Of a stretch of DNA of 39,987 bases, positions 1-39,987 are shown in pieces (the first letter of the stretch is position 1; each line of letters begins with the position of its first letter). Both the position numbers and the translations under genes were made by a program. Source of the DNA: a virus. The notes under the pieces are model-generated. The model searched no databases and was not told the DNA's origin. It was given only the letters and a program-made list of their open reading frames with translations. The stretch spans positions 1 to 39,987 of IMG/VR virus record IMGVR_UViG_3300028800_000185. The stretch is one strand, 5' to 3'.

Positions 1-651
1 TGAATAAGTTGCTGTAATATTAGAACTTGTGAAAGACAAACTAGCGGAACTCGAAGCTGTTAATGTTGCAATTTTGACTAAAGATCCTCCCGCAGCCGCC
101 GCCCCCCATGAAGGTGGACTTCCTGTTGTAGCCGTGAGAACTTGCCCAGTAGTACCATCCGCTAATAAACTTGGAACTCCGGTGGCACTTGTAATGAGGA
201 CGCCATTGTTTGCGGTGGCAAGTCCACCGACTACGTTCGCTGATGATGAGTAGAGAATTTGTGACACAGTAGTCGTACTCGGATATGTAGCCGTACTGTA
301 TGTTGGGTCAGCAGAAGTATTGGCCTGAAGTATTTGTCCTGTAGTTCCTACCGCTGTTGATCCGACTGCGTTTGTAGCGCCGCCCAATAAAACGCCGTGT
401 TGTGTCACAGTGCTCGCCGTTACTGCAGAAGTACCATTACCAGTGAGAACACCTGTTAAAGTAACTGCTCCTGTTCCTCCGCCCGCCACTACAGCCGTTC
501 CAAAAATCGGTTGTGCTGATGCTCCCTGAGAAATTACAGGAACGCCCGATGTAGCCGATGGGGCCACGTTGTTTAGTAGGTTACTAGCACCACCAGTTTG
601 TATGTTGTATTGGGTGATCGTCTGATCTGAGGGATTGATTGTTGTTGGCAT
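1..651 (-). CDS. Tail-fibre/adhesin-type protein, 3' end outside window
   Basis: Reading from ATG at 649-651 the minus strand stays open for 217 codons to the window edge, so the C-terminus is missing. An AAGG ribosome site lies just upstream. The protein is rich in Gly, Ser, Thr and Ala with short beta-type repeats such as GTTGQILQA and SSSANVVGGLATANNGVL; both recur in the next gene (677-1474). The last visible part, SLVKIATLTASSSASLSFT, resembles the start of a beta-sandwich domain common at phage fibre C-termini. It is the last visible gene of the fibre operon that starts at 6579. Exact ligand or receptor is unknown. Confidence 0.75.
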   Translation of the reverse strand, partial: MPTTINPSDQTITQYNIQTGGASNLLNNVAPSATSGVPVISQGASAQPIFGTAVVAGGGTGAVTLTGVLTGNGTSAVTASTVTQHGVLLGGATNAVGSTAVGTTGQILQANTSADPTYSTATYPSTTTVSQILYSSSANVVGGLATANNGVLITSATGVPSLLADGTTGQVLTATTGSPPSWGAAAAGGSLVKIATLTASSSASLSFTSSNITATYS

Positions 652-676
652 AAGTACCTTAATTTAAATTTATCTA

Positions 677-1474
677 CTATGACAAAGTCCAGTTTCCCAC
701 GAAGTGCGAAGCTCGCCACACTGTCGAGGATCCTGATGTAGTACATACAAAAGTGATACAGTCACCAGCATTTGTTGAAACCGCTGTTCCCGTTATACCT
801 GCTGTACCCGATGCCGACCCGATTAAAAGTTGCTGTAAAGCCAAGGGGGTAATAGTTGCTAAACCTGTTTTACCCACTATGATAAATGTGTCTCCAAGTG
901 ATGCAGTCGCAGGAAGAGTATAAGTTACACCCCCTGATCGATCGGTAATATAACCATTTTCAGCTACAATCGTTTGAGTAGCCCCTGATACATCAGTCCA
1001 GGAAAATCCACTTGAAGAGGCTGAAATAGTTATCGAATTCGCTGCATTCGTGACTGTTATCCCCGTACCGGCACTTATCGTGGCCGCTGTAGGTGCTCCA
1101 GAACCGCTCCCGATAATAATCTGACCGTTACTTGCCAGAGCTGTTAAGACAGGTATCCCAGTTGCTCCCGTCGTAAGGACAGCGCTATTAGCCGTTGCTA
1201 GTCCCGCCACTACATTAGCAGATGAGGAATAAAGGAGTTGATTAATTGTAGTCGTGGAAGGAAAAGTCGCCGTCGAATAAACTGGATTAGCACTAGCTCC
1301 ACCCGATTGTAAGATCTGACCAGCACTACCTGGACCTACTGAAGTGATACCATTGCTAGAAGCGCCGATTAACACATCGTGAAGAGTCGTAGTCACTGCG
1401 CTAAATGTAGCTGTGCCATCAAATTTGACTAGACCTGCTGAGGTGATGTTAAGTGAATTAGTGGGCGATGACAT
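677..1474 (-). CDS. Tail-fibre-type protein with shared N- and C-terminal modules
   Basis: A 265-residue protein almost free of charged residues. Residues 1-65 (MSSPTNSLNITSAGLVKFDG onward) match the start of the neighbour at 1476-2126. The middle repeats motifs seen in the partial gene at 1-651. The last 100 residues begin at FSWTDVSG, contain AENGYITDRSGGVTYTLPA and end in WTLS, paralogous to the C-termini of 2133-2990 and 3742-4227. This is a modular trimeric-fibre or adhesin pattern; receptor binding is an inference from composition and position. One base separates it from the upstream gene, so co-transcription is likely. Confidence 0.72.
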   Translation of the reverse strand: MSSPTNSLNITSAGLVKFDGTATFSAVTTTLHDVLIGASSNGITSVGPGSAGQILQSGGASANPVYSTATFPSTTTINQLLYSSSANVVAGLATANSAVLTTGATGIPVLTALASNGQIIIGSGSGAPTAATISAGTGITVTNAANSITISASSSGFSWTDVSGATQTIVAENGYITDRSGGVTYTLPATASLGDTFIIVGKTGLATITPLALQQLLIGSASGTAGITGTAVSTNAGDCITFVCTTSGSSTVWRASHFVGNWTLS

Positions 1475-1475
1475 A

Positions 1476-2126
1476 TTAACCTACCTGGTATCCGTAAATG
1501 TTACTTCCTGCTTTTACTGTCATTGTAATCGTACCAACATTTGCTGACATATAAAAACCTACAGTGTTACCAGCGCTCATTTGGAAAAGTTGAGAAAAAG
1601 AGGAAGTTTGATTAACTGTATTTGCTTGAGGCTGTCCATAGACATTATATGAAAGACCGACTGAAGTAGATTGTATAGTAATCTGAATTCTATTAGTTAT
1701 TACAGTTCCTATTGTGGCAAACATATAAAATATGCCCCCAAATAAGTAATATCCAGTATTTGGAGCCGTAAAAACAGCACCCGTTGTAAGGTTAGATCCT
1801 ACATCAAAAAGCTTTGTTACTGCATTTCCACTCGTACCAAATTGATACGTACCGGATCCGAAATTCCATGCATCATCACCATTTAAAGTAGCACTAAAAC
1901 CAGAGCTTAAACCTGGTGCTACTCGATTTTGATAGGATGGGTTCGCGCTTGCTCCATTGCTAGTTAAAACCTGACCTGATGTTCCTGGTGAAATATTAGT
2001 TATTCCATTTCCTGGGGCGCCAACGAGAGTATTGTATTGCGCTGTTGTGACGGCAGTAAATGTCGTTGAACCATTGAAGTTTACGAGACCTGATGAATTA
2101 AGATTTAATGCGTTACCTGTTCCCAT
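1476..2126 (-). CDS. Tail-fibre-type protein with C1q-like C-terminal domain
   Basis: A 216-residue protein in two parts. Residues 1-68 are the same N-terminal module as in 677-1474 (NLNSSGLVNFNGSTTFTAV and the GTSGQVLTSNGASANPSY stretch). From about residue 75 the pattern changes to a C1q/TNF-like jelly roll: GFSATLN, a central VFTAPNTGYYLFGGIFY strand pair, and a final MTVKAGSNIYGYQV. C1q-like domains form trimers and occur at the tips of some phage fibres. Domain call is by motif only. Likely a receptor-binding tip or accessory fibre. Confidence 0.68.
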   Translation of the reverse strand: MGTGNALNLNSSGLVNFNGSTTFTAVTTAQYNTLVGAPGNGITNISPGTSGQVLTSNGASANPSYQNRVAPGLSSGFSATLNGDDAWNFGSGTYQFGTSGNAVTKLFDVGSNLTTGAVFTAPNTGYYLFGGIFYMFATIGTVITNRIQITIQSTSVGLSYNVYGQPQANTVNQTSSFSQLFQMSAGNTVGFYMSANVGTITMTVKAGSNIYGYQVG

Positions 2127-2132
2127 ATTTTC

Positions 2133-2990
2133 CTACGTTACAACCCACAACCCTTGCGGAGCAGACAATGTGTACCACGTTGTGCTAGATGATCTGTATA
2201 CAAGCTGCAAAGAATCACCTATAGCCGAGCTAGTAATAGTTCCCGCAGATGCAGATATTGAAGCACCTAGTCTAATAAACTGTCCAGTATTTCCTTGAAC
2301 AATCACTGCACTGGCTGTGTCCACAACAAATGCTACCCGATCACCCTCCGAAGGCGATCCAGGAAGGGTTGCAGTTAAGGCAGCTGTACAGAAATAACCG
2401 TTAGAAACAACAGCATTGAAACTCGTGCTTTTATCACTCCATGCTATTCCTGATCCCGTAGCTGTGATGGTAACAGTACCTCCTAGATTCACCGGAGAAC
2501 CACTTACAGAAATACCTACCCCACCTGTCACTGTGATCGCGTTAGATGAAACCTGACCAGATGCAAGAGTGAAGTTGGCTGCATTGTAATAACTAACCCC
2601 TCTTTGAGCTGTAGTTGCATTGCCGACCGTTATAGTAACAGTACTTCCGCTTCCTGAAGTAGCTACCCCCTGAGTAGCATTTCCAAAGACATTTAAATTA
2701 CCCATGGAAGGGGCCGCTGTTCCGGTATCTTCTGTATAAGTAATTGAAGTGGGTGAACTGACAGCAAGATTAATTGTCCCGGAACCATTGGTGACAGTGA
2801 TAGAACCATCAGTGGAAGTTAGATGACCAATTTTTATATGTGGAGATGCTGTAGAACCAATTAGAAGCTGGCCATTTGTCGAAACTTGAGCTGAACCAGT
2901 CGTAGCAGAGGTGCCAGTAAAATCAATATTATTACAGAATAATACCGATTGAGGTGAACCGTCGGAATAATCATTGGCAAAGCCTGGCAT
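2133..2990 (-). CDS. Tail-fibre-type protein, modular
   Basis: A 285-residue beta-rich protein starting MPGFANDYSDGSP. The centre carries the module TGTAAPSMGNLNVFG followed by GSGSTVTITV, which also appears in 3742-4227 and in 4573-6579. The last 100 residues (from WSDKSTSFNAVVSNGYF to LWVVT) are the same C-terminal domain as in 3742-4227 and, more distantly, 677-1474. Seven bases separate it from the next gene downstream. No catalytic motif is visible. A structural fibre or adhesin role is inferred from composition, paralogy and placement. Confidence 0.7.
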   Translation of the reverse strand: MPGFANDYSDGSPQSVLFCNNIDFTGTSATTGSAQVSTNGQLLIGSTASPHIKIGHLTSTDGSITVTNGSGTINLAVSSPTSITYTEDTGTAAPSMGNLNVFGNATQGVATSGSGSTVTITVGNATTAQRGVSYYNAANFTLASGQVSSNAITVTGGVGISVSGSPVNLGGTVTITATGSGIAWSDKSTSFNAVVSNGYFCTAALTATLPGSPSEGDRVAFVVDTASAVIVQGNTGQFIRLGASISASAGTITSSAIGDSLQLVYRSSSTTWYTLSAPQGLWVVT

Positions 2991-3000
2991 TTTTAACCCT

Positions 3001-3729
3001 CTAACTTATAAATATATAGTTTGCTGTTGCTGTCCAATCAATAGTCTCTCCCACTAAACCAGTTACCTGAAAAATAATGTTATTTCCGCTCACTATCATA
3101 TTAGCAATTGGCTCATAACCTGTTTCATTAAAAGTATCTACTTGTTGACCTGTTAGTAATACTGCTGCTGCACCAGTTGTACGCGCACCCGCAACAACTG
3201 TGAATCCTGAACCAAATGGTACAGAAGAATTATATCCTACTATTGCACAATCAAACGTATAAGTTCCTGGTGTAGCCCCCAATCCAAATGTGATGACATT
3301 TCCAGTCACAGCGCCAACCGTAGTTGTTGATCCACAAACGGAATCAAAGCAAGATGTTATAGTGAGCGTGTTTGTTGCTGGATTTCCAGTAACCGTAATA
3401 CCACTGTTTGTGCCTCCAACTACATTAATGACATGCGATCCATCAGGTCCAACATTGCCACCGGTATTACCTGCTAGATAATTAACATCTCCGCCACCAC
3501 CGCCACTACCAGTAACTCGTTGCCAATTAGCCGACACTACACCAACTGAAGTAGTAAAACCAACTAGTATCCACTCAACATTTGACGAAGTGTTAAACCA
3601 TCTCTTTTGAATAGGAAATTGAGTATTATTCGGCGCAGGATCAACAGTAGAAAAATAGGTAATCAGAGCTGTAGTGCTGGTTGTTCCTGTGGCAATTGTA
3701 TAGACGCTGTTCGACGAAGGTAATGTCAT
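3001..3729 (-). CDS. Tail-fibre-type protein sharing N-terminal module with 4573-6579
   Basis: A 242-residue protein. Residues 20-75 (TQFPIQKRWFNTSSNVEWIL, then VVSANWQRV) match residues 33-73 of the large protein at 4573-6579 (KIGQRWVDTASNSEYVLTSF, VVQANWTVL), which suggests a common attachment module. A poly-Gly hinge (GSGGGGGD, about residues 74-81) follows, then a beta-rich C-terminal half ending in WTATANYIFIS that differs from its neighbours. It fits a fibre that docks by its N-terminus and varies at the tip. Function is otherwise unknown. Confidence 0.7.
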   Translation of the reverse strand: MTLPSSNSVYTIATGTTSTTALITYFSTVDPAPNNTQFPIQKRWFNTSSNVEWILVGFTTSVGVVSANWQRVTGSGGGGGDVNYLAGNTGGNVGPDGSHVINVVGGTNSGITVTGNPATNTLTITSCFDSVCGSTTTVGAVTGNVITFGLGATPGTYTFDCAIVGYNSSVPFGSGFTVVAGARTTGAAAVLLTGQQVDTFNETGYEPIANMIVSGNNIIFQVTGLVGETIDWTATANYIFIS

Positions 3730-3741
3730 CTATATTTCCTA

Positions 3742-4227
3742 TTAAGTCACAGTCCAAGTGCCAATCACAACACTTGCTAACCAGGTGGTATCAGCGCTTC
3801 TATAAACAAGTGTTACAGAATCTCCTCGAATATTATTTGCAGCACTGCCAGCAGATGCAGAAACAGCACCTGCGATTCGAATAAATTGCCCTGTATTTGC
3901 CCGAATCGTCAAGATACTAGCCGTATCTACAGTAAAAATAACTACATTGCCTTGAGAAGGTGCAGAGGGCAGAGTCGCTGTTGCAGTGTTAGTAATGAAA
4001 TAACCATTTCCAACAGCAGCATTAAAACTTACCGCTTCATCAGTCCAAGGCTGCTCAGAACCAGTAGCTGTTATCGTTACCGTACTACCGCTTCCTGAAA
4101 CAGTTATCCCCGTTCCGCCTAAGATATTTAATGAGTTGCCTGACGGAGTCGCAGTACCGCTATTGGTTACAAACGAAGTAGGTAAAGATGGATTGCTCGT
4201 CGCTGTAATTACGCCACCCTGACTCAT
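3742..4227 (-). CDS. Short tail-fibre-type protein
   Basis: A 161-residue protein made of two modules. The first 60 residues carry NSGTATPSGNSLNILGG and GSGSTVTITATG. The last 100 residues (PWTDEAVSFNAAVGNGYF to GTWTVT) are a close paralogue of the C-terminal domain at 2133-2990: both contain TVDTAS or VVDTAS, then NTGQFIR, SASAG and LVYRS in the same order. It starts one base before the end of the 111-residue gene, so the two are probably translated together. It may be a minimal version of the larger fibres. Confidence 0.7.
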   Translation of the reverse strand: MSQGGVITATSNPSLPTSFVTNSGTATPSGNSLNILGGTGITVSGSGSTVTITATGSEQPWTDEAVSFNAAVGNGYFITNTATATLPSAPSQGNVVIFTVDTASILTIRANTGQFIRIAGAVSASAGSAANNIRGDSVTLVYRSADTTWLASVVIGTWTVT

Positions 4228-4563
4228 CTATTCTCCTTTTGCGTATAGGATTTCCAAATACACAGAATTCATAGTAGGTGCAGTATCATAAGCAATATAG
4301 AACTGCGATAGAGATTGTAAAGTGAAGTTTTGTACAACCTGACGATTAGATGAAATGTCATAAAGTGTAAAAGAACCAGCAGGAACATAGATCTGATTAT
4401 TTTTTCCATCAAGGGAAATAAACATATTACCATCTGTCAAGTTGACTATTTTAAACGCTCTGACGGTGTGAGTTATTTCTGCCCCAAACTTAGCCAAAGT
4501 ATTTGTTATAGAACCATGAGCAATCACTCTCAACGTATCAAATTCTGCTACGGGTAAACCCAT
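4228..4563 (-). CDS. Hypothetical structural protein in the fibre operon
   Basis: A 111-residue protein (MGLPVAEFDTLRVIAHGSIT) with mixed charge and no low-complexity repeats, unlike its neighbours. The pattern of alternating hydrophobic residues (TVRAFKIVNLTDGNMFISLD, YVPAGSFTLYD) suggests a beta-sandwich. It lies immediately between the 668- and 161-residue fibre genes, with nine bases to the first and no gap to the second. A small collar, chaperone or docking role is possible, but I do not recognise the family. Confidence 0.6.
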   Translation of the reverse strand: MGLPVAEFDTLRVIAHGSITNTLAKFGAEITHTVRAFKIVNLTDGNMFISLDGKNNQIYVPAGSFTLYDISSNRQVVQNFTLQSLSQFYIAYDTAPTMNSVYLEILYAKGE

Positions 4564-4572
4564 TTATACCTC

Positions 4573-6579
4573 TTAGATTGGTCTTATGATCACGTAGTTA
4601 AGGATCGATGTATCAGCTGTCTGTGGTGATCCAGGAGTTCCTAGGATAACGCTAGTCACTACGAAGTTCGTAGATGCTGAGATTGTATAAGTCAATTCTC
4701 CAAGCGTAGTAGAGCCGTTAATAGAAACCCTTGTCAGTAGGATAATGTCCCCTGCCGCAATGTTTGTATTTAGTACTGTCACAGTTCCAGACGCCAACGT
4801 ACAAGTTCCGCAGAAGTCAGTAACCGCACCATGGTGAATTCCAAGATACTTACCTGCGCCATTGATTAAAACGTTTCCAGCTGAAGTAATGGTTGAGCTA
4901 TTGGCAATAGCACCAGTCATTACAATAGTGCCTGATCCCGCCTGGATAGTTGTAGTAGAAGTAGAATTTGTGCTGCCGATTACTACTGTGCTTGTACCAC
5001 CAGCGTTATTTGCGATGTCTACTGTATTGACACCGGCACCATCAGCAATGTGTACAGTATTTCCACCTGTTCCAGTAGAAATATTTGTAGTATTAGCACC
5101 GTTACCGATACCTAGGTTTAGAGTATTTGTAGCTGAAGAGTTACCAACAGTTATCGCACCAGTAGATTGAGCTGTGCCCCCGATTACGATAGTGCCCGTT
5201 GTAGTTGCAGCACCAATTGCATAGGTTGTAGCAGCACCTCCATTCAATGAGAAGCTTCCTGTTGCACCAGCTTTTATTGTAGTTGTTGCGCCACCTGTTG
5301 CAGAACCTAGAGCTACCACCGATGCAAATGCACCGTTACCGATAGCGATTGTGTTCGCTGCATCGATACCAATATTAATAGTACCACCTGTACCCACGAT
5401 TGCATAAGTTGAACCTACTGCAATTGTAGAAGTGATATTACCAGCACTAGATGAACCAAAGTTTAGAACGTGAGCCGCAGCTCCAGTCCCGATATTGACG
5501 GTACCAGCTGTTGTTGCTGCTGCTGAACCAAATAGATTGAAAGCCAGAGTACCAGCCGTCGCGTTACCATTAAGCACGTTTACTGTAGAGTTAACAGCAG
5601 TTGCTCCTGAAGAGATATTAACGAGCTGAGCACCAGCCGTTCCAGCACCGTTCATGATACTTACAGTCGAGTTAGCACCAGATGCACCAGAATTGATATT
5701 GGTGACGTTGGCAACAGTGTTAGCACCGTTGTTAATTGACACAGTATTTCCGCCTGTTCCAGCGGCTATTCCCACAGTTGTACCACCATTACCAGCAGCT
5801 ACATTGACTACGTTAGCAGCAGCACCGCCAGCTACATTGACTGTTGTCGCTCCAGCACCCGCACCAATTGCCACGATGTTAGTACCACTAGATGAACCCA
5901 AAGTGATAGTACCTGTTTGAGCTGTACCACCAAGTGTATAAGTACCTGTTGTAGTGGCCGCTCCCACTGTGTAAGTCGAAGTAGCTGCACCATTGAGCAC
6001 ATAGTTACCAGTTCCAATATGTTCTACAAGACCAGCTGCACCAGTAACATTACCAATAGTAATTACTCTGGCACCTACAGTGCCTATGTTAATAGCATCT
6101 GTATGAGCATCTGTACCGATGTTGATCGCTGTACCACCTGAATTTAAAGTAGCACCTGCATCACCAGTTAGTAGACCTGTTACTTCAAGAGAACCCGGGG
6201 TTATGACTGAACTTGCCAAGTGAAGAGTTACCGTTGCTCCAGAACCTGTCGTTGTAAGTTGGCTGCTAGCTCCAGCAATATTAATGTTACCAGCACTAGG
6301 AACAACCACAGTTGAATCATCAGTAGTTAAAGTGGCAACACCTCCTGCACTACCGCCAATACCAAGAACCGTCCAATTAGCCTGTACGACTCCGTTTACA
6401 GTAGAGAAAGAAGTCAAAACGTATTCTGAGTTCGAAGCTGTATCAACCCAACGCTGACCAATTTTGAATTGTGTGTTTGTTATACCAGGAGTCGTAGTTG
6501 CGATAACAGGCGAATATGAACCCGCTGTTCCGAATCCCTGAGAGTATAGTTGAGCTGCAAAAGGTTGCTGATTGGACAT
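4573..6579 (-). CDS. Large repetitive beta-strand fibre protein
   Basis: A 668-residue protein and the first gene of the fibre operon; the start has a GAGGAA ribosome site. Residues 1-75 hold the docking-like module shared with 3001-3729. From about residue 110 to 560 it consists of short degenerate repeats of the type N-[IV]-x-x-G-x-G-x-x-x-[NT]-[TV], for example INIGTDAHTDAINIGTVGA and TVHIADGAGVNTVDIAN, a layout expected for a beta-helix or triple beta-spiral shaft. The last 110 residues are non-repetitive (from KYLGIHHGAVTDFCGTCTLA) and probably form the tip. Alternative: a surface adhesin rather than a fibre. Confidence 0.72.
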   Translation of the reverse strand: MSNQQPFAAQLYSQGFGTAGSYSPVIATTTPGITNTQFKIGQRWVDTASNSEYVLTSFSTVNGVVQANWTVLGIGGSAGGVATLTTDDSTVVVPSAGNINIAGASSQLTTTGSGATVTLHLASSVITPGSLEVTGLLTGDAGATLNSGGTAINIGTDAHTDAINIGTVGARVITIGNVTGAAGLVEHIGTGNYVLNGAATSTYTVGAATTTGTYTLGGTAQTGTITLGSSSGTNIVAIGAGAGATTVNVAGGAAANVVNVAAGNGGTTVGIAAGTGGNTVSINNGANTVANVTNINSGASGANSTVSIMNGAGTAGAQLVNISSGATAVNSTVNVLNGNATAGTLAFNLFGSAAATTAGTVNIGTGAAAHVLNFGSSSAGNITSTIAVGSTYAIVGTGGTINIGIDAANTIAIGNGAFASVVALGSATGGATTTIKAGATGSFSLNGGAATTYAIGAATTTGTIVIGGTAQSTGAITVGNSSATNTLNLGIGNGANTTNISTGTGGNTVHIADGAGVNTVDIANNAGGTSTVVIGSTNSTSTTTIQAGSGTIVMTGAIANSSTITSAGNVLINGAGKYLGIHHGAVTDFCGTCTLASGTVTVLNTNIAAGDIILLTRVSINGSTTLGELTYTISASTNFVVTSVILGTPGSPQTADTSILNYVIIRPI

Positions 6580-6679
6580 GATTTTTTCCTCGACTTAGAT
6601 AACCTGAGTATAGGAAAGGAAAGATTTTAATACTATTAAATCCAAATATATTTTATAATTAAAGCCATCGGAGGTAATA

Positions 6680-7003
6680 ATGCTTGCTAAAATTGTACGC
6701 GGTCAATTATACTTAGGTACGTGGCAACTATCTCAGATCGTTGGGTTTGAACACCGACGATTAACCAGACTGATAGAGTCCATAAAAGACGTATTACCTG
6801 GTTTAATAACAGATAAGTGCGTAACAGGTTCCGCAGGGCCAAGACCCAAAGAATACCTCTTACACGACGATAATTTACGCCTAGTCGTATCAATGATGCC
6901 AGGGACGAGGTTTAACTTGTGGGTCAAGAAGGTTGCTTTAGAGCAGGAATGCTTGATCCAGTTTTTGAATGAGAACGAGAGTAATATGAAGAGGAAGGAA
7001 TAA
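6680..7003 (+). CDS. Small putative DNA-binding or regulatory protein
   Basis: A 107-residue protein that starts after a strong GGAGG site at 6670-6674. The N-terminal part, LGTWQLSQIVGFEHRRLTRL, has the spacing of a helix-turn-helix and recalls the DNA-binding half of Rha/Ant-type phage regulators, though I cannot confirm the family. The centre, GPRPKEYLLHDDNLRLVVSM, looks like a short beta-wing. It leads the plus-strand array, and its stop overlaps the next start at 7003. A role as local regulator is inferred. Confidence 0.55.
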   Translation: MLAKIVRGQLYLGTWQLSQIVGFEHRRLTRLIESIKDVLPGLITDKCVTGSAGPRPKEYLLHDDNLRLVVSMMPGTRFNLWVKKVALEQECLIQFLNENESNMKRKE

Positions 7004-7314
7004 TGGACTGGACGCAAGTTTCAACAATATTTGGACCGAATATGGAAATTATTCAAATTGGCGCTGCGTTATTTGCCTTCATAGCTTTAATTTGGGCGAT
7101 CAGAAGTCCATTTAAAGCAGACATTAATGCTCTACGCTCAGAGATGCATTCTGATATCAATTCTCTCAGGACAGATACTCTTTCCTTGATTAATTCAATG
7201 AGAGCAGAGAATCTTGCATTTCAAACCGAGGTCCGTGGGTGGAAAGAAGAAATGCATAAAGAATCAAAGGATTTTCACGGAAGGCTTTGTGCTATAGAAA
7301 GGGAGAGGAAATAA
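7003..7314 (+). CDS. Small membrane protein with coiled coil, copy A of MDWTQ family
   Basis: A 103-residue protein: a short N-terminus (MDWTQVSTIFGPN), one hydrophobic segment at about residues 17-34 (IIQIGAALFAFIALIW), then a long heptad-like helix and a conserved tail (KDFHGRLCAIERERK). It is the first of five copies or remnants in 7003-9226. The first 45 nucleotides are identical to the start of copy B, which marks a recent duplication. Its stop and the next start overlap as TAATG. The anchor-plus-coil plan fits an inner-membrane lysis accessory or superinfection factor, but no family is recognised. Confidence 0.65.
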   Translation: MDWTQVSTIFGPNMEIIQIGAALFAFIALIWAIRSPFKADINALRSEMHSDINSLRTDTLSLINSMRAENLAFQTEVRGWKEEMHKESKDFHGRLCAIERERK

Positions 7315-7604
7315 TGGACTGGACGCAAGTTTCAACAATATTTGGACCGAATATGGAAGGACTGCAATTTGGTGCAACTCTTGTAGCTATTTTAGCGCTA
7401 ATTTGGACCATTCGTGGTGTAAACAAATCAGATATAAATTCTTTGCGCTCCGAAGTTCGTGGGGATCTTAATACATTAAGATCTGAGATTCATTCTGATT
7501 CTTTAGCTCTTAAAACTGAATTAAGAGGTTGGAGGGAGGATTTGCATAAAGAATCAAAGGATTTTCACGGAAGGCTTTGTGCTATAGAAAGGGAGAGGAA
7601 ATAA
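7314..7604 (+). CDS. Small membrane protein with coiled coil, copy B
   Basis: A 96-residue protein from the ATG at 7314; an upstream in-frame ATG at 7287 lies inside copy A and lacks its own ribosome site. Same plan as copy A: MDWTQVSTIFGPN, a hydrophobic helix (LQFGATLVAILALIW), a charged coil (SDINSLRSEVRGDLNTLRSE) and the tail KDFHGRLCAIERERK. The ends are nearly identical to copy A at DNA level while the middle has diverged, which suggests gene conversion or selection on both ends. Confidence 0.65.
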   Translation: MDWTQVSTIFGPNMEGLQFGATLVAILALIWTIRGVNKSDINSLRSEVRGDLNTLRSEIHSDSLALKTELRGWREDLHKESKDFHGRLCAIERERK

Positions 7605-7792
7605 TGGATTGGACTCAAGTTTTAGCGATAGTAGGATCAAATCTACTATTCAGTGTTACTCTATTCTTTTGGAATAGATCTGAATCAAGATCAGATATAA
7701 GAATGATGCTAGCCATGATAGACGGGATTCAGAAAGAGATGAAAGACTTTCACGGAAAACTTTGCGCTATTGAAGAAAGGGGGAGGAAGTGA
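7604..7792 (+). CDS. Small membrane protein, copy C (short coil)
   Basis: A 62-residue protein starting at the ATG at 7604, which overlaps the stop of copy B. It keeps the MDWTQV start, a hydrophobic segment (IVGSNLLFSVTLFFW) and the tail MKDFHGKLCAIEERGRK, but the coil is much shorter than in copies A and B. The stop overlaps the GTG of the next small gene at 7789. Length variation of the coil between copies is the main difference within this family. Confidence 0.62.
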   Translation: MDWTQVLAIVGSNLLFSVTLFFWNRSESRSDIRMMLAMIDGIQKEMKDFHGKLCAIEERGRK

Positions 7793-7890
7793 TTAGCTTT
7801 GGATTTCTGTTCACTGTAATTTTAATCTGGTTGGTTTATCTTGGAATGAAGGATTCCGATTATTCGATCAATCCATCCGAAGGACTTTAA
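7789..7890 (+). CDS. Tiny single-pass membrane protein
   Basis: A 33-residue reading frame from GTG at 7789, overlapping copy C by four bases (GTGA) and preceded by GGAGGAA. It has one hydrophobic segment (FGFLFTVILIWLVYLGM) and a short polar tail ending SEGL. Translational coupling to copy C and the strong ribosome site support it despite its size. It could be a holin-like or assembly partner of the MDWTQ proteins; that is inference. Confidence 0.5.
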   Translation: MISFGFLFTVILIWLVYLGMKDSDYSINPSEGL

Positions 7891-7913
7891 TCTTCAACTA
7901 ACTTAAATTTTCC

Positions 7914-7939
7914 AAGGGGGAAAAAATGATTTGGGCAGG
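7914..7939 (+). repeat. 26-bp direct repeat flanking the P63C gene (left copy)
   Basis: The 26 bases at 7914-7939 are identical to 9211-9236. Each runs from a purine-rich ribosome site (AAGGGGGAAAAA) into the start of a small gene beginning MIWAG. The left copy leads only to a truncated frame, the right copy to an intact one. The two copies bracket the P63C gene and part of the array, so they record a segmental duplication or the insertion of cargo between duplicated units. Confidence 0.75.
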
Positions 7940-7982
7940 TTTTTGTTTTATGACTTGTTTTATATCGCCTCGTTCGGTATAA
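7926..7982 (+). pseudogene. Truncated copy of the 41-residue MIWAG membrane protein
   Basis: ATG at 7926 opens an 18-codon frame, MIWAGFCFMTCFISPR..., that starts like the intact protein at 9223-9348 (MIWAGICLAFG) and stops at TAA 7980-7982. It has the same strong ribosome site. The break in similarity falls where the P63C promoter begins. It is read here as a remnant; a functional 18-residue peptide cannot be excluded. Confidence 0.45.
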
Positions 7983-7983
7983 T
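7955..7983 (+). promoter_or_regulatory. Promoter of the P63C gene
   Basis: TTGTTT at 7955-7960 and a perfect TATAAT at 7978-7983 are separated by exactly 17 bases. The expected start of transcription near 7990 gives a leader of about 20 bases before the GGAGAG site (8002-8007) and the ATG at 8011. A private promoter suggests that the P63C gene is expressed independently of the surrounding array, as lysogenic-conversion or moron genes often are. Confidence 0.6.
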
Positions 7984-8010
7984 TCCGATCGAAATCAAAT
8001 CGGAGAGACA

Positions 8011-8883
8011 ATGACTTCTTTAACTAAAGCCTTAAAAGACGGATCTATCGATCTCAAATTTACTCAAATACCTTGTGCTGTTTTAAAAGACGGAACTCGC
8101 CTTATTACGACAACAGGCGTTACTAAAGCTTTAGGAAAAGCAAATACTTCCGGAGGAAAATCGAGCGGCATCGATAAGATACCACCTTTTTTAAACATTT
8201 TATCTCTTAAACCATTTATAACAGAAGACTTAGCCTCATCGCTTTCTCCTATAGAATTTCAAATGAAAAATGGAGGTCGTGCTTTTGGTTATAAAGCCGA
8301 AGCGCTTCCAAAAATTTGTGAGGTATTTTTAAAGGCCCGTGATGCGGGCGTTTTATTTGGTAGGCAATTAGATCACGCCGCAACCGCAGATTTAATCATG
8401 CGCTCCTTAGCTCATATAGGTATAATATCTCTGATTGATGAAGCGACTGGTTACCAAGAATTTCGCGACAAGACAGCTCTCCAAGCTATTTTAGATAAAT
8501 ATTTAACTGCTGAGTCTGCCAAATGGGCCAAAACTTTTCCCGATGAATTTTATCTCGGAATTTTCAAGTTAAAAAAATGGAATCCGTCAAAGGAACTTCG
8601 ACACAAACCTCAAGCTATTGCAAATTATACAAAAGATTTAGTTTATAAACGCTTAGCCCCAGAATTACTTGAAAGCCTAGAGGAAAAAAATCCTATTTCT
8701 GAAAATGGGAGAAGAAAAAAATGTCATCATCAATTCCTTTCTAGAGAACATGGATTATCTCATTTAAAGGGTCATCTATTCATGCTTCAAAAACTTATGT
8801 GCTGTTCTTCTGATTGGGAAGATTTTATGAAAAAAGTTAATGATTTGCTTCCTTACTCACAAACAGAAGATATAATTATTTAA
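8011..8883 (+). CDS. P63C-domain protein
   Basis: A 290-residue soluble protein. The C-terminal third matches the P63C domain by motif: KPQAIANYTKDLVYKRLAP at about 205-223, then a basic stretch GRRKKCHHQFLSREHG at about 232-247 and a helix ending near residue 280. The N-terminal part (TRLITTTGVTKALGKAN; FGYKAEALPKICEVFLKARD) is typical of the region before P63C in phage and mobile-element proteins. The domain's biochemical role is not established. It has its own promoter, sits between 26-bp direct repeats and interrupts the MDWTQ array, so it is probably a cargo gene. Confidence 0.8.
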   Translation: MTSLTKALKDGSIDLKFTQIPCAVLKDGTRLITTTGVTKALGKANTSGGKSSGIDKIPPFLNILSLKPFITEDLASSLSPIEFQMKNGGRAFGYKAEALPKICEVFLKARDAGVLFGRQLDHAATADLIMRSLAHIGIISLIDEATGYQEFRDKTALQAILDKYLTAESAKWAKTFPDEFYLGIFKLKKWNPSKELRHKPQAIANYTKDLVYKRLAPELLESLEEKNPISENGRRKKCHHQFLSREHGLSHLKGHLFMLQKLMCCSSDWEDFMKKVNDLLPYSQTEDIII

Positions 8884-8896
8884 AATAGGATAAATT

Positions 8897-8995
8897 TTGA
8901 TTAATTTCTTAGGTTGGGTCTTTGTAATTCTTATTGTTTTGGCTATTATAGGCGGCTGCACATCGAATTCTGATTGTGAATACTATGGTGATTGA
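8897..8995 (+). CDS. Tiny putative lipoprotein
   Basis: A 32-residue frame from TTG at 8897, ten bases after the P63C stop, with an AGGA site. It reads as a hydrophobic segment (FLGWVFVILIVLAIIGG) followed by Cys at residue 21 and a polar tail (TSNSDCEYYGD). The IIGGC sequence could be a lipobox, which would make it a small outer-membrane lipoprotein like the outer component of a two-part spanin. The start codon and lipobox are only moderately good. It overlaps the truncated MDWTQ copy by 11 bases. Confidence 0.42.
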   Translation: MINFLGWVFVILIVLAIIGGCTSNSDCEYYGD

Positions 8996-9062
8996 TGGGA
9001 TTCAAAAAGAGATGAAGGACTTTCATGGAAGGCTTTGTGCAATTGAGAGAGAAAGGAAATAA
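8985..9062 (+). pseudogene. Truncated MDWTQ-family copy (C-terminal tail only)
   Basis: ATG at 8985 opens 25 codons, MVIDGIQKEMKDFHGRLCAI plus ERERK, which correspond to the C-terminal tail of copy C and its relatives (compare MIDGIQKEMKDFHGKLCAIE in copy C). The N-terminal MDWTQ part and membrane segment are missing. The stop overlaps the ATG of the next full copy as TAATG, as between intact copies. It is probably a remnant of a duplicated unit, though it may still serve translational coupling. Confidence 0.5.
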
Positions 9063-9226
9063 TGGACTGGACACAAGTTTTAACAGTTTTTGCAGTCATC
9101 GCAACAAATTTAGCGACTGTCATTGCATTGTACATTCAAACTGACACCAAAATAACTGCTATCCATCAAGAGATGAAGGATTTTCACGGAAGGCTTTGTG
9201 CTATAGAGGAAAGGGGGAAAAAATGA
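9062..9226 (+). CDS. Small membrane protein, copy E of MDWTQ family
   Basis: A 54-residue protein: MDWTQVLTV, a hydrophobic segment (FAVIATNLATVIALYI) and the conserved tail EMKDFHGRLCAIEERGKK. It is the shortest intact member. Its TGA overlaps the ATG of the next gene by four bases (ATGA at 9223-9226). Conservation of both ends while the coil shrinks suggests the N-terminus and tail are the functional parts. Function unknown; a membrane-located lysis or exclusion role is plausible. Confidence 0.6.
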   Translation: MDWTQVLTVFAVIATNLATVIALYIQTDTKITAIHQEMKDFHGRLCAIEERGKK

Positions 9227-9236
9227 TTTGGGCAGG
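9211..9236 (+). repeat. 26-bp direct repeat flanking the P63C gene (right copy)
   Basis: Identical to 7914-7939. This copy contains the end of MDWTQ copy E, the ribosome site and the first codons of the intact MIWAG gene, so it is likely the ancestral arrangement: an MDWTQ gene followed by a MIWAG gene with an ATGA overlap. Confidence 0.75.
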
Positions 9237-9348
9237 AATTTGTTTAGCTTTTGGAGTCGCAATTTTTTGTTGGATAATTCTACCTCTTACATATGGAGTT
9301 TCCATGATTGTAGCCGGTAGCATAGCCAATTCAAGAAAAATTAACTAA
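9223..9348 (+). CDS. 41-residue membrane protein (MIWAG)
   Basis: ATG at 9223 overlaps the stop of copy E by four bases and has a GGGGG-rich ribosome site. The product has hydrophobic segments (GICLAFGVAIFCWIILPL and VSMIVAGSIA), so one or two membrane passes, and a basic end (NSRKIN). It ends eight bases inside the convergent gene at 9341-10960. With the MDWTQ proteins it could form a small membrane module. No family recognised. Confidence 0.52.
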   Translation: MIWAGICLAFGVAIFCWIILPLTYGVSMIVAGSIANSRKIN

Positions 9349-10960
9349 TTTCTTTATCGAAATTTTTGACGGACTTTCGGAAGTCTTTTAAAGTCCCTGG
9401 GTGATTTATTAGAGCCTTCCCACCGCGTTTTATTGCCTTTCCGTATGGTAACTTTTCAAGTAAAGTTTCAGCACCTTTTTCTTCAAGCTCTGATACTTTC
9501 GAAGTTTTAGAAATCGCTTTTTCTTCCTTGAGAAGCTCTTTAAGAATTCCTTGAAAACTCTTAAATTTCTTATCACCCATTAGATTTATGAAAGATCTTT
9601 GAGCTCCCGTTGTATCTTTCCCTATAAGATTCTTGACCAATTTGAAATCTATAGTTTTCCCGAAAGCATCACCTAAATAAGTTTGCACAGTTTCGTAGTC
9701 ATTGATCTTCGTCCATTCTTGGTTCAAAGGCTTGAAATTCTGTTTAAACGCACCTTCAGGGGCAAGATCGCTGATTATCTCTTCGATAGCACTGTTATAT
9801 TTTCCGAGCGCGTCAGACTTAGCTTTATTATATCCTCTCGTTTTAGATGGATCTAAAATCTCCGATTTCGCCCTATTATTTTTCCTAAATTGATCATATA
9901 GATCTCCAAAAGTCAGTTCGTTCTTTTGAATCTCTTTTTTGAATTTTTTTAGATCTTTAAAAACTTCTCTTTCATATTCGCTTAAAGCTATACCTTTCGT
10001 ATGTAAATTTTTTATTTGATTATCGATAGCTCCTATTACCTCTTCCTTAAAAATCAGCCCTGGAGTCTCGTGCGCTAAGGCATCTAATTCTCCAAATTTT
10101 TCAGCCACTTCGACTTTATGAATAGGATTAGATTCAACAGCCTGAACAACTGGATCTTTCGAAATAGCTTTTGTGGTTATTTTCCTGACATCTTCGCCAA
10201 CTGATCGGATAGGGGCTGTAAAATACTTGATCTCTTCTACTACAGGTTTAAATGCTTCAACAACCGCATCAGTTTTTTCAGGGTGCATCTGTCCTTTAGG
10301 AACCTCAGCTATCTGTTCTGCGATTTTTGGAGCAGTTTTTTGGAGAGCTTTTTCAAATGTCATTCCCGCTTTCATTTTAGGAAGAAGCTTTGGAAGTAAT
10401 TTTCTCAAAGCTATAGGACTCACCGTTAATCCAGCAGTTAATCCCAATGCCCAATTTTCACTTAAACCAGCTTCTTTAAGACCACCAAAAACAGCACCTG
10501 ATATTGAACCGTGCGCAGTTCCAATTGCAGCCCCTGATGGGCCGCCTGTAGCAGTACCGATAAGACCTTCCATACCGCCCCATTCACCTGCATGACGGGC
10601 TATTCTCTCTGCGCCTGTTTTGGCTTCTCCACCAAATCCTTCTGATAATTCATGACTACTTTTGAGACCAGTTGGTTGACCAAATAAACGTGCGACATCT
10701 TCTGGAAATCCTCCCGCACCGCCTCCCAGACCTGCTGCATATGATTTGCCGACATCTAGAAGATCAACTTGATTTTCTCTCTGAGGTCTCTTTTCTTCAG
10801 ATGGAGAGTGCTTTATAAGATTGGTTAAAATTTCTTTCTCGTTATAGCCAGCTTTTTTTGCACCCTTCAAATCAAAGTTGTATTTTTGAGACAGATTTTT
10901 TACTATCTCTTCGTCAGAGTAACCAGCTTTCTTAGCACCTTTATAATCAAAATTTTCCAT
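9341..10960 (-). CDS. Putative internal virion/ejection protein
   Basis: A 539-residue protein. Residues 1-50 hold two copies of a roughly 20-residue repeat (FDYKGAKKAGYSDEEIVKNL and FDLKGAKKAGYNEKEILTNL). Residues 70-190 are Gly/Ala-rich with possible amphipathic membrane-active helices (GTATGGPSGAAIGTAHGS). The rest is helical and charged. This plan and the position behind the nozzle gene and two other helical proteins fit the ejection proteins of P22-like phages, which leave the capsid with the DNA and breach the cell envelope. No muramidase motif is visible. It overlaps the upstream gene by one base. Confidence 0.6.
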   Translation of the reverse strand: MENFDYKGAKKAGYSDEEIVKNLSQKYNFDLKGAKKAGYNEKEILTNLIKHSPSEEKRPQRENQVDLLDVGKSYAAGLGGGAGGFPEDVARLFGQPTGLKSSHELSEGFGGEAKTGAERIARHAGEWGGMEGLIGTATGGPSGAAIGTAHGSISGAVFGGLKEAGLSENWALGLTAGLTVSPIALRKLLPKLLPKMKAGMTFEKALQKTAPKIAEQIAEVPKGQMHPEKTDAVVEAFKPVVEEIKYFTAPIRSVGEDVRKITTKAISKDPVVQAVESNPIHKVEVAEKFGELDALAHETPGLIFKEEVIGAIDNQIKNLHTKGIALSEYEREVFKDLKKFKKEIQKNELTFGDLYDQFRKNNRAKSEILDPSKTRGYNKAKSDALGKYNSAIEEIISDLAPEGAFKQNFKPLNQEWTKINDYETVQTYLGDAFGKTIDFKLVKNLIGKDTTGAQRSFINLMGDKKFKSFQGILKELLKEEKAISKTSKVSELEEKGAETLLEKLPYGKAIKRGGKALINHPGTLKDFRKSVKNFDKEIS

Positions 10961-11601
10961 TAAAATGGAATCCTATCAGGTTGCATAGATTTTTGAAAAA
11001 AAGTATCAAACGAAGGTCTTTCTTTCTTTTTGGAAGAGGGTTTTTTTTCTGTTTCTACTGAAGTTCCTGCATCTTTAAAAGCCTCTTCAGCGGTCTTTCC
11101 CGACTGAACATCAGCGATTAGACCCATTAAAGAATCTAATTTTCCTTGATAAGCCCTTTGTGAGTCTTTAGAGGAAATCTTGTAAGGTGCTAATAATTTT
11201 TCTATTTTTGTATCGGTAAGGGTCCCTTTGTTTTTCAACAAAGATGTATAAGCATAATCGGCCGCTTGAGACCCAATTGCGTCGATTTCAGCTCTCTTTT
11301 GGATACCCTCTCGATTCCAAGATTCAGGAACGAATAACATACCAGCATATTTTTTCAAACCCTGGAGACGATCAAGCATTCCCTTAAATTGTTGTTTTTC
11401 TTGAGCTTTAGCCTGAAGTTCTTGTTGTTGTTTCAGTATTTCTTTGGAAAACGCGCCTTGTTGTTCCTGATTTTTAAGAGCAAGTTCATGTTTTCTCTGC
11501 TGTCCTCTTTCATATCCTTGAGCTACTGATCCCGCAGCACCACCCAAAGCCCTTGCAAATTGTGTTCCAAAACCAGGATTGCTTTCTAATACTTGTACCA
11601 T
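10960..11601 (-). CDS. Putative ejection protein, coiled coil
   Basis: A 213-residue protein with a Gly/Ala-rich start (FGTQFARALGGAAGSVAQGY) followed by a long Gln/Lys/Glu-rich coiled coil (about residues 35-80) and a Lys/Ser-rich linker near the end (KKPSSKKKERPSFD). Start and stop abut the neighbouring genes (ATG shared with the downstream gene region, one base from the upstream one), so it is part of a translationally coupled trio. The GxxGxxxAxG start is common in phage pilot or ejection proteins. Function is inferred. Confidence 0.55.
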   Translation of the reverse strand: MVQVLESNPGFGTQFARALGGAAGSVAQGYERGQQRKHELALKNQEQQGAFSKEILKQQQELQAKAQEKQQFKGMLDRLQGLKKYAGMLFVPESWNREGIQKRAEIDAIGSQAADYAYTSLLKNKGTLTDTKIEKLLAPYKISSKDSQRAYQGKLDSLMGLIADVQSGKTAEEAFKDAGTSVETEKKPSSKKKERPSFDTFFQKSMQPDRIPF

Positions 11602-11602
11602 A

Positions 11603-12142
11603 TTATCCTCCTAACCATCCCCCAAGAGCATGCCCACCCGCTCCTGTACCGGCTAACAATAACTCTTGCCAGAAAGGCTTATCCTGTTTAGTCAAAACGT
11701 TCTCGGAAGGTCTTTGCCCCAATAGCTCGTGAGACATCCCCAAAAGCTCTCTAATCGCGTTTTGCTGCAAACTCATCCGTTTTGAAGCCAATTGTTGACC
11801 AAAATCTGAGGCATAACCCGCAGTAGCTTGTTTAAAACCAGATCCCCTTTGAGCTCCCATTGCACCTGGAGAAAAACCAGAAAATCTTCCTGCAATAGTT
11901 CCTAATCCCTGTTCGAATTCCCTATGAGCTGGTGCTTCTGCTTGTTGGAATGCACTTTCGTCTCCGCCCGCGAGTCGTGAAGTATAGCTATCGGGCTGTA
12001 CATGAGAGAATAAAGAACTAAAAAGCTTCATCTGATCTGGACTATAGTTCTGTAACTGAGTTAAATCGTAGCCAGTGGGGGCCTTGCCCATCGAAGAGCC
12101 AGTTGCGCCCATTCCTTTACTGCCCGAGAGAGATGTTGACAT
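11603..12142 (-). CDS. Putative ejection/internal virion protein
   Basis: A 179-residue protein. The core ESAFQQAEAPAHREFEQG followed by GTIAGRFSGFSPGAMGAQR is a pattern I know from uncharacterised proteins placed after the tail genes of short-tailed phages. It ends in a Gly-rich hydrophobic tail (LLLAGTGAGGHALGGWLGG) able to insert into membranes. The start has an AAAAGGAT site. It probably acts with 10960-11601 and 9341-10960 in DNA delivery. Confidence 0.58.
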   Translation of the reverse strand: MSTSLSGSKGMGATGSSMGKAPTGYDLTQLQNYSPDQMKLFSSLFSHVQPDSYTSRLAGGDESAFQQAEAPAHREFEQGLGTIAGRFSGFSPGAMGAQRGSGFKQATAGYASDFGQQLASKRMSLQQNAIRELLGMSHELLGQRPSENVLTKQDKPFWQELLLAGTGAGGHALGGWLGG

Positions 12143-12189
12143 ATATCATCCTTTTTTCTTTAGGATAACACCATCAATTAATTTTTGCA

Positions 12190-12672
12190 CTATTGTTCAA
12201 TAACTCTATTGGTAAGCCATTCTAAGACTACCCAGCCTGAAACCACTGCTGGAGGACTACCACCTCCTGCCGTAATCACAATATTTGTTCCGGTAATGAC
12301 TATATTGACTTGATTATTCGCCGCAACCACGTCAACATAAGGTAATGGAAACCAATTAGTTCCGTCAGTGAACGTGCCATAAATCCGTGTGAACCCACTA
12401 AGCTGTGATAAAGTAAGCCCATGGGCGATATTACCAGTACCTGTGATAGTATAAACTTGACGAAGTGTCTGCTGTTTCACTCCTGTGAGATACCACGATT
12501 CGCCTGTAACTACATTTGTATTAACGGGAAAGATCCCTATTGTCCGAGCATTAACTTTCTGAGCGACATCAACGTAGCTTTTGTCGATCTCAACTTGTAG
12601 AGCTTGGAGAGAATCAACTGGAAACTTCCTCTGAGATCTAAGATAAGGGGTGTTTTGCGTAGGTTGAGACAT
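12190..12672 (-). CDS. Tail-associated structural protein
   Basis: A 160-residue protein: a helical N-terminus (PVDSLQALQVEIDKSYVDVA, KVNARTIGIFPVN), then a beta-rich domain containing a typical fibre-attachment pattern (QVYTITGTGNIAHGLTLS, TRIYGTFTDGTNWFPLPY) and an end WVVLEWLTN. Similar TGTG-NIAHGL-GTFTDGTNWYPLPY strings occur in small tail proteins of other short-tailed phages. It directly follows the 1046-residue gene (shared junction at 12672), so it is probably part of the tail tip or fibre socket. Confidence 0.58.
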   Translation of the reverse strand: MSQPTQNTPYLRSQRKFPVDSLQALQVEIDKSYVDVAQKVNARTIGIFPVNTNVVTGESWYLTGVKQQTLRQVYTITGTGNIAHGLTLSQLSGFTRIYGTFTDGTNWFPLPYVDVVAANNQVNIVITGTNIVITAGGGSPPAVVSGWVVLEWLTNRVIEQ

Positions 12673-15600
12673 TAGCTTAGAAGTGGACCTCTATCAATAT
12701 CGATTTGCGCTGCATGCAAAGTTATCTCTGAGGTAGCATAAGTCAAGTTCCTCATTTGCGCATCACTCAAAGTGATCCCAATTTGAACACTATCTCCCTG
12801 CAAACTAGTATTAATCCTATGCCAAATCTGATATTGGCCTGCCGCCGTTGGCATTTGCAAATTAGTATTCGCAGGCGAAAGACCTATATTTGCCGACTCA
12901 GGGCATGTGTACATAGTCTGTGAATAAATCAAAGTGCCATTGGGCTCGGTGACGTTGTTATTGTAGACTTCATCGGGATCTTGGCTTAGGTAGATGTTCA
13001 CTGTCACCTGAGCATTCGCTGTGAAGTCCATCAAATATTTCTGAACACCGAGTCTTACTTGTCTTCCTTCTTGCCAGTATGGACCGAATTGTTTCGTTTG
13101 AAGCAAAGGCTGCGACAATTTTGCAAACTGTCCCAAGCCCACATAACCTTGGTTCACATAAGGGATATCCACCGTAAAAGTGTTAGCATCAGGCGTAGTT
13201 TGCACTTGACCAATCTGTTGAGCAAGAGGAGAGATCGTCGCCAATCCCCCCGAACCGTAAGCCGTAAAACTAGTCGTATCCAAAGCAATAACAAACGAAG
13301 CACCCGTCGCCGACACTACTGATACATATCTACCATTAATCTCAGTCATCCCTACAACACCAGTAATCAACACAATCTGACCTGCGGCAAATGTATTCGT
13401 CGCCGTTACTACACCCTGCGTAGCATTAGTGATTGCTGTTATTATAGCTGTTGTCGTTCCTAAAGCCCCTTGGAAGTAAAGATAGTCACCAGGTGCAACA
13501 CAATGATTAGGTGCAGTGATCTGAGTCAATCCACCACTACTGGCAATAGCATTGATAGAACAAGAAACAGCTTCCCCAGTTCCTTCACCCTTAATAAGTA
13601 CATATCCTTCAGGCGTTCCCCCCACGACATTGGGGAAAAATGCCGTTGCCGATCCCGAGTTCCAAGACTCCGTCCATTCTGACCAGGTAGGAAAAGGACA
13701 CGTAGCCCAAGTAAAACCACTACTCTTTCGATAAGGTCCATGGGCCGTAAAGTTCTCATATAAGACACTCCAAGTGTTGTCTCTATAGTTAAGTAGAAAA
13801 GAATTCGTTGGGAATTTCCACTCACTATCATCGAGAGGATAACTAAAGTAGACCCACTCCTTGAAGAAGTCTCTTACAGCATTTACTCTTTGAACGCCAT
13901 TATTAGAACCCTGAATCTGAAACACAGAGTCTGGAATAACCAGATCTATTCTTTCGGCACTTTCTTGCGAGGTAATAAGGATACCATTAGCGCCGATTGA
14001 CAAAACGCCTCTGTCCAAAGTAATTGCCGAAAAAGTAGAGAACGTACCCAACTCTTGGTTGATGTTGTAAAATAAGAACGGTTGCAGATCATTGCCAGTA
14101 TAAGCAAATCGAGTCTGCCTTGTTGTAAAACCAACAATAAGAACATCTTCATTGTTATTCACATAAGTTATAGGTCTGTCGATTCCAGCCGAAAGATATC
14201 CACCATATCCGGTGACATTTGTATAAAAGGACTGAACATTAGCAGTTTGATCAAGAGGAACCAAAACAGGGGCACCAGAAGAATTAACAGTATAATACGG
14301 CGTTCCATTCCAGCTCCAAATCACGGTATCTTGTAATAAGAAAGGTCCAGTAGTACTTGATTGGACATAAGCTCCGAAGAAAAGGAGCCTATCCTTAAAG
14401 GGTACAATAGCTATAGCTCCCACAAGATAGTATTGAGCTGATGGCAAAAGATCTATCGATACAGCTGTTGATGATAGAGGCGGAGCAAAGTTAACCCAAC
14501 CTGTACTCGTCGATGTCGGAAGACCGGACGCGCCCGTCATATCACCATCATAAAACTTAATGCCATCTTGACCAGGAATTGAAGCAGTGAGAAGTTGAAC
14601 TATTCCTGTACCAGCTACTGTTACATTGGCTGAAAATGTTACAACATAATTTCCACTTGCTGCTCCTGAAATAGAAGAAACTGTTCCAGTAACACCACTG
14701 ATATTTGACCCGCCAGAGGTCCACTCATTAAACCACAGTTTATCGCCAACTATAAGAGAGGTAAAGTTACCAGCACCTGTTGAAAAGTTGAATGTAATCG
14801 ATGCAGTAGTAGAACCAGAAGAATAGGTACCATTTACAAAATTGAAACCAGGCTTCCCATTAGTAGCCCAGAAAGCCCCAGCATAGTTTGTTGTATTAAA
14901 CTGCTGATAATCTTGCCCAGTCCAATAAACAGGTGTGTCTGTTCCTTTGTAGTAGCTTACATTGTAGAATGTGGAGTTCGTCGTTGTAATCTGGTAGGCC
15001 TTAGACTGATCGAAAGCCAATAATACTGGATAGGTGGGCGTAAGAGTAGGATTGAAAAGGACAAATTCTTTCAGACCTAATACTGGCGATCCTGGATAGT
15101 AGGAAAACTTACCCACTAAAACAGCACCGTGAGCCCCACCAGTGATGGTAATAGCCCCAGTTGCGTAGTTTATAGTTCCTGTTCCTGCTGGAGATCCTAT
15201 TAATGTACCATTAGGTATTGTTGGCTCTGTGTAAGTATTTGTTCCATCCGATAAAGTAATCGATCCGGGAACTATTCCTACAAGAGCATTTTGTGATGGG
15301 GTTGTCGTGTTAAAATTGACGAGCGTTGCAATACCAACTGAACCATAAGCCGTGAAAGCACTAGAATTAATGTTGACCGTGATCGTACTTCCAGCGTAGT
15401 TTACAGCAGTAATTGTCCCACTTAGACCATTGATTTGGGTCATACCTACAACACCAGTGAAGGTAACAACCTGACCCATCATAAAAACAACATTTGTCAC
15501 TGTAACAACTGCGCTAGATGCCTTTGTGATACCTGTAATCGCACTTGCTATTAAGTTGCCTGTAAAGGCGCCACCTCCAGAAGTAGTACCAATTTGACCT

Positions 15601-15812
15601 ATCTGCCAGTTAGCGGGTGGAGTTGAGTTTAGTACAGATTGCGACTGAATCTGTAGTTGGCCAACTAGAATCGTACCACGTTTGCGTTTGGCTCGTCCTC
15701 TCCAGGAATAAAAATTGTACATAGTAGGAAAGGCATCATTATCAATAACAAAAGGAAGCCTGTTAATAGTAAGGCCTTTAGCAAAATTTCCAATGAAAAT
15801 TTTATCGCCCAC
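12672..15812 (-). CDS. Large tail nozzle / packaged-DNA stabilisation-type protein
   Basis: A 1046-residue protein. The N-terminus (FAKGLTINRLPFVIDNDAF then YNFYSWRGRAKRKRGT) is typical of tail nozzle or stabilisation proteins (P22 gp10-like or T7 gp12-like in role). Two inserted beta modules of about 75 residues contain GVVGMTQINGLSGTI and GVVGMTEINGRYVSV, each ending SxFTAYGSxGxATI; these resemble the FCCH domain often annotated in phage structural proteins. The middle has a propeller-like pattern (YGGYLSAGIDRPITYV, DDSEWKFPTNSFLLNY). It sits between the adaptor gene and the small tail proteins, matching that role. Confidence 0.7.
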   Translation of the reverse strand: MGDKIFIGNFAKGLTINRLPFVIDNDAFPTMYNFYSWRGRAKRKRGTILVGQLQIQSQSVLNSTPPANWQIGQIGTTSGGGAFTGNLIASAITGITKASSAVVTVTNVVFMMGQVVTFTGVVGMTQINGLSGTITAVNYAGSTITVNINSSAFTAYGSVGIATLVNFNTTTPSQNALVGIVPGSITLSDGTNTYTEPTIPNGTLIGSPAGTGTINYATGAITITGGAHGAVLVGKFSYYPGSPVLGLKEFVLFNPTLTPTYPVLLAFDQSKAYQITTTNSTFYNVSYYKGTDTPVYWTGQDYQQFNTTNYAGAFWATNGKPGFNFVNGTYSSGSTTASITFNFSTGAGNFTSLIVGDKLWFNEWTSGGSNISGVTGTVSSISGAASGNYVVTFSANVTVAGTGIVQLLTASIPGQDGIKFYDGDMTGASGLPTSTSTGWVNFAPPLSSTAVSIDLLPSAQYYLVGAIAIVPFKDRLLFFGAYVQSSTTGPFLLQDTVIWSWNGTPYYTVNSSGAPVLVPLDQTANVQSFYTNVTGYGGYLSAGIDRPITYVNNNEDVLIVGFTTRQTRFAYTGNDLQPFLFYNINQELGTFSTFSAITLDRGVLSIGANGILITSQESAERIDLVIPDSVFQIQGSNNGVQRVNAVRDFFKEWVYFSYPLDDSEWKFPTNSFLLNYRDNTWSVLYENFTAHGPYRKSSGFTWATCPFPTWSEWTESWNSGSATAFFPNVVGGTPEGYVLIKGEGTGEAVSCSINAIASSGGLTQITAPNHCVAPGDYLYFQGALGTTTAIITAITNATQGVVTATNTFAAGQIVLITGVVGMTEINGRYVSVVSATGASFVIALDTTSFTAYGSGGLATISPLAQQIGQVQTTPDANTFTVDIPYVNQGYVGLGQFAKLSQPLLQTKQFGPYWQEGRQVRLGVQKYLMDFTANAQVTVNIYLSQDPDEVYNNNVTEPNGTLIYSQTMYTCPESANIGLSPANTNLQMPTAAGQYQIWHRINTSLQGDSVQIGITLSDAQMRNLTYATSEITLHAAQIDIDRGPLLS

Positions 15813-15813
15813 A

Positions 15814-16380
15814 CTAGTTCCCTATAGCAAAGTACAAAACAGTCATGTTGTTAACAACGCCAGTTCCGCCCGCCCTATTGACAGTCATACTAGTAACGCT
15901 ATTAGTGGAAACACCCATAACGTTAGCTGCAATTCCTGTAGATGTAACAGGTGTGGCAGAACAAAAAAAACAGGCATTCGGAAAAGGTTTTGCAAAAGTG
16001 ATTACTAGAGAGGTGCTTAGTAAAGAAAAAGAAGCGGAACCCCATTTCAATATTAATCCTCCAAAAAGAAGACAACTACCCGGACTTGCAATGTTATATT
16101 GGTCTGATGTACGTGAAGAATCCCCAGAATAAAAAAATAATTGAGGAAAGCCAGCTACCGTGTTGGTAAAAAGCACTGGCGGTGAGGTTGGTACAGCAGG
16201 AACATTGTTCGCATTAAACGTTACCTGTTTATGTTGTCCGTTTCCTGTCTGGCCAAAACCAACGTGATCAACTGCAACATATCCTGCTGTAGACTGATTG
16301 TTTATCAACATTTGAGGTTGGTCTAAAGCAGGAGCGTTATTAGCCGCAGTAATCGCCGTATTAAATGTGTAGATAGTCAT
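15814..16380 (-). CDS. Tail protein with gp53-like C-terminal domain
   Basis: A 188-residue protein. The last 90 residues, GGLILKWGSASFSL then ITFAKPFPNACFFCSATPV and a final VLYFAIGN, follow the pattern of the gp53-like C-terminal domain of phage tail fibres (G-L-I-x-x-W-G, then F-P-x-x-F-P-N-A-C, ending in W/Y-x-A-I-G). The first 90 residues are a beta-rich module with the string VAVDHVGFGQTGNGQHKQVT. It lies between the adaptor and nozzle genes and could be a tail needle knob or small spike. Confidence 0.65.
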   Translation of the reverse strand: MTIYTFNTAITAANNAPALDQPQMLINNQSTAGYVAVDHVGFGQTGNGQHKQVTFNANNVPAVPTSPPVLFTNTVAGFPQLFFYSGDSSRTSDQYNIASPGSCLLFGGLILKWGSASFSLLSTSLVITFAKPFPNACFFCSATPVTSTGIAANVMGVSTNSVTSMTVNRAGGTGVVNNMTVLYFAIGN

Positions 16381-17534
16381 TAGTTCGCTCCTTGACCTAT
16401 TGCATTAGAGTTTCCTGAGAACGTATTCTCTGAGAAGAGAGTTTGAGTTCTAGTGCTTGTGAAGATTCTCTGACTCCTCTTCCATACTAAGACCTCTTGC
16501 TCCCTGAATAGCCCTTCATAAGCAGAGAATTGATCCCAATCTCCCGTATCAGAAAGCATCTTTCTAGCAGCGCCACGAGCTATGTACTCAGACATGTAAG
16601 CAAAGGGAACCGCGCTTGAAGTGTTTAGAAAAGCAGCGGGAGTTAGATAAGCAGTAAGTTCAACAAGATAAGAGATATTTGGAGGAGGGCGCACAGTAAG
16701 AGTGTTGTTGTAGTACATAATCCCCCGTGGAACACCTGGCTCATAGAAGTAACAGCCTACATTGATGTTGTTACCAGTTGGGATACTCACAGGGAATGTC
16801 ACATTGACCAATCCCGTCTGATAATTCACTGTATTAACTGTAGTACTATAGCCGCCTGTTAATGCGCTGTATCCAAAAGGAGCGGTTCCAGGACTCATGA
16901 GAAGGCCATACTGAACATTGCTAGTTAAAAACTGACCACTATCCGTCACAACTACAGTATTATTATTCGCATCCGTCGTAGTGATGAACACCCCTGCATA
17001 AATGCTAGTACTAGGGATATTTGTATTAATCGTAGTCCCAACAATAGGATCAGTATTAGAACCTGTAGCAATGATACCCGACATATCAACATGTCCAGGA
17101 ATAGCGGGGAAGAAAGGGAGACTAAAAGAATAAGTCGCTCCCCCGTTTCCTGTTGTAGCCGGAGCTAAGGACTGCAAATAATTAGGCCAAAGGTTCCAGA
17201 AATCATTCTGTCGTGTGTAGAAAGGGACTGGAATGCCATTTATGTAACAAGGATCCAAAAACCCTTGATAAACTGGATAAAAATTGATGTTAGAAGAACC
17301 GACGCCGGTGCCTTCAGTCTGAATGTTGTACAAAGGCATGTTGTACTTATCGATTCCTGGAGACGTCTGAAAACGATAAAGAGTTTTCATATCAAAGAGT
17401 TGAACACGTGCGTCTACATCAACCAGGTAGAACCGATTGACATAATCGATGATCAGATTATCAGTAACCGTTGCATTAGAAGGGCTTTTGATAAGCCTTC
17501 GGACATACGTAATGATATCGGTGAGCAAGTTCAA
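16380..17534 (-). CDS. Head-to-tail adaptor (tail accessory) protein
   Basis: A 384-residue protein. The first 70 residues form a helical adaptor pattern (LLTDIITYVRRLIKSPSNAT, then IIDYVNRFYLVDVDARVQLF) seen in P22 gp4-like and T7 gp11-like adaptors that bind under the portal ring. The centre is a large beta-rich insertion (about residues 100-280). The C-terminus returns to helices (PFAYMSEYIARGAARKML, SAYEGLFREQEVLVWKRSQR), as expected for these proteins. Its position two genes after the capsid block supports the call. Confidence 0.7.
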   Translation of the reverse strand: MNLLTDIITYVRRLIKSPSNATVTDNLIIDYVNRFYLVDVDARVQLFDMKTLYRFQTSPGIDKYNMPLYNIQTEGTGVGSSNINFYPVYQGFLDPCYINGIPVPFYTRQNDFWNLWPNYLQSLAPATTGNGGATYSFSLPFFPAIPGHVDMSGIIATGSNTDPIVGTTINTNIPSTSIYAGVFITTTDANNNTVVVTDSGQFLTSNVQYGLLMSPGTAPFGYSALTGGYSTTVNTVNYQTGLVNVTFPVSIPTGNNINVGCYFYEPGVPRGIMYYNNTLTVRPPPNISYLVELTAYLTPAAFLNTSSAVPFAYMSEYIARGAARKMLSDTGDWDQFSAYEGLFREQEVLVWKRSQRIFTSTRTQTLFSENTFSGNSNAIGQGAN

Positions 17535-17579
17535 CTGCGGTCTCCAACTTCAAATTTGAATTGTATCAAATCAAAATTT

Positions 17580-18164
17580 TTATACAAACACAGATCTTCT
17601 TGATCCCACTGGAATAGCGTCCAATCTCTGAACAATCTGATCACTCACCATCTGACCTGTGTATGTGCCCATACCATCAGCAGAAGTCATTTGCGACTGA
17701 TCCATCCTTAGACGATGGTAAATACACCCTTTGATTCTCTCAGCAAGGTATCGCGGGCCCCATACAGGCTTATTAGTAGGCACTTCCCAAAACTCAGCAG
17801 GTTGGCCAGGGTATTTCTTCGTCCAAGCCTCGATCTTCTCACCTATGATCTCTTTGTGCTCAGCGATGAATTGAACATATTCTTTATCAAACTCATAGTC
17901 TTTACGCCATTTTTCATTAAACTTCTCGCCGCGACCGAAGATCGTTTTAACAGGTTTAAGATAGATGTCTTTAGACTTCTGAGCTTCCCTTTGAGAGATC
18001 TTTGTCTGTTGTTCTGTTTCTTCTCTTGGGGCTTCATTCATACGATCAAGAGTCATCTCTTTGATGTTGTCTTCGAAAGCTTTCGATTGTGCATCGATCT
18101 TATCTAATTCTTTTTCAGAGGCAGATTTATGAACCTTCCCTCTTCTTTGATCTTCGTGTTCCAT
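17580..18164 (-). CDS. Hypothetical structural protein
   Basis: A 194-residue, highly charged helical protein. The first half is Glu/Lys-rich (KSASEKELDKIDAQSKAFED). The second half looks folded: KPVKTIFGRGEKFNEKWRKD, FWEVPTNKPVWGPRYLAERI and YHRLRMDQSQM. The latter pattern is typical of small conserved proteins next to adaptor genes in short-tailed phages. A role in head completion is inferred from position only. A start with GAGAA-type ribosome site is seen. Confidence 0.55.
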   Translation of the reverse strand: MEHEDQRRGKVHKSASEKELDKIDAQSKAFEDNIKEMTLDRMNEAPREETEQQTKISQREAQKSKDIYLKPVKTIFGRGEKFNEKWRKDYEFDKEYVQFIAEHKEIIGEKIEAWTKKYPGQPAEFWEVPTNKPVWGPRYLAERIKGCIYHRLRMDQSQMTSADGMGTYTGQMVSDQIVQRLDAIPVGSRRSVFV

Positions 18165-18171
18165 TTTCTCC

Positions 18172-18591
18172 TTAAGATATATTTAAAAAACTTCCGTTAA
18201 TGTACGTCTGGTTTCCCGTTCTTCCTGTATTTGTAGGCCCAGTATTTACATCACCAATAGCCACTATTTGAGGTTTCGTAGGTCCATAGGAAGGGGAAGA
18301 GACAAACGCATTAGCATTAAGTGAGTTTATGTTTACCACGACTTGATTGGCTGATGGCAACGAAGTCACAATCCCTGATTGTTCATTAAGTGGATTGGCA
18401 CCATATGTAAATGGGATTAAAAGCCTAATTTCTTGCCCAATGACGTAATTGTGATTAACCGATGTAGTCACGGTCGTGCTCAGTCCATAAGAAAGTGCCG
18501 TAATGACAAAACGACTAGGCTGAAAATACTGAGGCATTATCGGTGGATTTCTTTCGGGGGCTATTGGGCCGCTGAAGTAGGGATTTGTCAC
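18172..18591 (-). CDS. Head-associated protein, short paralogue of 18695-19819
   Basis: A 139-residue protein from GTG at 18591. Residues 28-110 (FVITALSYGLSTTVTTSVNH, VIGQEIRLLIPFTYGANPLN, PQIVAIGDVNTG) match the C-terminal domain of the next gene upstream (TTANHNFEVGQEIAFRIPSS, PQVVAVGDVSTG). The two probably decorate the head or form collar parts and arose by duplication of one beta domain. A terminator lies between them, so this gene may depend on read-through or its own AT-rich promoter within 18592-18652. Confidence 0.6.
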   Translation of the reverse strand: MTNPYFSGPIAPERNPPIMPQYFQPSRFVITALSYGLSTTVTTSVNHNYVIGQEIRLLIPFTYGANPLNEQSGIVTSLPSANQVVVNINSLNANAFVSSPSYGPTKPQIVAIGDVNTGPTNTGRTGNQTYINGSFLNIS

Positions 18592-18652
18592 TAATTACCT
18601 AAGTGTAAATTACAAATTTAATTTAACTTATCAAGTATTTATTGACAATGAG

Positions 18653-18680
18653 ACAAAAGCCCCCCAGTAAAGAGGGGCTC
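18653..18680 (-). terminator. Rho-independent terminator after the 374-residue gene
   Basis: On the minus strand a hairpin with arms AGCCCC and GGGGCT (18674-18679 and 18658-18663) is followed by TTTTGT. It lies 15 bases past the stop at 18695. It would end or reduce the capsid transcript before the adaptor and tail genes, which helps give capsid proteins in higher amounts than tail proteins. Confidence 0.7.
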
Positions 18681-18694
18681 CAAAGAAAACTCAA

Positions 18695-19819
18695 TTAAGG
18701 ACTAGAATAGTCGTAAAATTGGGCTCTCCAATATATGACATCAGCATTCGCACCAACAAGCACTGAGCTTGTTAGGTTAGTGCCAACTCCAACACCAATG
18801 GTGAATCCAGAAGCGGTGTTATTTACAAACGCTCCTCGGATTGCAGGACCATTGATAGCTGTAACTCTGTTAGTTGAGGTTGGGAATGACGGTGATGGAT
18901 AAAGATTACCACCAGTATACGCCAATCCACCTGTACTAACATCGCCAACTGCCACAACTTGTGGGAAAGACAGACCAGGAACACTTGCCACTGTTTGGTT
19001 AGTGTTAAAGGCTGTAAAACCTGTTGAAACAGCATTACATACGAACGTCGTGTTATTTGTAACAGACGATACGAAGTAATAAACAGGCGATCCAGGAGTT
19101 AGACCATTAGGAAGTGTATTCAGTTGGGTTGTACCCCAAGAAGACGGAATCCTAAAGGCTATTTCCTGACCTACTTCAAAGTTATGGTTTGCAGTTGTTA
19201 CAACTGTTGTTGTTGCGCCAGTTGTAATTGCTTCAATATAAGCAACCGCGGGTTCATACATGAATGGGTAAAGAACCTTCTTCACATACGCACCAGCTGG
19301 TGAGCCTGACAGAGCAGTATAGTTAGAACCAGCACCTGGCCATACTACGCTGAAATGGTTAGCATCACCGACAGCACTGATAACAAAAGGCATTCCACTA
19401 ATTTGTGGCATACCAGTTGTTGCAGATTGATACAAACCTTCGAATACAACAGTATCACCCACAGAATAACCGTGAGCAGTAACGTTGAAAACGATTGGGT
19501 TTGCAGCTGTAGCACCAATAATTTGCTGTTGAGGGCCAAATTGTAGTGCTAGTCCTGCGCTGAATGTACTAATACCATTAGCTACTACGCTGTCTGCTAC
19601 AAGTACTGGAGTTGCGTTATAAACGCCTGTTTCAAGAGCGAACCCTTGACCCATTTGTACATCCCAGAAAGCAGAGACTACTTTGTTCGCAGTTGGAGCT
19701 GCGTTAGCATTGGTATAGTTCCAAAGCTCTACAGTTTGAGGAGCGAACGGAAGATAAATAACCTTCGTTGCGCCTGTAGATGTAAAGCTACCTTTTGCAA
19801 TTCTTGAATACTCAGCCAT
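18695..19819 (-). CDS. Head decoration-type protein with FCCH-like beta domains
   Basis: A 374-residue protein encoded directly after the capsid gene. The N-terminus (RIAKGSFTSTGATKVIYLPF) leads into two beta domains: one near residues 100-165 (GATAANPIVFNVTAHGYSVG, then DTVVFEGLYQ) and one near 190-300 (ATTTVVTTANHNFEVGQEIA). Both have the N-H-x-Y/F-x-V-G-x-x-V/I signature of FCCH-like phage domains. The last part (FTIGVGVGTNLTSSVLVGAN) looks like another small beta domain. Capsid decoration or stabilisation is inferred from position and composition. Confidence 0.62.
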   Translation of the reverse strand: MAEYSRIAKGSFTSTGATKVIYLPFAPQTVELWNYTNANAAPTANKVVSAFWDVQMGQGFALETGVYNATPVLVADSVVANGISTFSAGLALQFGPQQQIIGATAANPIVFNVTAHGYSVGDTVVFEGLYQSATTGMPQISGMPFVISAVGDANHFSVVWPGAGSNYTALSGSPAGAYVKKVLYPFMYEPAVAYIEAITTGATTTVVTTANHNFEVGQEIAFRIPSSWGTTQLNTLPNGLTPGSPVYYFVSSVTNNTTFVCNAVSTGFTAFNTNQTVASVPGLSFPQVVAVGDVSTGGLAYTGGNLYPSPSFPTSTNRVTAINGPAIRGAFVNNTASGFTIGVGVGTNLTSSVLVGANADVIYWRAQFYDYSSP

Positions 19820-20487
19820 TATACACCTCCATTGGTGATCGCTCTAGTACAGAGCAAGTTTCTGATGGCAGTATCTTGCGTAATCGCTTGCGCTTGAGCA
19901 AACTTAACGGCAAGAGTTGCGTTCTGTGCGAGCATACCAGAGTAGTATGGGTCTCTATAAATCAGGTTCATAGAGTATCCATCCTGATTGATATGCGTCA
20001 CTGCCTGCTTACCAACAACAGAGTTGTAGTAAACATCAGCACCACTAGCTGAGGAAAGTCTCGCTACTGGAGCTTCTGAACTTGTCAGAATTCGGCAGTT
20101 GAATACGTTTCCGTACTCAGACGGCAGAGCTTCTGCGTTGTGAGGATAGTTCCACACAGACAAGAAACCTTGTCCTGTTAGGCTATCAAAGTCCGGTTGT
20201 AGCTCAGTTGAGGAGAGCATAAAGTATGAGCTCCTTACTGGGCCTGTTCCGAACTTGTTCTCACCTTCGATACCGCTCATAAACTTATAAGCGTTATTAG
20301 TATCGAGTGTTGCCACAACAACCGAGAAATCCGTGATTCCTAGGTTTGTTGGGTTGTCACCATTTACACCGCCAGCTGCGTTTATTTGTGACGCTGCTGA
20401 GACGATGTAGTCTCTTAAGATCAAGTCTTCTGCTTGTCTCATGGCAACAGCTAATCTCTCTGAAACCCAAGCCAAAACACCTTCTTG
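19819..20487 (-). CDS. Major capsid protein, exon 4 (bulk of the protein)
   Basis: Exon 4 codes for 222 residues beginning QEGVLAWVSERLAVAMRQAE and ending ITNGGV. The string AWVSERLAVAMRQAEDLILRD and the later ILTSSEAPVAR, then GADVYYNSVVGKQAVTHI fit a HK97-fold major capsid protein, most like the N4-gp56 type. Without splicing, the frame would begin only at an internal TTG (20475) with no ribosome site and would lack the N-terminal arm. Joined to exons 1-3 (22031-22074, 21777-21807, 21404-21574) the frame is continuous at every junction, giving 304 residues from the TTG at 22074. Residues between FFG (exon 3) and QEGV look fewer than in typical relatives, so a further micro-exon cannot be excluded. 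Confidence 0.75.
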   Translation of the reverse strand, partial: QEGVLAWVSERLAVAMRQAEDLILRDYIVSAASQINAAGGVNGDNPTNLGITDFSVVVATLDTNNAYKFMSGIEGENKFGTGPVRSSYFMLSSTELQPDFDSLTGQGFLSVWNYPHNAEALPSEYGNVFNCRILTSSEAPVARLSSASGADVYYNSVVGKQAVTHINQDGYSMNLIYRDPYYSGMLAQNATLAVKFAQAQAITQDTAIRNLLCTRAITNGGV

Positions 20488-21403
20488 CGAATTGTTACTC
20501 CTCTTGCGAGGGGACCAGTCATTTCTGCTGATCTCTCATGCTTTCGTCATGAGACCCGACTATCGCTTTACACGAACCTTCCGGAAACCCCAGAAAGTTG
20601 TTTTTATTTCGTGTATCCAACCGCTTTAGTCTGTCACGGTGGACTTAAATACACTTCAGGTGTATACTAGTTGGTGAACCTGTACAAAAGGAGTACCATG
20701 GTGTTCAACAACATCGACCATAAACATAGAATCAAATACGTTCCTAAACAACACGATCCACTTCATCTTGCATATCTTGCTGGTATTGTTGATGGAGAGG
20801 GATGTTTTCATGCTTGTAAGCTTAAAAACAAACCCAATGATGGCTATAAAAACGGCCACTATAGGTGTGTTTTGAAGGTTTCCAATACTGACATCCGTCT
20901 CTTTCATTGGCTTCAAGACACGTTTAGCGGCACATGTTCTGCTGCCTTTAAAGAAACCAGAGATAAACTCTTTAAAAGAGACTGCTATGAATGGGTGGTT
21001 ACGGGACATAGACTTCTCGACTTGTGTCGTCAAATCTTGCCCTATCTTATTATTAAAAAACGTCATTGCGAGCTTGTCATTAAGTTTAGAGAATCCTTTC
21101 CCATGCATTTGGGCAGAGGAAATCGTGAAATCACTCCCGAAGAACAAGTTCTTAGAGAAGATTGCATTTCTGAGATCAAGAAACTTAATGCTAGAGTTCG
21201 CTCTATTCCACATTGTAAAGTCCTTTAAGTCCTTCCGCCTTGTTTCCATGCCACCCTTTGGGGTGGTTTAGGGGTCCAAGTCAATTAGGTCAGATTTATA
21301 CAAGACCAATATAATAAAAAATCTTGTAAAATAACTTGTTCGTTAATTACGCAACCAGTCTTTCGTAATTATAGTTATTAAATTCGGCACTGTTAATTTC
21401 ACA
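20488..21403 (-). mobile_element. Group I intron 3 of the capsid gene, 916 nt, with antisense homing gene
   Basis: Read on the minus strand. The upstream exon end TTCGGT pairs with GCCGAA about 18 nt inside the intron, giving P1 with the required U-G at the splice site. Core parts are visible: the P element AATTGACTTGG near 21275-21285, R at 20621-20642 (CACCGTGACAGACTA), S at 20553-20570 with TAGTC to close P7, and an extended P8 (ACACGAA/TTCGTGT). The 3' end is AGTAACAATTCG. Splicing here joins GGT to CAA with no frame change. The LAGLIDADG gene lies on the opposite strand between the P and R elements. Confidence 0.78.
20698..21228 (+). CDS. LAGLIDADG homing endonuclease, antisense inside intron 3
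   Basis: A 176-residue protein from ATG at 20698, chosen because AAAGGAG precedes it by four bases; an in-frame TTG at 20671 has no such site. One LAGLIDADG motif is present (LAYLAGIVDGEGCF, about residues 24-37), so it would act as a homodimer that cuts intron-less capsid alleles. Later parts (VSNTDIRLFHWLQDTF, KRDCYEWVVTGHRLLDLCRQ) fit the family fold. It is transcribed opposite to the capsid gene, so it cannot be made from the late transcript and needs a plus-strand promoter. Confidence 0.82.
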   Translation: MVFNNIDHKHRIKYVPKQHDPLHLAYLAGIVDGEGCFHACKLKNKPNDGYKNGHYRCVLKVSNTDIRLFHWLQDTFSGTCSAAFKETRDKLFKRDCYEWVVTGHRLLDLCRQILPYLIIKKRHCELVIKFRESFPMHLGRGNREITPEEQVLREDCISEIKKLNARVRSIPHCKVL

Positions 21404-21574
21404 ACCGAAAAACGCCATCTGCGCATCAATGATGTCGCGTTGCGGCACTTGGGCAGGGGGATCGATCCCGCTGTTACCAAGTTGAACCGTAGGAGGCGTT
21501 AGCGCCCTAGGTCTCATAAATCGGCATGTTGTGCCGCCATTTGCTGGCATACTAACCTTGTCACACACCAAAAT
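21404..21574 (-). CDS. Major capsid protein, exon 3
   Basis: 171 nt, 57 codons: ILVCDKVSMPANGGTTCRF, then MRPRALTPPTVQLGN and DIIDAQMAFFG. The pattern K-x-x-M-P-x-N-x-G-T-x-x-R-F-x-R is the N-terminal hallmark of N4-gp56-like capsid proteins (the E-loop and N-arm region). The exon begins after the intron end AGTAACAGCATG and stops at the U of GGT, both by intron rules. Downstream in the genomic frame the sequence runs into intron and stops at 21347, so it makes no sense without splicing. Confidence 0.75.
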
Positions 21575-21776
21575 CATGCTGTTACTTTTATGACCTATCG
21601 CTAGGCGGGAAAACCTCTTCGGATTCTCCTCTCTATATTGCTATAGAGTTCAGACTATCACATACGCTTTCGCGTCCAATGGGTTTAGTCGTTCACGCTA
21701 CCATTACGCTTGCGCCTTGTTGTCCACAGGGGAGTTCCAAGTCAATTACCATCGGTTTTAGAACTACAAATCGTTA
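21575..21776 (-). ncRNA. Group I intron 2 of the capsid gene, 202 nt, no ORF
   Basis: A compact ribozyme. P1 pairs the exon end GAACTAT with GTAGTTC (seven pairs including the terminal U-G). The P element is AATTGACTTGGAACTCC, R is GTGAACGACTAAACC (21681-21696), S contains GATAGTCTGAAC (21649-21663), giving P7 as GACTA/TAGTC. P8 is ACGC-GAAA-GCGT, a GNRA-type cap. P9 is TCTATA-GCAA-TATAGA. It ends AGTAACAGCATG. At about 200 nt it is among the short functional group I introns. No protein is encoded. Confidence 0.82.
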
Positions 21777-21807
21777 ATAGTTCATTGTGGGAGTAGGGAC
21801 ATATAAC
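21777..21807 (-). CDS. Major capsid protein, exon 2 (31-nt micro-exon)
   Basis: Only 31 nt between two introns. With the last two bases of exon 1 (AT) its first base G completes an ATG codon; the rest reads LYVPTPTMNY and ends on a full codon. Spliced, the protein reads LAPAM-LYVPTPTMNY-ILVCDKVSMP, a natural-looking capsid N-arm. Its 5' border depends on a 13-nt version of the shared intron end (AGTAACAGATATG) instead of 12 nt, so a one-base shift is possible but would break the frame. Confidence 0.65.
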
Positions 21808-22030
21808 CATATCTGTTACTTTCGGTATTAACCTACTGACCATTTCTGGCGGGGAAACCTCTTCGGATCTCCCTCTCTACCTTCTTTTTATACGTAGAGG
21901 TCAGACTGTTGCATAGTCTTTTCAGACTCCATCGCGCTCAGTCGTTCACGGTGTATTTAAACTTCCGCCTCGTTACCCCATCGGGCTTCCGAGTCAATCA
22001 GCGACGGTTTTTCTGCCACATTATATGTTT
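21808..22030 (-). ncRNA. Group I intron 1 of the capsid gene, 223 nt, no ORF
   Basis: P1 pairs the exon end CTGCCAT with GTGGCAG 11 nt into the intron, again with a terminal U-G. The core has a GATTGACTCGGAAGCCC P element, R as CGTGAACGACTGAGCGC (21934-21951), S as GCAACAGTCTGACC (21901-21912), so P7 is GACTG/CAGTC. P8 is AGTCT-GAAA-AGACT. The 3' part CCGAAGAGGTTTCCCCGCC is shared with introns 2 and the portal intron. It ends AGTAACAGATATG. No protein is encoded. Confidence 0.8.
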
Positions 22031-22074
22031 ATGGCAGGGGCTAAGCTCTGCAATATCATAGGACCTAAGTTCAA
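22031..22074 (-). CDS. Major capsid protein, exon 1 (start uncertain)
   Basis: The in-frame part reads LNLGPMILQSLAPA from TTG at 22074 (or ATG at 22059 with an AGG site). The best translation signal, AAAGGA followed by ATG at 22094 (MSITTTG), is out of frame by one base and meets TGA at once. Adding one G to the run at about 22075-22077 would join MSITTTG to LNLGPM and give a 311-residue protein with a typical capsid N-terminus. So either a base is missing in this sequence, or the gene is really frameshifted, or the weak TTG/ATG start is used. Confidence 0.55.
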
Positions 22075-22211
22075 CCCGTGGTCGTAATACTCATGGACTA
22101 ATTCCTTTGTAGTATTATTCCTGATATGATATACTAAACCGTAGGCGATACGTGTTACGCCTGTTCTTAGTACATTAGAATGGAAGTTGCGAAATCTTCC
22201 TACGCATTTGC

Positions 22212-22228
22212 CTTGACGCCGACAAGCG
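22212..22228. repeat. 17-bp repeat upstream of the capsid gene
   Basis: The bases CTTGACGCCGACAAGCG at 22212-22228 recur exactly at 23809-23825, just upstream of the scaffold gene. The element contains the inverted pair CTTG/CAAG around a 7-base centre, so it could fold in RNA or bind a protein. Here it lies 118 bases upstream of the capsid ATG at 22094. Confidence 0.6.
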
Positions 22229-22257
22229 AAATTTCAATATATCATAAAAAGGATTTT

Positions 22258-22893
22258 ATGGAACTAATCGATAAAAGATTTGGCAAATGGACAGTTCTTT
22301 CTTATGAGGGAAGAGGCCCCACTAGGGCCTTTTTATACAAAGTTAAATGCGACTGTGGCAAAGAATCTATCACTGACAAAATAGCCTTAACTAGAGGAAA
22401 AAGCACTCAATGTCGTTCATGTGCCAGAAAGATCAGCACCTCTGGATCTAAAAATCCTTCTCATAAACACGGTTATTCTTCTATTTCTCATCCATATTTC
22501 AGAGTATATACAGCGTGGTGTACCATGAAAAGTCGTTGCTATCGCCAAAAGGATAAGAACTTTCAAAGATATGGGGCCGTAGGAATAAAGGTTTGTGATG
22601 AATGGTTAGAAAGTTTTGAAAGATTTCTTCTTGATATGGGGCACCCGCCAGAAAATCATACTTTGGATAGAATTAATGTTTATGGAAACTATTGCAAAGA
22701 AAATTGCAGATGGGCTAATCAGGAAACCCAGAGCAACAATTGTAGAAGAACTATTTACTATGAACACAAAGAAGAAAAACTCTCTGAAACTCAATGGTCC
22801 AGAAAACTAGGAATAACTAGAAATAAGACTATGTACTGGGCCCGAAAAAAAGGGATTCAATGGGTAATAGACAACCTTGAAACACTTAAATAA
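22258..22893 (+). CDS. Homing-type endonuclease (HNH-like), free-standing
   Basis: A 211-residue protein from ATG at 22258, placed after AAGGA by four bases; the longer frame from 22180 lies over the capsid upstream region and has no ribosome site. Residues 31-55 carry a zinc-ribbon-like pair (CDCG...CRSC). The core, YFRVYTAWCTMKSRCY, then RYGAVGIKVCDEWLESFERF and LDRINVYGNYCKENCRWANQ, is a common phage homing-endonuclease domain usually annotated as HNH. It lies between the small gene after scaffold and the capsid gene, on the opposite strand, with no intron core around it. Confidence 0.72.
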   Translation: MELIDKRFGKWTVLSYEGRGPTRAFLYKVKCDCGKESITDKIALTRGKSTQCRSCARKISTSGSKNPSHKHGYSSISHPYFRVYTAWCTMKSRCYRQKDKNFQRYGAVGIKVCDEWLESFERFLLDMGHPPENHTLDRINVYGNYCKENCRWANQETQSNNCRRTIYYEHKEEKLSETQWSRKLGITRNKTMYWARKKGIQWVIDNLETLK

Positions 22894-22894
22894 T

Positions 22895-23137
22895 TTACTC
22901 TGGATCGTCCAAATGAGCCTTCTTCTTCGTAAAAGGCTTAAGAAGCCATTCTCTTAAGACATTCGTCAGAGCCATCGTAAAATCGTAACTCTCTTCGTGC
23001 TTAGCCCTGAATAAGGCAATACTTAAACGGTCCAAGAAATACTTCTCTTTAGCCCATTCTTCTATAGGATACTCACTCGTACAATTATCCAAGTCAGCTA
23101 GGAATAATCTTAAATACTCTTTCTGGTATTCCTTCAT
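22895..23137 (-). CDS. Small hypothetical protein after scaffold
   Basis: An 80-residue charged helical protein (MKEYQKEYLRLFLADLDNCT, then FTMALTNVLREWLLKPFTKK). Its ATG overlaps the scaffold stop by four bases (ATGA at 23134-23137), so it is translationally coupled to scaffold. It could be an assembly co-factor. No family recognised. Confidence 0.55.
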   Translation of the reverse strand: MKEYQKEYLRLFLADLDNCTSEYPIEEWAKEKYFLDRLSIALFRAKHEESYDFTMALTNVLREWLLKPFTKKKAHLDDPE

Positions 23138-23796
23138 CGCACCCCGCCCAACCTAGCCTTAAGCTTCTGGAGCTGGTCATAAGCATTCTTCTGCCCAGAC
23201 TGACTAAAATCACCTTGAGACTGATAAGGAGCCGACGCAGTACCACTCGGCTGATAGTAAGGGCTTCTCATGTTCGCATTCACCTTGTCTTGGATAGACT
23301 GCTCTTTAGCCTTAGGCTTGTCGGTTCCAGACGTCTTGATAGCCTCGTAAACCAACTTCTCACGTTCAAATCCTGGAGGCATGCGTAAAATAGTCTCTGC
23401 AAGAGCAGGATGCTCATTGGCAAATCTCTCAATCACCTCTTCTTTCATCACACTATGGAAGTCGCCCCTCTCTTTAAGGTAGGCTTGCTTATCCCGTTCG
23501 TCCAAGAGTTGTCGCGCTTTGGCTTCTGCCTTTTGATCGATATCTTTCTCTAAATCTTGACGGAATGCAGACATCTGCTTTGCCAGCCTCTTTTGGTCAA
23601 CATAAGGCTCGTCGTCATCATCATCCACCGCTGACCTACTATTTTTAGACAATTCGTTTGCTTTCGCCTCCGCTAAGGATCTTTGCTTACGCTCTTCAGC
23701 AAGCATTTTCTCATAATACTCGCGTTGCTTACGAAGATTGTCTTCTTTTTGAACAGGGACTTCGGGATGTGATGAAGCTTGAATATTTTCAGACAT
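23134..23796 (-). CDS. Putative scaffold protein
   Basis: A 220-residue protein from the ATG at 23796, preceded by AAAGGAAAT; the longer frame to 23877 lacks a site and crosses the repeat element. It is hydrophilic and helical with coiled coils (KQREYYEKMLAEERKQRSLA, DLEKDIDQKAEAKARQLLDE), an acidic patch (DDDDEPYVDQ) and a basic C-terminus (QLQKLKARLGGVR). This composition, and the place between portal and capsid, fits a P22 gp8-like scaffold that guides capsid assembly through its basic end. Identity is inferred, as scaffolds share little sequence. Confidence 0.68.
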   Translation of the reverse strand: MSENIQASSHPEVPVQKEDNLRKQREYYEKMLAEERKQRSLAEAKANELSKNSRSAVDDDDDEPYVDQKRLAKQMSAFRQDLEKDIDQKAEAKARQLLDERDKQAYLKERGDFHSVMKEEVIERFANEHPALAETILRMPPGFEREKLVYEAIKTSGTDKPKAKEQSIQDKVNANMRSPYYQPSGTASAPYQSQGDFSQSGQKNAYDQLQKLKARLGGVR

Positions 23797-23808
23797 ATTT
23801 CCTTTCGT

Positions 23809-23825
23809 CTTGACGCCGACAAGCG
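23809..23825. repeat. 17-bp repeat upstream of the scaffold gene
   Basis: Exact second copy of 22212-22228. It lies 13 bases upstream of the scaffold ATG, just before its ribosome site, so in the minus-strand transcript it would form part of the 5' leader. Confidence 0.6.
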
Positions 23826-23878
23826 GTTGATAGTAAATATTTAAATACATTATCATAAATGTTTTAATATGGAGCAAT

Positions 23879-24430
23879 ATGAAAGTAGATATTTTAGACG
23901 CACACGACCGTTTTACTTACCTACATGCAGACAAGCATCACGCCAGTATTGGAGAGTGTTGCCAAAACATCATTGATCAAAGACCTTTCGGAAGCCACGA
24001 CTTCTATATCTTTGCCCATAAGCGCGAAATAGGCCTCGATGAAAGAGTAGCCATGTTCGCCGAACTTTATGCACAAGGTAAGGTCATATCAATTGATCAA
24101 GTCCCCTCTCATCGTATCCTATGGCAACCACGGCTCACAAAGCCAAAAGCCCAAACAAACTCTATGCTCTTCAAAGCCTATGTAGGAACAGATCAGGTCA
24201 AGGTCATTTGGATCATTCCTGAGAGAGAGATGTGGGAACAATATAAAAAAGGCAATATCACCGAGAGCAAGGTAATTGTTGAGAGTATCCATGATTTTGA
24301 GCATAACAGAGCGAAATTAGAAGCCAAAGAAGATGACGATTTACCCGATGAGGTGATCGATAACATATACCGTGCAATGGCGACGCACGCTAAACAACAG
24401 AAGTCGGCGGCGTCTTCATCTGCTTCTTAG
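23879..24430 (+). CDS. Hypothetical protein on the plus strand
   Basis: A 183-residue soluble protein with a GGAGCAAT ribosome site. It reads as an alpha/beta fold (MKVDILDAHDRFTYLHADK, DFYIFAHKREIGLDERVAMF, HRILWQPRLTKPKA) with an acidic segment and an Ala/Ser-rich tail (QQKSAASSSAS). It is one of few plus-strand genes inside the late block and runs head-to-head with the scaffold gene across an AT-rich gap of about 80 bases. The end overlaps a convergent small gene by 41 bases. Family not recognised. Confidence 0.6.
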   Translation: MKVDILDAHDRFTYLHADKHHASIGECCQNIIDQRPFGSHDFYIFAHKREIGLDERVAMFAELYAQGKVISIDQVPSHRILWQPRLTKPKAQTNSMLFKAYVGTDQVKVIWIIPEREMWEQYKKGNITESKVIVESIHDFEHNRAKLEAKEDDDLPDEVIDNIYRAMATHAKQQKSAASSSAS

Positions 24431-24587
24431 TAGCTGCCTGAACATCAGGAGCAGAAAAACCCCTTAGACGGCCCACCTTCTGCTTGTAGCCAGTCCCGTA
24501 ATAAGTACCAGCAGGAATAGCAGTACCCGCTCTTTGGTCGGCATTAGCAGAATCAAACTGAAAAGGACTCTTAACTTTAGAACTCAT
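24390..24587 (-). CDS. Small virion-associated-type protein
   Basis: A 65-residue basic protein. The core IPAGTYYGTGYKQKVGR matches the neighbour's MPPGDDYGVGFRVKVG, so the two small genes are probably paralogues. The start overlaps the end of that neighbour by 11 bases. Its own last 41 bases overlap the convergent plus-strand gene. Function unknown; head location is inferred from the surrounding genes. Confidence 0.52.
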   Translation of the reverse strand: MSSKVKSPFQFDSANADQRAGTAIPAGTYYGTGYKQKVGRLRGFSAPDVQAATKKQMKTPPTSVV

Positions 24588-24798
24588 TGTTCGGATCCAT
24601 ACACTTTGACTTCAAAGGGATGGGACCGGAGGTATAGGGAGTAACCTTTTCGGTCCCTACTTTTACACGAAAGCCCACACCGTAATCATCCCCAGGCGGC
24701 ATAAACAAGCCAGTCGTAGCCTGTTCTTTAGAGGGAGCAGCAAAAGTCCTAGAAGACTTTTTAGTTTTAGGCGCAAGAGGGTTCTTAAAAGGATCCAT
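24577..24798 (-). CDS. Small virion-associated-type protein, paralogue of 24390-24587
   Basis: A 73-residue basic protein (MDPFKNPLAPKTKKSSRTFA) carrying MPPGDDYGVGFRVKVGTEKV. Lys/Arg-rich ends and a short Gly-Tyr core suggest a nucleic-acid- or capsid-binding peptide. The start has a GGGGAGAAG site. It lies between the portal-side genes and scaffold. Confidence 0.52.
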   Translation of the reverse strand: MDPFKNPLAPKTKKSSRTFAAPSKEQATTGLFMPPGDDYGVGFRVKVGTEKVTPYTSGPIPLKSKCMDPNNEF

Positions 24799-24818
24799 AA
24801 GCTTCTCCCCAGAGAAAA

Positions 24819-25040
24819 TTAATAACGGTAACCAGCTTTCATATCCTGAGACTTGGCTTTTTTAATGCCCATGTCTTGGTCTCTAAGGACTTTTTCAGTT
24901 GTATCAGAATATTCCATCCCAACATGACCTGCGCCTTCAGCTGAAATCTCGTTTTTTACTTTTGCACCTTCTGGGAAAACGGAGCCTTTAGAGGCTTTTC
25001 CCGCCCACATTGAGTGATCATCTATTCTCCTGCCCGACAT
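24819..25040 (-). CDS. Small hypothetical protein in the head block
   Basis: A 73-residue protein starting MSGRRIDDHSMWAGKASKGS. The ATG at 25040 is chosen because AGGAGG precedes it by four bases; the in-frame ATG at 25058 does not have a site and overlaps the HNH gene. Contains short patterns (FPEGAKVKNEISAEGAGHVG) seen in small phage head proteins. No family recognised. Confidence 0.55.
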   Translation of the reverse strand: MSGRRIDDHSMWAGKASKGSVFPEGAKVKNEISAEGAGHVGMEYSDTTEKVLRDQDMGIKKAKSQDMKAGYRY

Positions 25041-25048
25041 AAATCCTC

Positions 25049-25657
25049 CTATGAACAAGCATTGTTATTTAAGTTCATTATAACACTGTGCCCATATTCT
25101 TCAAGGAATTCTTTGCACCATTTGACTTTGTCTTCTACACGTTGACCATATGGATGAGAATTAGACCAAAGCTCTAGGTTTTCTATAGTATTATCGTGTC
25201 TAATGCCGTTTTTATGGTGAACCGTTTCTCCTTTTCGTAGAGGTCTTCCTAAATGTTCGGACATAACAAAAACATGCTCAAAAATACCTCCTGTTCTCCA
25301 AGCATTCGGATGCCCTTTTTTGAATATTTGTTTATATCCATGCTTAGTTATAGTTCCGCTCCCTTTGGGACCACACCTCAAATCAGCATCAGATTCAATA
25401 CCATGTTTATTTCTATATCTTTGTTTTTCAGCTAAACTATGTTTAAGTCTATCCCTACGCCTTCCGGTTTTTAAAATTCTCGCTTTTTCATACTCATTTT
25501 TCTTTTTGCGAAGATCCGGATTCGCATTAAACTGGTCTAATTTTCTTTTTTGTGCCGCCTTACGAAGACAAATTCGAGAACACCACTTTGAATGAGAAAC
25601 GGGGGGTTTAAATTCTTTTAAACACCAAGGACATGTATACATATATACAGTATACAA
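25049..25657 (-). CDS. HNH homing endonuclease, free-standing
   Basis: Up to 202 residues; the ATG at 25642 (MYTCPWCLKEF) is an equally good start, as neither has a clear ribosome site. The N-terminus has a zinc-finger pair (CPWC...CSRIC). A basic helical linker follows. The HNH core is at the C-terminal third: FEHVFVMSEHLGRPLRKGE, then VHHKNGIRHDNTIENLELW with the His-His and Asn-Asn spacing of the family. It is placed between the small lipoprotein gene and small head genes. Base composition is more AT-rich than its neighbours, as expected for an acquired gene. Confidence 0.8.
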   Translation of the reverse strand: MYTVYMYTCPWCLKEFKPPVSHSKWCSRICLRKAAQKRKLDQFNANPDLRKKKNEYEKARILKTGRRRDRLKHSLAEKQRYRNKHGIESDADLRCGPKGSGTITKHGYKQIFKKGHPNAWRTGGIFEHVFVMSEHLGRPLRKGETVHHKNGIRHDNTIENLELWSNSHPYGQRVEDKVKWCKEFLEEYGHSVIMNLNNNACS

Positions 25658-25687
25658 AATAACATAGTTTTTGGCACGGAGTATACA

Positions 25688-25828
25688 CTAAGATACCGTG
25701 TGTTGCTCTATTTCCTTTTCTGCGATCTTGTTTACCTCATCGAGGATAAGATCATCAACACTCCTATTCTCCAATAGAGAGGTACAGGAAATCATTAAAA
25801 CAAGCGGCAATAAATAAAGATATTTCAT
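25688..25828 (-). CDS. Small lipoprotein
   Basis: A 46-residue protein from ATG at 25828 with AAGGAATG upstream. The start MKYLYLLPLVLMISCTSLLE is a lipoprotein signal with Cys at residue 15, followed by a short acidic helix. The longer frame to 25945 lies inside the portal gene and is unlikely. The start overlaps the portal stop region by TAG-TATG, so it is coupled to portal translation. A mature lipoprotein of about 32 residues could act at the envelope in exclusion or lysis. Confidence 0.62.
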   Translation of the reverse strand: MKYLYLLPLVLMISCTSLLENRSVDDLILDEVNKIAEKEIEQHTVS

Positions 25829-25829
25829 A

Positions 25830-27827
25830 CTACATTCCTTCGGGCTGTCCGCCCATTGGTTGTTGTTGACCACCCATTTGACCCAGAATCTCAGAGACAA
25901 ACTTATTCCCTTCAGCGGTCCTCTTAACTTCTCTCTTATCGTCATCTTCTTGCATATCAGTCATATAATCGTACGACTGTATCTGAGAAGCCGCAAGAGC
26001 CGTCTCTACCTCGCCGAACTTAGCAATGACTTCAACCATTTTTTCAATAGCCTCCATCTTAGCTTTAGTAGATAACGCCTTGTTCTTCTGAACCTCGGAG
26101 ATTCTTTCTTCAAACAAACCGATGTTGCTTTCATTTCTTCCATGTCTCTCACGGGCATTTGCTAAATTATTCATTGCTTTAGTATACATTTCTTTGAGTT
26201 TCGCTTCTTCAAAGGCATGTTGTACAGCCTGCATCTCTTGTTGTTGAGCGGCTTGCTGTTCACGCTGCTGCTTCAAGATCTCCATAAGCTCAGTTTTGCC
26301 CTGGATAGTCGCTTGAGAAGCAATGTAATCAGCAGGAATTATGCCACCAAGAATCTGGTTTAGCTCAAGAATCTGTTGGAAATGCTGTTGCTTTTGATTA
26401 GCTGTTAGTAGACCCTCTTCAACGATAGTTTGAAACTTAGAGAACACCTTAGAATAGAAGAAAGGCGTCGGCTCTTCGCCGATCATCAGCTTAACCTTCT
26501 CACCATTCCAGTTGTACTGAATAATCTGTAACAATCTTTCTCCAAGAAGCTTTAAAGATAGATCCCACTGATCAAAATACTTCTGGAGTACCATTAGATT
26601 CGCAGCTTGCTTAAGCATAACTGTCAGAGATGATGCTTGAGTGTTGTCTTGGGCCGACCACGTCTCTAAATTTACCCCAGAAGTAGAAAAGATAAGGGAC
26701 TGTAGCTGATCAGCAAGAGCCATATCAGACTCAGGAACAGCAGAAGGCATGATCTTCTCAACGTCCGTAAGCTCATAGCCTTCGTTAACGATTACATCCC
26801 ACCCTTGACCGGATTTCTTAAGGTTATCTTCATTGGCCACTGCACCGACTTTTCGCTTCCAGCCTGCATTGATCGTAGCTTCACTTATATCGTGGTTCAA
26901 AATTATGCGGCGATTTAGAAGGTAATTCGAGTCGCGCATAGTGCGCACCAATCCGCGGCAACGTAGATCATAGTAATTAATATGCGGTTCATAGTTCCAA
27001 AACACAGGTATAAATGGACAATCATCAAAACCTAGGGGGTTATCCCCGAGATACATTAGCTGATCATTAAGAACAGTAGCAAGTTTCCAACAAGGAACCT
27101 CTACTTCAACAACTTCGAAGTCACGAACATTATAAAGAATCGTCTCAAGATGTTCTTCACCACCTGTAAAATCGAAGAATTGATTACGTGATTTGCTGTA
27201 GAGTCTTTTCTTCTTCTTCTTCCATTTGTACCACACATAAGACAAGACCATTAAGTCGTTACGGGCCATGTTGTAGTTCTCAGGAAGGAAATAAAACGAT
27301 CCATAGCGTTGGGGCGTACCAGCCATCGGAGCAATCTTGTCGAACTTATCAGGGAAACGGAACTCGGCTTCTTTTTTAGAAATATATTCTTGACACCATA
27401 CGAATTGTGCGTCTGACATCGAACTATCACGGAAATAGGGGTCCACGAGAAATGAGGAGTATTCCCATACTTTTAATTTTAATGATCCTTGTGCTTGATC
27501 ATCCCCGTTATAGTCTAGGTAGGGTTGGAGTAGAACCATCCCAGTTATGCATGCTTGTTCGCATGCTCGTGAGAATTGCTCATGAATGCCTTCGGTATTG
27601 CATACATGCGTCATGATGCGCGTGTATTGATCAGTAGTTTGCGGGTCACCCCCTTCAGCAGGAATGTAGTTGATTTGCTTACGATGTTGGCGTTGATAAC
27701 CAGTCACCATATTGACAGGCTGTTGGAGCAGATTAAAGTAAAACTGCTGCTGGCTCGAGGATTGGTTGATCCCGAAGTAGCGGTTGATGAAGGTCTGCGA
27801 GCCTGCATAGAACAATGTGTCGATGTT
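25830..27827 (-). CDS. Portal protein, exon 2
   Basis: Exon 2 codes for 665 residues: NIDTLFYAGSQTFINRYFG at the start, then GYQRQHRKQINYIPAEGG, DPYFRDSSMSDAQFVWCQEY and GLVRTMRDSNYLLNRRIILN, which is the P22-like portal pattern. The C-terminal 150 residues form a Gln/Glu-rich coil (EILKQQREQQAAQQQEMQA) like the P22 barrel, ending in a Gly/Gln tail. Joined to exon 1 (28119-28187) the product is 688 residues, close to the P22-like size. Read unspliced, the frame would begin at a GTG at 27828-27830 that belongs to the intron end. Confidence 0.85.
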   Translation of the reverse strand, partial: NIDTLFYAGSQTFINRYFGINQSSSQQQFYFNLLQQPVNMVTGYQRQHRKQINYIPAEGGDPQTTDQYTRIMTHVCNTEGIHEQFSRACEQACITGMVLLQPYLDYNGDDQAQGSLKLKVWEYSSFLVDPYFRDSSMSDAQFVWCQEYISKKEAEFRFPDKFDKIAPMAGTPQRYGSFYFLPENYNMARNDLMVLSYVWYKWKKKKKRLYSKSRNQFFDFTGGEEHLETILYNVRDFEVVEVEVPCWKLATVLNDQLMYLGDNPLGFDDCPFIPVFWNYEPHINYYDLRCRGLVRTMRDSNYLLNRRIILNHDISEATINAGWKRKVGAVANEDNLKKSGQGWDVIVNEGYELTDVEKIMPSAVPESDMALADQLQSLIFSTSGVNLETWSAQDNTQASSLTVMLKQAANLMVLQKYFDQWDLSLKLLGERLLQIIQYNWNGEKVKLMIGEEPTPFFYSKVFSKFQTIVEEGLLTANQKQQHFQQILELNQILGGIIPADYIASQATIQGKTELMEILKQQREQQAAQQQEMQAVQHAFEEAKLKEMYTKAMNNLANARERHGRNESNIGLFEERISEVQKNKALSTKAKMEAIEKMVEVIAKFGEVETALAASQIQSYDYMTDMQEDDDKREVKRTAEGNKFVSEILGQMGGQQQPMGGQPEGM

Positions 27828-28118
27828 CACCCTGTTACTTAATGACTTACGTTTCCATAAGCGGGGTTCCCTCTTCGGAGATCCCTCTCTATGTTACCAT
27901 AGAGTTCAGACTGTCGCTTAGCCTTTCGGCTCCCTCTCACTCAGTCGTTCACGGTGCTTGCGCTTCCGCCTTGTCTTCCCATTGGGAGGTCCAAGTCAAT
28001 CAGAGAAGGTTTAACCAGAGCAATATGACTAACTCTGGTTCCATCGGCTTTGTTCTATAGGCTGAAACTTACTATAGAGATTGTCGCTTTTTTTCCGATG
28101 GAAAGTGACCCGACGTTA
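27828..28118 (-). ncRNA. Group I intron in the portal gene, 291 nt, no ORF
   Basis: P1 pairs the exon end AGTGGCTT with GGGTCACT, with U-G at the splice point. Long P2-type hairpins follow (TTCCATCGG/CCGATGGAA; CCAGAG/CTCTGG). The core is GATTGACTTGGACCTCC (P), CCGTGAACGACTGAGTG (R, 27938-27954) and GCGACAGTCTGAAC (S, 27905-27918), so P7 is GACTG/CAGTC. P8 is AGCC-GAAA-GGCT. The end is AGTAACAGGGTG, matching the capsid introns. Both flanking exons end and begin on full codons (TGG CTT | AAC ATC). Confidence 0.85.
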
Positions 28119-28187
28119 AAGCCACTGTCTTACATTTACTTGATTCGGCTCAAGAGAATTTTGCCATGGTGGATAGTAGAAACTCAA
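28119..28187 (-). CDS. Portal protein, exon 1
   Basis: 23 codons from TTG at 28187: MSFYYPPWQNSLEPN then QVNVRQWL, placed five bases after a strong GGAGG site (28193-28197 on the opposite strand as CCTCC). It is too short for gene finders, and would stop two codons into the intron (TAA) if unspliced. A short N-terminal exon like this is easy to miss and leaves the portal annotated with a false start. Confidence 0.72.
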
Positions 28188-28253
28188 TGATTCCTCCAGG
28201 TTGATGTTTAAACCAAAGAATAACACTAAATATTTTATTTGGGCAACAGCCTA

Positions 28254-28877
28254 TCAACTATTTCTTTTTTTAGCCCCTAATTTACCACCACAAGACTGAG
28301 AACAACACTTCGTTCTACTTGTTTTATCTTTAATAAACGATATTCCACACCAAGCACAGGTTGCCGTCACATCATAAAATCCATTTTTTCTATTCCAAGC
28401 TTTTTCACATCTAGCGCTACAAAATTTTGACCACGACTGACTCGTTTCTACTTCTTTTCCACAGTTTTGACAAATTATTATAGTTTTTTTTCTATTTTTC
28501 CACCCTTCTATAGCGTCTTTCCGTTGTCTTTCTCTTCCTTCTTTTGTTCTTAAATGAACATGCACCATTGGACGAATAGCATCTAATTGTTTTCTACGTT
28601 CTTTTCTTAATTCAGGGTCTTTCCAATGTTCCTTCAAATGATCGGAACGATTAAGCATTTGTAAATTTTCTATTTCATTATTGGATTTATCTCCATCTTT
28701 ATGATGGATATCCATGCCCTTGGGTATTGCACCATAATGATTTATCCACACCCATCGATGAGCATGAATAGGCATTATATTTGCCCAATATCCGTCTTTT
28801 TGCTTATAGAATCTTTTACCAAAATATATACGACGTTCTTTTTCCCCTTCTTCCATCCCCTCATTATACCAACCCAC
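28254..28877 (-). CDS. HNH homing endonuclease, free-standing
   Basis: Up to 207 residues from GTG at 28877; ATG at 28856 is an alternative and neither has a convincing ribosome site. The HNH core is N-terminal: AHRWVWINHYGAIPKGMDIH, then HKDGDKSNNEIENLQML. The C-terminal half carries zinc-finger-like pairs (CQNCGKEV...CSARC, CAWCGISF...CCSQSCG), probably for DNA recognition. It lies directly upstream of portal exon 1, 66 bases from the portal start, outside the intron. It may nonetheless be the mobility partner of the ORF-less portal intron. Confidence 0.8.
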   Translation of the reverse strand: MGWYNEGMEEGEKERRIYFGKRFYKQKDGYWANIMPIHAHRWVWINHYGAIPKGMDIHHKDGDKSNNEIENLQMLNRSDHLKEHWKDPELRKERRKQLDAIRPMVHVHLRTKEGRERQRKDAIEGWKNRKKTIIICQNCGKEVETSQSWSKFCSARCEKAWNRKNGFYDVTATCAWCGISFIKDKTSRTKCCSQSCGGKLGAKKRNS

Positions 28878-28908
28878 TCACACTGAATCAATTAGAAATC
28901 TTTTTTTT

Positions 28909-29139
28909 CTATCTCTTCTTATAGGCCAACAAAGTTTTTCTCAAATTCTCAGAGAACTCCTGCTCACTCATGTCCATAGCAAAACAAAGCGAAATGTAGG
29001 AAGTCATCAAAGCACCCAACACAACCCCAGTATCAAGTTCTTCAGACGCTAAAGACTTAACAAAATCGCATATTTTGGTCGCCATCTCTAAAGTCTCTAT
29101 TGACCTTACGGATAGCCCTTCATCATCTTTTGAATCCAA
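28909..29139 (-). CDS. Small hypothetical protein after large terminase
   Basis: About 76 residues, helical, with a hydrophobic centre (TGVVLGALMTSYISLCFAMD) and a charged end (SENLRKTLLAYKKR). I prefer the TTG at 29139, four bases after GGGAGG, which parallels the TTG start of the portal; ATGs at 29166/29163 and 29085 are alternatives. It overlaps the terminase end by 17 bases. Family not recognised. Confidence 0.5.
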   Translation of the reverse strand: MDSKDDEGLSVRSIETLEMATKICDFVKSLASEELDTGVVLGALMTSYISLCFAMDMSEQEFSENLRKTLLAYKKR

Positions 29140-30385
29140 GCGTCCTCCCAAAGTTCTTATCATCATAGTACTTCGGAACCTTATGACTAGCACACACATA
29201 GCGTAAACAATCCACTGCGTGGTCGTTCACCTTTAAAGGCTTATCAATACCCTTCTTAGCCTCTTTAGGGTCCCAGCAATAGCCCTCTATCTCTCTAATC
29301 AAGTTCGTTGCTTCTGAGCAGATCAAAAGATTACCTCTCTGCATCTCTGTCAGCATCGTGTGGATTCCGTTATATACATCGTTGTTAGCATGCACAACAG
29401 GCATATGACGCTTCTTAAGCTCTAGTTGAAAAGCTTCAGCACTCGGGTCGATGTAGATGTTCTTCACAGCGTAGGGCTCTAGAAAGTCCTGCATATCATC
29501 GGCAAACTCACCATGAGTCTTCTGCCTCCCCCTCTTATTAGGAGCAGGATCCCAATAGTACTCCTTCTCTACCCACATCTTACGCCCCTCTTGCGTATAC
29601 CTTCCCGTACTAACACCAATAAGCAGACAACAAAAAGGGTTTACAGATCCAACATCGATACCCGCAACCCAATAGTCGGCAGCAGTTGGAGGCCTGTCGA
29701 CGACATAGACATCTCTATCAAAGAAATCAAAGATAGCGCCATCGGCTTGGACCCATAAACCAAGGTAATTTCGCTTGTAGAAGATACCCGTCAAACTCCC
29801 TTGGAGTCTTTGCTTATAGTCTTCAGGAACAAACGGATTGTCATCGAGAGTAAAGTGCAAAGCATAATAATTCTTATCGCCTTTAGCAGCCTTGTCTATC
29901 CATGTTTTGATCTTATGACCAGGATGAGAGGGGTTGCATGTAGCGATACCTAATGAGTATGATTTTGATAACCTCGTATCTATCATGTCTATAACAGAGT
30001 CGGGATATAACGTCATCTCATCACAGTAAACAAGTGAGAACGTTTTCCCTTGAATGGCTCCAATTGCACCCTCATCTTTAGCGCCAAGGCAAGTAATCGT
30101 CTTCTTCTTGTATGTAAGTTGCCTCTTACCAGGAAACCAAGCACACTGTAGACCGAATGTAGCTAAAATAGGGTCTTCAAGAATGGCTCTGATACCGTTG
30201 TGATAGATTGTGTCGCAAGTATGCCCGATCATATAGATCTGTGAATCGGGGCATTGATCGACCGCCTCCATGAAACGGAAGAGAGTACCAATTGTTTTCC
30301 CAGAACGCACGCTTCCATGGGCAATATTCCAACGCGCCGTGGCATCTATGATGAAATCTTTCTGCTTGTTGGATAAAAGAGGCAT
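29123..30385 (-). CDS. terL: Terminase large subunit (TerL)
   Basis: A 420-residue packaging motor. Walker A is AHGSVRSGKT (residues 22-31), Walker B is LVYCDEMT (118-125), with the coupling motif near ATCNPSHPG (148-156). The C-terminal RNase H-like nuclease has its first Asp in AGIDVGSVNP (Asp244), a second in IYIDPSA (near residue 313) and a third likely in VNDHAVDCLRY (near 395). It is slightly short for the family but all motifs are present. It would dock on the portal encoded next. The start has only a weak ribosome site. Confidence 0.92.
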   Translation of the reverse strand: MPLLSNKQKDFIIDATARWNIAHGSVRSGKTIGTLFRFMEAVDQCPDSQIYMIGHTCDTIYHNGIRAILEDPILATFGLQCAWFPGKRQLTYKKKTITCLGAKDEGAIGAIQGKTFSLVYCDEMTLYPDSVIDMIDTRLSKSYSLGIATCNPSHPGHKIKTWIDKAAKGDKNYYALHFTLDDNPFVPEDYKQRLQGSLTGIFYKRNYLGLWVQADGAIFDFFDRDVYVVDRPPTAADYWVAGIDVGSVNPFCCLLIGVSTGRYTQEGRKMWVEKEYYWDPAPNKRGRQKTHGEFADDMQDFLEPYAVKNIYIDPSAEAFQLELKKRHMPVVHANNDVYNGIHTMLTEMQRGNLLICSEATNLIREIEGYCWDPKEAKKGIDKPLKVNDHAVDCLRYVCASHKVPKYYDDKNFGRTLGFKR

Positions 30386-30427
30386 CGCTATATTGTATTA
30401 AATGTTACATTTTATGGCAATAAATCA

Positions 30428-30667
30428 ATGGATGACGAAAGAGAAGCAGAGCTCAGAGAATGCGTGGTTTGTTGGGCTCTAGCCCCATTGGATCCTGAGC
30501 AAACAATATGTAACATATGCGTCTGTAAGGGCTATAGAGTTGACATGCGTGATAGGAAATTACTTCGGATTCGAGTTGAGGCTATTCCTAACCAATCTAT
30601 GCGTAGATTTCCTGACCTAATGAAGATGATTTATAATGAGCTTCCTCCTGAAGAATATGATGAATAA
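30428..30667 (+). CDS. Small zinc-binding-type protein
   Basis: A 79-residue acidic protein. Two Cys pairs (CVVC at about residues 12-15, CNICVC at about 28-33) suggest a zinc site. The tail is acidic (NELPPEEYDE). It is transcribed divergently from TerL across an AT-rich gap of 42 bases that may hold both promoters. The family is unknown to me. Confidence 0.58.
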   Translation: MDDEREAELRECVVCWALAPLDPEQTICNICVCKGYRVDMRDRKLLRIRVEAIPNQSMRRFPDLMKMIYNELPPEEYDE

Positions 30668-30712
30668 AATGCCCTTTTGCCACCATAGCCACACCTAGAG
30701 ACTTAATAACTT

Positions 30713-31090
30713 ATGAAAAACAAAGCTAAATGCAAACTCTGCAACGAGATCATCGAAAGCTTTCATAAAACTGATATCGTTTCATGTAAATGCGGTGAGA
30801 TTACTATTGAAGGTGGAACTCAATCCTATTTAGCTTATGCTAAAAACTTTGCTAATTTCCTGCGTATCGATGATGAGGAGAAAGAGATTCCAGTGAAGTT
30901 TATTGGTAAAGATGAGGTCGTCGAAGTAGTCAGCGCACCACAAAAAACCTCTAAAACAGATCTATTGGATAGTCTAAAGCACTTAATCGAAACATACGAA
31001 AGACTTCCCGAGCAAGTTCTACGCTCACCCGCAAGTCAATACGATCTTTACTCTGTGCTATTACTTGTAGATGAGTTGTTTCGCTCTTGA
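30713..31090 (+). CDS. Zinc-ribbon protein, DUF7695-like N-terminus
   Basis: A 125-residue protein. The N-terminal 40 residues, KCKLCNEIIESFHKTDIVSC, then KCGEITIEGG, form a zinc ribbon like the small DUF7695 family found in phages. The C-terminal helical part (TDLLDSLKHLIETYERLPEQ) is separate. It converges with TerS and overlaps it by 43 bases, an antisense arrangement that may lower one when the other is transcribed. Confidence 0.62.
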   Translation: MKNKAKCKLCNEIIESFHKTDIVSCKCGEITIEGGTQSYLAYAKNFANFLRIDDEEKEIPVKFIGKDEVVEVVSAPQKTSKTDLLDSLKHLIETYERLPEQVLRSPASQYDLYSVLLLVDELFRS

Positions 31091-31473
31091 CGCAGTTGCT
31101 TAAGCTCTTCTAACAAGTCGTTGCCTTGTCTAACGACTTCTTTAGTAGCTTCTAAGAGCTCGGGGGCTTCTGTGTAACCGCGTTTCTTGCCTACTGTTTT
31201 GAGTGTGAAACAAACACCGCCAAGGCTATTGTCTTCAACATGCTTGTTTAAAGCTAATTCTGCTAGATCTATTCGGTGTTCTTTTGCTTCATGAACAACG
31301 CCTTGAAGATAGGGTGAATCGGCAATGCGTCTACATATAGTAGCTGCGTCAACTTTTAGCGTTCTTGCAGCTATATATTGTAAACCCTTTGATTGAATAA
31401 GTGCTTCCGCTATCAGTTCTTCAGGTACAGCGTCAACTTTTACTTTTATACGTTGAGGATATTGATCAGACAT
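31048..31473 (-). CDS. Putative terminase small subunit (TerS)
   Basis: A 141-residue protein. The N-terminal helix-turn-helix (ALIQSKGLQYIAARTLKVDA, then ATICRRIADSP) would bind the packaging site. The centre, DLAELALNKHVEDNSLGGV followed by FTLKTVGKKRGYTE, is a pattern commonly seen in TerS-like proteins. The C-terminus is an oligomerisation-type coil ending in a Ser/Asn tail. It lies upstream of TerL on the same strand, but two plus-strand genes intervene. The call rests on motif and context. Confidence 0.7.
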   Translation of the reverse strand: MSDQYPQRIKVKVDAVPEELIAEALIQSKGLQYIAARTLKVDAATICRRIADSPYLQGVVHEAKEHRIDLAELALNKHVEDNSLGGVCFTLKTVGKKRGYTEAPELLEATKEVVRQGNDLLEELKQLRQERNNSSTSNSTE

Positions 31474-31629
31474 TTACTTCTTAGCTTTCTTCTTAAGAAT
31501 GTTAGCGCCGGCTTTTCGAGCCACATTAAGAGCTATGGCAATCGCCTGCTTCTTAGGTTTTCCCGCTTTTTCCTCTGTAGCTATGTTCTCTCCTACAGAT
31601 TTCTTACTTCCACTTTTGTTCAATGGCAT
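31474..31629 (-). CDS. Small basic protein, DUF6496-like
   Basis: A 51-residue basic protein from ATG at 31629: MPLNKSGSKKSVGENIATEE, then AGKPKKQAIAIALNVARKAG. The KAGKPKKQAxAIAxxxAR core is typical of the DUF6496 family, which is common in phage genomes near packaging genes. It ends right where TerS begins, so the two are probably co-transcribed. Possibly DNA-binding because of its charge. Confidence 0.7.
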   Translation of the reverse strand: MPLNKSGSKKSVGENIATEEKAGKPKKQAIAIALNVARKAGANILKKKAKK

Positions 31630-31637
31630 ATGTTTAC

Positions 31638-31829
31638 CTATTGGCTAATGGTAGACTTTAACTTTTGAAGTGTATTCACAACCTCATCAATCACAGCATC
31701 TCTAGAAGCTAGATCTTTCATGAGAGATGGATCTATTGCTTTTATGAATCCAAGTACTGAAGATAGAATAGCTGCAACGCTATCAACTGTGCATTCAGAT
31801 TTAAGGGCATTTAGAATAGTAAGTAACAT
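31638..31829 (-). CDS. Small helical hypothetical protein
   Basis: A 63-residue protein with an amphipathic, mostly hydrophobic helical pattern (VDSVAAILSSVLGFIKAIDP) and a C-terminal charged helix. It sits between the basic 51- and 43-residue genes with gaps of 8 and 0 bases. No membrane segment is convincing. Family unknown. Confidence 0.52.
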   Translation of the reverse strand: MLLTILNALKSECTVDSVAAILSSVLGFIKAIDPSLMKDLASRDAVIDEVVNTLQKLKSTISQ

Positions 31830-31961
31830 TTATTTCGCCTTTTTGTGGTGTTTTTTAGTTTCTTTCTTTTCTTCTTTCAAGTGTTTAGCATCTTTCTGAT
31901 GAAGATCTTTTTTCAACTTGTCTTTATGCTCATCGGGCTTTTCTTTTTTCTTATGAGTCAT
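31830..31961 (-). CDS. Lysine/histidine-rich small protein
   Basis: A 43-residue protein from ATG at 31961 after a GAGGA site. It is made almost only of Lys, Glu, Asp and His (MTHKKKEKPDEHKDKLKKDL, ending KKHHKKAK). Such peptides are likely unfolded alone and may bind DNA or help condensation. Low complexity means homology would be hard to prove. Confidence 0.5.
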   Translation of the reverse strand: MTHKKKEKPDEHKDKLKKDLHQKDAKHLKEEKKETKKHHKKAK

Positions 31962-31969
31962 GGAATCCT

Positions 31970-32149
31970 CTAGATATTCATTTTTGTTTTAATAATAACA
32001 TCTTCTACAGGTTCGCCAAAATCTTCAACAACTTTTTTGCACCATGATTTAAGAATGTCAGAGTTTTTACCTAGGAGTAGTTCTTCAATTTCGAAATGTT
32101 CTGTCATAGATCGCTGATCGTTTTTCACTTTGATAGAGACTTGGATCAT
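31970..32149 (-). CDS. Small hypothetical protein
   Basis: A 59-residue protein from ATG at 32149: a beta-type start (MIQVSIKVKNDQRSMTEHFE) and a helical end (ILKSWCKKVVEDFGEPVEDV). Its ATG overlaps the preceding stop by four bases (ATGA), good support for a real gene too short for usual cut-offs. Function unknown. Confidence 0.52.
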   Translation of the reverse strand: MIQVSIKVKNDQRSMTEHFEIEELLLGKNSDILKSWCKKVVEDFGEPVEDVIIKTKMNI

Positions 32150-32238
32150 TGTTTCTCATCGTCTAAGTTAAGGAATTTGAAGATTCTATCTAGTAAGCGA
32201 TCGAACTTTTGTTCAAGCCAAGCGTGAAATTTTCTCAT
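32146..32238 (-). CDS. Very small helical protein
   Basis: A 30-residue frame, MRKFHAWLEQKFDRLLDRIF plus KFLNLDDEKQ, that forms a perfect amphipathic helix. It is linked to both neighbours by stop-start overlaps (TAATG at 32236-32240 and ATGA at 32146-32149). This double coupling argues for translation. An amphipathic helix of this size could bind membrane or a partner protein. Confidence 0.45.
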   Translation of the reverse strand: MRKFHAWLEQKFDRLLDRIFKFLNLDDEKQ

Positions 32239-32369
32239 TACTTTTTCTTCATCTTATCTTTAGCTTTATCGATTATCTTGTCGTGTTTCTTGTCCTCTTT
32301 GAGGAGAGAGCCAAGGGCTTTAACCTGAGATTTTTCAACCTTAGAGATCTTTTTTATCTTTTTGTCCAT
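32238..32369 (-). CDS. Lysine-rich small protein
   Basis: A 43-residue protein from ATG at 32369: MDKKIKKISKVEKSQVKALG, then a Lys/Asp helix to the end. The pattern KxxALGxLLKEDKKHDKIIDKAKDK suggests a conserved small phage protein of the same type as 31830-31961. The ribosome site is weak. Confidence 0.48.
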   Translation of the reverse strand: MDKKIKKISKVEKSQVKALGSLLKEDKKHDKIIDKAKDKMKKK

Positions 32370-32417
32370 AAGGCAAAGATAGCTAAAAATAATTTTTAGA
32401 TGAAGAAAAATTTTAAA

Positions 32418-32621
32418 CTACGCACTTCGCCTAGCACGTAAATGATCGAAGTAAGCAACTCCTAGACCCAACAGAAAGCCGAAAATCATGGCGAGGATGT
32501 CTGAAACATACAGTTCAGCGACAACTTTGTCCATGTATCCCCATTCAAAGAAATAAGTGAGATACTCGAGTCCTATGCAAAATGAAATGGTACCAAAAAT
32601 AACAAGTAATACATTTTTCAT
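32418..32621 (-). CDS. Small membrane protein
   Basis: A 67-residue protein with two hydrophobic segments (VLLVIFGTISFCIGLEYLTY and ILAMIFGFLLGLGVAYF) separated by a short polar loop, and a basic tail (DHLRARRSA). It could be a holin-type or superinfection-exclusion protein; two passes with a charged end fit a class II holin, but no lysin is nearby. The start follows a leader AGGATTAATGATTC that recurs before the next genes. Confidence 0.58.
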   Translation of the reverse strand: MKNVLLVIFGTISFCIGLEYLTYFFEWGYMDKVVAELYVSDILAMIFGFLLGLGVAYFDHLRARRSA

Positions 32622-32635
32622 GAATCATTAATCCT

Positions 32636-32827
32636 TTAGGTATGTATAGGATGTTCCAAGGACGCGCATCCATCTTTATATTCTTTCCAAAGAATATGAC
32701 CATATATATTTTGTCTACGCAATATTTCTGAACAAATAGCCCCTAATCGTAACATATCAATTGATTCATTCTGTTCTAGAAATTCAAGCAATTCGGTAGG
32801 CGAATAGTCTTTTAATGGTTTTTTCAT
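32636..32827 (-). CDS. Small hypothetical protein
   Basis: A 63-residue soluble protein (MKKPLKDYSPTELLEFLEQN, then MLRLGAICSEILRRQNIYGH). Start preceded by the leader AGGATTAACGATTC, nearly the same as that of the neighbouring genes. Family unknown. Confidence 0.52.
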   Translation of the reverse strand: MKKPLKDYSPTELLEFLEQNESIDMLRLGAICSEILRRQNIYGHILWKEYKDGCASLEHPIHT

Positions 32828-32850
32828 GAATCGTTAATCCTTATAGTTCG

Positions 32851-33153
32851 TTAGCATCTATCTCTTAAAATCATGCACCAGTTTGCCACAGCTATCCTTT
32901 GGTCACCTACGAATGCGATAACCCTGAATATGTAACCAAGCCTAGTTGATCGAACACGATGAATATCAGACATAGCTTCTATGCGTTCATCGAAAATTTT
33001 CTTTATATTGATGCGAGCACTATCTACAATATTTACTTTTTTCGATGATCTAGAAGAAGAGAATTCTAGTGAAGATATATTGCTCTCAGAGCAAAACGAA
33101 AAAAACTGATCATATTGAGATACTGGGAATTCTCGAATAGTTGTATTTTCCAT
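32851..33153 (-). CDS. Small hypothetical protein
   Basis: A 100-residue protein with a Ser-rich segment (SSLEFSSSRSSKKVNIVDSA) followed by a mixed alpha/beta part (YIFRVIAFVGDQRIAVANWC). The leader AGGATTAAAGAGTT before its ATG also holds the stop of the upstream 59-residue gene. Family unknown. Confidence 0.52.
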   Translation of the reverse strand: MENTTIREFPVSQYDQFFSFCSESNISSLEFSSSRSSKKVNIVDSARINIKKIFDERIEAMSDIHRVRSTRLGYIFRVIAFVGDQRIAVANWCMILRDRC

Positions 33154-33159
33154 AACTCT

Positions 33160-33339
33160 TTAATCCTGTAACTGTTGACCTAGTGGTTTTTCTGGTCTAT
33201 CTTTACAATAGTAACATAAATTATCTTTGCATTTTTGTTCATTCCAATGATTACAGAAATGGCAATAGTAAGCGTCGTATCTTTCATTATATTTGCCATT
33301 GTTCCCACATATACGACACTGCTTCGCGAAGATATTCAT
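33160..33339 (-). CDS. Small zinc-finger protein
   Basis: A 59-residue protein from ATG at 33339, just below common length cut-offs. It has six Cys/His groups in a compact pattern: CRICGN, YYCHFCNHW, then KCKDNLCYYC. This can hold two zinc ions. The leader AGGATAAATGAGTT before the ATG belongs to the same series as its neighbours. It may act as a regulator or as an adaptor to a host protein. Confidence 0.6.
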   Translation of the reverse strand: MNIFAKQCRICGNNGKYNERYDAYYCHFCNHWNEQKCKDNLCYYCKDRPEKPLGQQLQD

Positions 33340-33415
33340 AACTCATTTATCCTCTAGGTGTGAGACTGGTGACAAAAAGGCATTTTATTGACCATTTATT
33401 GGCATATTTTACTCG

Positions 33416-33745
33416 TCAAAAAGGAATATCAGGATCTTCTACAAAAGGTTTTTCTTCCTTTGTGGCCTGAGCCTGCTTTTCGCAGAAATCGTCAATAGCA
33501 AAAAGCACCTTACTACTAAACAAGTCTTGATGTTCCTTCGTCCTAAATCTAAGGTAGGGCCAATACTTCTTCACTCCGTCTTCCTCCGTTTCTCGTGATG
33601 GGAATGATACCCAACGGTGGCCGTTCTTCATGAAAAGCTTGACCCCAAAAATTTCTACTTGCCACTTGGCTATAAAGATATCGGCGAAGCCTTGTAAAGC
33701 TCCGGCGGATTTAGGTATGAATTTAAGGCATTCTATTTCTGACAT
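33416..33745 (-). CDS. SpoVG-like protein with SSB-type C-terminal tip
   Basis: A 109-residue protein from ATG at 33745 (GTG at 33751 is possible). The body resembles SpoVG-type folds: FADIFIAKWQVEIFGVKLFM, then GHRWVSFPSRETEEDG and YWPYLRF. Such proteins can bind nucleic acid. The last residues, FVEDPDIPF, look like the acidic DDDIPF-type tip that single-strand-binding proteins use to recruit repair and replication partners. It lies near RusA and the replication-type genes, so a role as a phage single-strand-binding hub is proposed. Confidence 0.6.
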   Translation of the reverse strand: MSEIECLKFIPKSAGALQGFADIFIAKWQVEIFGVKLFMKNGHRWVSFPSRETEEDGVKKYWPYLRFRTKEHQDLFSSKVLFAIDDFCEKQAQATKEEKPFVEDPDIPF

Positions 33746-33966
33746 TCGCACACCGCTTTCGTTAAAGACAATATTTTCATAATTCTATCTTCTGCATCCT
33801 TCTCTGAACTATATTCACCTAAAGTTAAGAAATCCTCATCTCCACTCACCCAACAAACAATTATCCATGATTTAAGTGTATCTCTGCGTATTGCGAAAGC
33901 ATTAATTTGAGAAAATCTAATCCAAGTTTTCATACCCACTTCAGAGCAAATCCAAAAATCCGTCAT
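33733..33966 (-). CDS. Small hypothetical protein
   Basis: A 77-residue protein (MTDFWICSEVGMKTWIRFSQ, INAFAIRRDTLKSWIIV) with a beta-rich start and a helical end (SSEKDAEDRIMKILSLTKAV). The pattern suggests a PH-like fold but I cannot assign it. It overlaps both neighbours by a few bases, a sign of one translation unit with 33963-34169 and the SpoVG-like gene. Confidence 0.52.
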   Translation of the reverse strand: MTDFWICSEVGMKTWIRFSQINAFAIRRDTLKSWIIVCWVSGDEDFLTLGEYSSEKDAEDRIMKILSLTKAVCECQK

Positions 33967-34169
33967 TCTAGGCTCCTCTCTTCATTTACAAAAGTACGTC
34001 CCATAGCCAAGTAATCTTTAACAGCATTCATGACAAAGGCCGATAGAGTACATCCCATCTCTAGGGCTATCCTTTTTAAGATATAATGCTCTTCTTTTGT
34101 TACACGTATAGGCATAATCTTTATTTTATTGACGTTAGTTTTTCTGTTGAAAGGGTTAGCGTTTTCCAA
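33963..34169 (-). CDS. Ribbon-helix-helix (Arc/CopG-type) DNA-binding protein
   Basis: A 68-residue protein. Residues 15-55 (IKIMPIRVTKEEHYILKRIA, then LEMGCTLSAFVMNAVKDYLA) match the ribbon-helix-helix pattern: a short strand, a helix, a turn with Gly, and a second helix starting at SAF. It is expected to bind operators as dimers and may control this minus-strand operon. The upstream leader contains AAGGAT. Confidence 0.7.
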   Translation of the reverse strand: MENANPFNRKTNVNKIKIMPIRVTKEEHYILKRIALEMGCTLSAFVMNAVKDYLAMGRTFVNEERSLE

Positions 34170-34245
34170 ATTTATCCTTTTTTCCTATAGGATAACATAT
34201 ACAAACCTACAAATCAACGTATATTTGTATGTACAGGAATATAAA

Positions 34246-34680
34246 TTACTCTTGTAGATCCCTCCATCTCACTTCAATTTCTGTCCTGGTTTCTTTGGAT
34301 CGATGTTTACTTGCGGTGAGCTGAGCAACAAAGTGGTCATCGGCGTAAATGACCCCCGTCATCAGGTCTAGGTAAAACTTCAAAAAGTTATCGAGATCTT
34401 TAGCCCCATGCCACAAAGCCATCTCTTGATCACGCAACTTAGCTTTAGAGCTCCCTTTTGGGAAAGCGATCATGAACTTAAAGTCGATGAGATAAAGCCG
34501 ATCCTCTTTCATTTTGTAGCCATGGGCATCACATTGCGCAAACAGGTACATCTTGAGGCTCTGTTTTATCACTTTCTGAGGATCGTACACTTGAGTAAAC
34601 TTCCCCTTGTGAGCGAATCGCGGCCGTGATTGGGCATAAGGAGTGCCTGGTAACACGAGCTTAAGACTTCCCTCTTCCAT
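34246..34680 (-). CDS. rusA: RusA-like Holliday junction resolvase
   Basis: A 144-residue endonuclease that cuts four-way DNA junctions, probably to clear branches before packaging. The family pattern is complete: start LPGTPYAQSRPRFAHKGKF, catalytic Asp95 and Asp97 in AKDLDNFLKFYLD, paired Asp114-Asp115 in IYADDHFVAQ and the conserved Lys125. Length is usual. Its start lies two bases from the stop of the winged-helix gene upstream, so the replication and resolution genes form one operon. Confidence 0.88.
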   Translation of the reverse strand: MEEGSLKLVLPGTPYAQSRPRFAHKGKFTQVYDPQKVIKQSLKMYLFAQCDAHGYKMKEDRLYLIDFKFMIAFPKGSSKAKLRDQEMALWHGAKDLDNFLKFYLDLMTGVIYADDHFVAQLTASKHRSKETRTEIEVRWRDLQE

Positions 34681-34682
34681 GC

Positions 34683-35480
34683 TTAAGATTCCTTAGTGGC
34701 TAAATGCTCTTTATATTTTTTAAAATATTCTTTGTCTAGTTTATGTTTTTTCCAGAATTCTTCGTTCCTATTAAAAAGAAAATGCTCTTGAATCGCCCCA
34801 CTGATCACGGTTACCCCTTTTTCGTCTACATGCCAATTGACCTGTTTCTCGCTATACCTTCGCCTACAAACCATAAGTTCCTCCATAAACCTCTGTTTCT
34901 GAAGATTTCTATAGACGGTGTCTGACCATTTTACAAAATCTTTCACGTTTCCATCTGGTTGCTCAAGATAGATGGAAAACACTTTTTCAAAATCCTCTTC
35001 GGAACGATTCTTCTCAAGCCACAGTTTTTTATTTTTATTTTTGAAAAGAAAATCCTCTTCCTCTTTTTTCGGTAAGGAGGGAGGAGGATTCTTCTTATTC
35101 TTTTCTTTCTTATTCTTTTCTTCCGCACGGGCGTGCCTCTCGAAGGGCACAGGCATGCTGTTCGTAAAACTTTTTTGAATATCACATTCTTTCATCGCTG
35201 AATAATGATTGCATGTCCATATTTTTCGTTCCCAACCGAATCCTTTTTTTATAGTTCTTCTTTTTATAAACCCCAAATCCTCGAGTAACTTAAGACGATC
35301 TGATATCACCCTCTTCTTACATTTACAGATTTCTGCTAAATATACATCAGTTGCAAAACAATAACCTTGCTGATTGGATAAAGCATTAAGACGACCGAAT
35401 AAGATTGCTGTAGCATTATCGATATCTGAATGATTAACGATATATGCCGGTATGAGAAGGAAGGCATTATGTTGGTTCAT
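34683..35480 (-). CDS. Winged-helix replication-type protein
   Basis: A 265-residue protein. Residues 5-75 hold a winged helix (AYIVNHSDIDNATAILFGRL, CFATDVYLAEICKCKKRVIS, LEDLGFIKRRTIKKG) like the N-terminus of phage replication initiators. A very charged linker follows (about residues 115-155: KNKKEKNKKNPPPSLPKKEE). The C-terminal 110 residues are helical and may bind a helicase or loader. Its start overlaps the stop of the gene upstream by ATGA. Part of the linker is a duplicated 57-bp segment. Confidence 0.65.
   Translation of the reverse strand: MNQHNAFLLIPAYIVNHSDIDNATAILFGRLNALSNQQGYCFATDVYLAEICKCKKRVISDRLKLLEDLGFIKRRTIKKGFGWERKIWTCNHYSAMKECDIQKSFTNSMPVPFERHARAEEKNKKEKNKKNPPPSLPKKEEEDFLFKNKNKKLWLEKNRSEEDFEKVFSIYLEQPDGNVKDFVKWSDTVYRNLQKQRFMEELMVCRRRYSEKQVNWHVDEKGVTVISGAIQEHFLFNRNEEFWKKHKLDKEYFKKYKEHLATKES
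35037..35093. repeat. 57-bp direct repeat, copy 1 (in 34683-35480)
   Basis: The 57 bases 35037-35093 are identical to 35501-35557, 464 bases away. Both are read in the same frame on the minus strand and encode the same linker (KNPPPSLPKKEEEDFLFKN). The identity at DNA level, including silent positions, shows a recent copy event or ongoing gene conversion between two adjacent genes. Confidence 0.85.
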
Positions 35481-35974
35481 GCATCCTCTCTTTGAATTTC
35501 ATTTTTGAAAAGAAAATCCTCTTCCTCTTTTTTCGGTAAGGAGGGAGGAGGATTCTTTTTATTACTTTCTAAAGAGTCTTTCTTTACTTTATAAGGAGGC
35601 GAGTTTTCCTCATGAGGATTTTCCGCACGAGGATTTTTATCAATAGGAGAGAGGCTTCTGAGGAATTTAGGAAATTCAGAAACTTGATAGTTGACTCTCC
35701 TCCATCCTTGATCACTAGAATAACGATTCATGGAAATATAACCCAAACCAATAAGCTCATCCAAAATCCGTTTAAGCTTATCTTTTCCTATGAGAGTGAC
35801 AGTCATCAAATGCACTCTATTGATTTTCCATCCCTCTGATAAAGAAAGCAAATAACCCATAAGGCCCTTAGCCTCTAGAGAAAGATTAGATCGTTGCATG
35901 AGATCTCTATTGATCATGACATAAGGATTAAGTTTATCATGAGGACATCTTTCAAATGTCGATTCATCATTCAT
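35477..35974 (-). CDS. Winged-helix replication-type protein with duplicated tail
   Basis: A 165-residue protein with AAAGGAAT before its start. Residues 15-95 are a winged helix (YVMINRDLMQRSNLSLEAKG, LLSLSEGWKINRVHL, LKRILDELIGLGYISMNRYS), a type found in replisome organisers. The tail (residues 140-160) carries the same NPPPSLPKKEEEDFLFKN linker as the next gene, after which it stops. It could be a partner of, or a truncated version of, the 265-residue protein; recombination across the 57-bp repeat would fuse the two genes. Confidence 0.62.
   Translation of the reverse strand: MNDESTFERCPHDKLNPYVMINRDLMQRSNLSLEAKGLMGYLLSLSEGWKINRVHLMTVTLIGKDKLKRILDELIGLGYISMNRYSSDQGWRRVNYQVSEFPKFLRSLSPIDKNPRAENPHEENSPPYKVKKDSLESNKKNPPPSLPKKEEEDFLFKNEIQREDA
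35501..35557. repeat. 57-bp direct repeat, copy 2 (in 35477-35974)
   Basis: Exact second copy of 35037-35093, near the 3' end of the upstream winged-helix gene. Recombination between copies would delete 464 bases and fuse the N-terminal domain of this gene to the C-terminal domain of the next, in frame. Confidence 0.85.
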
Positions 35975-36028
35975 AGCGATTCCTTTTGGGCAAAACGCAA
36001 CCCAATGAATTAAAATATTTTATGGTAC

Positions 36029-36058
36029 TTGTTGATAAAAAGATTGTTGTGATATAAA
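36029..36058 (+). promoter_or_regulatory. Predicted promoter in the control region
   Basis: TTGTTG at 36029-36034 and TATAAA at 36053-36058 are 18 bases apart. An RNA started near 36065 would meet the terminator at 36082-36123 after only about 20-60 bases, so the product would be a short leader RNA unless an antiterminator acts. Prediction by pattern only. Confidence 0.4.
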
Positions 36059-36081
36059 ATTCAGACATAATGTGTATCTTT

Positions 36082-36123
36082 AACCCTTGAGAGGTTGTCG
36101 CCTCATATCAAGGGTTTTTTTTT
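36082..36123 (+). terminator. Strong rho-independent terminator
   Basis: Arms AACCCTTGA (36082-36090) and TCAAGGGTT (36108-36116) pair perfectly, with an inner GAGG/CCTC pair that extends the stem, followed by nine T. It lies in the gap between the replication-type genes and the repressor gene, pointing to the plus strand, with no coding gene directly upstream on that strand. Confidence 0.82.
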
Positions 36124-36318
36124 GTCCGAGTCTATCCATCTAAAATGTTTCTGGCAAATAGAATTTTAACTGATATGTCTGGGAATCAAGAGCTATCTTG
36201 ACTTCTTGCCTGAAATTTTTTTTCATGATAAGATAACTTTGATTTGTCACTATTCTAAAAAACACAAACCTGTGTGAGATTGTATTTTCCTTTGACAAAT
36301 CTTTAGTTATAGAAGACT
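36124..36318. other. Non-coding part of the control region
   Basis: About 195 bases between two terminators hold no reading frame with a start signal that I can support. The sequence is AT-rich with runs of T and A and a TTTGACA at 36292-36298, but no well-spaced -10 follows. It could contain a small RNA ending at the terminator at 36319-36345, or operator sites. Confidence 0.4.
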
Positions 36319-36345
36319 GGGCCTAGCGAAAGTTAGGCCCTTTTA
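36319..36345. terminator. Bidirectional terminator after the repressor gene
   Basis: GGGCCTA (36319-36325) pairs with TAGGCCC (36334-36340) around GCGAAAGT. TTTTAGTTTTT follows on the plus strand, and the stop of the repressor gene (36343) borders it on the minus strand, so it can serve both directions. The small loop contains GCGAAAG. Confidence 0.7.
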
Positions 36346-36579
36346 GTTTTTCTTAAGCCCTTTCAAAACCTCGGCCAATTCCAAAGCATCTTTTTCAGTA
36401 AGCATATCAGTTAAAGAGACAATGCCTTCTGTGATGTTATGAATAAGCAATGCGGTGTGAAGTCTAGGAGACTGACGACGATGGACTATGTTGAGAACAG
36501 TTTGATAAGTTAGATCGTGCTCTGATGCAAACTGAGTAGGCCTTAGTTTTTTGGACCATAGATAATCTTCTAAGTTCAT
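36343..36579 (-). CDS. Cro/C1-like helix-turn-helix regulator
   Basis: A 78-residue protein: MNLEDYLWSKKLRPTQFASE, HDLTYQTVLNIVHRRQSPR, ending in a Glu/Leu helix. TQFASEHDLTYQTVLNIV is a helix-turn-helix with the phage Cro/C1 spacing. It is transcribed divergently from the early operon (36722 onward), and a repeated sequence in the gap is a likely operator. A leader CAAGGATTAATTT precedes its ATG. It is probably the early switch. Confidence 0.75.
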   Translation of the reverse strand: MNLEDYLWSKKLRPTQFASEHDLTYQTVLNIVHRRQSPRLHTALLIHNITEGIVSLTDMLTEKDALELAEVLKGLKKN

Positions 36580-36596
36580 AAATTAATCCTTGGTTG

Positions 36597-36674
36597 GAAA
36601 AAGTATACATTTATTGATAAAAAAAAGCAAAACAAAAAAGATTCTTTTTTGTTGTGAAAAAGTATAAATTGTTG
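36597..36674. promoter_or_regulatory. Divergent promoter/operator region with repeated box
   Basis: Two similar boxes, GAAAAAGTATACATTTATTG (36597-36616) and GAAAAAGTATAAATTGTTG (36656-36674), lie about 59 bases apart in the gap between the repressor gene and the early operon. The second contains TATAAA at 36663-36668 as a possible -10 with TTGTTG at 36649-36654 too close to be ideal. The spacing of nearly six helical turns would place two dimers on one face of the DNA. Confidence 0.5.
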
Positions 36675-36690
36675 TATTCTTACAGAAAAG

Positions 36691-36705
36691 CAGGCAGGAA
36701 TGCCC
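36691..36705 (+). repeat. 15-nt leader repeat before early genes (copy 1)
   Basis: CAGGCAGGAATGCCC at 36691-36705 occurs again at 36978-36992. Each copy lies 16-18 bases before the start of a small early gene and holds its own AGGA-ATG pair, which in copy 1 would give only Met-Pro before a stop. It may be a protein- or RNA-binding leader, or a mini-ORF that modulates translation. Confidence 0.55.
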
Positions 36706-36721
36706 TAAACCAAAAAGGAAA

Positions 36722-36976
36722 ATGAAGATGATAAGTTTACAAAAAACTTTAAAACTGTTCGTTCTCAAACACGAGATGACTATTGTTGAGAAAGAAGCAT
36801 TGCTAAGCGAACTTATATCTACATATGTAACTGGCGAACCAAGTCCTTTAATGAAATCTCTGTTAGATGACGATTTCGATAGATTTCAAAAACTGGTGAT
36901 ACACATGAATAAAGAAGGTTCAAATATCTTTGAAGCCGCGAAAAAAATAGAATTTACTGCAAATAGCGAATTTTAA
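36722..36976 (+). CDS. Early small hypothetical protein
   Basis: An 84-residue helical protein and the first gene of the early plus-strand operon; AAGGAAA precedes the ATG at 36722. It reads TLKLFVLKHEMTIVEKEALL, then a charged second half (DDDFDRFQKLVIHMNKEGSN). The family is not recognised. Upstream lies a 15-base leader that recurs before the next gene. Confidence 0.6.
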   Translation: MKMISLQKTLKLFVLKHEMTIVEKEALLSELISTYVTGEPSPLMKSLLDDDFDRFQKLVIHMNKEGSNIFEAAKKIEFTANSEF

Positions 36977-36977
36977 T

Positions 36978-36992
36978 CAGGCAGGAATGCCC
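36978..36992 (+). repeat. 15-nt leader repeat before early genes (copy 2)
   Basis: Exact second copy of 36691-36705, placed one base after the stop of the first early gene. In this copy the inner ATG stays open into the next gene's frame (start 36987), so the longer version of that gene's product would begin MPHKRK. Confidence 0.55.
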
Positions 36993-37010
36993 CACAAAAG
37001 GAAGATGAAA

Positions 37011-37238
37011 ATGCGTGATTATGACGATGAATTTTACGGTGTCCATGATGAACCAAGTCTAATATGCCCAGTGACCATAGACGACTGGAAACATGGCAAG
37101 GATCACTTCCAAGGCGTTCTAGAGTGTCTTTATGGCTACAAGTCACTTAAAGACCTAGAATGTCATCTAGAAGAGGTTTGCTACATGTTTAATATTAACT
37201 TACCTGAACCAAAAAGGAAGTTACCTACAGATGAATAG
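37011..37238 (+). CDS. Early small hypothetical protein
   Basis: A 75-residue acidic protein from ATG at 37011, six bases after AAGGAAG; in-frame ATGs at 37005 and 36987 are alternatives. It reads MRDYDDEFYGVHDEPSLICP, then DHFQGVLECLYGYKSLKDLE. It ends eight bases inside the next gene. Family not recognised. Confidence 0.55.
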   Translation: MRDYDDEFYGVHDEPSLICPVTIDDWKHGKDHFQGVLECLYGYKSLKDLECHLEEVCYMFNINLPEPKRKLPTDE

Positions 37239-37497
37239 CTGGGAAGTTTTAGAATGGGCCATGTACCAAAGTTACTGTGCTCAACGAGATAAATGGTTTG
37301 ATCCATCAGCTACAAAGCCTAAGACTTTAAAAGCTATGAGACTAACTTATCCTAGTTTAGATGAATATGAACAAAAATATATGAAGGAACAAAATGAACG
37401 ATACAAAACCTATCAACCAACTCCAAGAGTTATCGAATACAACGGAGTTTTGCCAAGCCTTACTCAAGACACCTCATTACGCAAAAATGGGAGCTGA
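37231..37497 (+). CDS. Early small hypothetical protein overlapping recT
   Basis: An 88-residue protein with AAGGAAG ten bases upstream of the ATG at 37231. The first 55 residues look like a normal small phage protein (MNSWEVLEWAMYQSYCAQRD, then LTYPSLDEYEQKYMKEQNER). The last 30 residues are read across the first 104 bases of recT in another frame, so they may be a by-product. The overlap is unusually long for this genome. Confidence 0.55.
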   Translation: MNSWEVLEWAMYQSYCAQRDKWFDPSATKPKTLKAMRLTYPSLDEYEQKYMKEQNERYKTYQPTPRVIEYNGVLPSLTQDTSLRKNGS

Positions 37498-38170
37498 AGG
37501 CATCTTCGCCATCGTACAAACCGCCAAATCTCTAGGAGTAGATCCTATGCAAGCTCTTGGTGGCGGCCTTTACTTCGTCAAAGGAAAAGTAGAAATGAGC
37601 GCTCGTATGATGAATGCGATCATCCGCTCTCATAAGCACTCAGTCACCATGGATGGACAAAGCAATGACTCTATCTGCGTCCTACACGGCAAACGCTCCG
37701 ACACAGGCGACATGATGAAAGCCAGCTTCTCCATGAATGAAGCCAAAGCCGCTGGCCTTGTTCGAGCAGGTGGCCCGTGGGTTACATGTCCGAGTGATAT
37801 GTTGTTTGCTAGGGCATTGTCTAGATTAGCCAGAAGATTGTTTCCTGACTGTGTACAGAACACTTTCGTGGAAGGGGAGCTATCTTTAGATCCAAATATC
37901 AAAGACGCAACCCTTGAAAACGAACCAAAACAAATTGAAAACACCATTACTTTAGAGCCAATTCCTGAACAACCACTAACTATGGATGAAGTGAAGATGT
38001 TAGACAAAGAACTCGAGGAAATGCCCGACTACAGAGATAGGATCGATAACTTACTCACTTCTCAAAATCTAAAAGTTTACTCAGAGCTTCCTAGAAAATC
38101 TTATGAAGTCATCATGAGAAACATCGAGATGAGAAAGCAGAAATCTAAAGTCGAGGTGAACCATGCATAA
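37394..38170 (+). CDS. recT: RecT-family single-strand annealing protein
   Basis: A 258-residue recombinase that would bind single-stranded DNA left by the exonuclease and anneal it to its complement. The core is clear: TAKSLGVDPMQALGGGLYFV, KVEMSARMMNAIIRSHKH, MNEAKAAGLVRAGGPWVTCP and RALSRLARRLFPDCV near residue 150. The C-terminal third is acidic. Start is ATG at 37394 with AAGGA eight bases before. The stop overlaps the next gene by eight bases, so annealing protein and nuclease are coupled. Confidence 0.88.
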   Translation: MNDTKPINQLQELSNTTEFCQALLKTPHYAKMGAEGIFAIVQTAKSLGVDPMQALGGGLYFVKGKVEMSARMMNAIIRSHKHSVTMDGQSNDSICVLHGKRSDTGDMMKASFSMNEAKAAGLVRAGGPWVTCPSDMLFARALSRLARRLFPDCVQNTFVEGELSLDPNIKDATLENEPKQIENTITLEPIPEQPLTMDEVKMLDKELEEMPDYRDRIDNLLTSQNLKVYSELPRKSYEVIMRNIEMRKQKSKVEVNHA

Positions 38171-39032
38171 CATTCAAGGAACTCCCGAATGGTTGGAGTC
38201 TAGAAGAAATTATATTGGTGCAAGTGAAGCTCCGATCATCGCAGGTATACGAAAATTTCGTACAAATGACGGACGTCTTAAGACAAAATATCTTTTATGG
38301 CGTGAAAAAGTGGGTCTTGAAACGATGGACTGCGATAACCATGCCACTCGCTTCGGTAAAGACATGGAACAAACCGCTAGGGATGCGTATATCGCTTTAA
38401 AGGGCATTTCCGTGGCTCCTACGATCGTCAATCACCCAATCCATGACTTCATACGGTCGAGTATGGATGGCGTGTCAGAAGACGGCAAAACGGCGGTAGA
38501 AATCAAATGTGCAAATAAGGAAGATCATAACGAAGCGTTCCTCGGAAAGATCCCCGCTCATTATTACCCTCAAGTACAACACCAACTTGCCTGCCTAGGT
38601 CTTGATTCAATGGATTATTTTTCCTATCATCAAGGACAAGGAATTATCGTTGAAGTGATAAGAGATCCTTGCTACATCGACCAACTCATGAAAGATGAGA
38701 TTGCTTTTTGGGAATGTGTCACTGAACTTACCGAACCTCCTTTATGTGCCGATGATTACGTTGATCAAGATGAAGATTGGGCGGATTGTGCTGAAAAACT
38801 ATGGGAACTGAAAGAGGCGATTAAACTCCTTGAAGAGAGAGAAAAATGCTTAGAAGAGAAGCTTAAGACCCTCTCCGATGGAAAGAACTCGATGGGCGGA
38901 GGCTTTGCTTACACAAATTCGGCTCGTAAAGGAAGCATAGATTATGCCTTGGTTTGTAAGCAGGTCGAGGTTGATTTAGAGAAATATAGAAAACCCGCAA
39001 CACTTACTTGGAGATTAAAAAAATGGAATTAG
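38163..39032 (+). CDS. YqaJ/lambda-exo-type recombination exonuclease
   Basis: A 289-residue nuclease that would chew one strand at double-strand ends as partner of RecT. Family marks: TPEWLESRRNYIGASEAPII at the start, Asp102 in SSMDGV, Glu113 and Lys115 in AVEIKC, and the conserved YPQVQHQLACLG (135-146). The C-terminal 80 residues form a coiled coil (KEAIKLLEEREKCLEEKLKT), perhaps for contact with RecT. It is a little longer than short members. Start overlaps the end of recT by eight bases. Confidence 0.9.
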   Translation: MHNIQGTPEWLESRRNYIGASEAPIIAGIRKFRTNDGRLKTKYLLWREKVGLETMDCDNHATRFGKDMEQTARDAYIALKGISVAPTIVNHPIHDFIRSSMDGVSEDGKTAVEIKCANKEDHNEAFLGKIPAHYYPQVQHQLACLGLDSMDYFSYHQGQGIIVEVIRDPCYIDQLMKDEIAFWECVTELTEPPLCADDYVDQDEDWADCAEKLWELKEAIKLLEEREKCLEEKLKTLSDGKNSMGGGFAYTNSARKGSIDYALVCKQVEVDLEKYRKPATLTWRLKKWN

Positions 39033-39313
39033 GAAATTACGTAATAGTTAGAACATATTCAGCAGGTGTTTTTGCTGGAACATTGAAATCAAGAGAAGGT
39101 AAAGAAGTAATTCTTACTAATGCTCGTCGTCTTTGGTATTGGTCAGGGGCTGCATCTTTATCACAACTAGCAATAGAAGGAGTATCTAGACCTCAAGAAT
39201 GTAAATTTCCTTGCGAAGTTGATGAAGTTATTTTAACTGAAGCAATAGAAATTTTACATGTTACTGACCTAGCAAAAAAATCAATTGATTCTGTCCCAAT
39301 TTGGAGCGTTTAA
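39023..39313 (+). CDS. DUF6948-like protein
   Basis: A 96-residue protein from ATG at 39023, which has GGAG ten bases upstream inside the end of the nuclease gene. The pattern YVIVRTYSAGVFAGTLKSRE, then ARRLWYWSGAASLSQLA and VDEVILTEAIEI is that of the DUF6948 family of phage proteins. It overlaps the exonuclease gene by 10 bases. The molecular role is unknown; a small beta-barrel shape is likely. Confidence 0.75.
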   Translation: MELGNYVIVRTYSAGVFAGTLKSREGKEVILTNARRLWYWSGAASLSQLAIEGVSRPQECKFPCEVDEVILTEAIEILHVTDLAKKSIDSVPIWSV

Positions 39314-39314
39314 A

Positions 39315-39635
39315 ATGTTAGATAAAGAGACTTTGATCAATGGCACTGGCTTTGGCTTTGGCTTTGGCTCTGGAGATGGCTATGGCTCTGGCTATGGCTC
39401 TGGCGATGGCTCTGGCAATGGCTCTGGCGATGGCGATGGCTCTGGCGATGGCTCTGGCTCTGGCGATGGCTCTGGCGATGGCTATGGCGATGGCGATGCC
39501 TATGGAGATGGCTCTGGCGATGCCTATGGAGATGGTTATAGCTCTGGCTCTGGCTCTGGAGATGGCTCTGGCGATGGCTATGGCGATGGCGATGGCTCTG
39601 GCGATGGCCATGGCCATGGCTATGGCAATGGATAG
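39315..39635 (+). CDS. Gly-Asp-Ser-Tyr repeat protein
   Basis: A 106-residue protein from ATG at 39315 with GGAG nine bases before. After MLDKETLINGTGFGFGFGS it is almost only Gly at every second place, with Ser, Asp or Tyr between (GSGDGYGSGYGSGDGSG). DNA is a (GGCxxx)n hexamer array, so its length can change by slippage. Similar repeat proteins start MLDKETLINGTG next to DUF6948-like genes in some phages I recall. It is likely disordered and acidic; it may bind cations or form a phase-separating layer. Confidence 0.65.
   Translation: MLDKETLINGTGFGFGFGSGDGYGSGYGSGDGSGNGSGDGDGSGDGSGSGDGSGDGYGDGDAYGDGSGDAYGDGYSSGSGSGDGSGDGYGDGDGSGDGHGHGYGNG
39340..39632 (+). repeat. Hexanucleotide tandem repeat array
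   Basis: About 49 degenerate units of GGC followed by TCT, GAT, TAT or TTT. GGC is kept nearly every time while the second codon alternates. All three plus-strand frames stay open through much of it, which explains the long false frames of Ala-Met-Leu and Ala-Ile-Arg in other readings. Confidence 0.8.
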
Positions 39636-39662
39636 GGAGATTACAACAATAGGAGAATTAAA

Positions 39663-39950
39663 ATGGGCAATCTAAAAAATAAAATGCCATGGGCTGAAAA
39701 GAGCTATCGTCTTCGCTTAGCCATCGTAGTTGGAATATTTGCCTTTGTGTGGGCTTCCAAAGCCTTTGCTTTCTGCTTCTTTGGGTTTGAGACGATGTTT
39801 GCCCTTCATCCCCCTGAAATGACTGAGGGCCCTCATATCCTTATTGAGAAATATATCCTTGAAAAGGAGCTTCAAGAACGAAAACACACGATGGAATGGG
39901 AATTTAAGTCTGAAGAAAAAGGGTGGTTTGACGGATGGTTTAATAAGTGA
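39663..39950 (+). CDS. Small membrane protein
   Basis: A 95-residue protein after an AGGAGAATTAAA site. A hydrophobic segment (LAIVVGIFAFVWASKAFAFC, about residues 18-37) is followed by a charged, probably cytoplasmic helix ending EEKGWFDGWFNK. An N-terminal basic stretch suggests an N-in orientation for the anchor or a signal peptide ending near KAFA. It is the last gene of the visible early operon; function unknown. Confidence 0.55.
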   Translation: MGNLKNKMPWAEKSYRLRLAIVVGIFAFVWASKAFAFCFFGFETMFALHPPEMTEGPHILIEKYILEKELQERKHTMEWEFKSEEKGWFDGWFNK

Positions 39951-39987
39951 ACCATTTTTTAAACCTACCTCCACAAGTCTTAGTGTT

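Follow-up and report, generated by a model that had tools for sequence, protein, structure and literature searches.

The group I introns of T4, Twort and Bastillevirinae phages are known to occur several to a gene, with small exons and exon skipping (PMC3984707, PMC11878797), and PMC11878797, together with Landthaler & Shub 1999 cited there, likewise reports small exons and multi-intron phage genes. Ribosomes are barred from such introns by in-frame stops (PMC3073962, PMC3984707). Furthermore, stubs of ribozyme introns of ~90-120 nt without domain V are represented by the group III introns of Euglena chloroplasts, whose removal is thought to be due to machinery acting in trans (PMC4424553).

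The window, i.e. the whole 39,987-nt stretch of IMG/VR record IMGVR_UViG_3300028800_000185 analysed here, contains interrupted capsid and portal genes (Table 1). Alignment to intronless relatives showed that the capsid gene, located on the minus strand, consists of five exons and four interruptions. Three of these (I1, I2 and I3), as well as the portal intron, resemble the self-splicing group I introns of phages. The fourth, a 44-nt insert, is homologous to inserts of 29-75 nt that occupy eight sites in the capsid and portal genes of an uncultivated phage clade. These mini-introns share with phage group I introns the exon U, a P1 with a U.G pair, P10 and a terminal G, but differ from them in their length, in the absence of a P3-P9 core and in their proposed reliance on another intron.

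Table 1. Coordinates of capsid and portal gene features in the window
Feature	Position	Strand	Details
Capsid exon 1	22031..22094	-	Alignment to intronless relatives; conserved frame from codon 8 onward
I1, group I intron	21808..22030	-	223 nt; capsid codon 20 phase 2; P1 7 bp, P10 7 bp
Capsid exon 2	21777..21807	-	31 nt
I2, group I intron	21575..21776	-	202 nt; capsid codon 31
Capsid exon 3	21404..21574	-	Terminal UUCGGU (21409-21404) is the P1 strand of the mini-intron
Capsid core-less mini-intron	21360..21403	-	44 nt; capsid codon 88; homologs at same site, covarying P1 and P10
Read-through tail CEINSAEFNNYNYERLVA-stop	21347..21403	-	Stop TAA 21349-21347; ssrA-like C-terminus
Capsid exon 4	21321..21359	-	39 nt; TGCVINEQVILQD; conserved in intronless relatives
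I3, group I intron	20488..21320	-	833 nt; capsid codon 101; P1 UACAAGAU/GUCUUGUA, 8 bp
LAGLIDADG endonuclease ORF within I3	20671..21228	+	Pfam PF00961 E 1e-4; PHROG 5046 E 2e-22
Capsid exon 5	19819..20487	-	PHROG 1357 major head protein, E 5e-13
Portal exon 1	28120..28187	-	TTG start; alignment to intronless portal genes
Portal core-less mini-intron	28087..28119	-	33 nt; codon 22 phase 2; p=0.001
Portal exon 2	28032..28086	-	55 nt
Portal group I intron	27828..28031	-	204 nt; P1 AACCAGAGU/GCUCUGGUU; R1 116 bits, E 2e-26
Portal exon 3	25830..27827	-	P22-like portal; Pfam PF16510

As an Rfam search reported no intron at gathering score, and solely unrelated weak matches at E<=5, a clade covariance model (R1) was built from the introns of relatives alone, excluding the window, with covarying P4/P6. 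R1 located the conserved catalytic core (P4-P6 and P7 region) in the portal intron, in I1 (21998-21809, 145 bits, E 2e-33), in I2 (21746-21575, 130 bits, E 1e-29) and, as two halves separated by the endonuclease ORF, in I3 (20634-20488, E 3e-5; 21285-21166, E 2e-3). Each of the four introns exhibits a P1 of 7-9 bp that closes with U.G at the 5' site, and its last nucleotide is G; I1, I2 and I3 are predicted to be ordinary, self-splicing group I introns. The endonuclease ORF of I3 is antisense to the capsid transcript. The covariance search, proposed in a preliminary description of this DNA, thus bears out its claim that three group I introns interrupt the capsid gene on the minus strand. Its boundaries for I1 and I2 also hold, relatives having introns at the same two codons, and the 31-nt exon that it placed between them is therefore correct. 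It had regarded this arrangement as rare: the three introns and the small exon are indeed present, yet small exons and multi-intron phage genes have already been reported (PMC11878797), and the unusual part, which it missed, is the core-less mini-intron with its putative encoded degradation tag.

The preliminary description had further proposed a four-exon gene in which intron 3 starts at 21403, FFG is joined directly to QEGV and the spliced product comprises 304 residues. In intronless relatives, however, ...MAFFG and QEGVLAWV are separated by 13 conserved residues, TGCIINEQVILQD, and the window encodes the counterpart TGCVINEQVILQD at 21359-21321. Since all intronless relatives encode TGCIINEQVILQD at this location, these 39 nt represent an additional exon. 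The direct join was rejected because it loses the 13 conserved residues: the four-exon model had fused the core-less mini-intron with intron 3, which in fact starts at 21320, thereby removing coding sequence. Exon 4, the 44-nt insert, the portal group I intron with its 33-nt mini-intron and a 2-nt frame break had all gone unnoticed. Removal of the inserts restores a single conserved protein in the alignment to intronless relatives. The aligner granted a 1-point bonus for a T preceding an insert and a G closing it, which can tip the placement of boundaries where one base is ambiguous. The product was assigned as a phage major head protein based on its PHROG 1357 profile match and on the P22-like portal and terminase encoded upstream; a Pfam search of exon 5 gave no match, and no cultivated relative of the capsid was matched in INPHARED. 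Among cultivated phages, the portal matched only Pseudomonas phage phiR18, at 22% identity. The frame break (TG at 22073-22072) follows MSITTTG near the capsid start codon; an indel from sequencing or assembly, or termination-reinitiation via a TTGA overlap, may account for it.

Each mini-intron is preceded by an exon U, forms P1 between an internal guide and the 5' exon, and ends in G, and in most cases a covarying P10 strand next to the guide pairs with the 3' exon; the boundaries are thus those of group I introns (U|...G| with P1 and P10). In the capsid mini-intron of the window, the P10 strand is CAGU (21392-21389), the guide GCCGAA (21388-21383) and the terminal G lies at 21360; minimum-energy folding of this insert did not show P1. 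In the portal mini-intron, guide GGUCACU pairs with exon AGUGGCU, and P10 is formed by GUCG/CGAC. At capsid site 88, P10 is paired at the free Thr-codon base in 28 of 29 unique mini-introns, with all four Watson-Crick types represented, and P1 likewise covaries; P10 is weak or absent in 3/29 (L087, L091 and L098). The combined P1 and P10 score of 19 pattern-free unique mini-introns was 237, compared with a shuffle mean of 69.6 (sd 11.2; z 15), and that of nine portal mini-introns was 105, compared with 16.6 (sd 7.0; z 12.7).

None of the mini-introns has room for a catalytic core, the 44 nt of the capsid insert included, and endonuclease-bearing versions of 946-976 nt gave no core match with the covariance model. 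As they are without a core of their own, the mini-introns are not filed here as group I introns, but as elements that work with group I signals. In all uncut mini-intron-bearing capsid and portal genes, the mini-intron is followed on its 3' side by a full group I intron of the same gene; in a capsid set selected on homology only, this was observed in 20/20 mini-intron-bearing genes (0 without), although these loci are related by descent and such counts are not independent. These partner introns possess a core, whereas the long core-less versions do not. Boundaries, P1 and P10 pairing with covariation, absence of a core and co-occurrence with a downstream core are thus shown. At portal site 32, a full intron was found in one phage and a mini-intron in two others.

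With splice signals present and a catalytic core absent, the capsid mini-intron probably borrows the ribozyme of its neighbour, I3 being the presumed core donor. We consider it probable, on strong sequence evidence, that the mini-introns are non-autonomous group I mini-introns that are excised by a neighbouring ribozyme and act as translation gates, tagging read-through capsid for proteolysis. The mini-intron would retain the parts for splice-site recognition (U before the 5' site, a P1 guide with U.G end, the adjacent P10 and the terminal G), and the missing P3-P9 core would most likely be provided in cis by the next full group I intron of the gene. Before this core folds and acts, ribosomes would halt in or just past the mini-intron, short of the ribozyme, in a frame that closes with -AA or -VA. 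As this end is ssrA-like, the truncated capsid fragment would be directed to ClpXP-type proteases instead of poisoning capsid assembly. Splicing of the mini-intron, its removal by the neighbour's core and proteolysis brought about by the A-ended tag are each what these sequences would predict.

The reading frame of the unspliced RNA usually closes with ...AA-stop or ...VA-stop, as in ssrA degradation tags, these residues directly preceding the stop in the translated frame. A C-terminal Ala was observed in 38/40 capsid mini-introns and Ala-Ala in 31/40, versus 0/80 control frames; two capsid mini-introns and the portal mini-introns lack the A-A end. The full introns showed a corresponding pattern: Ala-Ala ends were found in 20 of 25 late introns without a mini-intron, 0/14 early introns and 3/39 located after a mini-intron. 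Where the stop lies within the exon, mini-intron length is 3n+2 in 19/19 and an ATA/GTA codon is present in 19/19, compared with 4/62 without a mini-intron. The C-terminal residues of the read-through frame were thereby shown to be under selection. While the ...AA or ...VA end is shared with ssrA (tmRNA) tags, here the putative tag is encoded in the gene's own introns, is followed by a normal stop and needs no ribosome stalling. In contrast to the in-frame stops of known group I introns, the stop can be located in a separate upstream mini-intron, and the residues before it resemble a degradation tag.

It is improbable that these ends are side effects of RNA structure conservation or of the exon sequence rather than a degradation tag. 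A GCNGCNTAA or GCAGCGTGA stretch does lie within the P5 or P6 hairpins of several full introns, and the site 88 exon sequence ACTGGCTGC alone gives L-A-A in that frame; however, the same ending arises from different codons at different places, is absent from control frames (0/80 for mini-introns; 0/50 for late unshielded full introns) and from the early introns with the same core, and the stop-making ATA/GTA codon is present only where needed. A different objection concerns the source of the core: ribozymes acting in trans, from excised introns of any transcript of the same phage, could splice the mini-introns in place of the next cis intron. Group I cores are generally able to act on separate P1-bearing RNAs, and one mini-intron family adjoins different full introns (codons 101, 120, 122 and 144). 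Yet splicing in trans would not require a 3' full intron in the same gene, which every uncut mini-intron-bearing gene has, and in L092, L095, L101, L117 and portal L256 mini-introns and full introns alternate, which suggests cis pairing; we therefore regard splicing in trans as unlikely.

Retention of the inserts in mRNA and their skipping by ribosomes, cf. T4 gene 60 and mitochondrial byp elements, would suit inserts that are short, break the frame of a conserved gene and follow a Gly codon, and whose pairing with both exons would bring the two codons together. Translational bypassing was nevertheless rejected as very improbable on codon mismatch, as the codon before resumption encodes the take-off amino acid in 0/36 cases, i.e. 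matched take-off and landing codons are lacking. Moreover, it assigns no role to the group I signals found instead (the U.G end of P1 and the terminal G) or to the co-occurrence with group I cores, and some inserts contain a 290-codon endonuclease ORF. Decay of the capsid gene into a pseudogene with random small insertions, with which the 2-nt frame break near its start would agree, is scarcely credible: the exons encode a conserved protein, the same inserts, their pairing covarying, are shared by dozens of phages, and the gene is the sole capsid copy in the record, the preliminary description having named a separate intact copy as the observation that would contradict an interrupted gene.

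Excision by a neighbouring ribozyme would invite comparison with the Euglena group III introns, but these are group II-derived, plastid-located and have no defined neighbour supplying a core (PMC4424553); the analogy is one of logic alone. Searches of open PMC papers turned up neither core-less group I introns nor degradation tags encoded by introns. The core-less group I mini-introns, some endonuclease-carrying, may well constitute a new intron class that parasitises a neighbouring ribozyme, gates translation and tags read-through products. If so, two introns would share one ribozyme, and a single phage gene would couple intron, ribosome and protease quality control, resolving the bacterial conflict of coupled translation versus splicing by halting the ribosome upstream and marking the fragment for destruction. 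Group I introns could then turn non-autonomous, like transposons and group II introns, and persist as 30-75-nt stubs invisible to standard intron searches; metagenomic phage capsid and portal genes would therefore look broken and be misannotated. The mini-introns are short enough for direct in vitro testing.

Metagenome-assembled genomes (MAGs) with related contigs are labelled Bacteroidales, Chlamydiia, Simkania, Patescibacteria, Pseudomonadota, Nitrospiraceae and Peregrinibacteria, mutually inconsistent host labels that probably reflect binning noise. The tmRNA tags of these MAGs are mostly AA-ended.

In the window, a 39,987-base virus record, the exon boundaries of the capsid gene were defined by spliced alignment against the protein of intronless relatives, which resolved five exons and four interruptions on the minus strand. 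Group I cores were identified in three of these interruptions (I1, I2 and I3) using a covariance model built with the window left out, while Rfam models returned no match to any of the three. The three group I introns of the preliminary description, which had proposed four exons, are thus borne out as regards their cores, but the third had been drawn too long: it had absorbed exon 4, although the 13 residues of this exon are retained in intronless relatives. An antisense LAGLIDADG ORF (20671-21228) divides the I3 core in two. Two additional nucleotides (TG, 22073-22072) after codon 7, absent from the relatives inspected, break the frame past MSITTTG and create a TGA stop that overlaps a TTG, representing a possible assembly error or termination-reinitiation on that TTG.

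Features of the capsid and portal region of the window
Feature	Coordinates	Strand	Basis or location
Capsid exon 1	22094-22031	minus	spliced alignment
I1	22030-21808	minus	group I core by covariance model
Capsid exon 2	21807-21777	minus	spliced alignment
I2	21776-21575	minus	group I core by covariance model
Capsid exon 3	21574-21404	minus	spliced alignment
Capsid mini-intron, 44 nt	21403-21360	minus	spliced alignment
Capsid exon 4	21359-21321	minus	spliced alignment
I3	21320-20488	minus	group I core by covariance model
Capsid exon 5	20487-19819	minus	spliced alignment
HNH endonuclease ORF	22180-22893	plus	just upstream of capsid gene, antisense
HNH endonuclease ORF	25049-25657	minus	downstream of portal gene
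Portal group I intron, 204 nt	28031-27828		
Portal mini-intron, 33 nt	28119-28087		precedes portal group I intron
HNH endonuclease ORF	28254-28877	minus	between terminase and portal

Other phages of the clade carry inserts of 29-75 nt at the same place as the 44-nt insert, capsid codon 88, after the FFG codons; the first were found through protein homology alone and further ones through a pattern. In every case the last base of the preceding exon is U and the last base of the insert is G, and the protein is restored when the insert is removed. Each contains a guide to the 5' exon (GCCGAA against UUCGGU, or GCCAAA against UUUGGU), and in nearly all the first 3'-exon bases pair with the stretch directly 5' of this guide. 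All four Thr codons occur with a matching guide base (T-A 18, A-T 5, G-C 3, C-G 2; one mismatch), where P1 of pattern-found copies is biased by the pattern and the free P10 base is unconstrained by it. Judged from sequence, this layout is that of P1 and P10 of a group I intron minus the ribozyme (hereafter mini-intron). Further mini-introns, detected by the aligner with no guide pattern, lie at capsid codons 91, 104 and 114 and portal codons 7, 22, 32 and 36, and every one has a P1 and a P10 of its own. Shuffling tests gave z = 15.0 for 19 pattern-free mini-introns (two from portal), 15.1 for 23 pattern-found ones and 12.7 for nine from portal.

In the capsid set assembled by homology only, a full intron lay 3' of the mini-intron in 20/20 mini-bearing genes; nine genes had full introns without a mini-intron and 63 had neither (Fisher 1e-13, shared ancestry ignored). 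Across the whole set, in which genes ending at a contig end cannot count either way, the next intron lies at codon 96, 98, 101, 116, 120, 122 or 144, with a core present there. Capsid genes of four loci (L092, L095, L101 and L117) and the portal gene of L256 alternate mini, full, mini, full. The strongest rival to use of such a neighbouring core in cis is that mini-introns are removed by a core acting in trans. At portal site 32 the intron of L264 is full and those of L246 and L256 are mini-introns, suggesting that mini-introns derive from full introns through core loss.

Read in the exon frame, capsid mini-introns end their peptide in AA in 31/40 cases and in A in 38/40, compared with AA in 0/80 for the other two frames. 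Full introns without a mini-intron directly upstream showed the same AA end in 20/25 cases where they interrupt the protein after codon 35 and in 0/14 where they interrupt it earlier, and full introns already shielded by a mini-intron showed it in only 3/39; as a caveat to reading this end as an ssrA-like tag, the AA-stop of some full introns is located within P5/P6 hairpins. Two designs occur at codon 88: in one the stop lies within the mini-intron, whose length is free modulo 3, while in the other the next exon makes the stop, the length is 3n+2 in 19/19 and isoleucine/valine is encoded by ATA or GTA in 19/19, versus 4/62 in mini-less genes. It is difficult to account for this pattern without invoking selection on the C-terminus of the protein. 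The tmRNA tags of MAGs with related contigs are mostly AA-ended as well.

Mini-intron, I3 and tag probably work together, and from the sequences we infer mini-intron excision, neighbour-core use, the order of events and proteolysis. Exon 3, the mini-intron, exon 4 and then I3 would be transcribed in this order, and a ribosome trailing RNA polymerase would halt at the tag stop codon and be kept out of I3. The released capsid fragment, ending in -LVA or -LAA, would be degraded, which would matter because capsid fragments could poison assembly. The folded I3 core would take two P1 helices, its own and that of the mini-intron, and full translation would proceed only from RNA lacking both. A protective role of in-frame stops for group I introns has already been suggested (PMC3073962, PMC3984707), and phage genes are known to have several introns each, small exons and exon skipping (PMC11878797). 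Euglena group III introns, which are short group II stubs, are thought to need trans-acting help (PMC4424553). The open papers searched yielded no description of either a core-less group I intron or a degradation tag encoded by an intron.

At capsid site 104, five loci (L070, L161, L176, L177 and L207) carry a core-less insert of 946-976 nt with a sense LAGLIDADG ORF placed between stop and guide, so core-less elements may be mobile; these inserts correspond to mini-introns enlarged by the ORF, putatively mobile elements without their own ribozyme. In contrast to these sense versions, many introns located between capsid codons 96 and 122 contain LAGLIDADG ORFs that are antisense to intron and host gene, as in the window and in introns of L009, L026, L082, L113, L116 and L196.

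Another type of insert, 47-51 nt long and also frame-breaking, was observed at portal codon 36-37 of L222, L245, L260 and L281, consisting of a GC-rich palindrome (e.g. GGTCTAGCGCCCCTG...CAGGGGCGCTAGACC). The exon before it does not end in U, no group I core lies near these portal genes, and the insert could be a translational-bypass-like hairpin. Elsewhere in the window, 39285-39635 contains a highly repetitive, Gly-Ser-Asp-rich ORF, with other frames also open. Finally, unannotated I2-like stretches with 74-78% identity to about half of the window I2 were observed in Roseobacter phage CRP-118 (OR420741, 35073-35183) and Desulfovibrio phage 7757 (OR395405, 81312-81408), which are possible laboratory models for the I2-type intron.

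Follow-up and report, generated by a model that had tools for sequence, protein, structure and literature searches.

Coreless mini-introns upstream of complete group I introns in phage portal and capsid genes, and their predicted dependence on the neighbouring ribozyme

Group I introns are generally regarded as self-contained, and the canonical introns of phages (T4, Twort, Bastillevirinae) each possess a core of their own. The closest natural precedent for the elements considered here is provided by the small introns of Phialophora SSU rRNA (Harris & Rogers), which are 63-75 nt in length with a reported P7 and a terminal U (PMC3160393); these introns are very short and combine a U.G P1 and a P10 with a pairing between the intron middle and the 3' exon ('PM'). 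Engineered trans-excision-splicing ribozymes and spliceozymes, which remove segments of up to 28 nt and of about 100 nt, respectively (PMC4094466), also use one group I core on a short separate segment under the guidance of P1 and P10. In addition, skipping of a tiny exon enclosed by tandem group I introns is known from Twort orf142, the Coxiella 23S gene and SIOphi (PMC10136302, PMC11878797).

The window, i.e. the whole stretch of DNA analysed here, belongs to a virus record with a length of 39,987 bases, and its portal gene is interrupted by a 33-nt mini-intron, a short exon and a complete group I intron of 204 nt. The 204-nt intron is similar to the canonical phage introns in its U.G P1, P3-P9 core, P7 and terminal G, whereas the mini-intron has no core. 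The 24 mini-introns identified in this work share with the Phialophora introns a P1, a P10 and base pairing between the middle of the intron and the 3' exon, but they end in G rather than U in all 24 cases; furthermore, the Phialophora introns reside in fungal rRNA with no neighbouring ribozyme reported as catalyst, whereas the phage mini-introns interrupt protein genes and are always found beside a complete intron. The segments removed by the engineered ribozymes bracket the mini-introns in length, but those systems are artificial and bimolecular, whereas the mini-intron is natural, is predicted to be excised in cis, and has its guide inside the excised piece together with a tether helix. In the exon-skipping tandems two introns likewise flank a very short exon, but there each intron has its own core and splicing removes the exon, whereas in the portal gene of the window the upstream intron is coreless and the middle exon, being under purifying selection, is predicted to be kept. 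The group III introns of Euglena are group II-derived, non-autonomous and short, with a core that was lost and is supplied elsewhere; they differ from the mini-introns in their group II lineage, organellar location and use of trans-acting factors. A search of the open-access literature found no description of a coreless intron in nature that is adapted to a group I ribozyme next to it.

The split portal gene of the window

The portal gene is located on the minus strand and has three exons at its 5' end separated by two intervening sequences. Exon 1 (28120-28187, 68 nt or 22 2/3 codons) reads MSFYYPPWQNSLEPNQVNVRQW followed by CT, and matches intronless relatives codon for codon. It begins at a TTG codon (28187-28185) located 5 nt after a GGAGG ribosome-binding site (28197-28193), as was already read from the sequence in the initial annotation, which had assigned 23 codons to this exon. 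The mini-intron (28087-28119, 33 nt) reads TTAACG...AAAAAAAG, contains an in-frame TAA, has no catalytic core and ends in G; its boundaries are either 28119-28087 or shifted one base later, with identical coding in both cases. Exon 2 (28032-28086), a mini-exon of 55 nt, supplies the end of the leucine codon and DNLYSKFQPIEQSRWNQS, and it is followed by the complete ORF-less group I intron of 204 nt (27828-28031), which also has a terminal G. Exon 3 (25830-27827) encodes the bulk of a P22-like portal protein, in an open frame extending from NIDTLF to the stop at 25830. This long ORF matches PF16510 at E 6e-56, as well as phrog_156, and has as neighbours an ORF for the terminase large subunit and ORFs for HNH endonucleases; within the collection of known phages the portal had only remote matches. 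When the 33 nt and the 204 nt are taken out, a continuous portal of 706 aa is obtained with all conserved residues in frame.

An ORF-less group I intron ending at 27828 had been recognised previously, and the apparent GTG start of the long frame (27830-27828) had been correctly identified as an artefact formed by the last three bases of that intron. Its length, however, is 204 nt instead of the proposed 291 nt, as the single intron placed between VRQWL and NIDTLF merges the 33-nt mini-intron, the conserved 55-nt exon and the 204-nt intron. Intronless relatives, which form the majority of those fetched, are continuous over this region (...NVRQWL-DNLYSKFQPIEQ[S/A]RWNQS-NIDTLF...), and the same 18 codons are intact in the window at 28085-28032, within the claimed intron. 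Comparison of these codons (DNLYSKFQPIEQSRWNQS) in 102 relatives with the window revealed nearly invariant residues, with 911 synonymous and 83 nonsynonymous codon differences, and exon 2 is therefore coding sequence. The single 291-nt intron was rejected, as it would swallow 18 conserved codons, and the diagnostic peptide suggested for it, RQWLNIDTLF, corresponds to an exon-skipped product lacking 18 residues found in essentially all relatives; the peptide to be expected from splicing of two introns would be RQWLDNLYSKFQPIEQSRWNQSNIDTLF. The earlier suggestion that head assembly could be coupled to ribozyme folding or cell state gains no support from these comparisons. The N-terminal piece of the two-intron product matches phrog_156 from profile position 10 (88.0 bits), that of the 291-nt splice from position 27 (85.2 bits) and the GTG product from position 34 (83.4 bits), although the differences are small.

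Three pairings account for most of the mini-intron (all on the minus strand). The P1-like pairing (28104-28126) joins the exon end AGUGGCU (28126-28120) to the internal guide sequence (IGS) GGUCACU (28110-28104), with a U.G at the 5' splice site; the P10-like pairing (28083-28114) joins GUCG (28114-28111) to CGAC of the 3' exon (28086-28083); and the tether helix H (28039-28103) joins UUCCAUCGG of the mini-intron (28103-28095) to CCGAUGGAA of the exon (28047-28039), abutting the P1 of the next intron. The 33-nt element thus has the U.G P1, the P10 and the terminal G of a group I intron. The strands of P10, P1 and H use everything except a run of A residues, leaving no P3-P8 core, and therefore the element is not classed as an autonomous group I intron. 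No match was found when the exact 33-nt sequence was searched in viral contigs, so that the comparisons below are based on analogous rather than identical inserts.

In the 204-nt intron, P1 is formed by 28038-28032 and 28021-28015, P3 by 28009-28003 and 27938-27932, and P7 by 27946-27942 and 27913-27909. Thirty introns of the same family (190-230 nt) can be aligned with conserved core motifs, and in all of them the 5' exon ends in U opposite G. In this alignment P3 comprises 7 bp, with 98% pairing and 2-5 different pair types at each position, the strands of P7 are conserved with a final pair varying between A-U, G-C and U-A, and P4, P5, P6, P8 and P9 are supported as well, giving a P3-P8 core with the P3/P7 pseudoknot; a terminal G is found at the 3' splice site of the 204-nt intron. 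Neither at gathering nor at permissive thresholds up to E = 10 did Rfam provide a group I match for the 204-nt intron, and likewise the 30 family introns had no Rfam match even at E 10. The missing match is put down to limitations of the model, not of the evidence for the core, and as these introns are group I by covariation, surveys using that model would miss them. Judged by the covariation in its family, the 204-nt element is a real group I intron that is predicted to be self-splicing. Partial matches to the intron core were detected in Desulfovibrio phage 7757 and podovirus ctn9Y15.

Immediately ahead of the portal gene there is a free-standing HNH endonuclease ORF of the HNH_3 type (28254-28877, minus strand), which is a possible homing partner, and a second free-standing HNH_3 ORF (25049-25657, minus strand) is located shortly after the gene. 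Homologs of the upstream ORF precede the portal gene in three intron-bearing relatives (L051, L043, L049) but also in some intronless loci, which makes this ORF a weakly informative marker of intron-bearing portals. Elsewhere in the window, at 7003-7792 on the plus strand, three tandem small ORFs repeat MDWTQV... and share a common C-terminus (KDFHGRLCAIERERK), representing a local gene duplication.

Recurrence of mini-introns and their linkage to complete introns

Portal relatives were taken from IMG/VR and GTDB contigs, and spliced protein-to-DNA alignments were made for 123 distinct loci, 107 of which were scored as reliable portals; very divergent loci with alignment scores under about 400, which gave meaningless introns, were discarded, as were edge artefacts. 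The arrangement of a small insert, a short exon and a complete intron of about 200 nt was identified in 9 of the 107 scored loci, and in one gene (L043) it occurs twice. When this search was applied to the well-aligned rest of the portal gene and to the terminase gene, no such insert was found.

The capsid gene of the window is likewise split, as had been noted before, by three full group I introns and a second mini-intron. The latter (21360-21403, minus strand, 44 nt, at FFG|TG) has a P1 of UUCGGU with GCCGAA and a P10 of CAGU with ACUG; spliced alignment places a 39-nt mini-exon (21321-21359) after it, and its partner is an 833-nt group I intron (20488-21320, minus strand). A LAGLIDADG ORF (20671-21228) is encoded inside the 833-nt intron on the plus strand, opposite to the capsid gene. 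The two other complete introns of the minus strand (22030-21808, 223 nt; 21776-21575, 202 nt) are separated by a 31-nt exon, and just upstream of the gene lies an antisense HNH ORF (22180-22893, plus strand). At the start of the capsid gene (22094-22030, minus strand) two extra bases (22073-22072) are present between GGT and AAC, in MSITTTG|NLGPM; the reading may be frameshifted here, the gene may start with TTG at NLGP, or the sequence may be in error.

The capsid gene of a second phage family has the same arrangement at a homologous site, F[FY]G|T, and within the collection of known phages this capsid has matches of only 22-27%. In total, 24 mini-introns of 29-65 nt were identified at six gene sites in the portal and capsid genes of two phage families, and as several of their lengths are not multiples of three, simple read-through is impossible. 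Among the cultured phages, no mini-intron was found; spliced alignment of the capsid was unsuccessful in Desulfovibrio phage 7757 and podovirus ctn9Y15.

A T|..G boundary is among the best-scoring placements in 24 of 24 mini-introns, with 3.0 expected by chance. In each of them the end of the upstream exon pairs over 6-9 bp with an internal guide ending in U.G, and in nearly all of them the bases just 5' of the guide form a P10-like pairing with the first bases of the downstream exon, although in L177 the P10 is missing at the strict position. The mini-intron guide pairs with its own 3' splice site over a mean of 4.6 bp at the strict position, versus 0.5 bp with the distal site (p = 2e-5). Against dinucleotide shuffles, P1 and P10 together have a combined p of about 5e-32, a value that serves as a guide only, given that the cases share sites and ancestry; for the pairing of mini-intron and exon the corresponding value is about 8e-21, from cases that are not fully independent. 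In none of the 24 is any sequence left for a catalytic core. Taken together, these comparisons provide strong evidence that the mini-introns are real.

Every one of the 24 mini-introns is followed by a complete group I intron at a distance of 26-96 nt. Among the scored portal loci, 9 have both mini-introns and full introns, 6 have full introns only, none has a mini-intron only, and 92 have neither (Fisher 1.4e-9), although some of the six full-only loci may be alignment artefacts. Among the capsid loci, every mini-intron likewise has a complete intron no more than 120 nt downstream of it; the loci of the second family were fetched via the intron pattern, and thus their linkage is biased by sampling. 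It could also be that the linkage partly reflects co-transfer by homing instead of dependence.

The pairing partner of the mini-intron tail follows the neighbouring intron. The tail pairs with the short exon directly 5' of the P1 of the neighbour, wherever the neighbour is situated, and tether helix H begins 0-4 nt after the mini-intron's own P1. When the whole mini-exon is considered, the best stem is the one beside P1 in 21 of 24 cases, mostly at a distance of 0-1 nt. At one capsid site with partner introns at aa97, 99, 102 or 121, the tail of the insert changes to suit the partner, and among loci sharing the same pair of sites compensatory changes were observed in 2, 2 and 3 pairs of H (three groups). 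Unconstrained folding of the 5' part recovers the P1 of the mini-intron in 22, H in 23 and P1 of the neighbour in 23 of the 24 cases. H is weaker in several capsid cases, i.e. the window itself (WIN), L007 and L037 (p 0.05-0.13, rank 2-3), where another stem is stronger, and for one portal locus (L044) the minimum-energy fold pairs other segments. At the level of sequence comparison it is thereby shown that the intervening sequences exist, where they begin and end, how they pair, and that they recur in linkage with a complete intron.

Two further observations concern the portal sites. At the site P|IEQ, the insert is a complete intron of 199 nt in L051 but a mini-intron of 55 nt in L034 and L043, a difference that looks as if mini-introns come from loss of the core. 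Six loci (L009, L032, L046, L067, L330, L353) have another kind of insert, 47-51 nt in length, at codon 37 of the portal gene (R|W); it forms a perfect hairpin of 17-18 bp right after a CGG codon, usually contains an early in-frame stop, and resumes at CGA or CGG (AGA in L353) ahead of TGG, with no complete intron nearby. In L032 the insert is 47 nt long and breaks the frame. The codon 37 insert is similar to the translational bypass element of T4 gene 60, in which the gap is 50 nt.

Proposed excision by the neighbouring core and alternative explanations

The pairings suggest that the 33-nt element is probably a non-autonomous intron of group I type that is tethered to the ribozyme of its neighbour and excised by it, so that the two introns of the portal mRNA would share a single catalytic core. 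The mini-intron would bring its own substrate pairings, namely the P1-like helix with its U.G, the P10-like helix aligning the 3' splice site, and the terminal G, while its remaining segment would act as the tether by pairing with the exon sequence that borders the P1 of the next intron on its 5' side. The P1 of the mini-intron, H and the P1 of the complete intron would then form a tight three-way junction, putting the former P1 where the core of the complete intron can use it instead of its own, with H serving as its P2 helix. We infer that excision takes place at the RNA level, with the neighbour's core as catalyst and the mini-intron leaving first; loss of the tether would free the P1 region, whereupon the complete intron would splice itself and yield the mRNA for the 706-aa portal. 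The core's own 3' splice site could compete in the first step and cause exon skipping, as in Twort orf142.

Several other explanations of the locus have been considered. A single 291-nt intron extending from CTT|TAA to GTG|AAC, with the 55-nt segment intronic and a portal without the 18 residues, has both junctions at codon borders and an in-frame product, and in principle the mini-intron's P1 and the neighbour's core could take the distal 3' splice site, as group I introns are known to skip exons in Twort orf142 and SIOphi (PMC11878797, PMC10136302). The strong purifying selection on the 18 codons and the pairing of the mini-intron guide with the proximal rather than the distal 3' splice site nevertheless render this explanation very improbable, and skipping with a U|..G boundary would disrupt the reading frame in 17 of the 24 cases, among them the portal of the window. 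For a translational bypass of the 33 nt by hopping ribosomes, of the kind known from T4 gene 60, one may point to the stop codon right after the upstream codon, to the similar gap lengths of bypass elements and to the other insert class of the portal gene that does resemble such an element; yet the take-off codon CTT is not matched by the AGC before the resume point, and bypassing leaves the U|..G boundaries, the P1 and P10 pairings and the linkage to group I introns unexplained. Given the lack of matched codons and the strong group I pairings, bypassing of the 33 nt was rejected as scarcely credible. It is equally hard to believe that the insert is a decayed remnant or an assembly error in a dead gene copy: the window derives from a single metagenomic virus record, and two surplus bases of unexplained origin lie early in its capsid gene, but 24 comparable cases come from separate assemblies with exons under purifying selection.

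With a single intron, ribosome bypassing and decay all being unlikely, the proposed excision by the attached neighbour has to be weighed against unaided splicing and action in trans. The mini-intron might splice by itself and merely be located near a complete intron, in the manner of the 63-75-nt Phialophora rRNA introns, in which P1 and P10 are accompanied by a helix between the intron middle and the 3' exon; splicing in vitro was seen for one of them (PMC3160393). This is rather unlikely, as the phage elements, with lengths down to 29 nt, are shorter and end in G, are confined to the region just ahead of a complete group I intron, and have an exon pairing that tracks the neighbour's P1. Removal in trans, by a freed copy of the same intron, by another phage group I intron or with the help of a protein, would be in line with the several related cores present in the genome (the capsid introns) and with the ability of engineered group I ribozymes to excise short segments in trans via P1 and P10 (PMC4094466). 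However, the tether ends exactly at the P1 of the nearest downstream intron, which makes sense only while that intron is still attached, and loci whose full introns lie only elsewhere in the gene have no mini-introns; there is little to recommend this explanation either.

Excision by the attached neighbour, if extended to all cases, points to a natural class of satellite introns, which seems reasonably likely: coreless introns of group I type, about 30-65 nt in length, that contain guides only and are removed by the next downstream ribozyme. As gene callers and Rfam miss both mini-introns and mini-exons, essential genes of phages seem truncated or broken in metagenomic data. If the satellite class is true, one catalytic RNA would serve two introns of one transcript, and the guides of the satellite would be those for its own two splice sites and for docking to its neighbour. 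Such introns would represent a natural counterpart of the engineered spliceozyme, and they would provide a group I parallel to the division into core and substrate introns that has been proposed for the origin of the spliceosome from group II introns.
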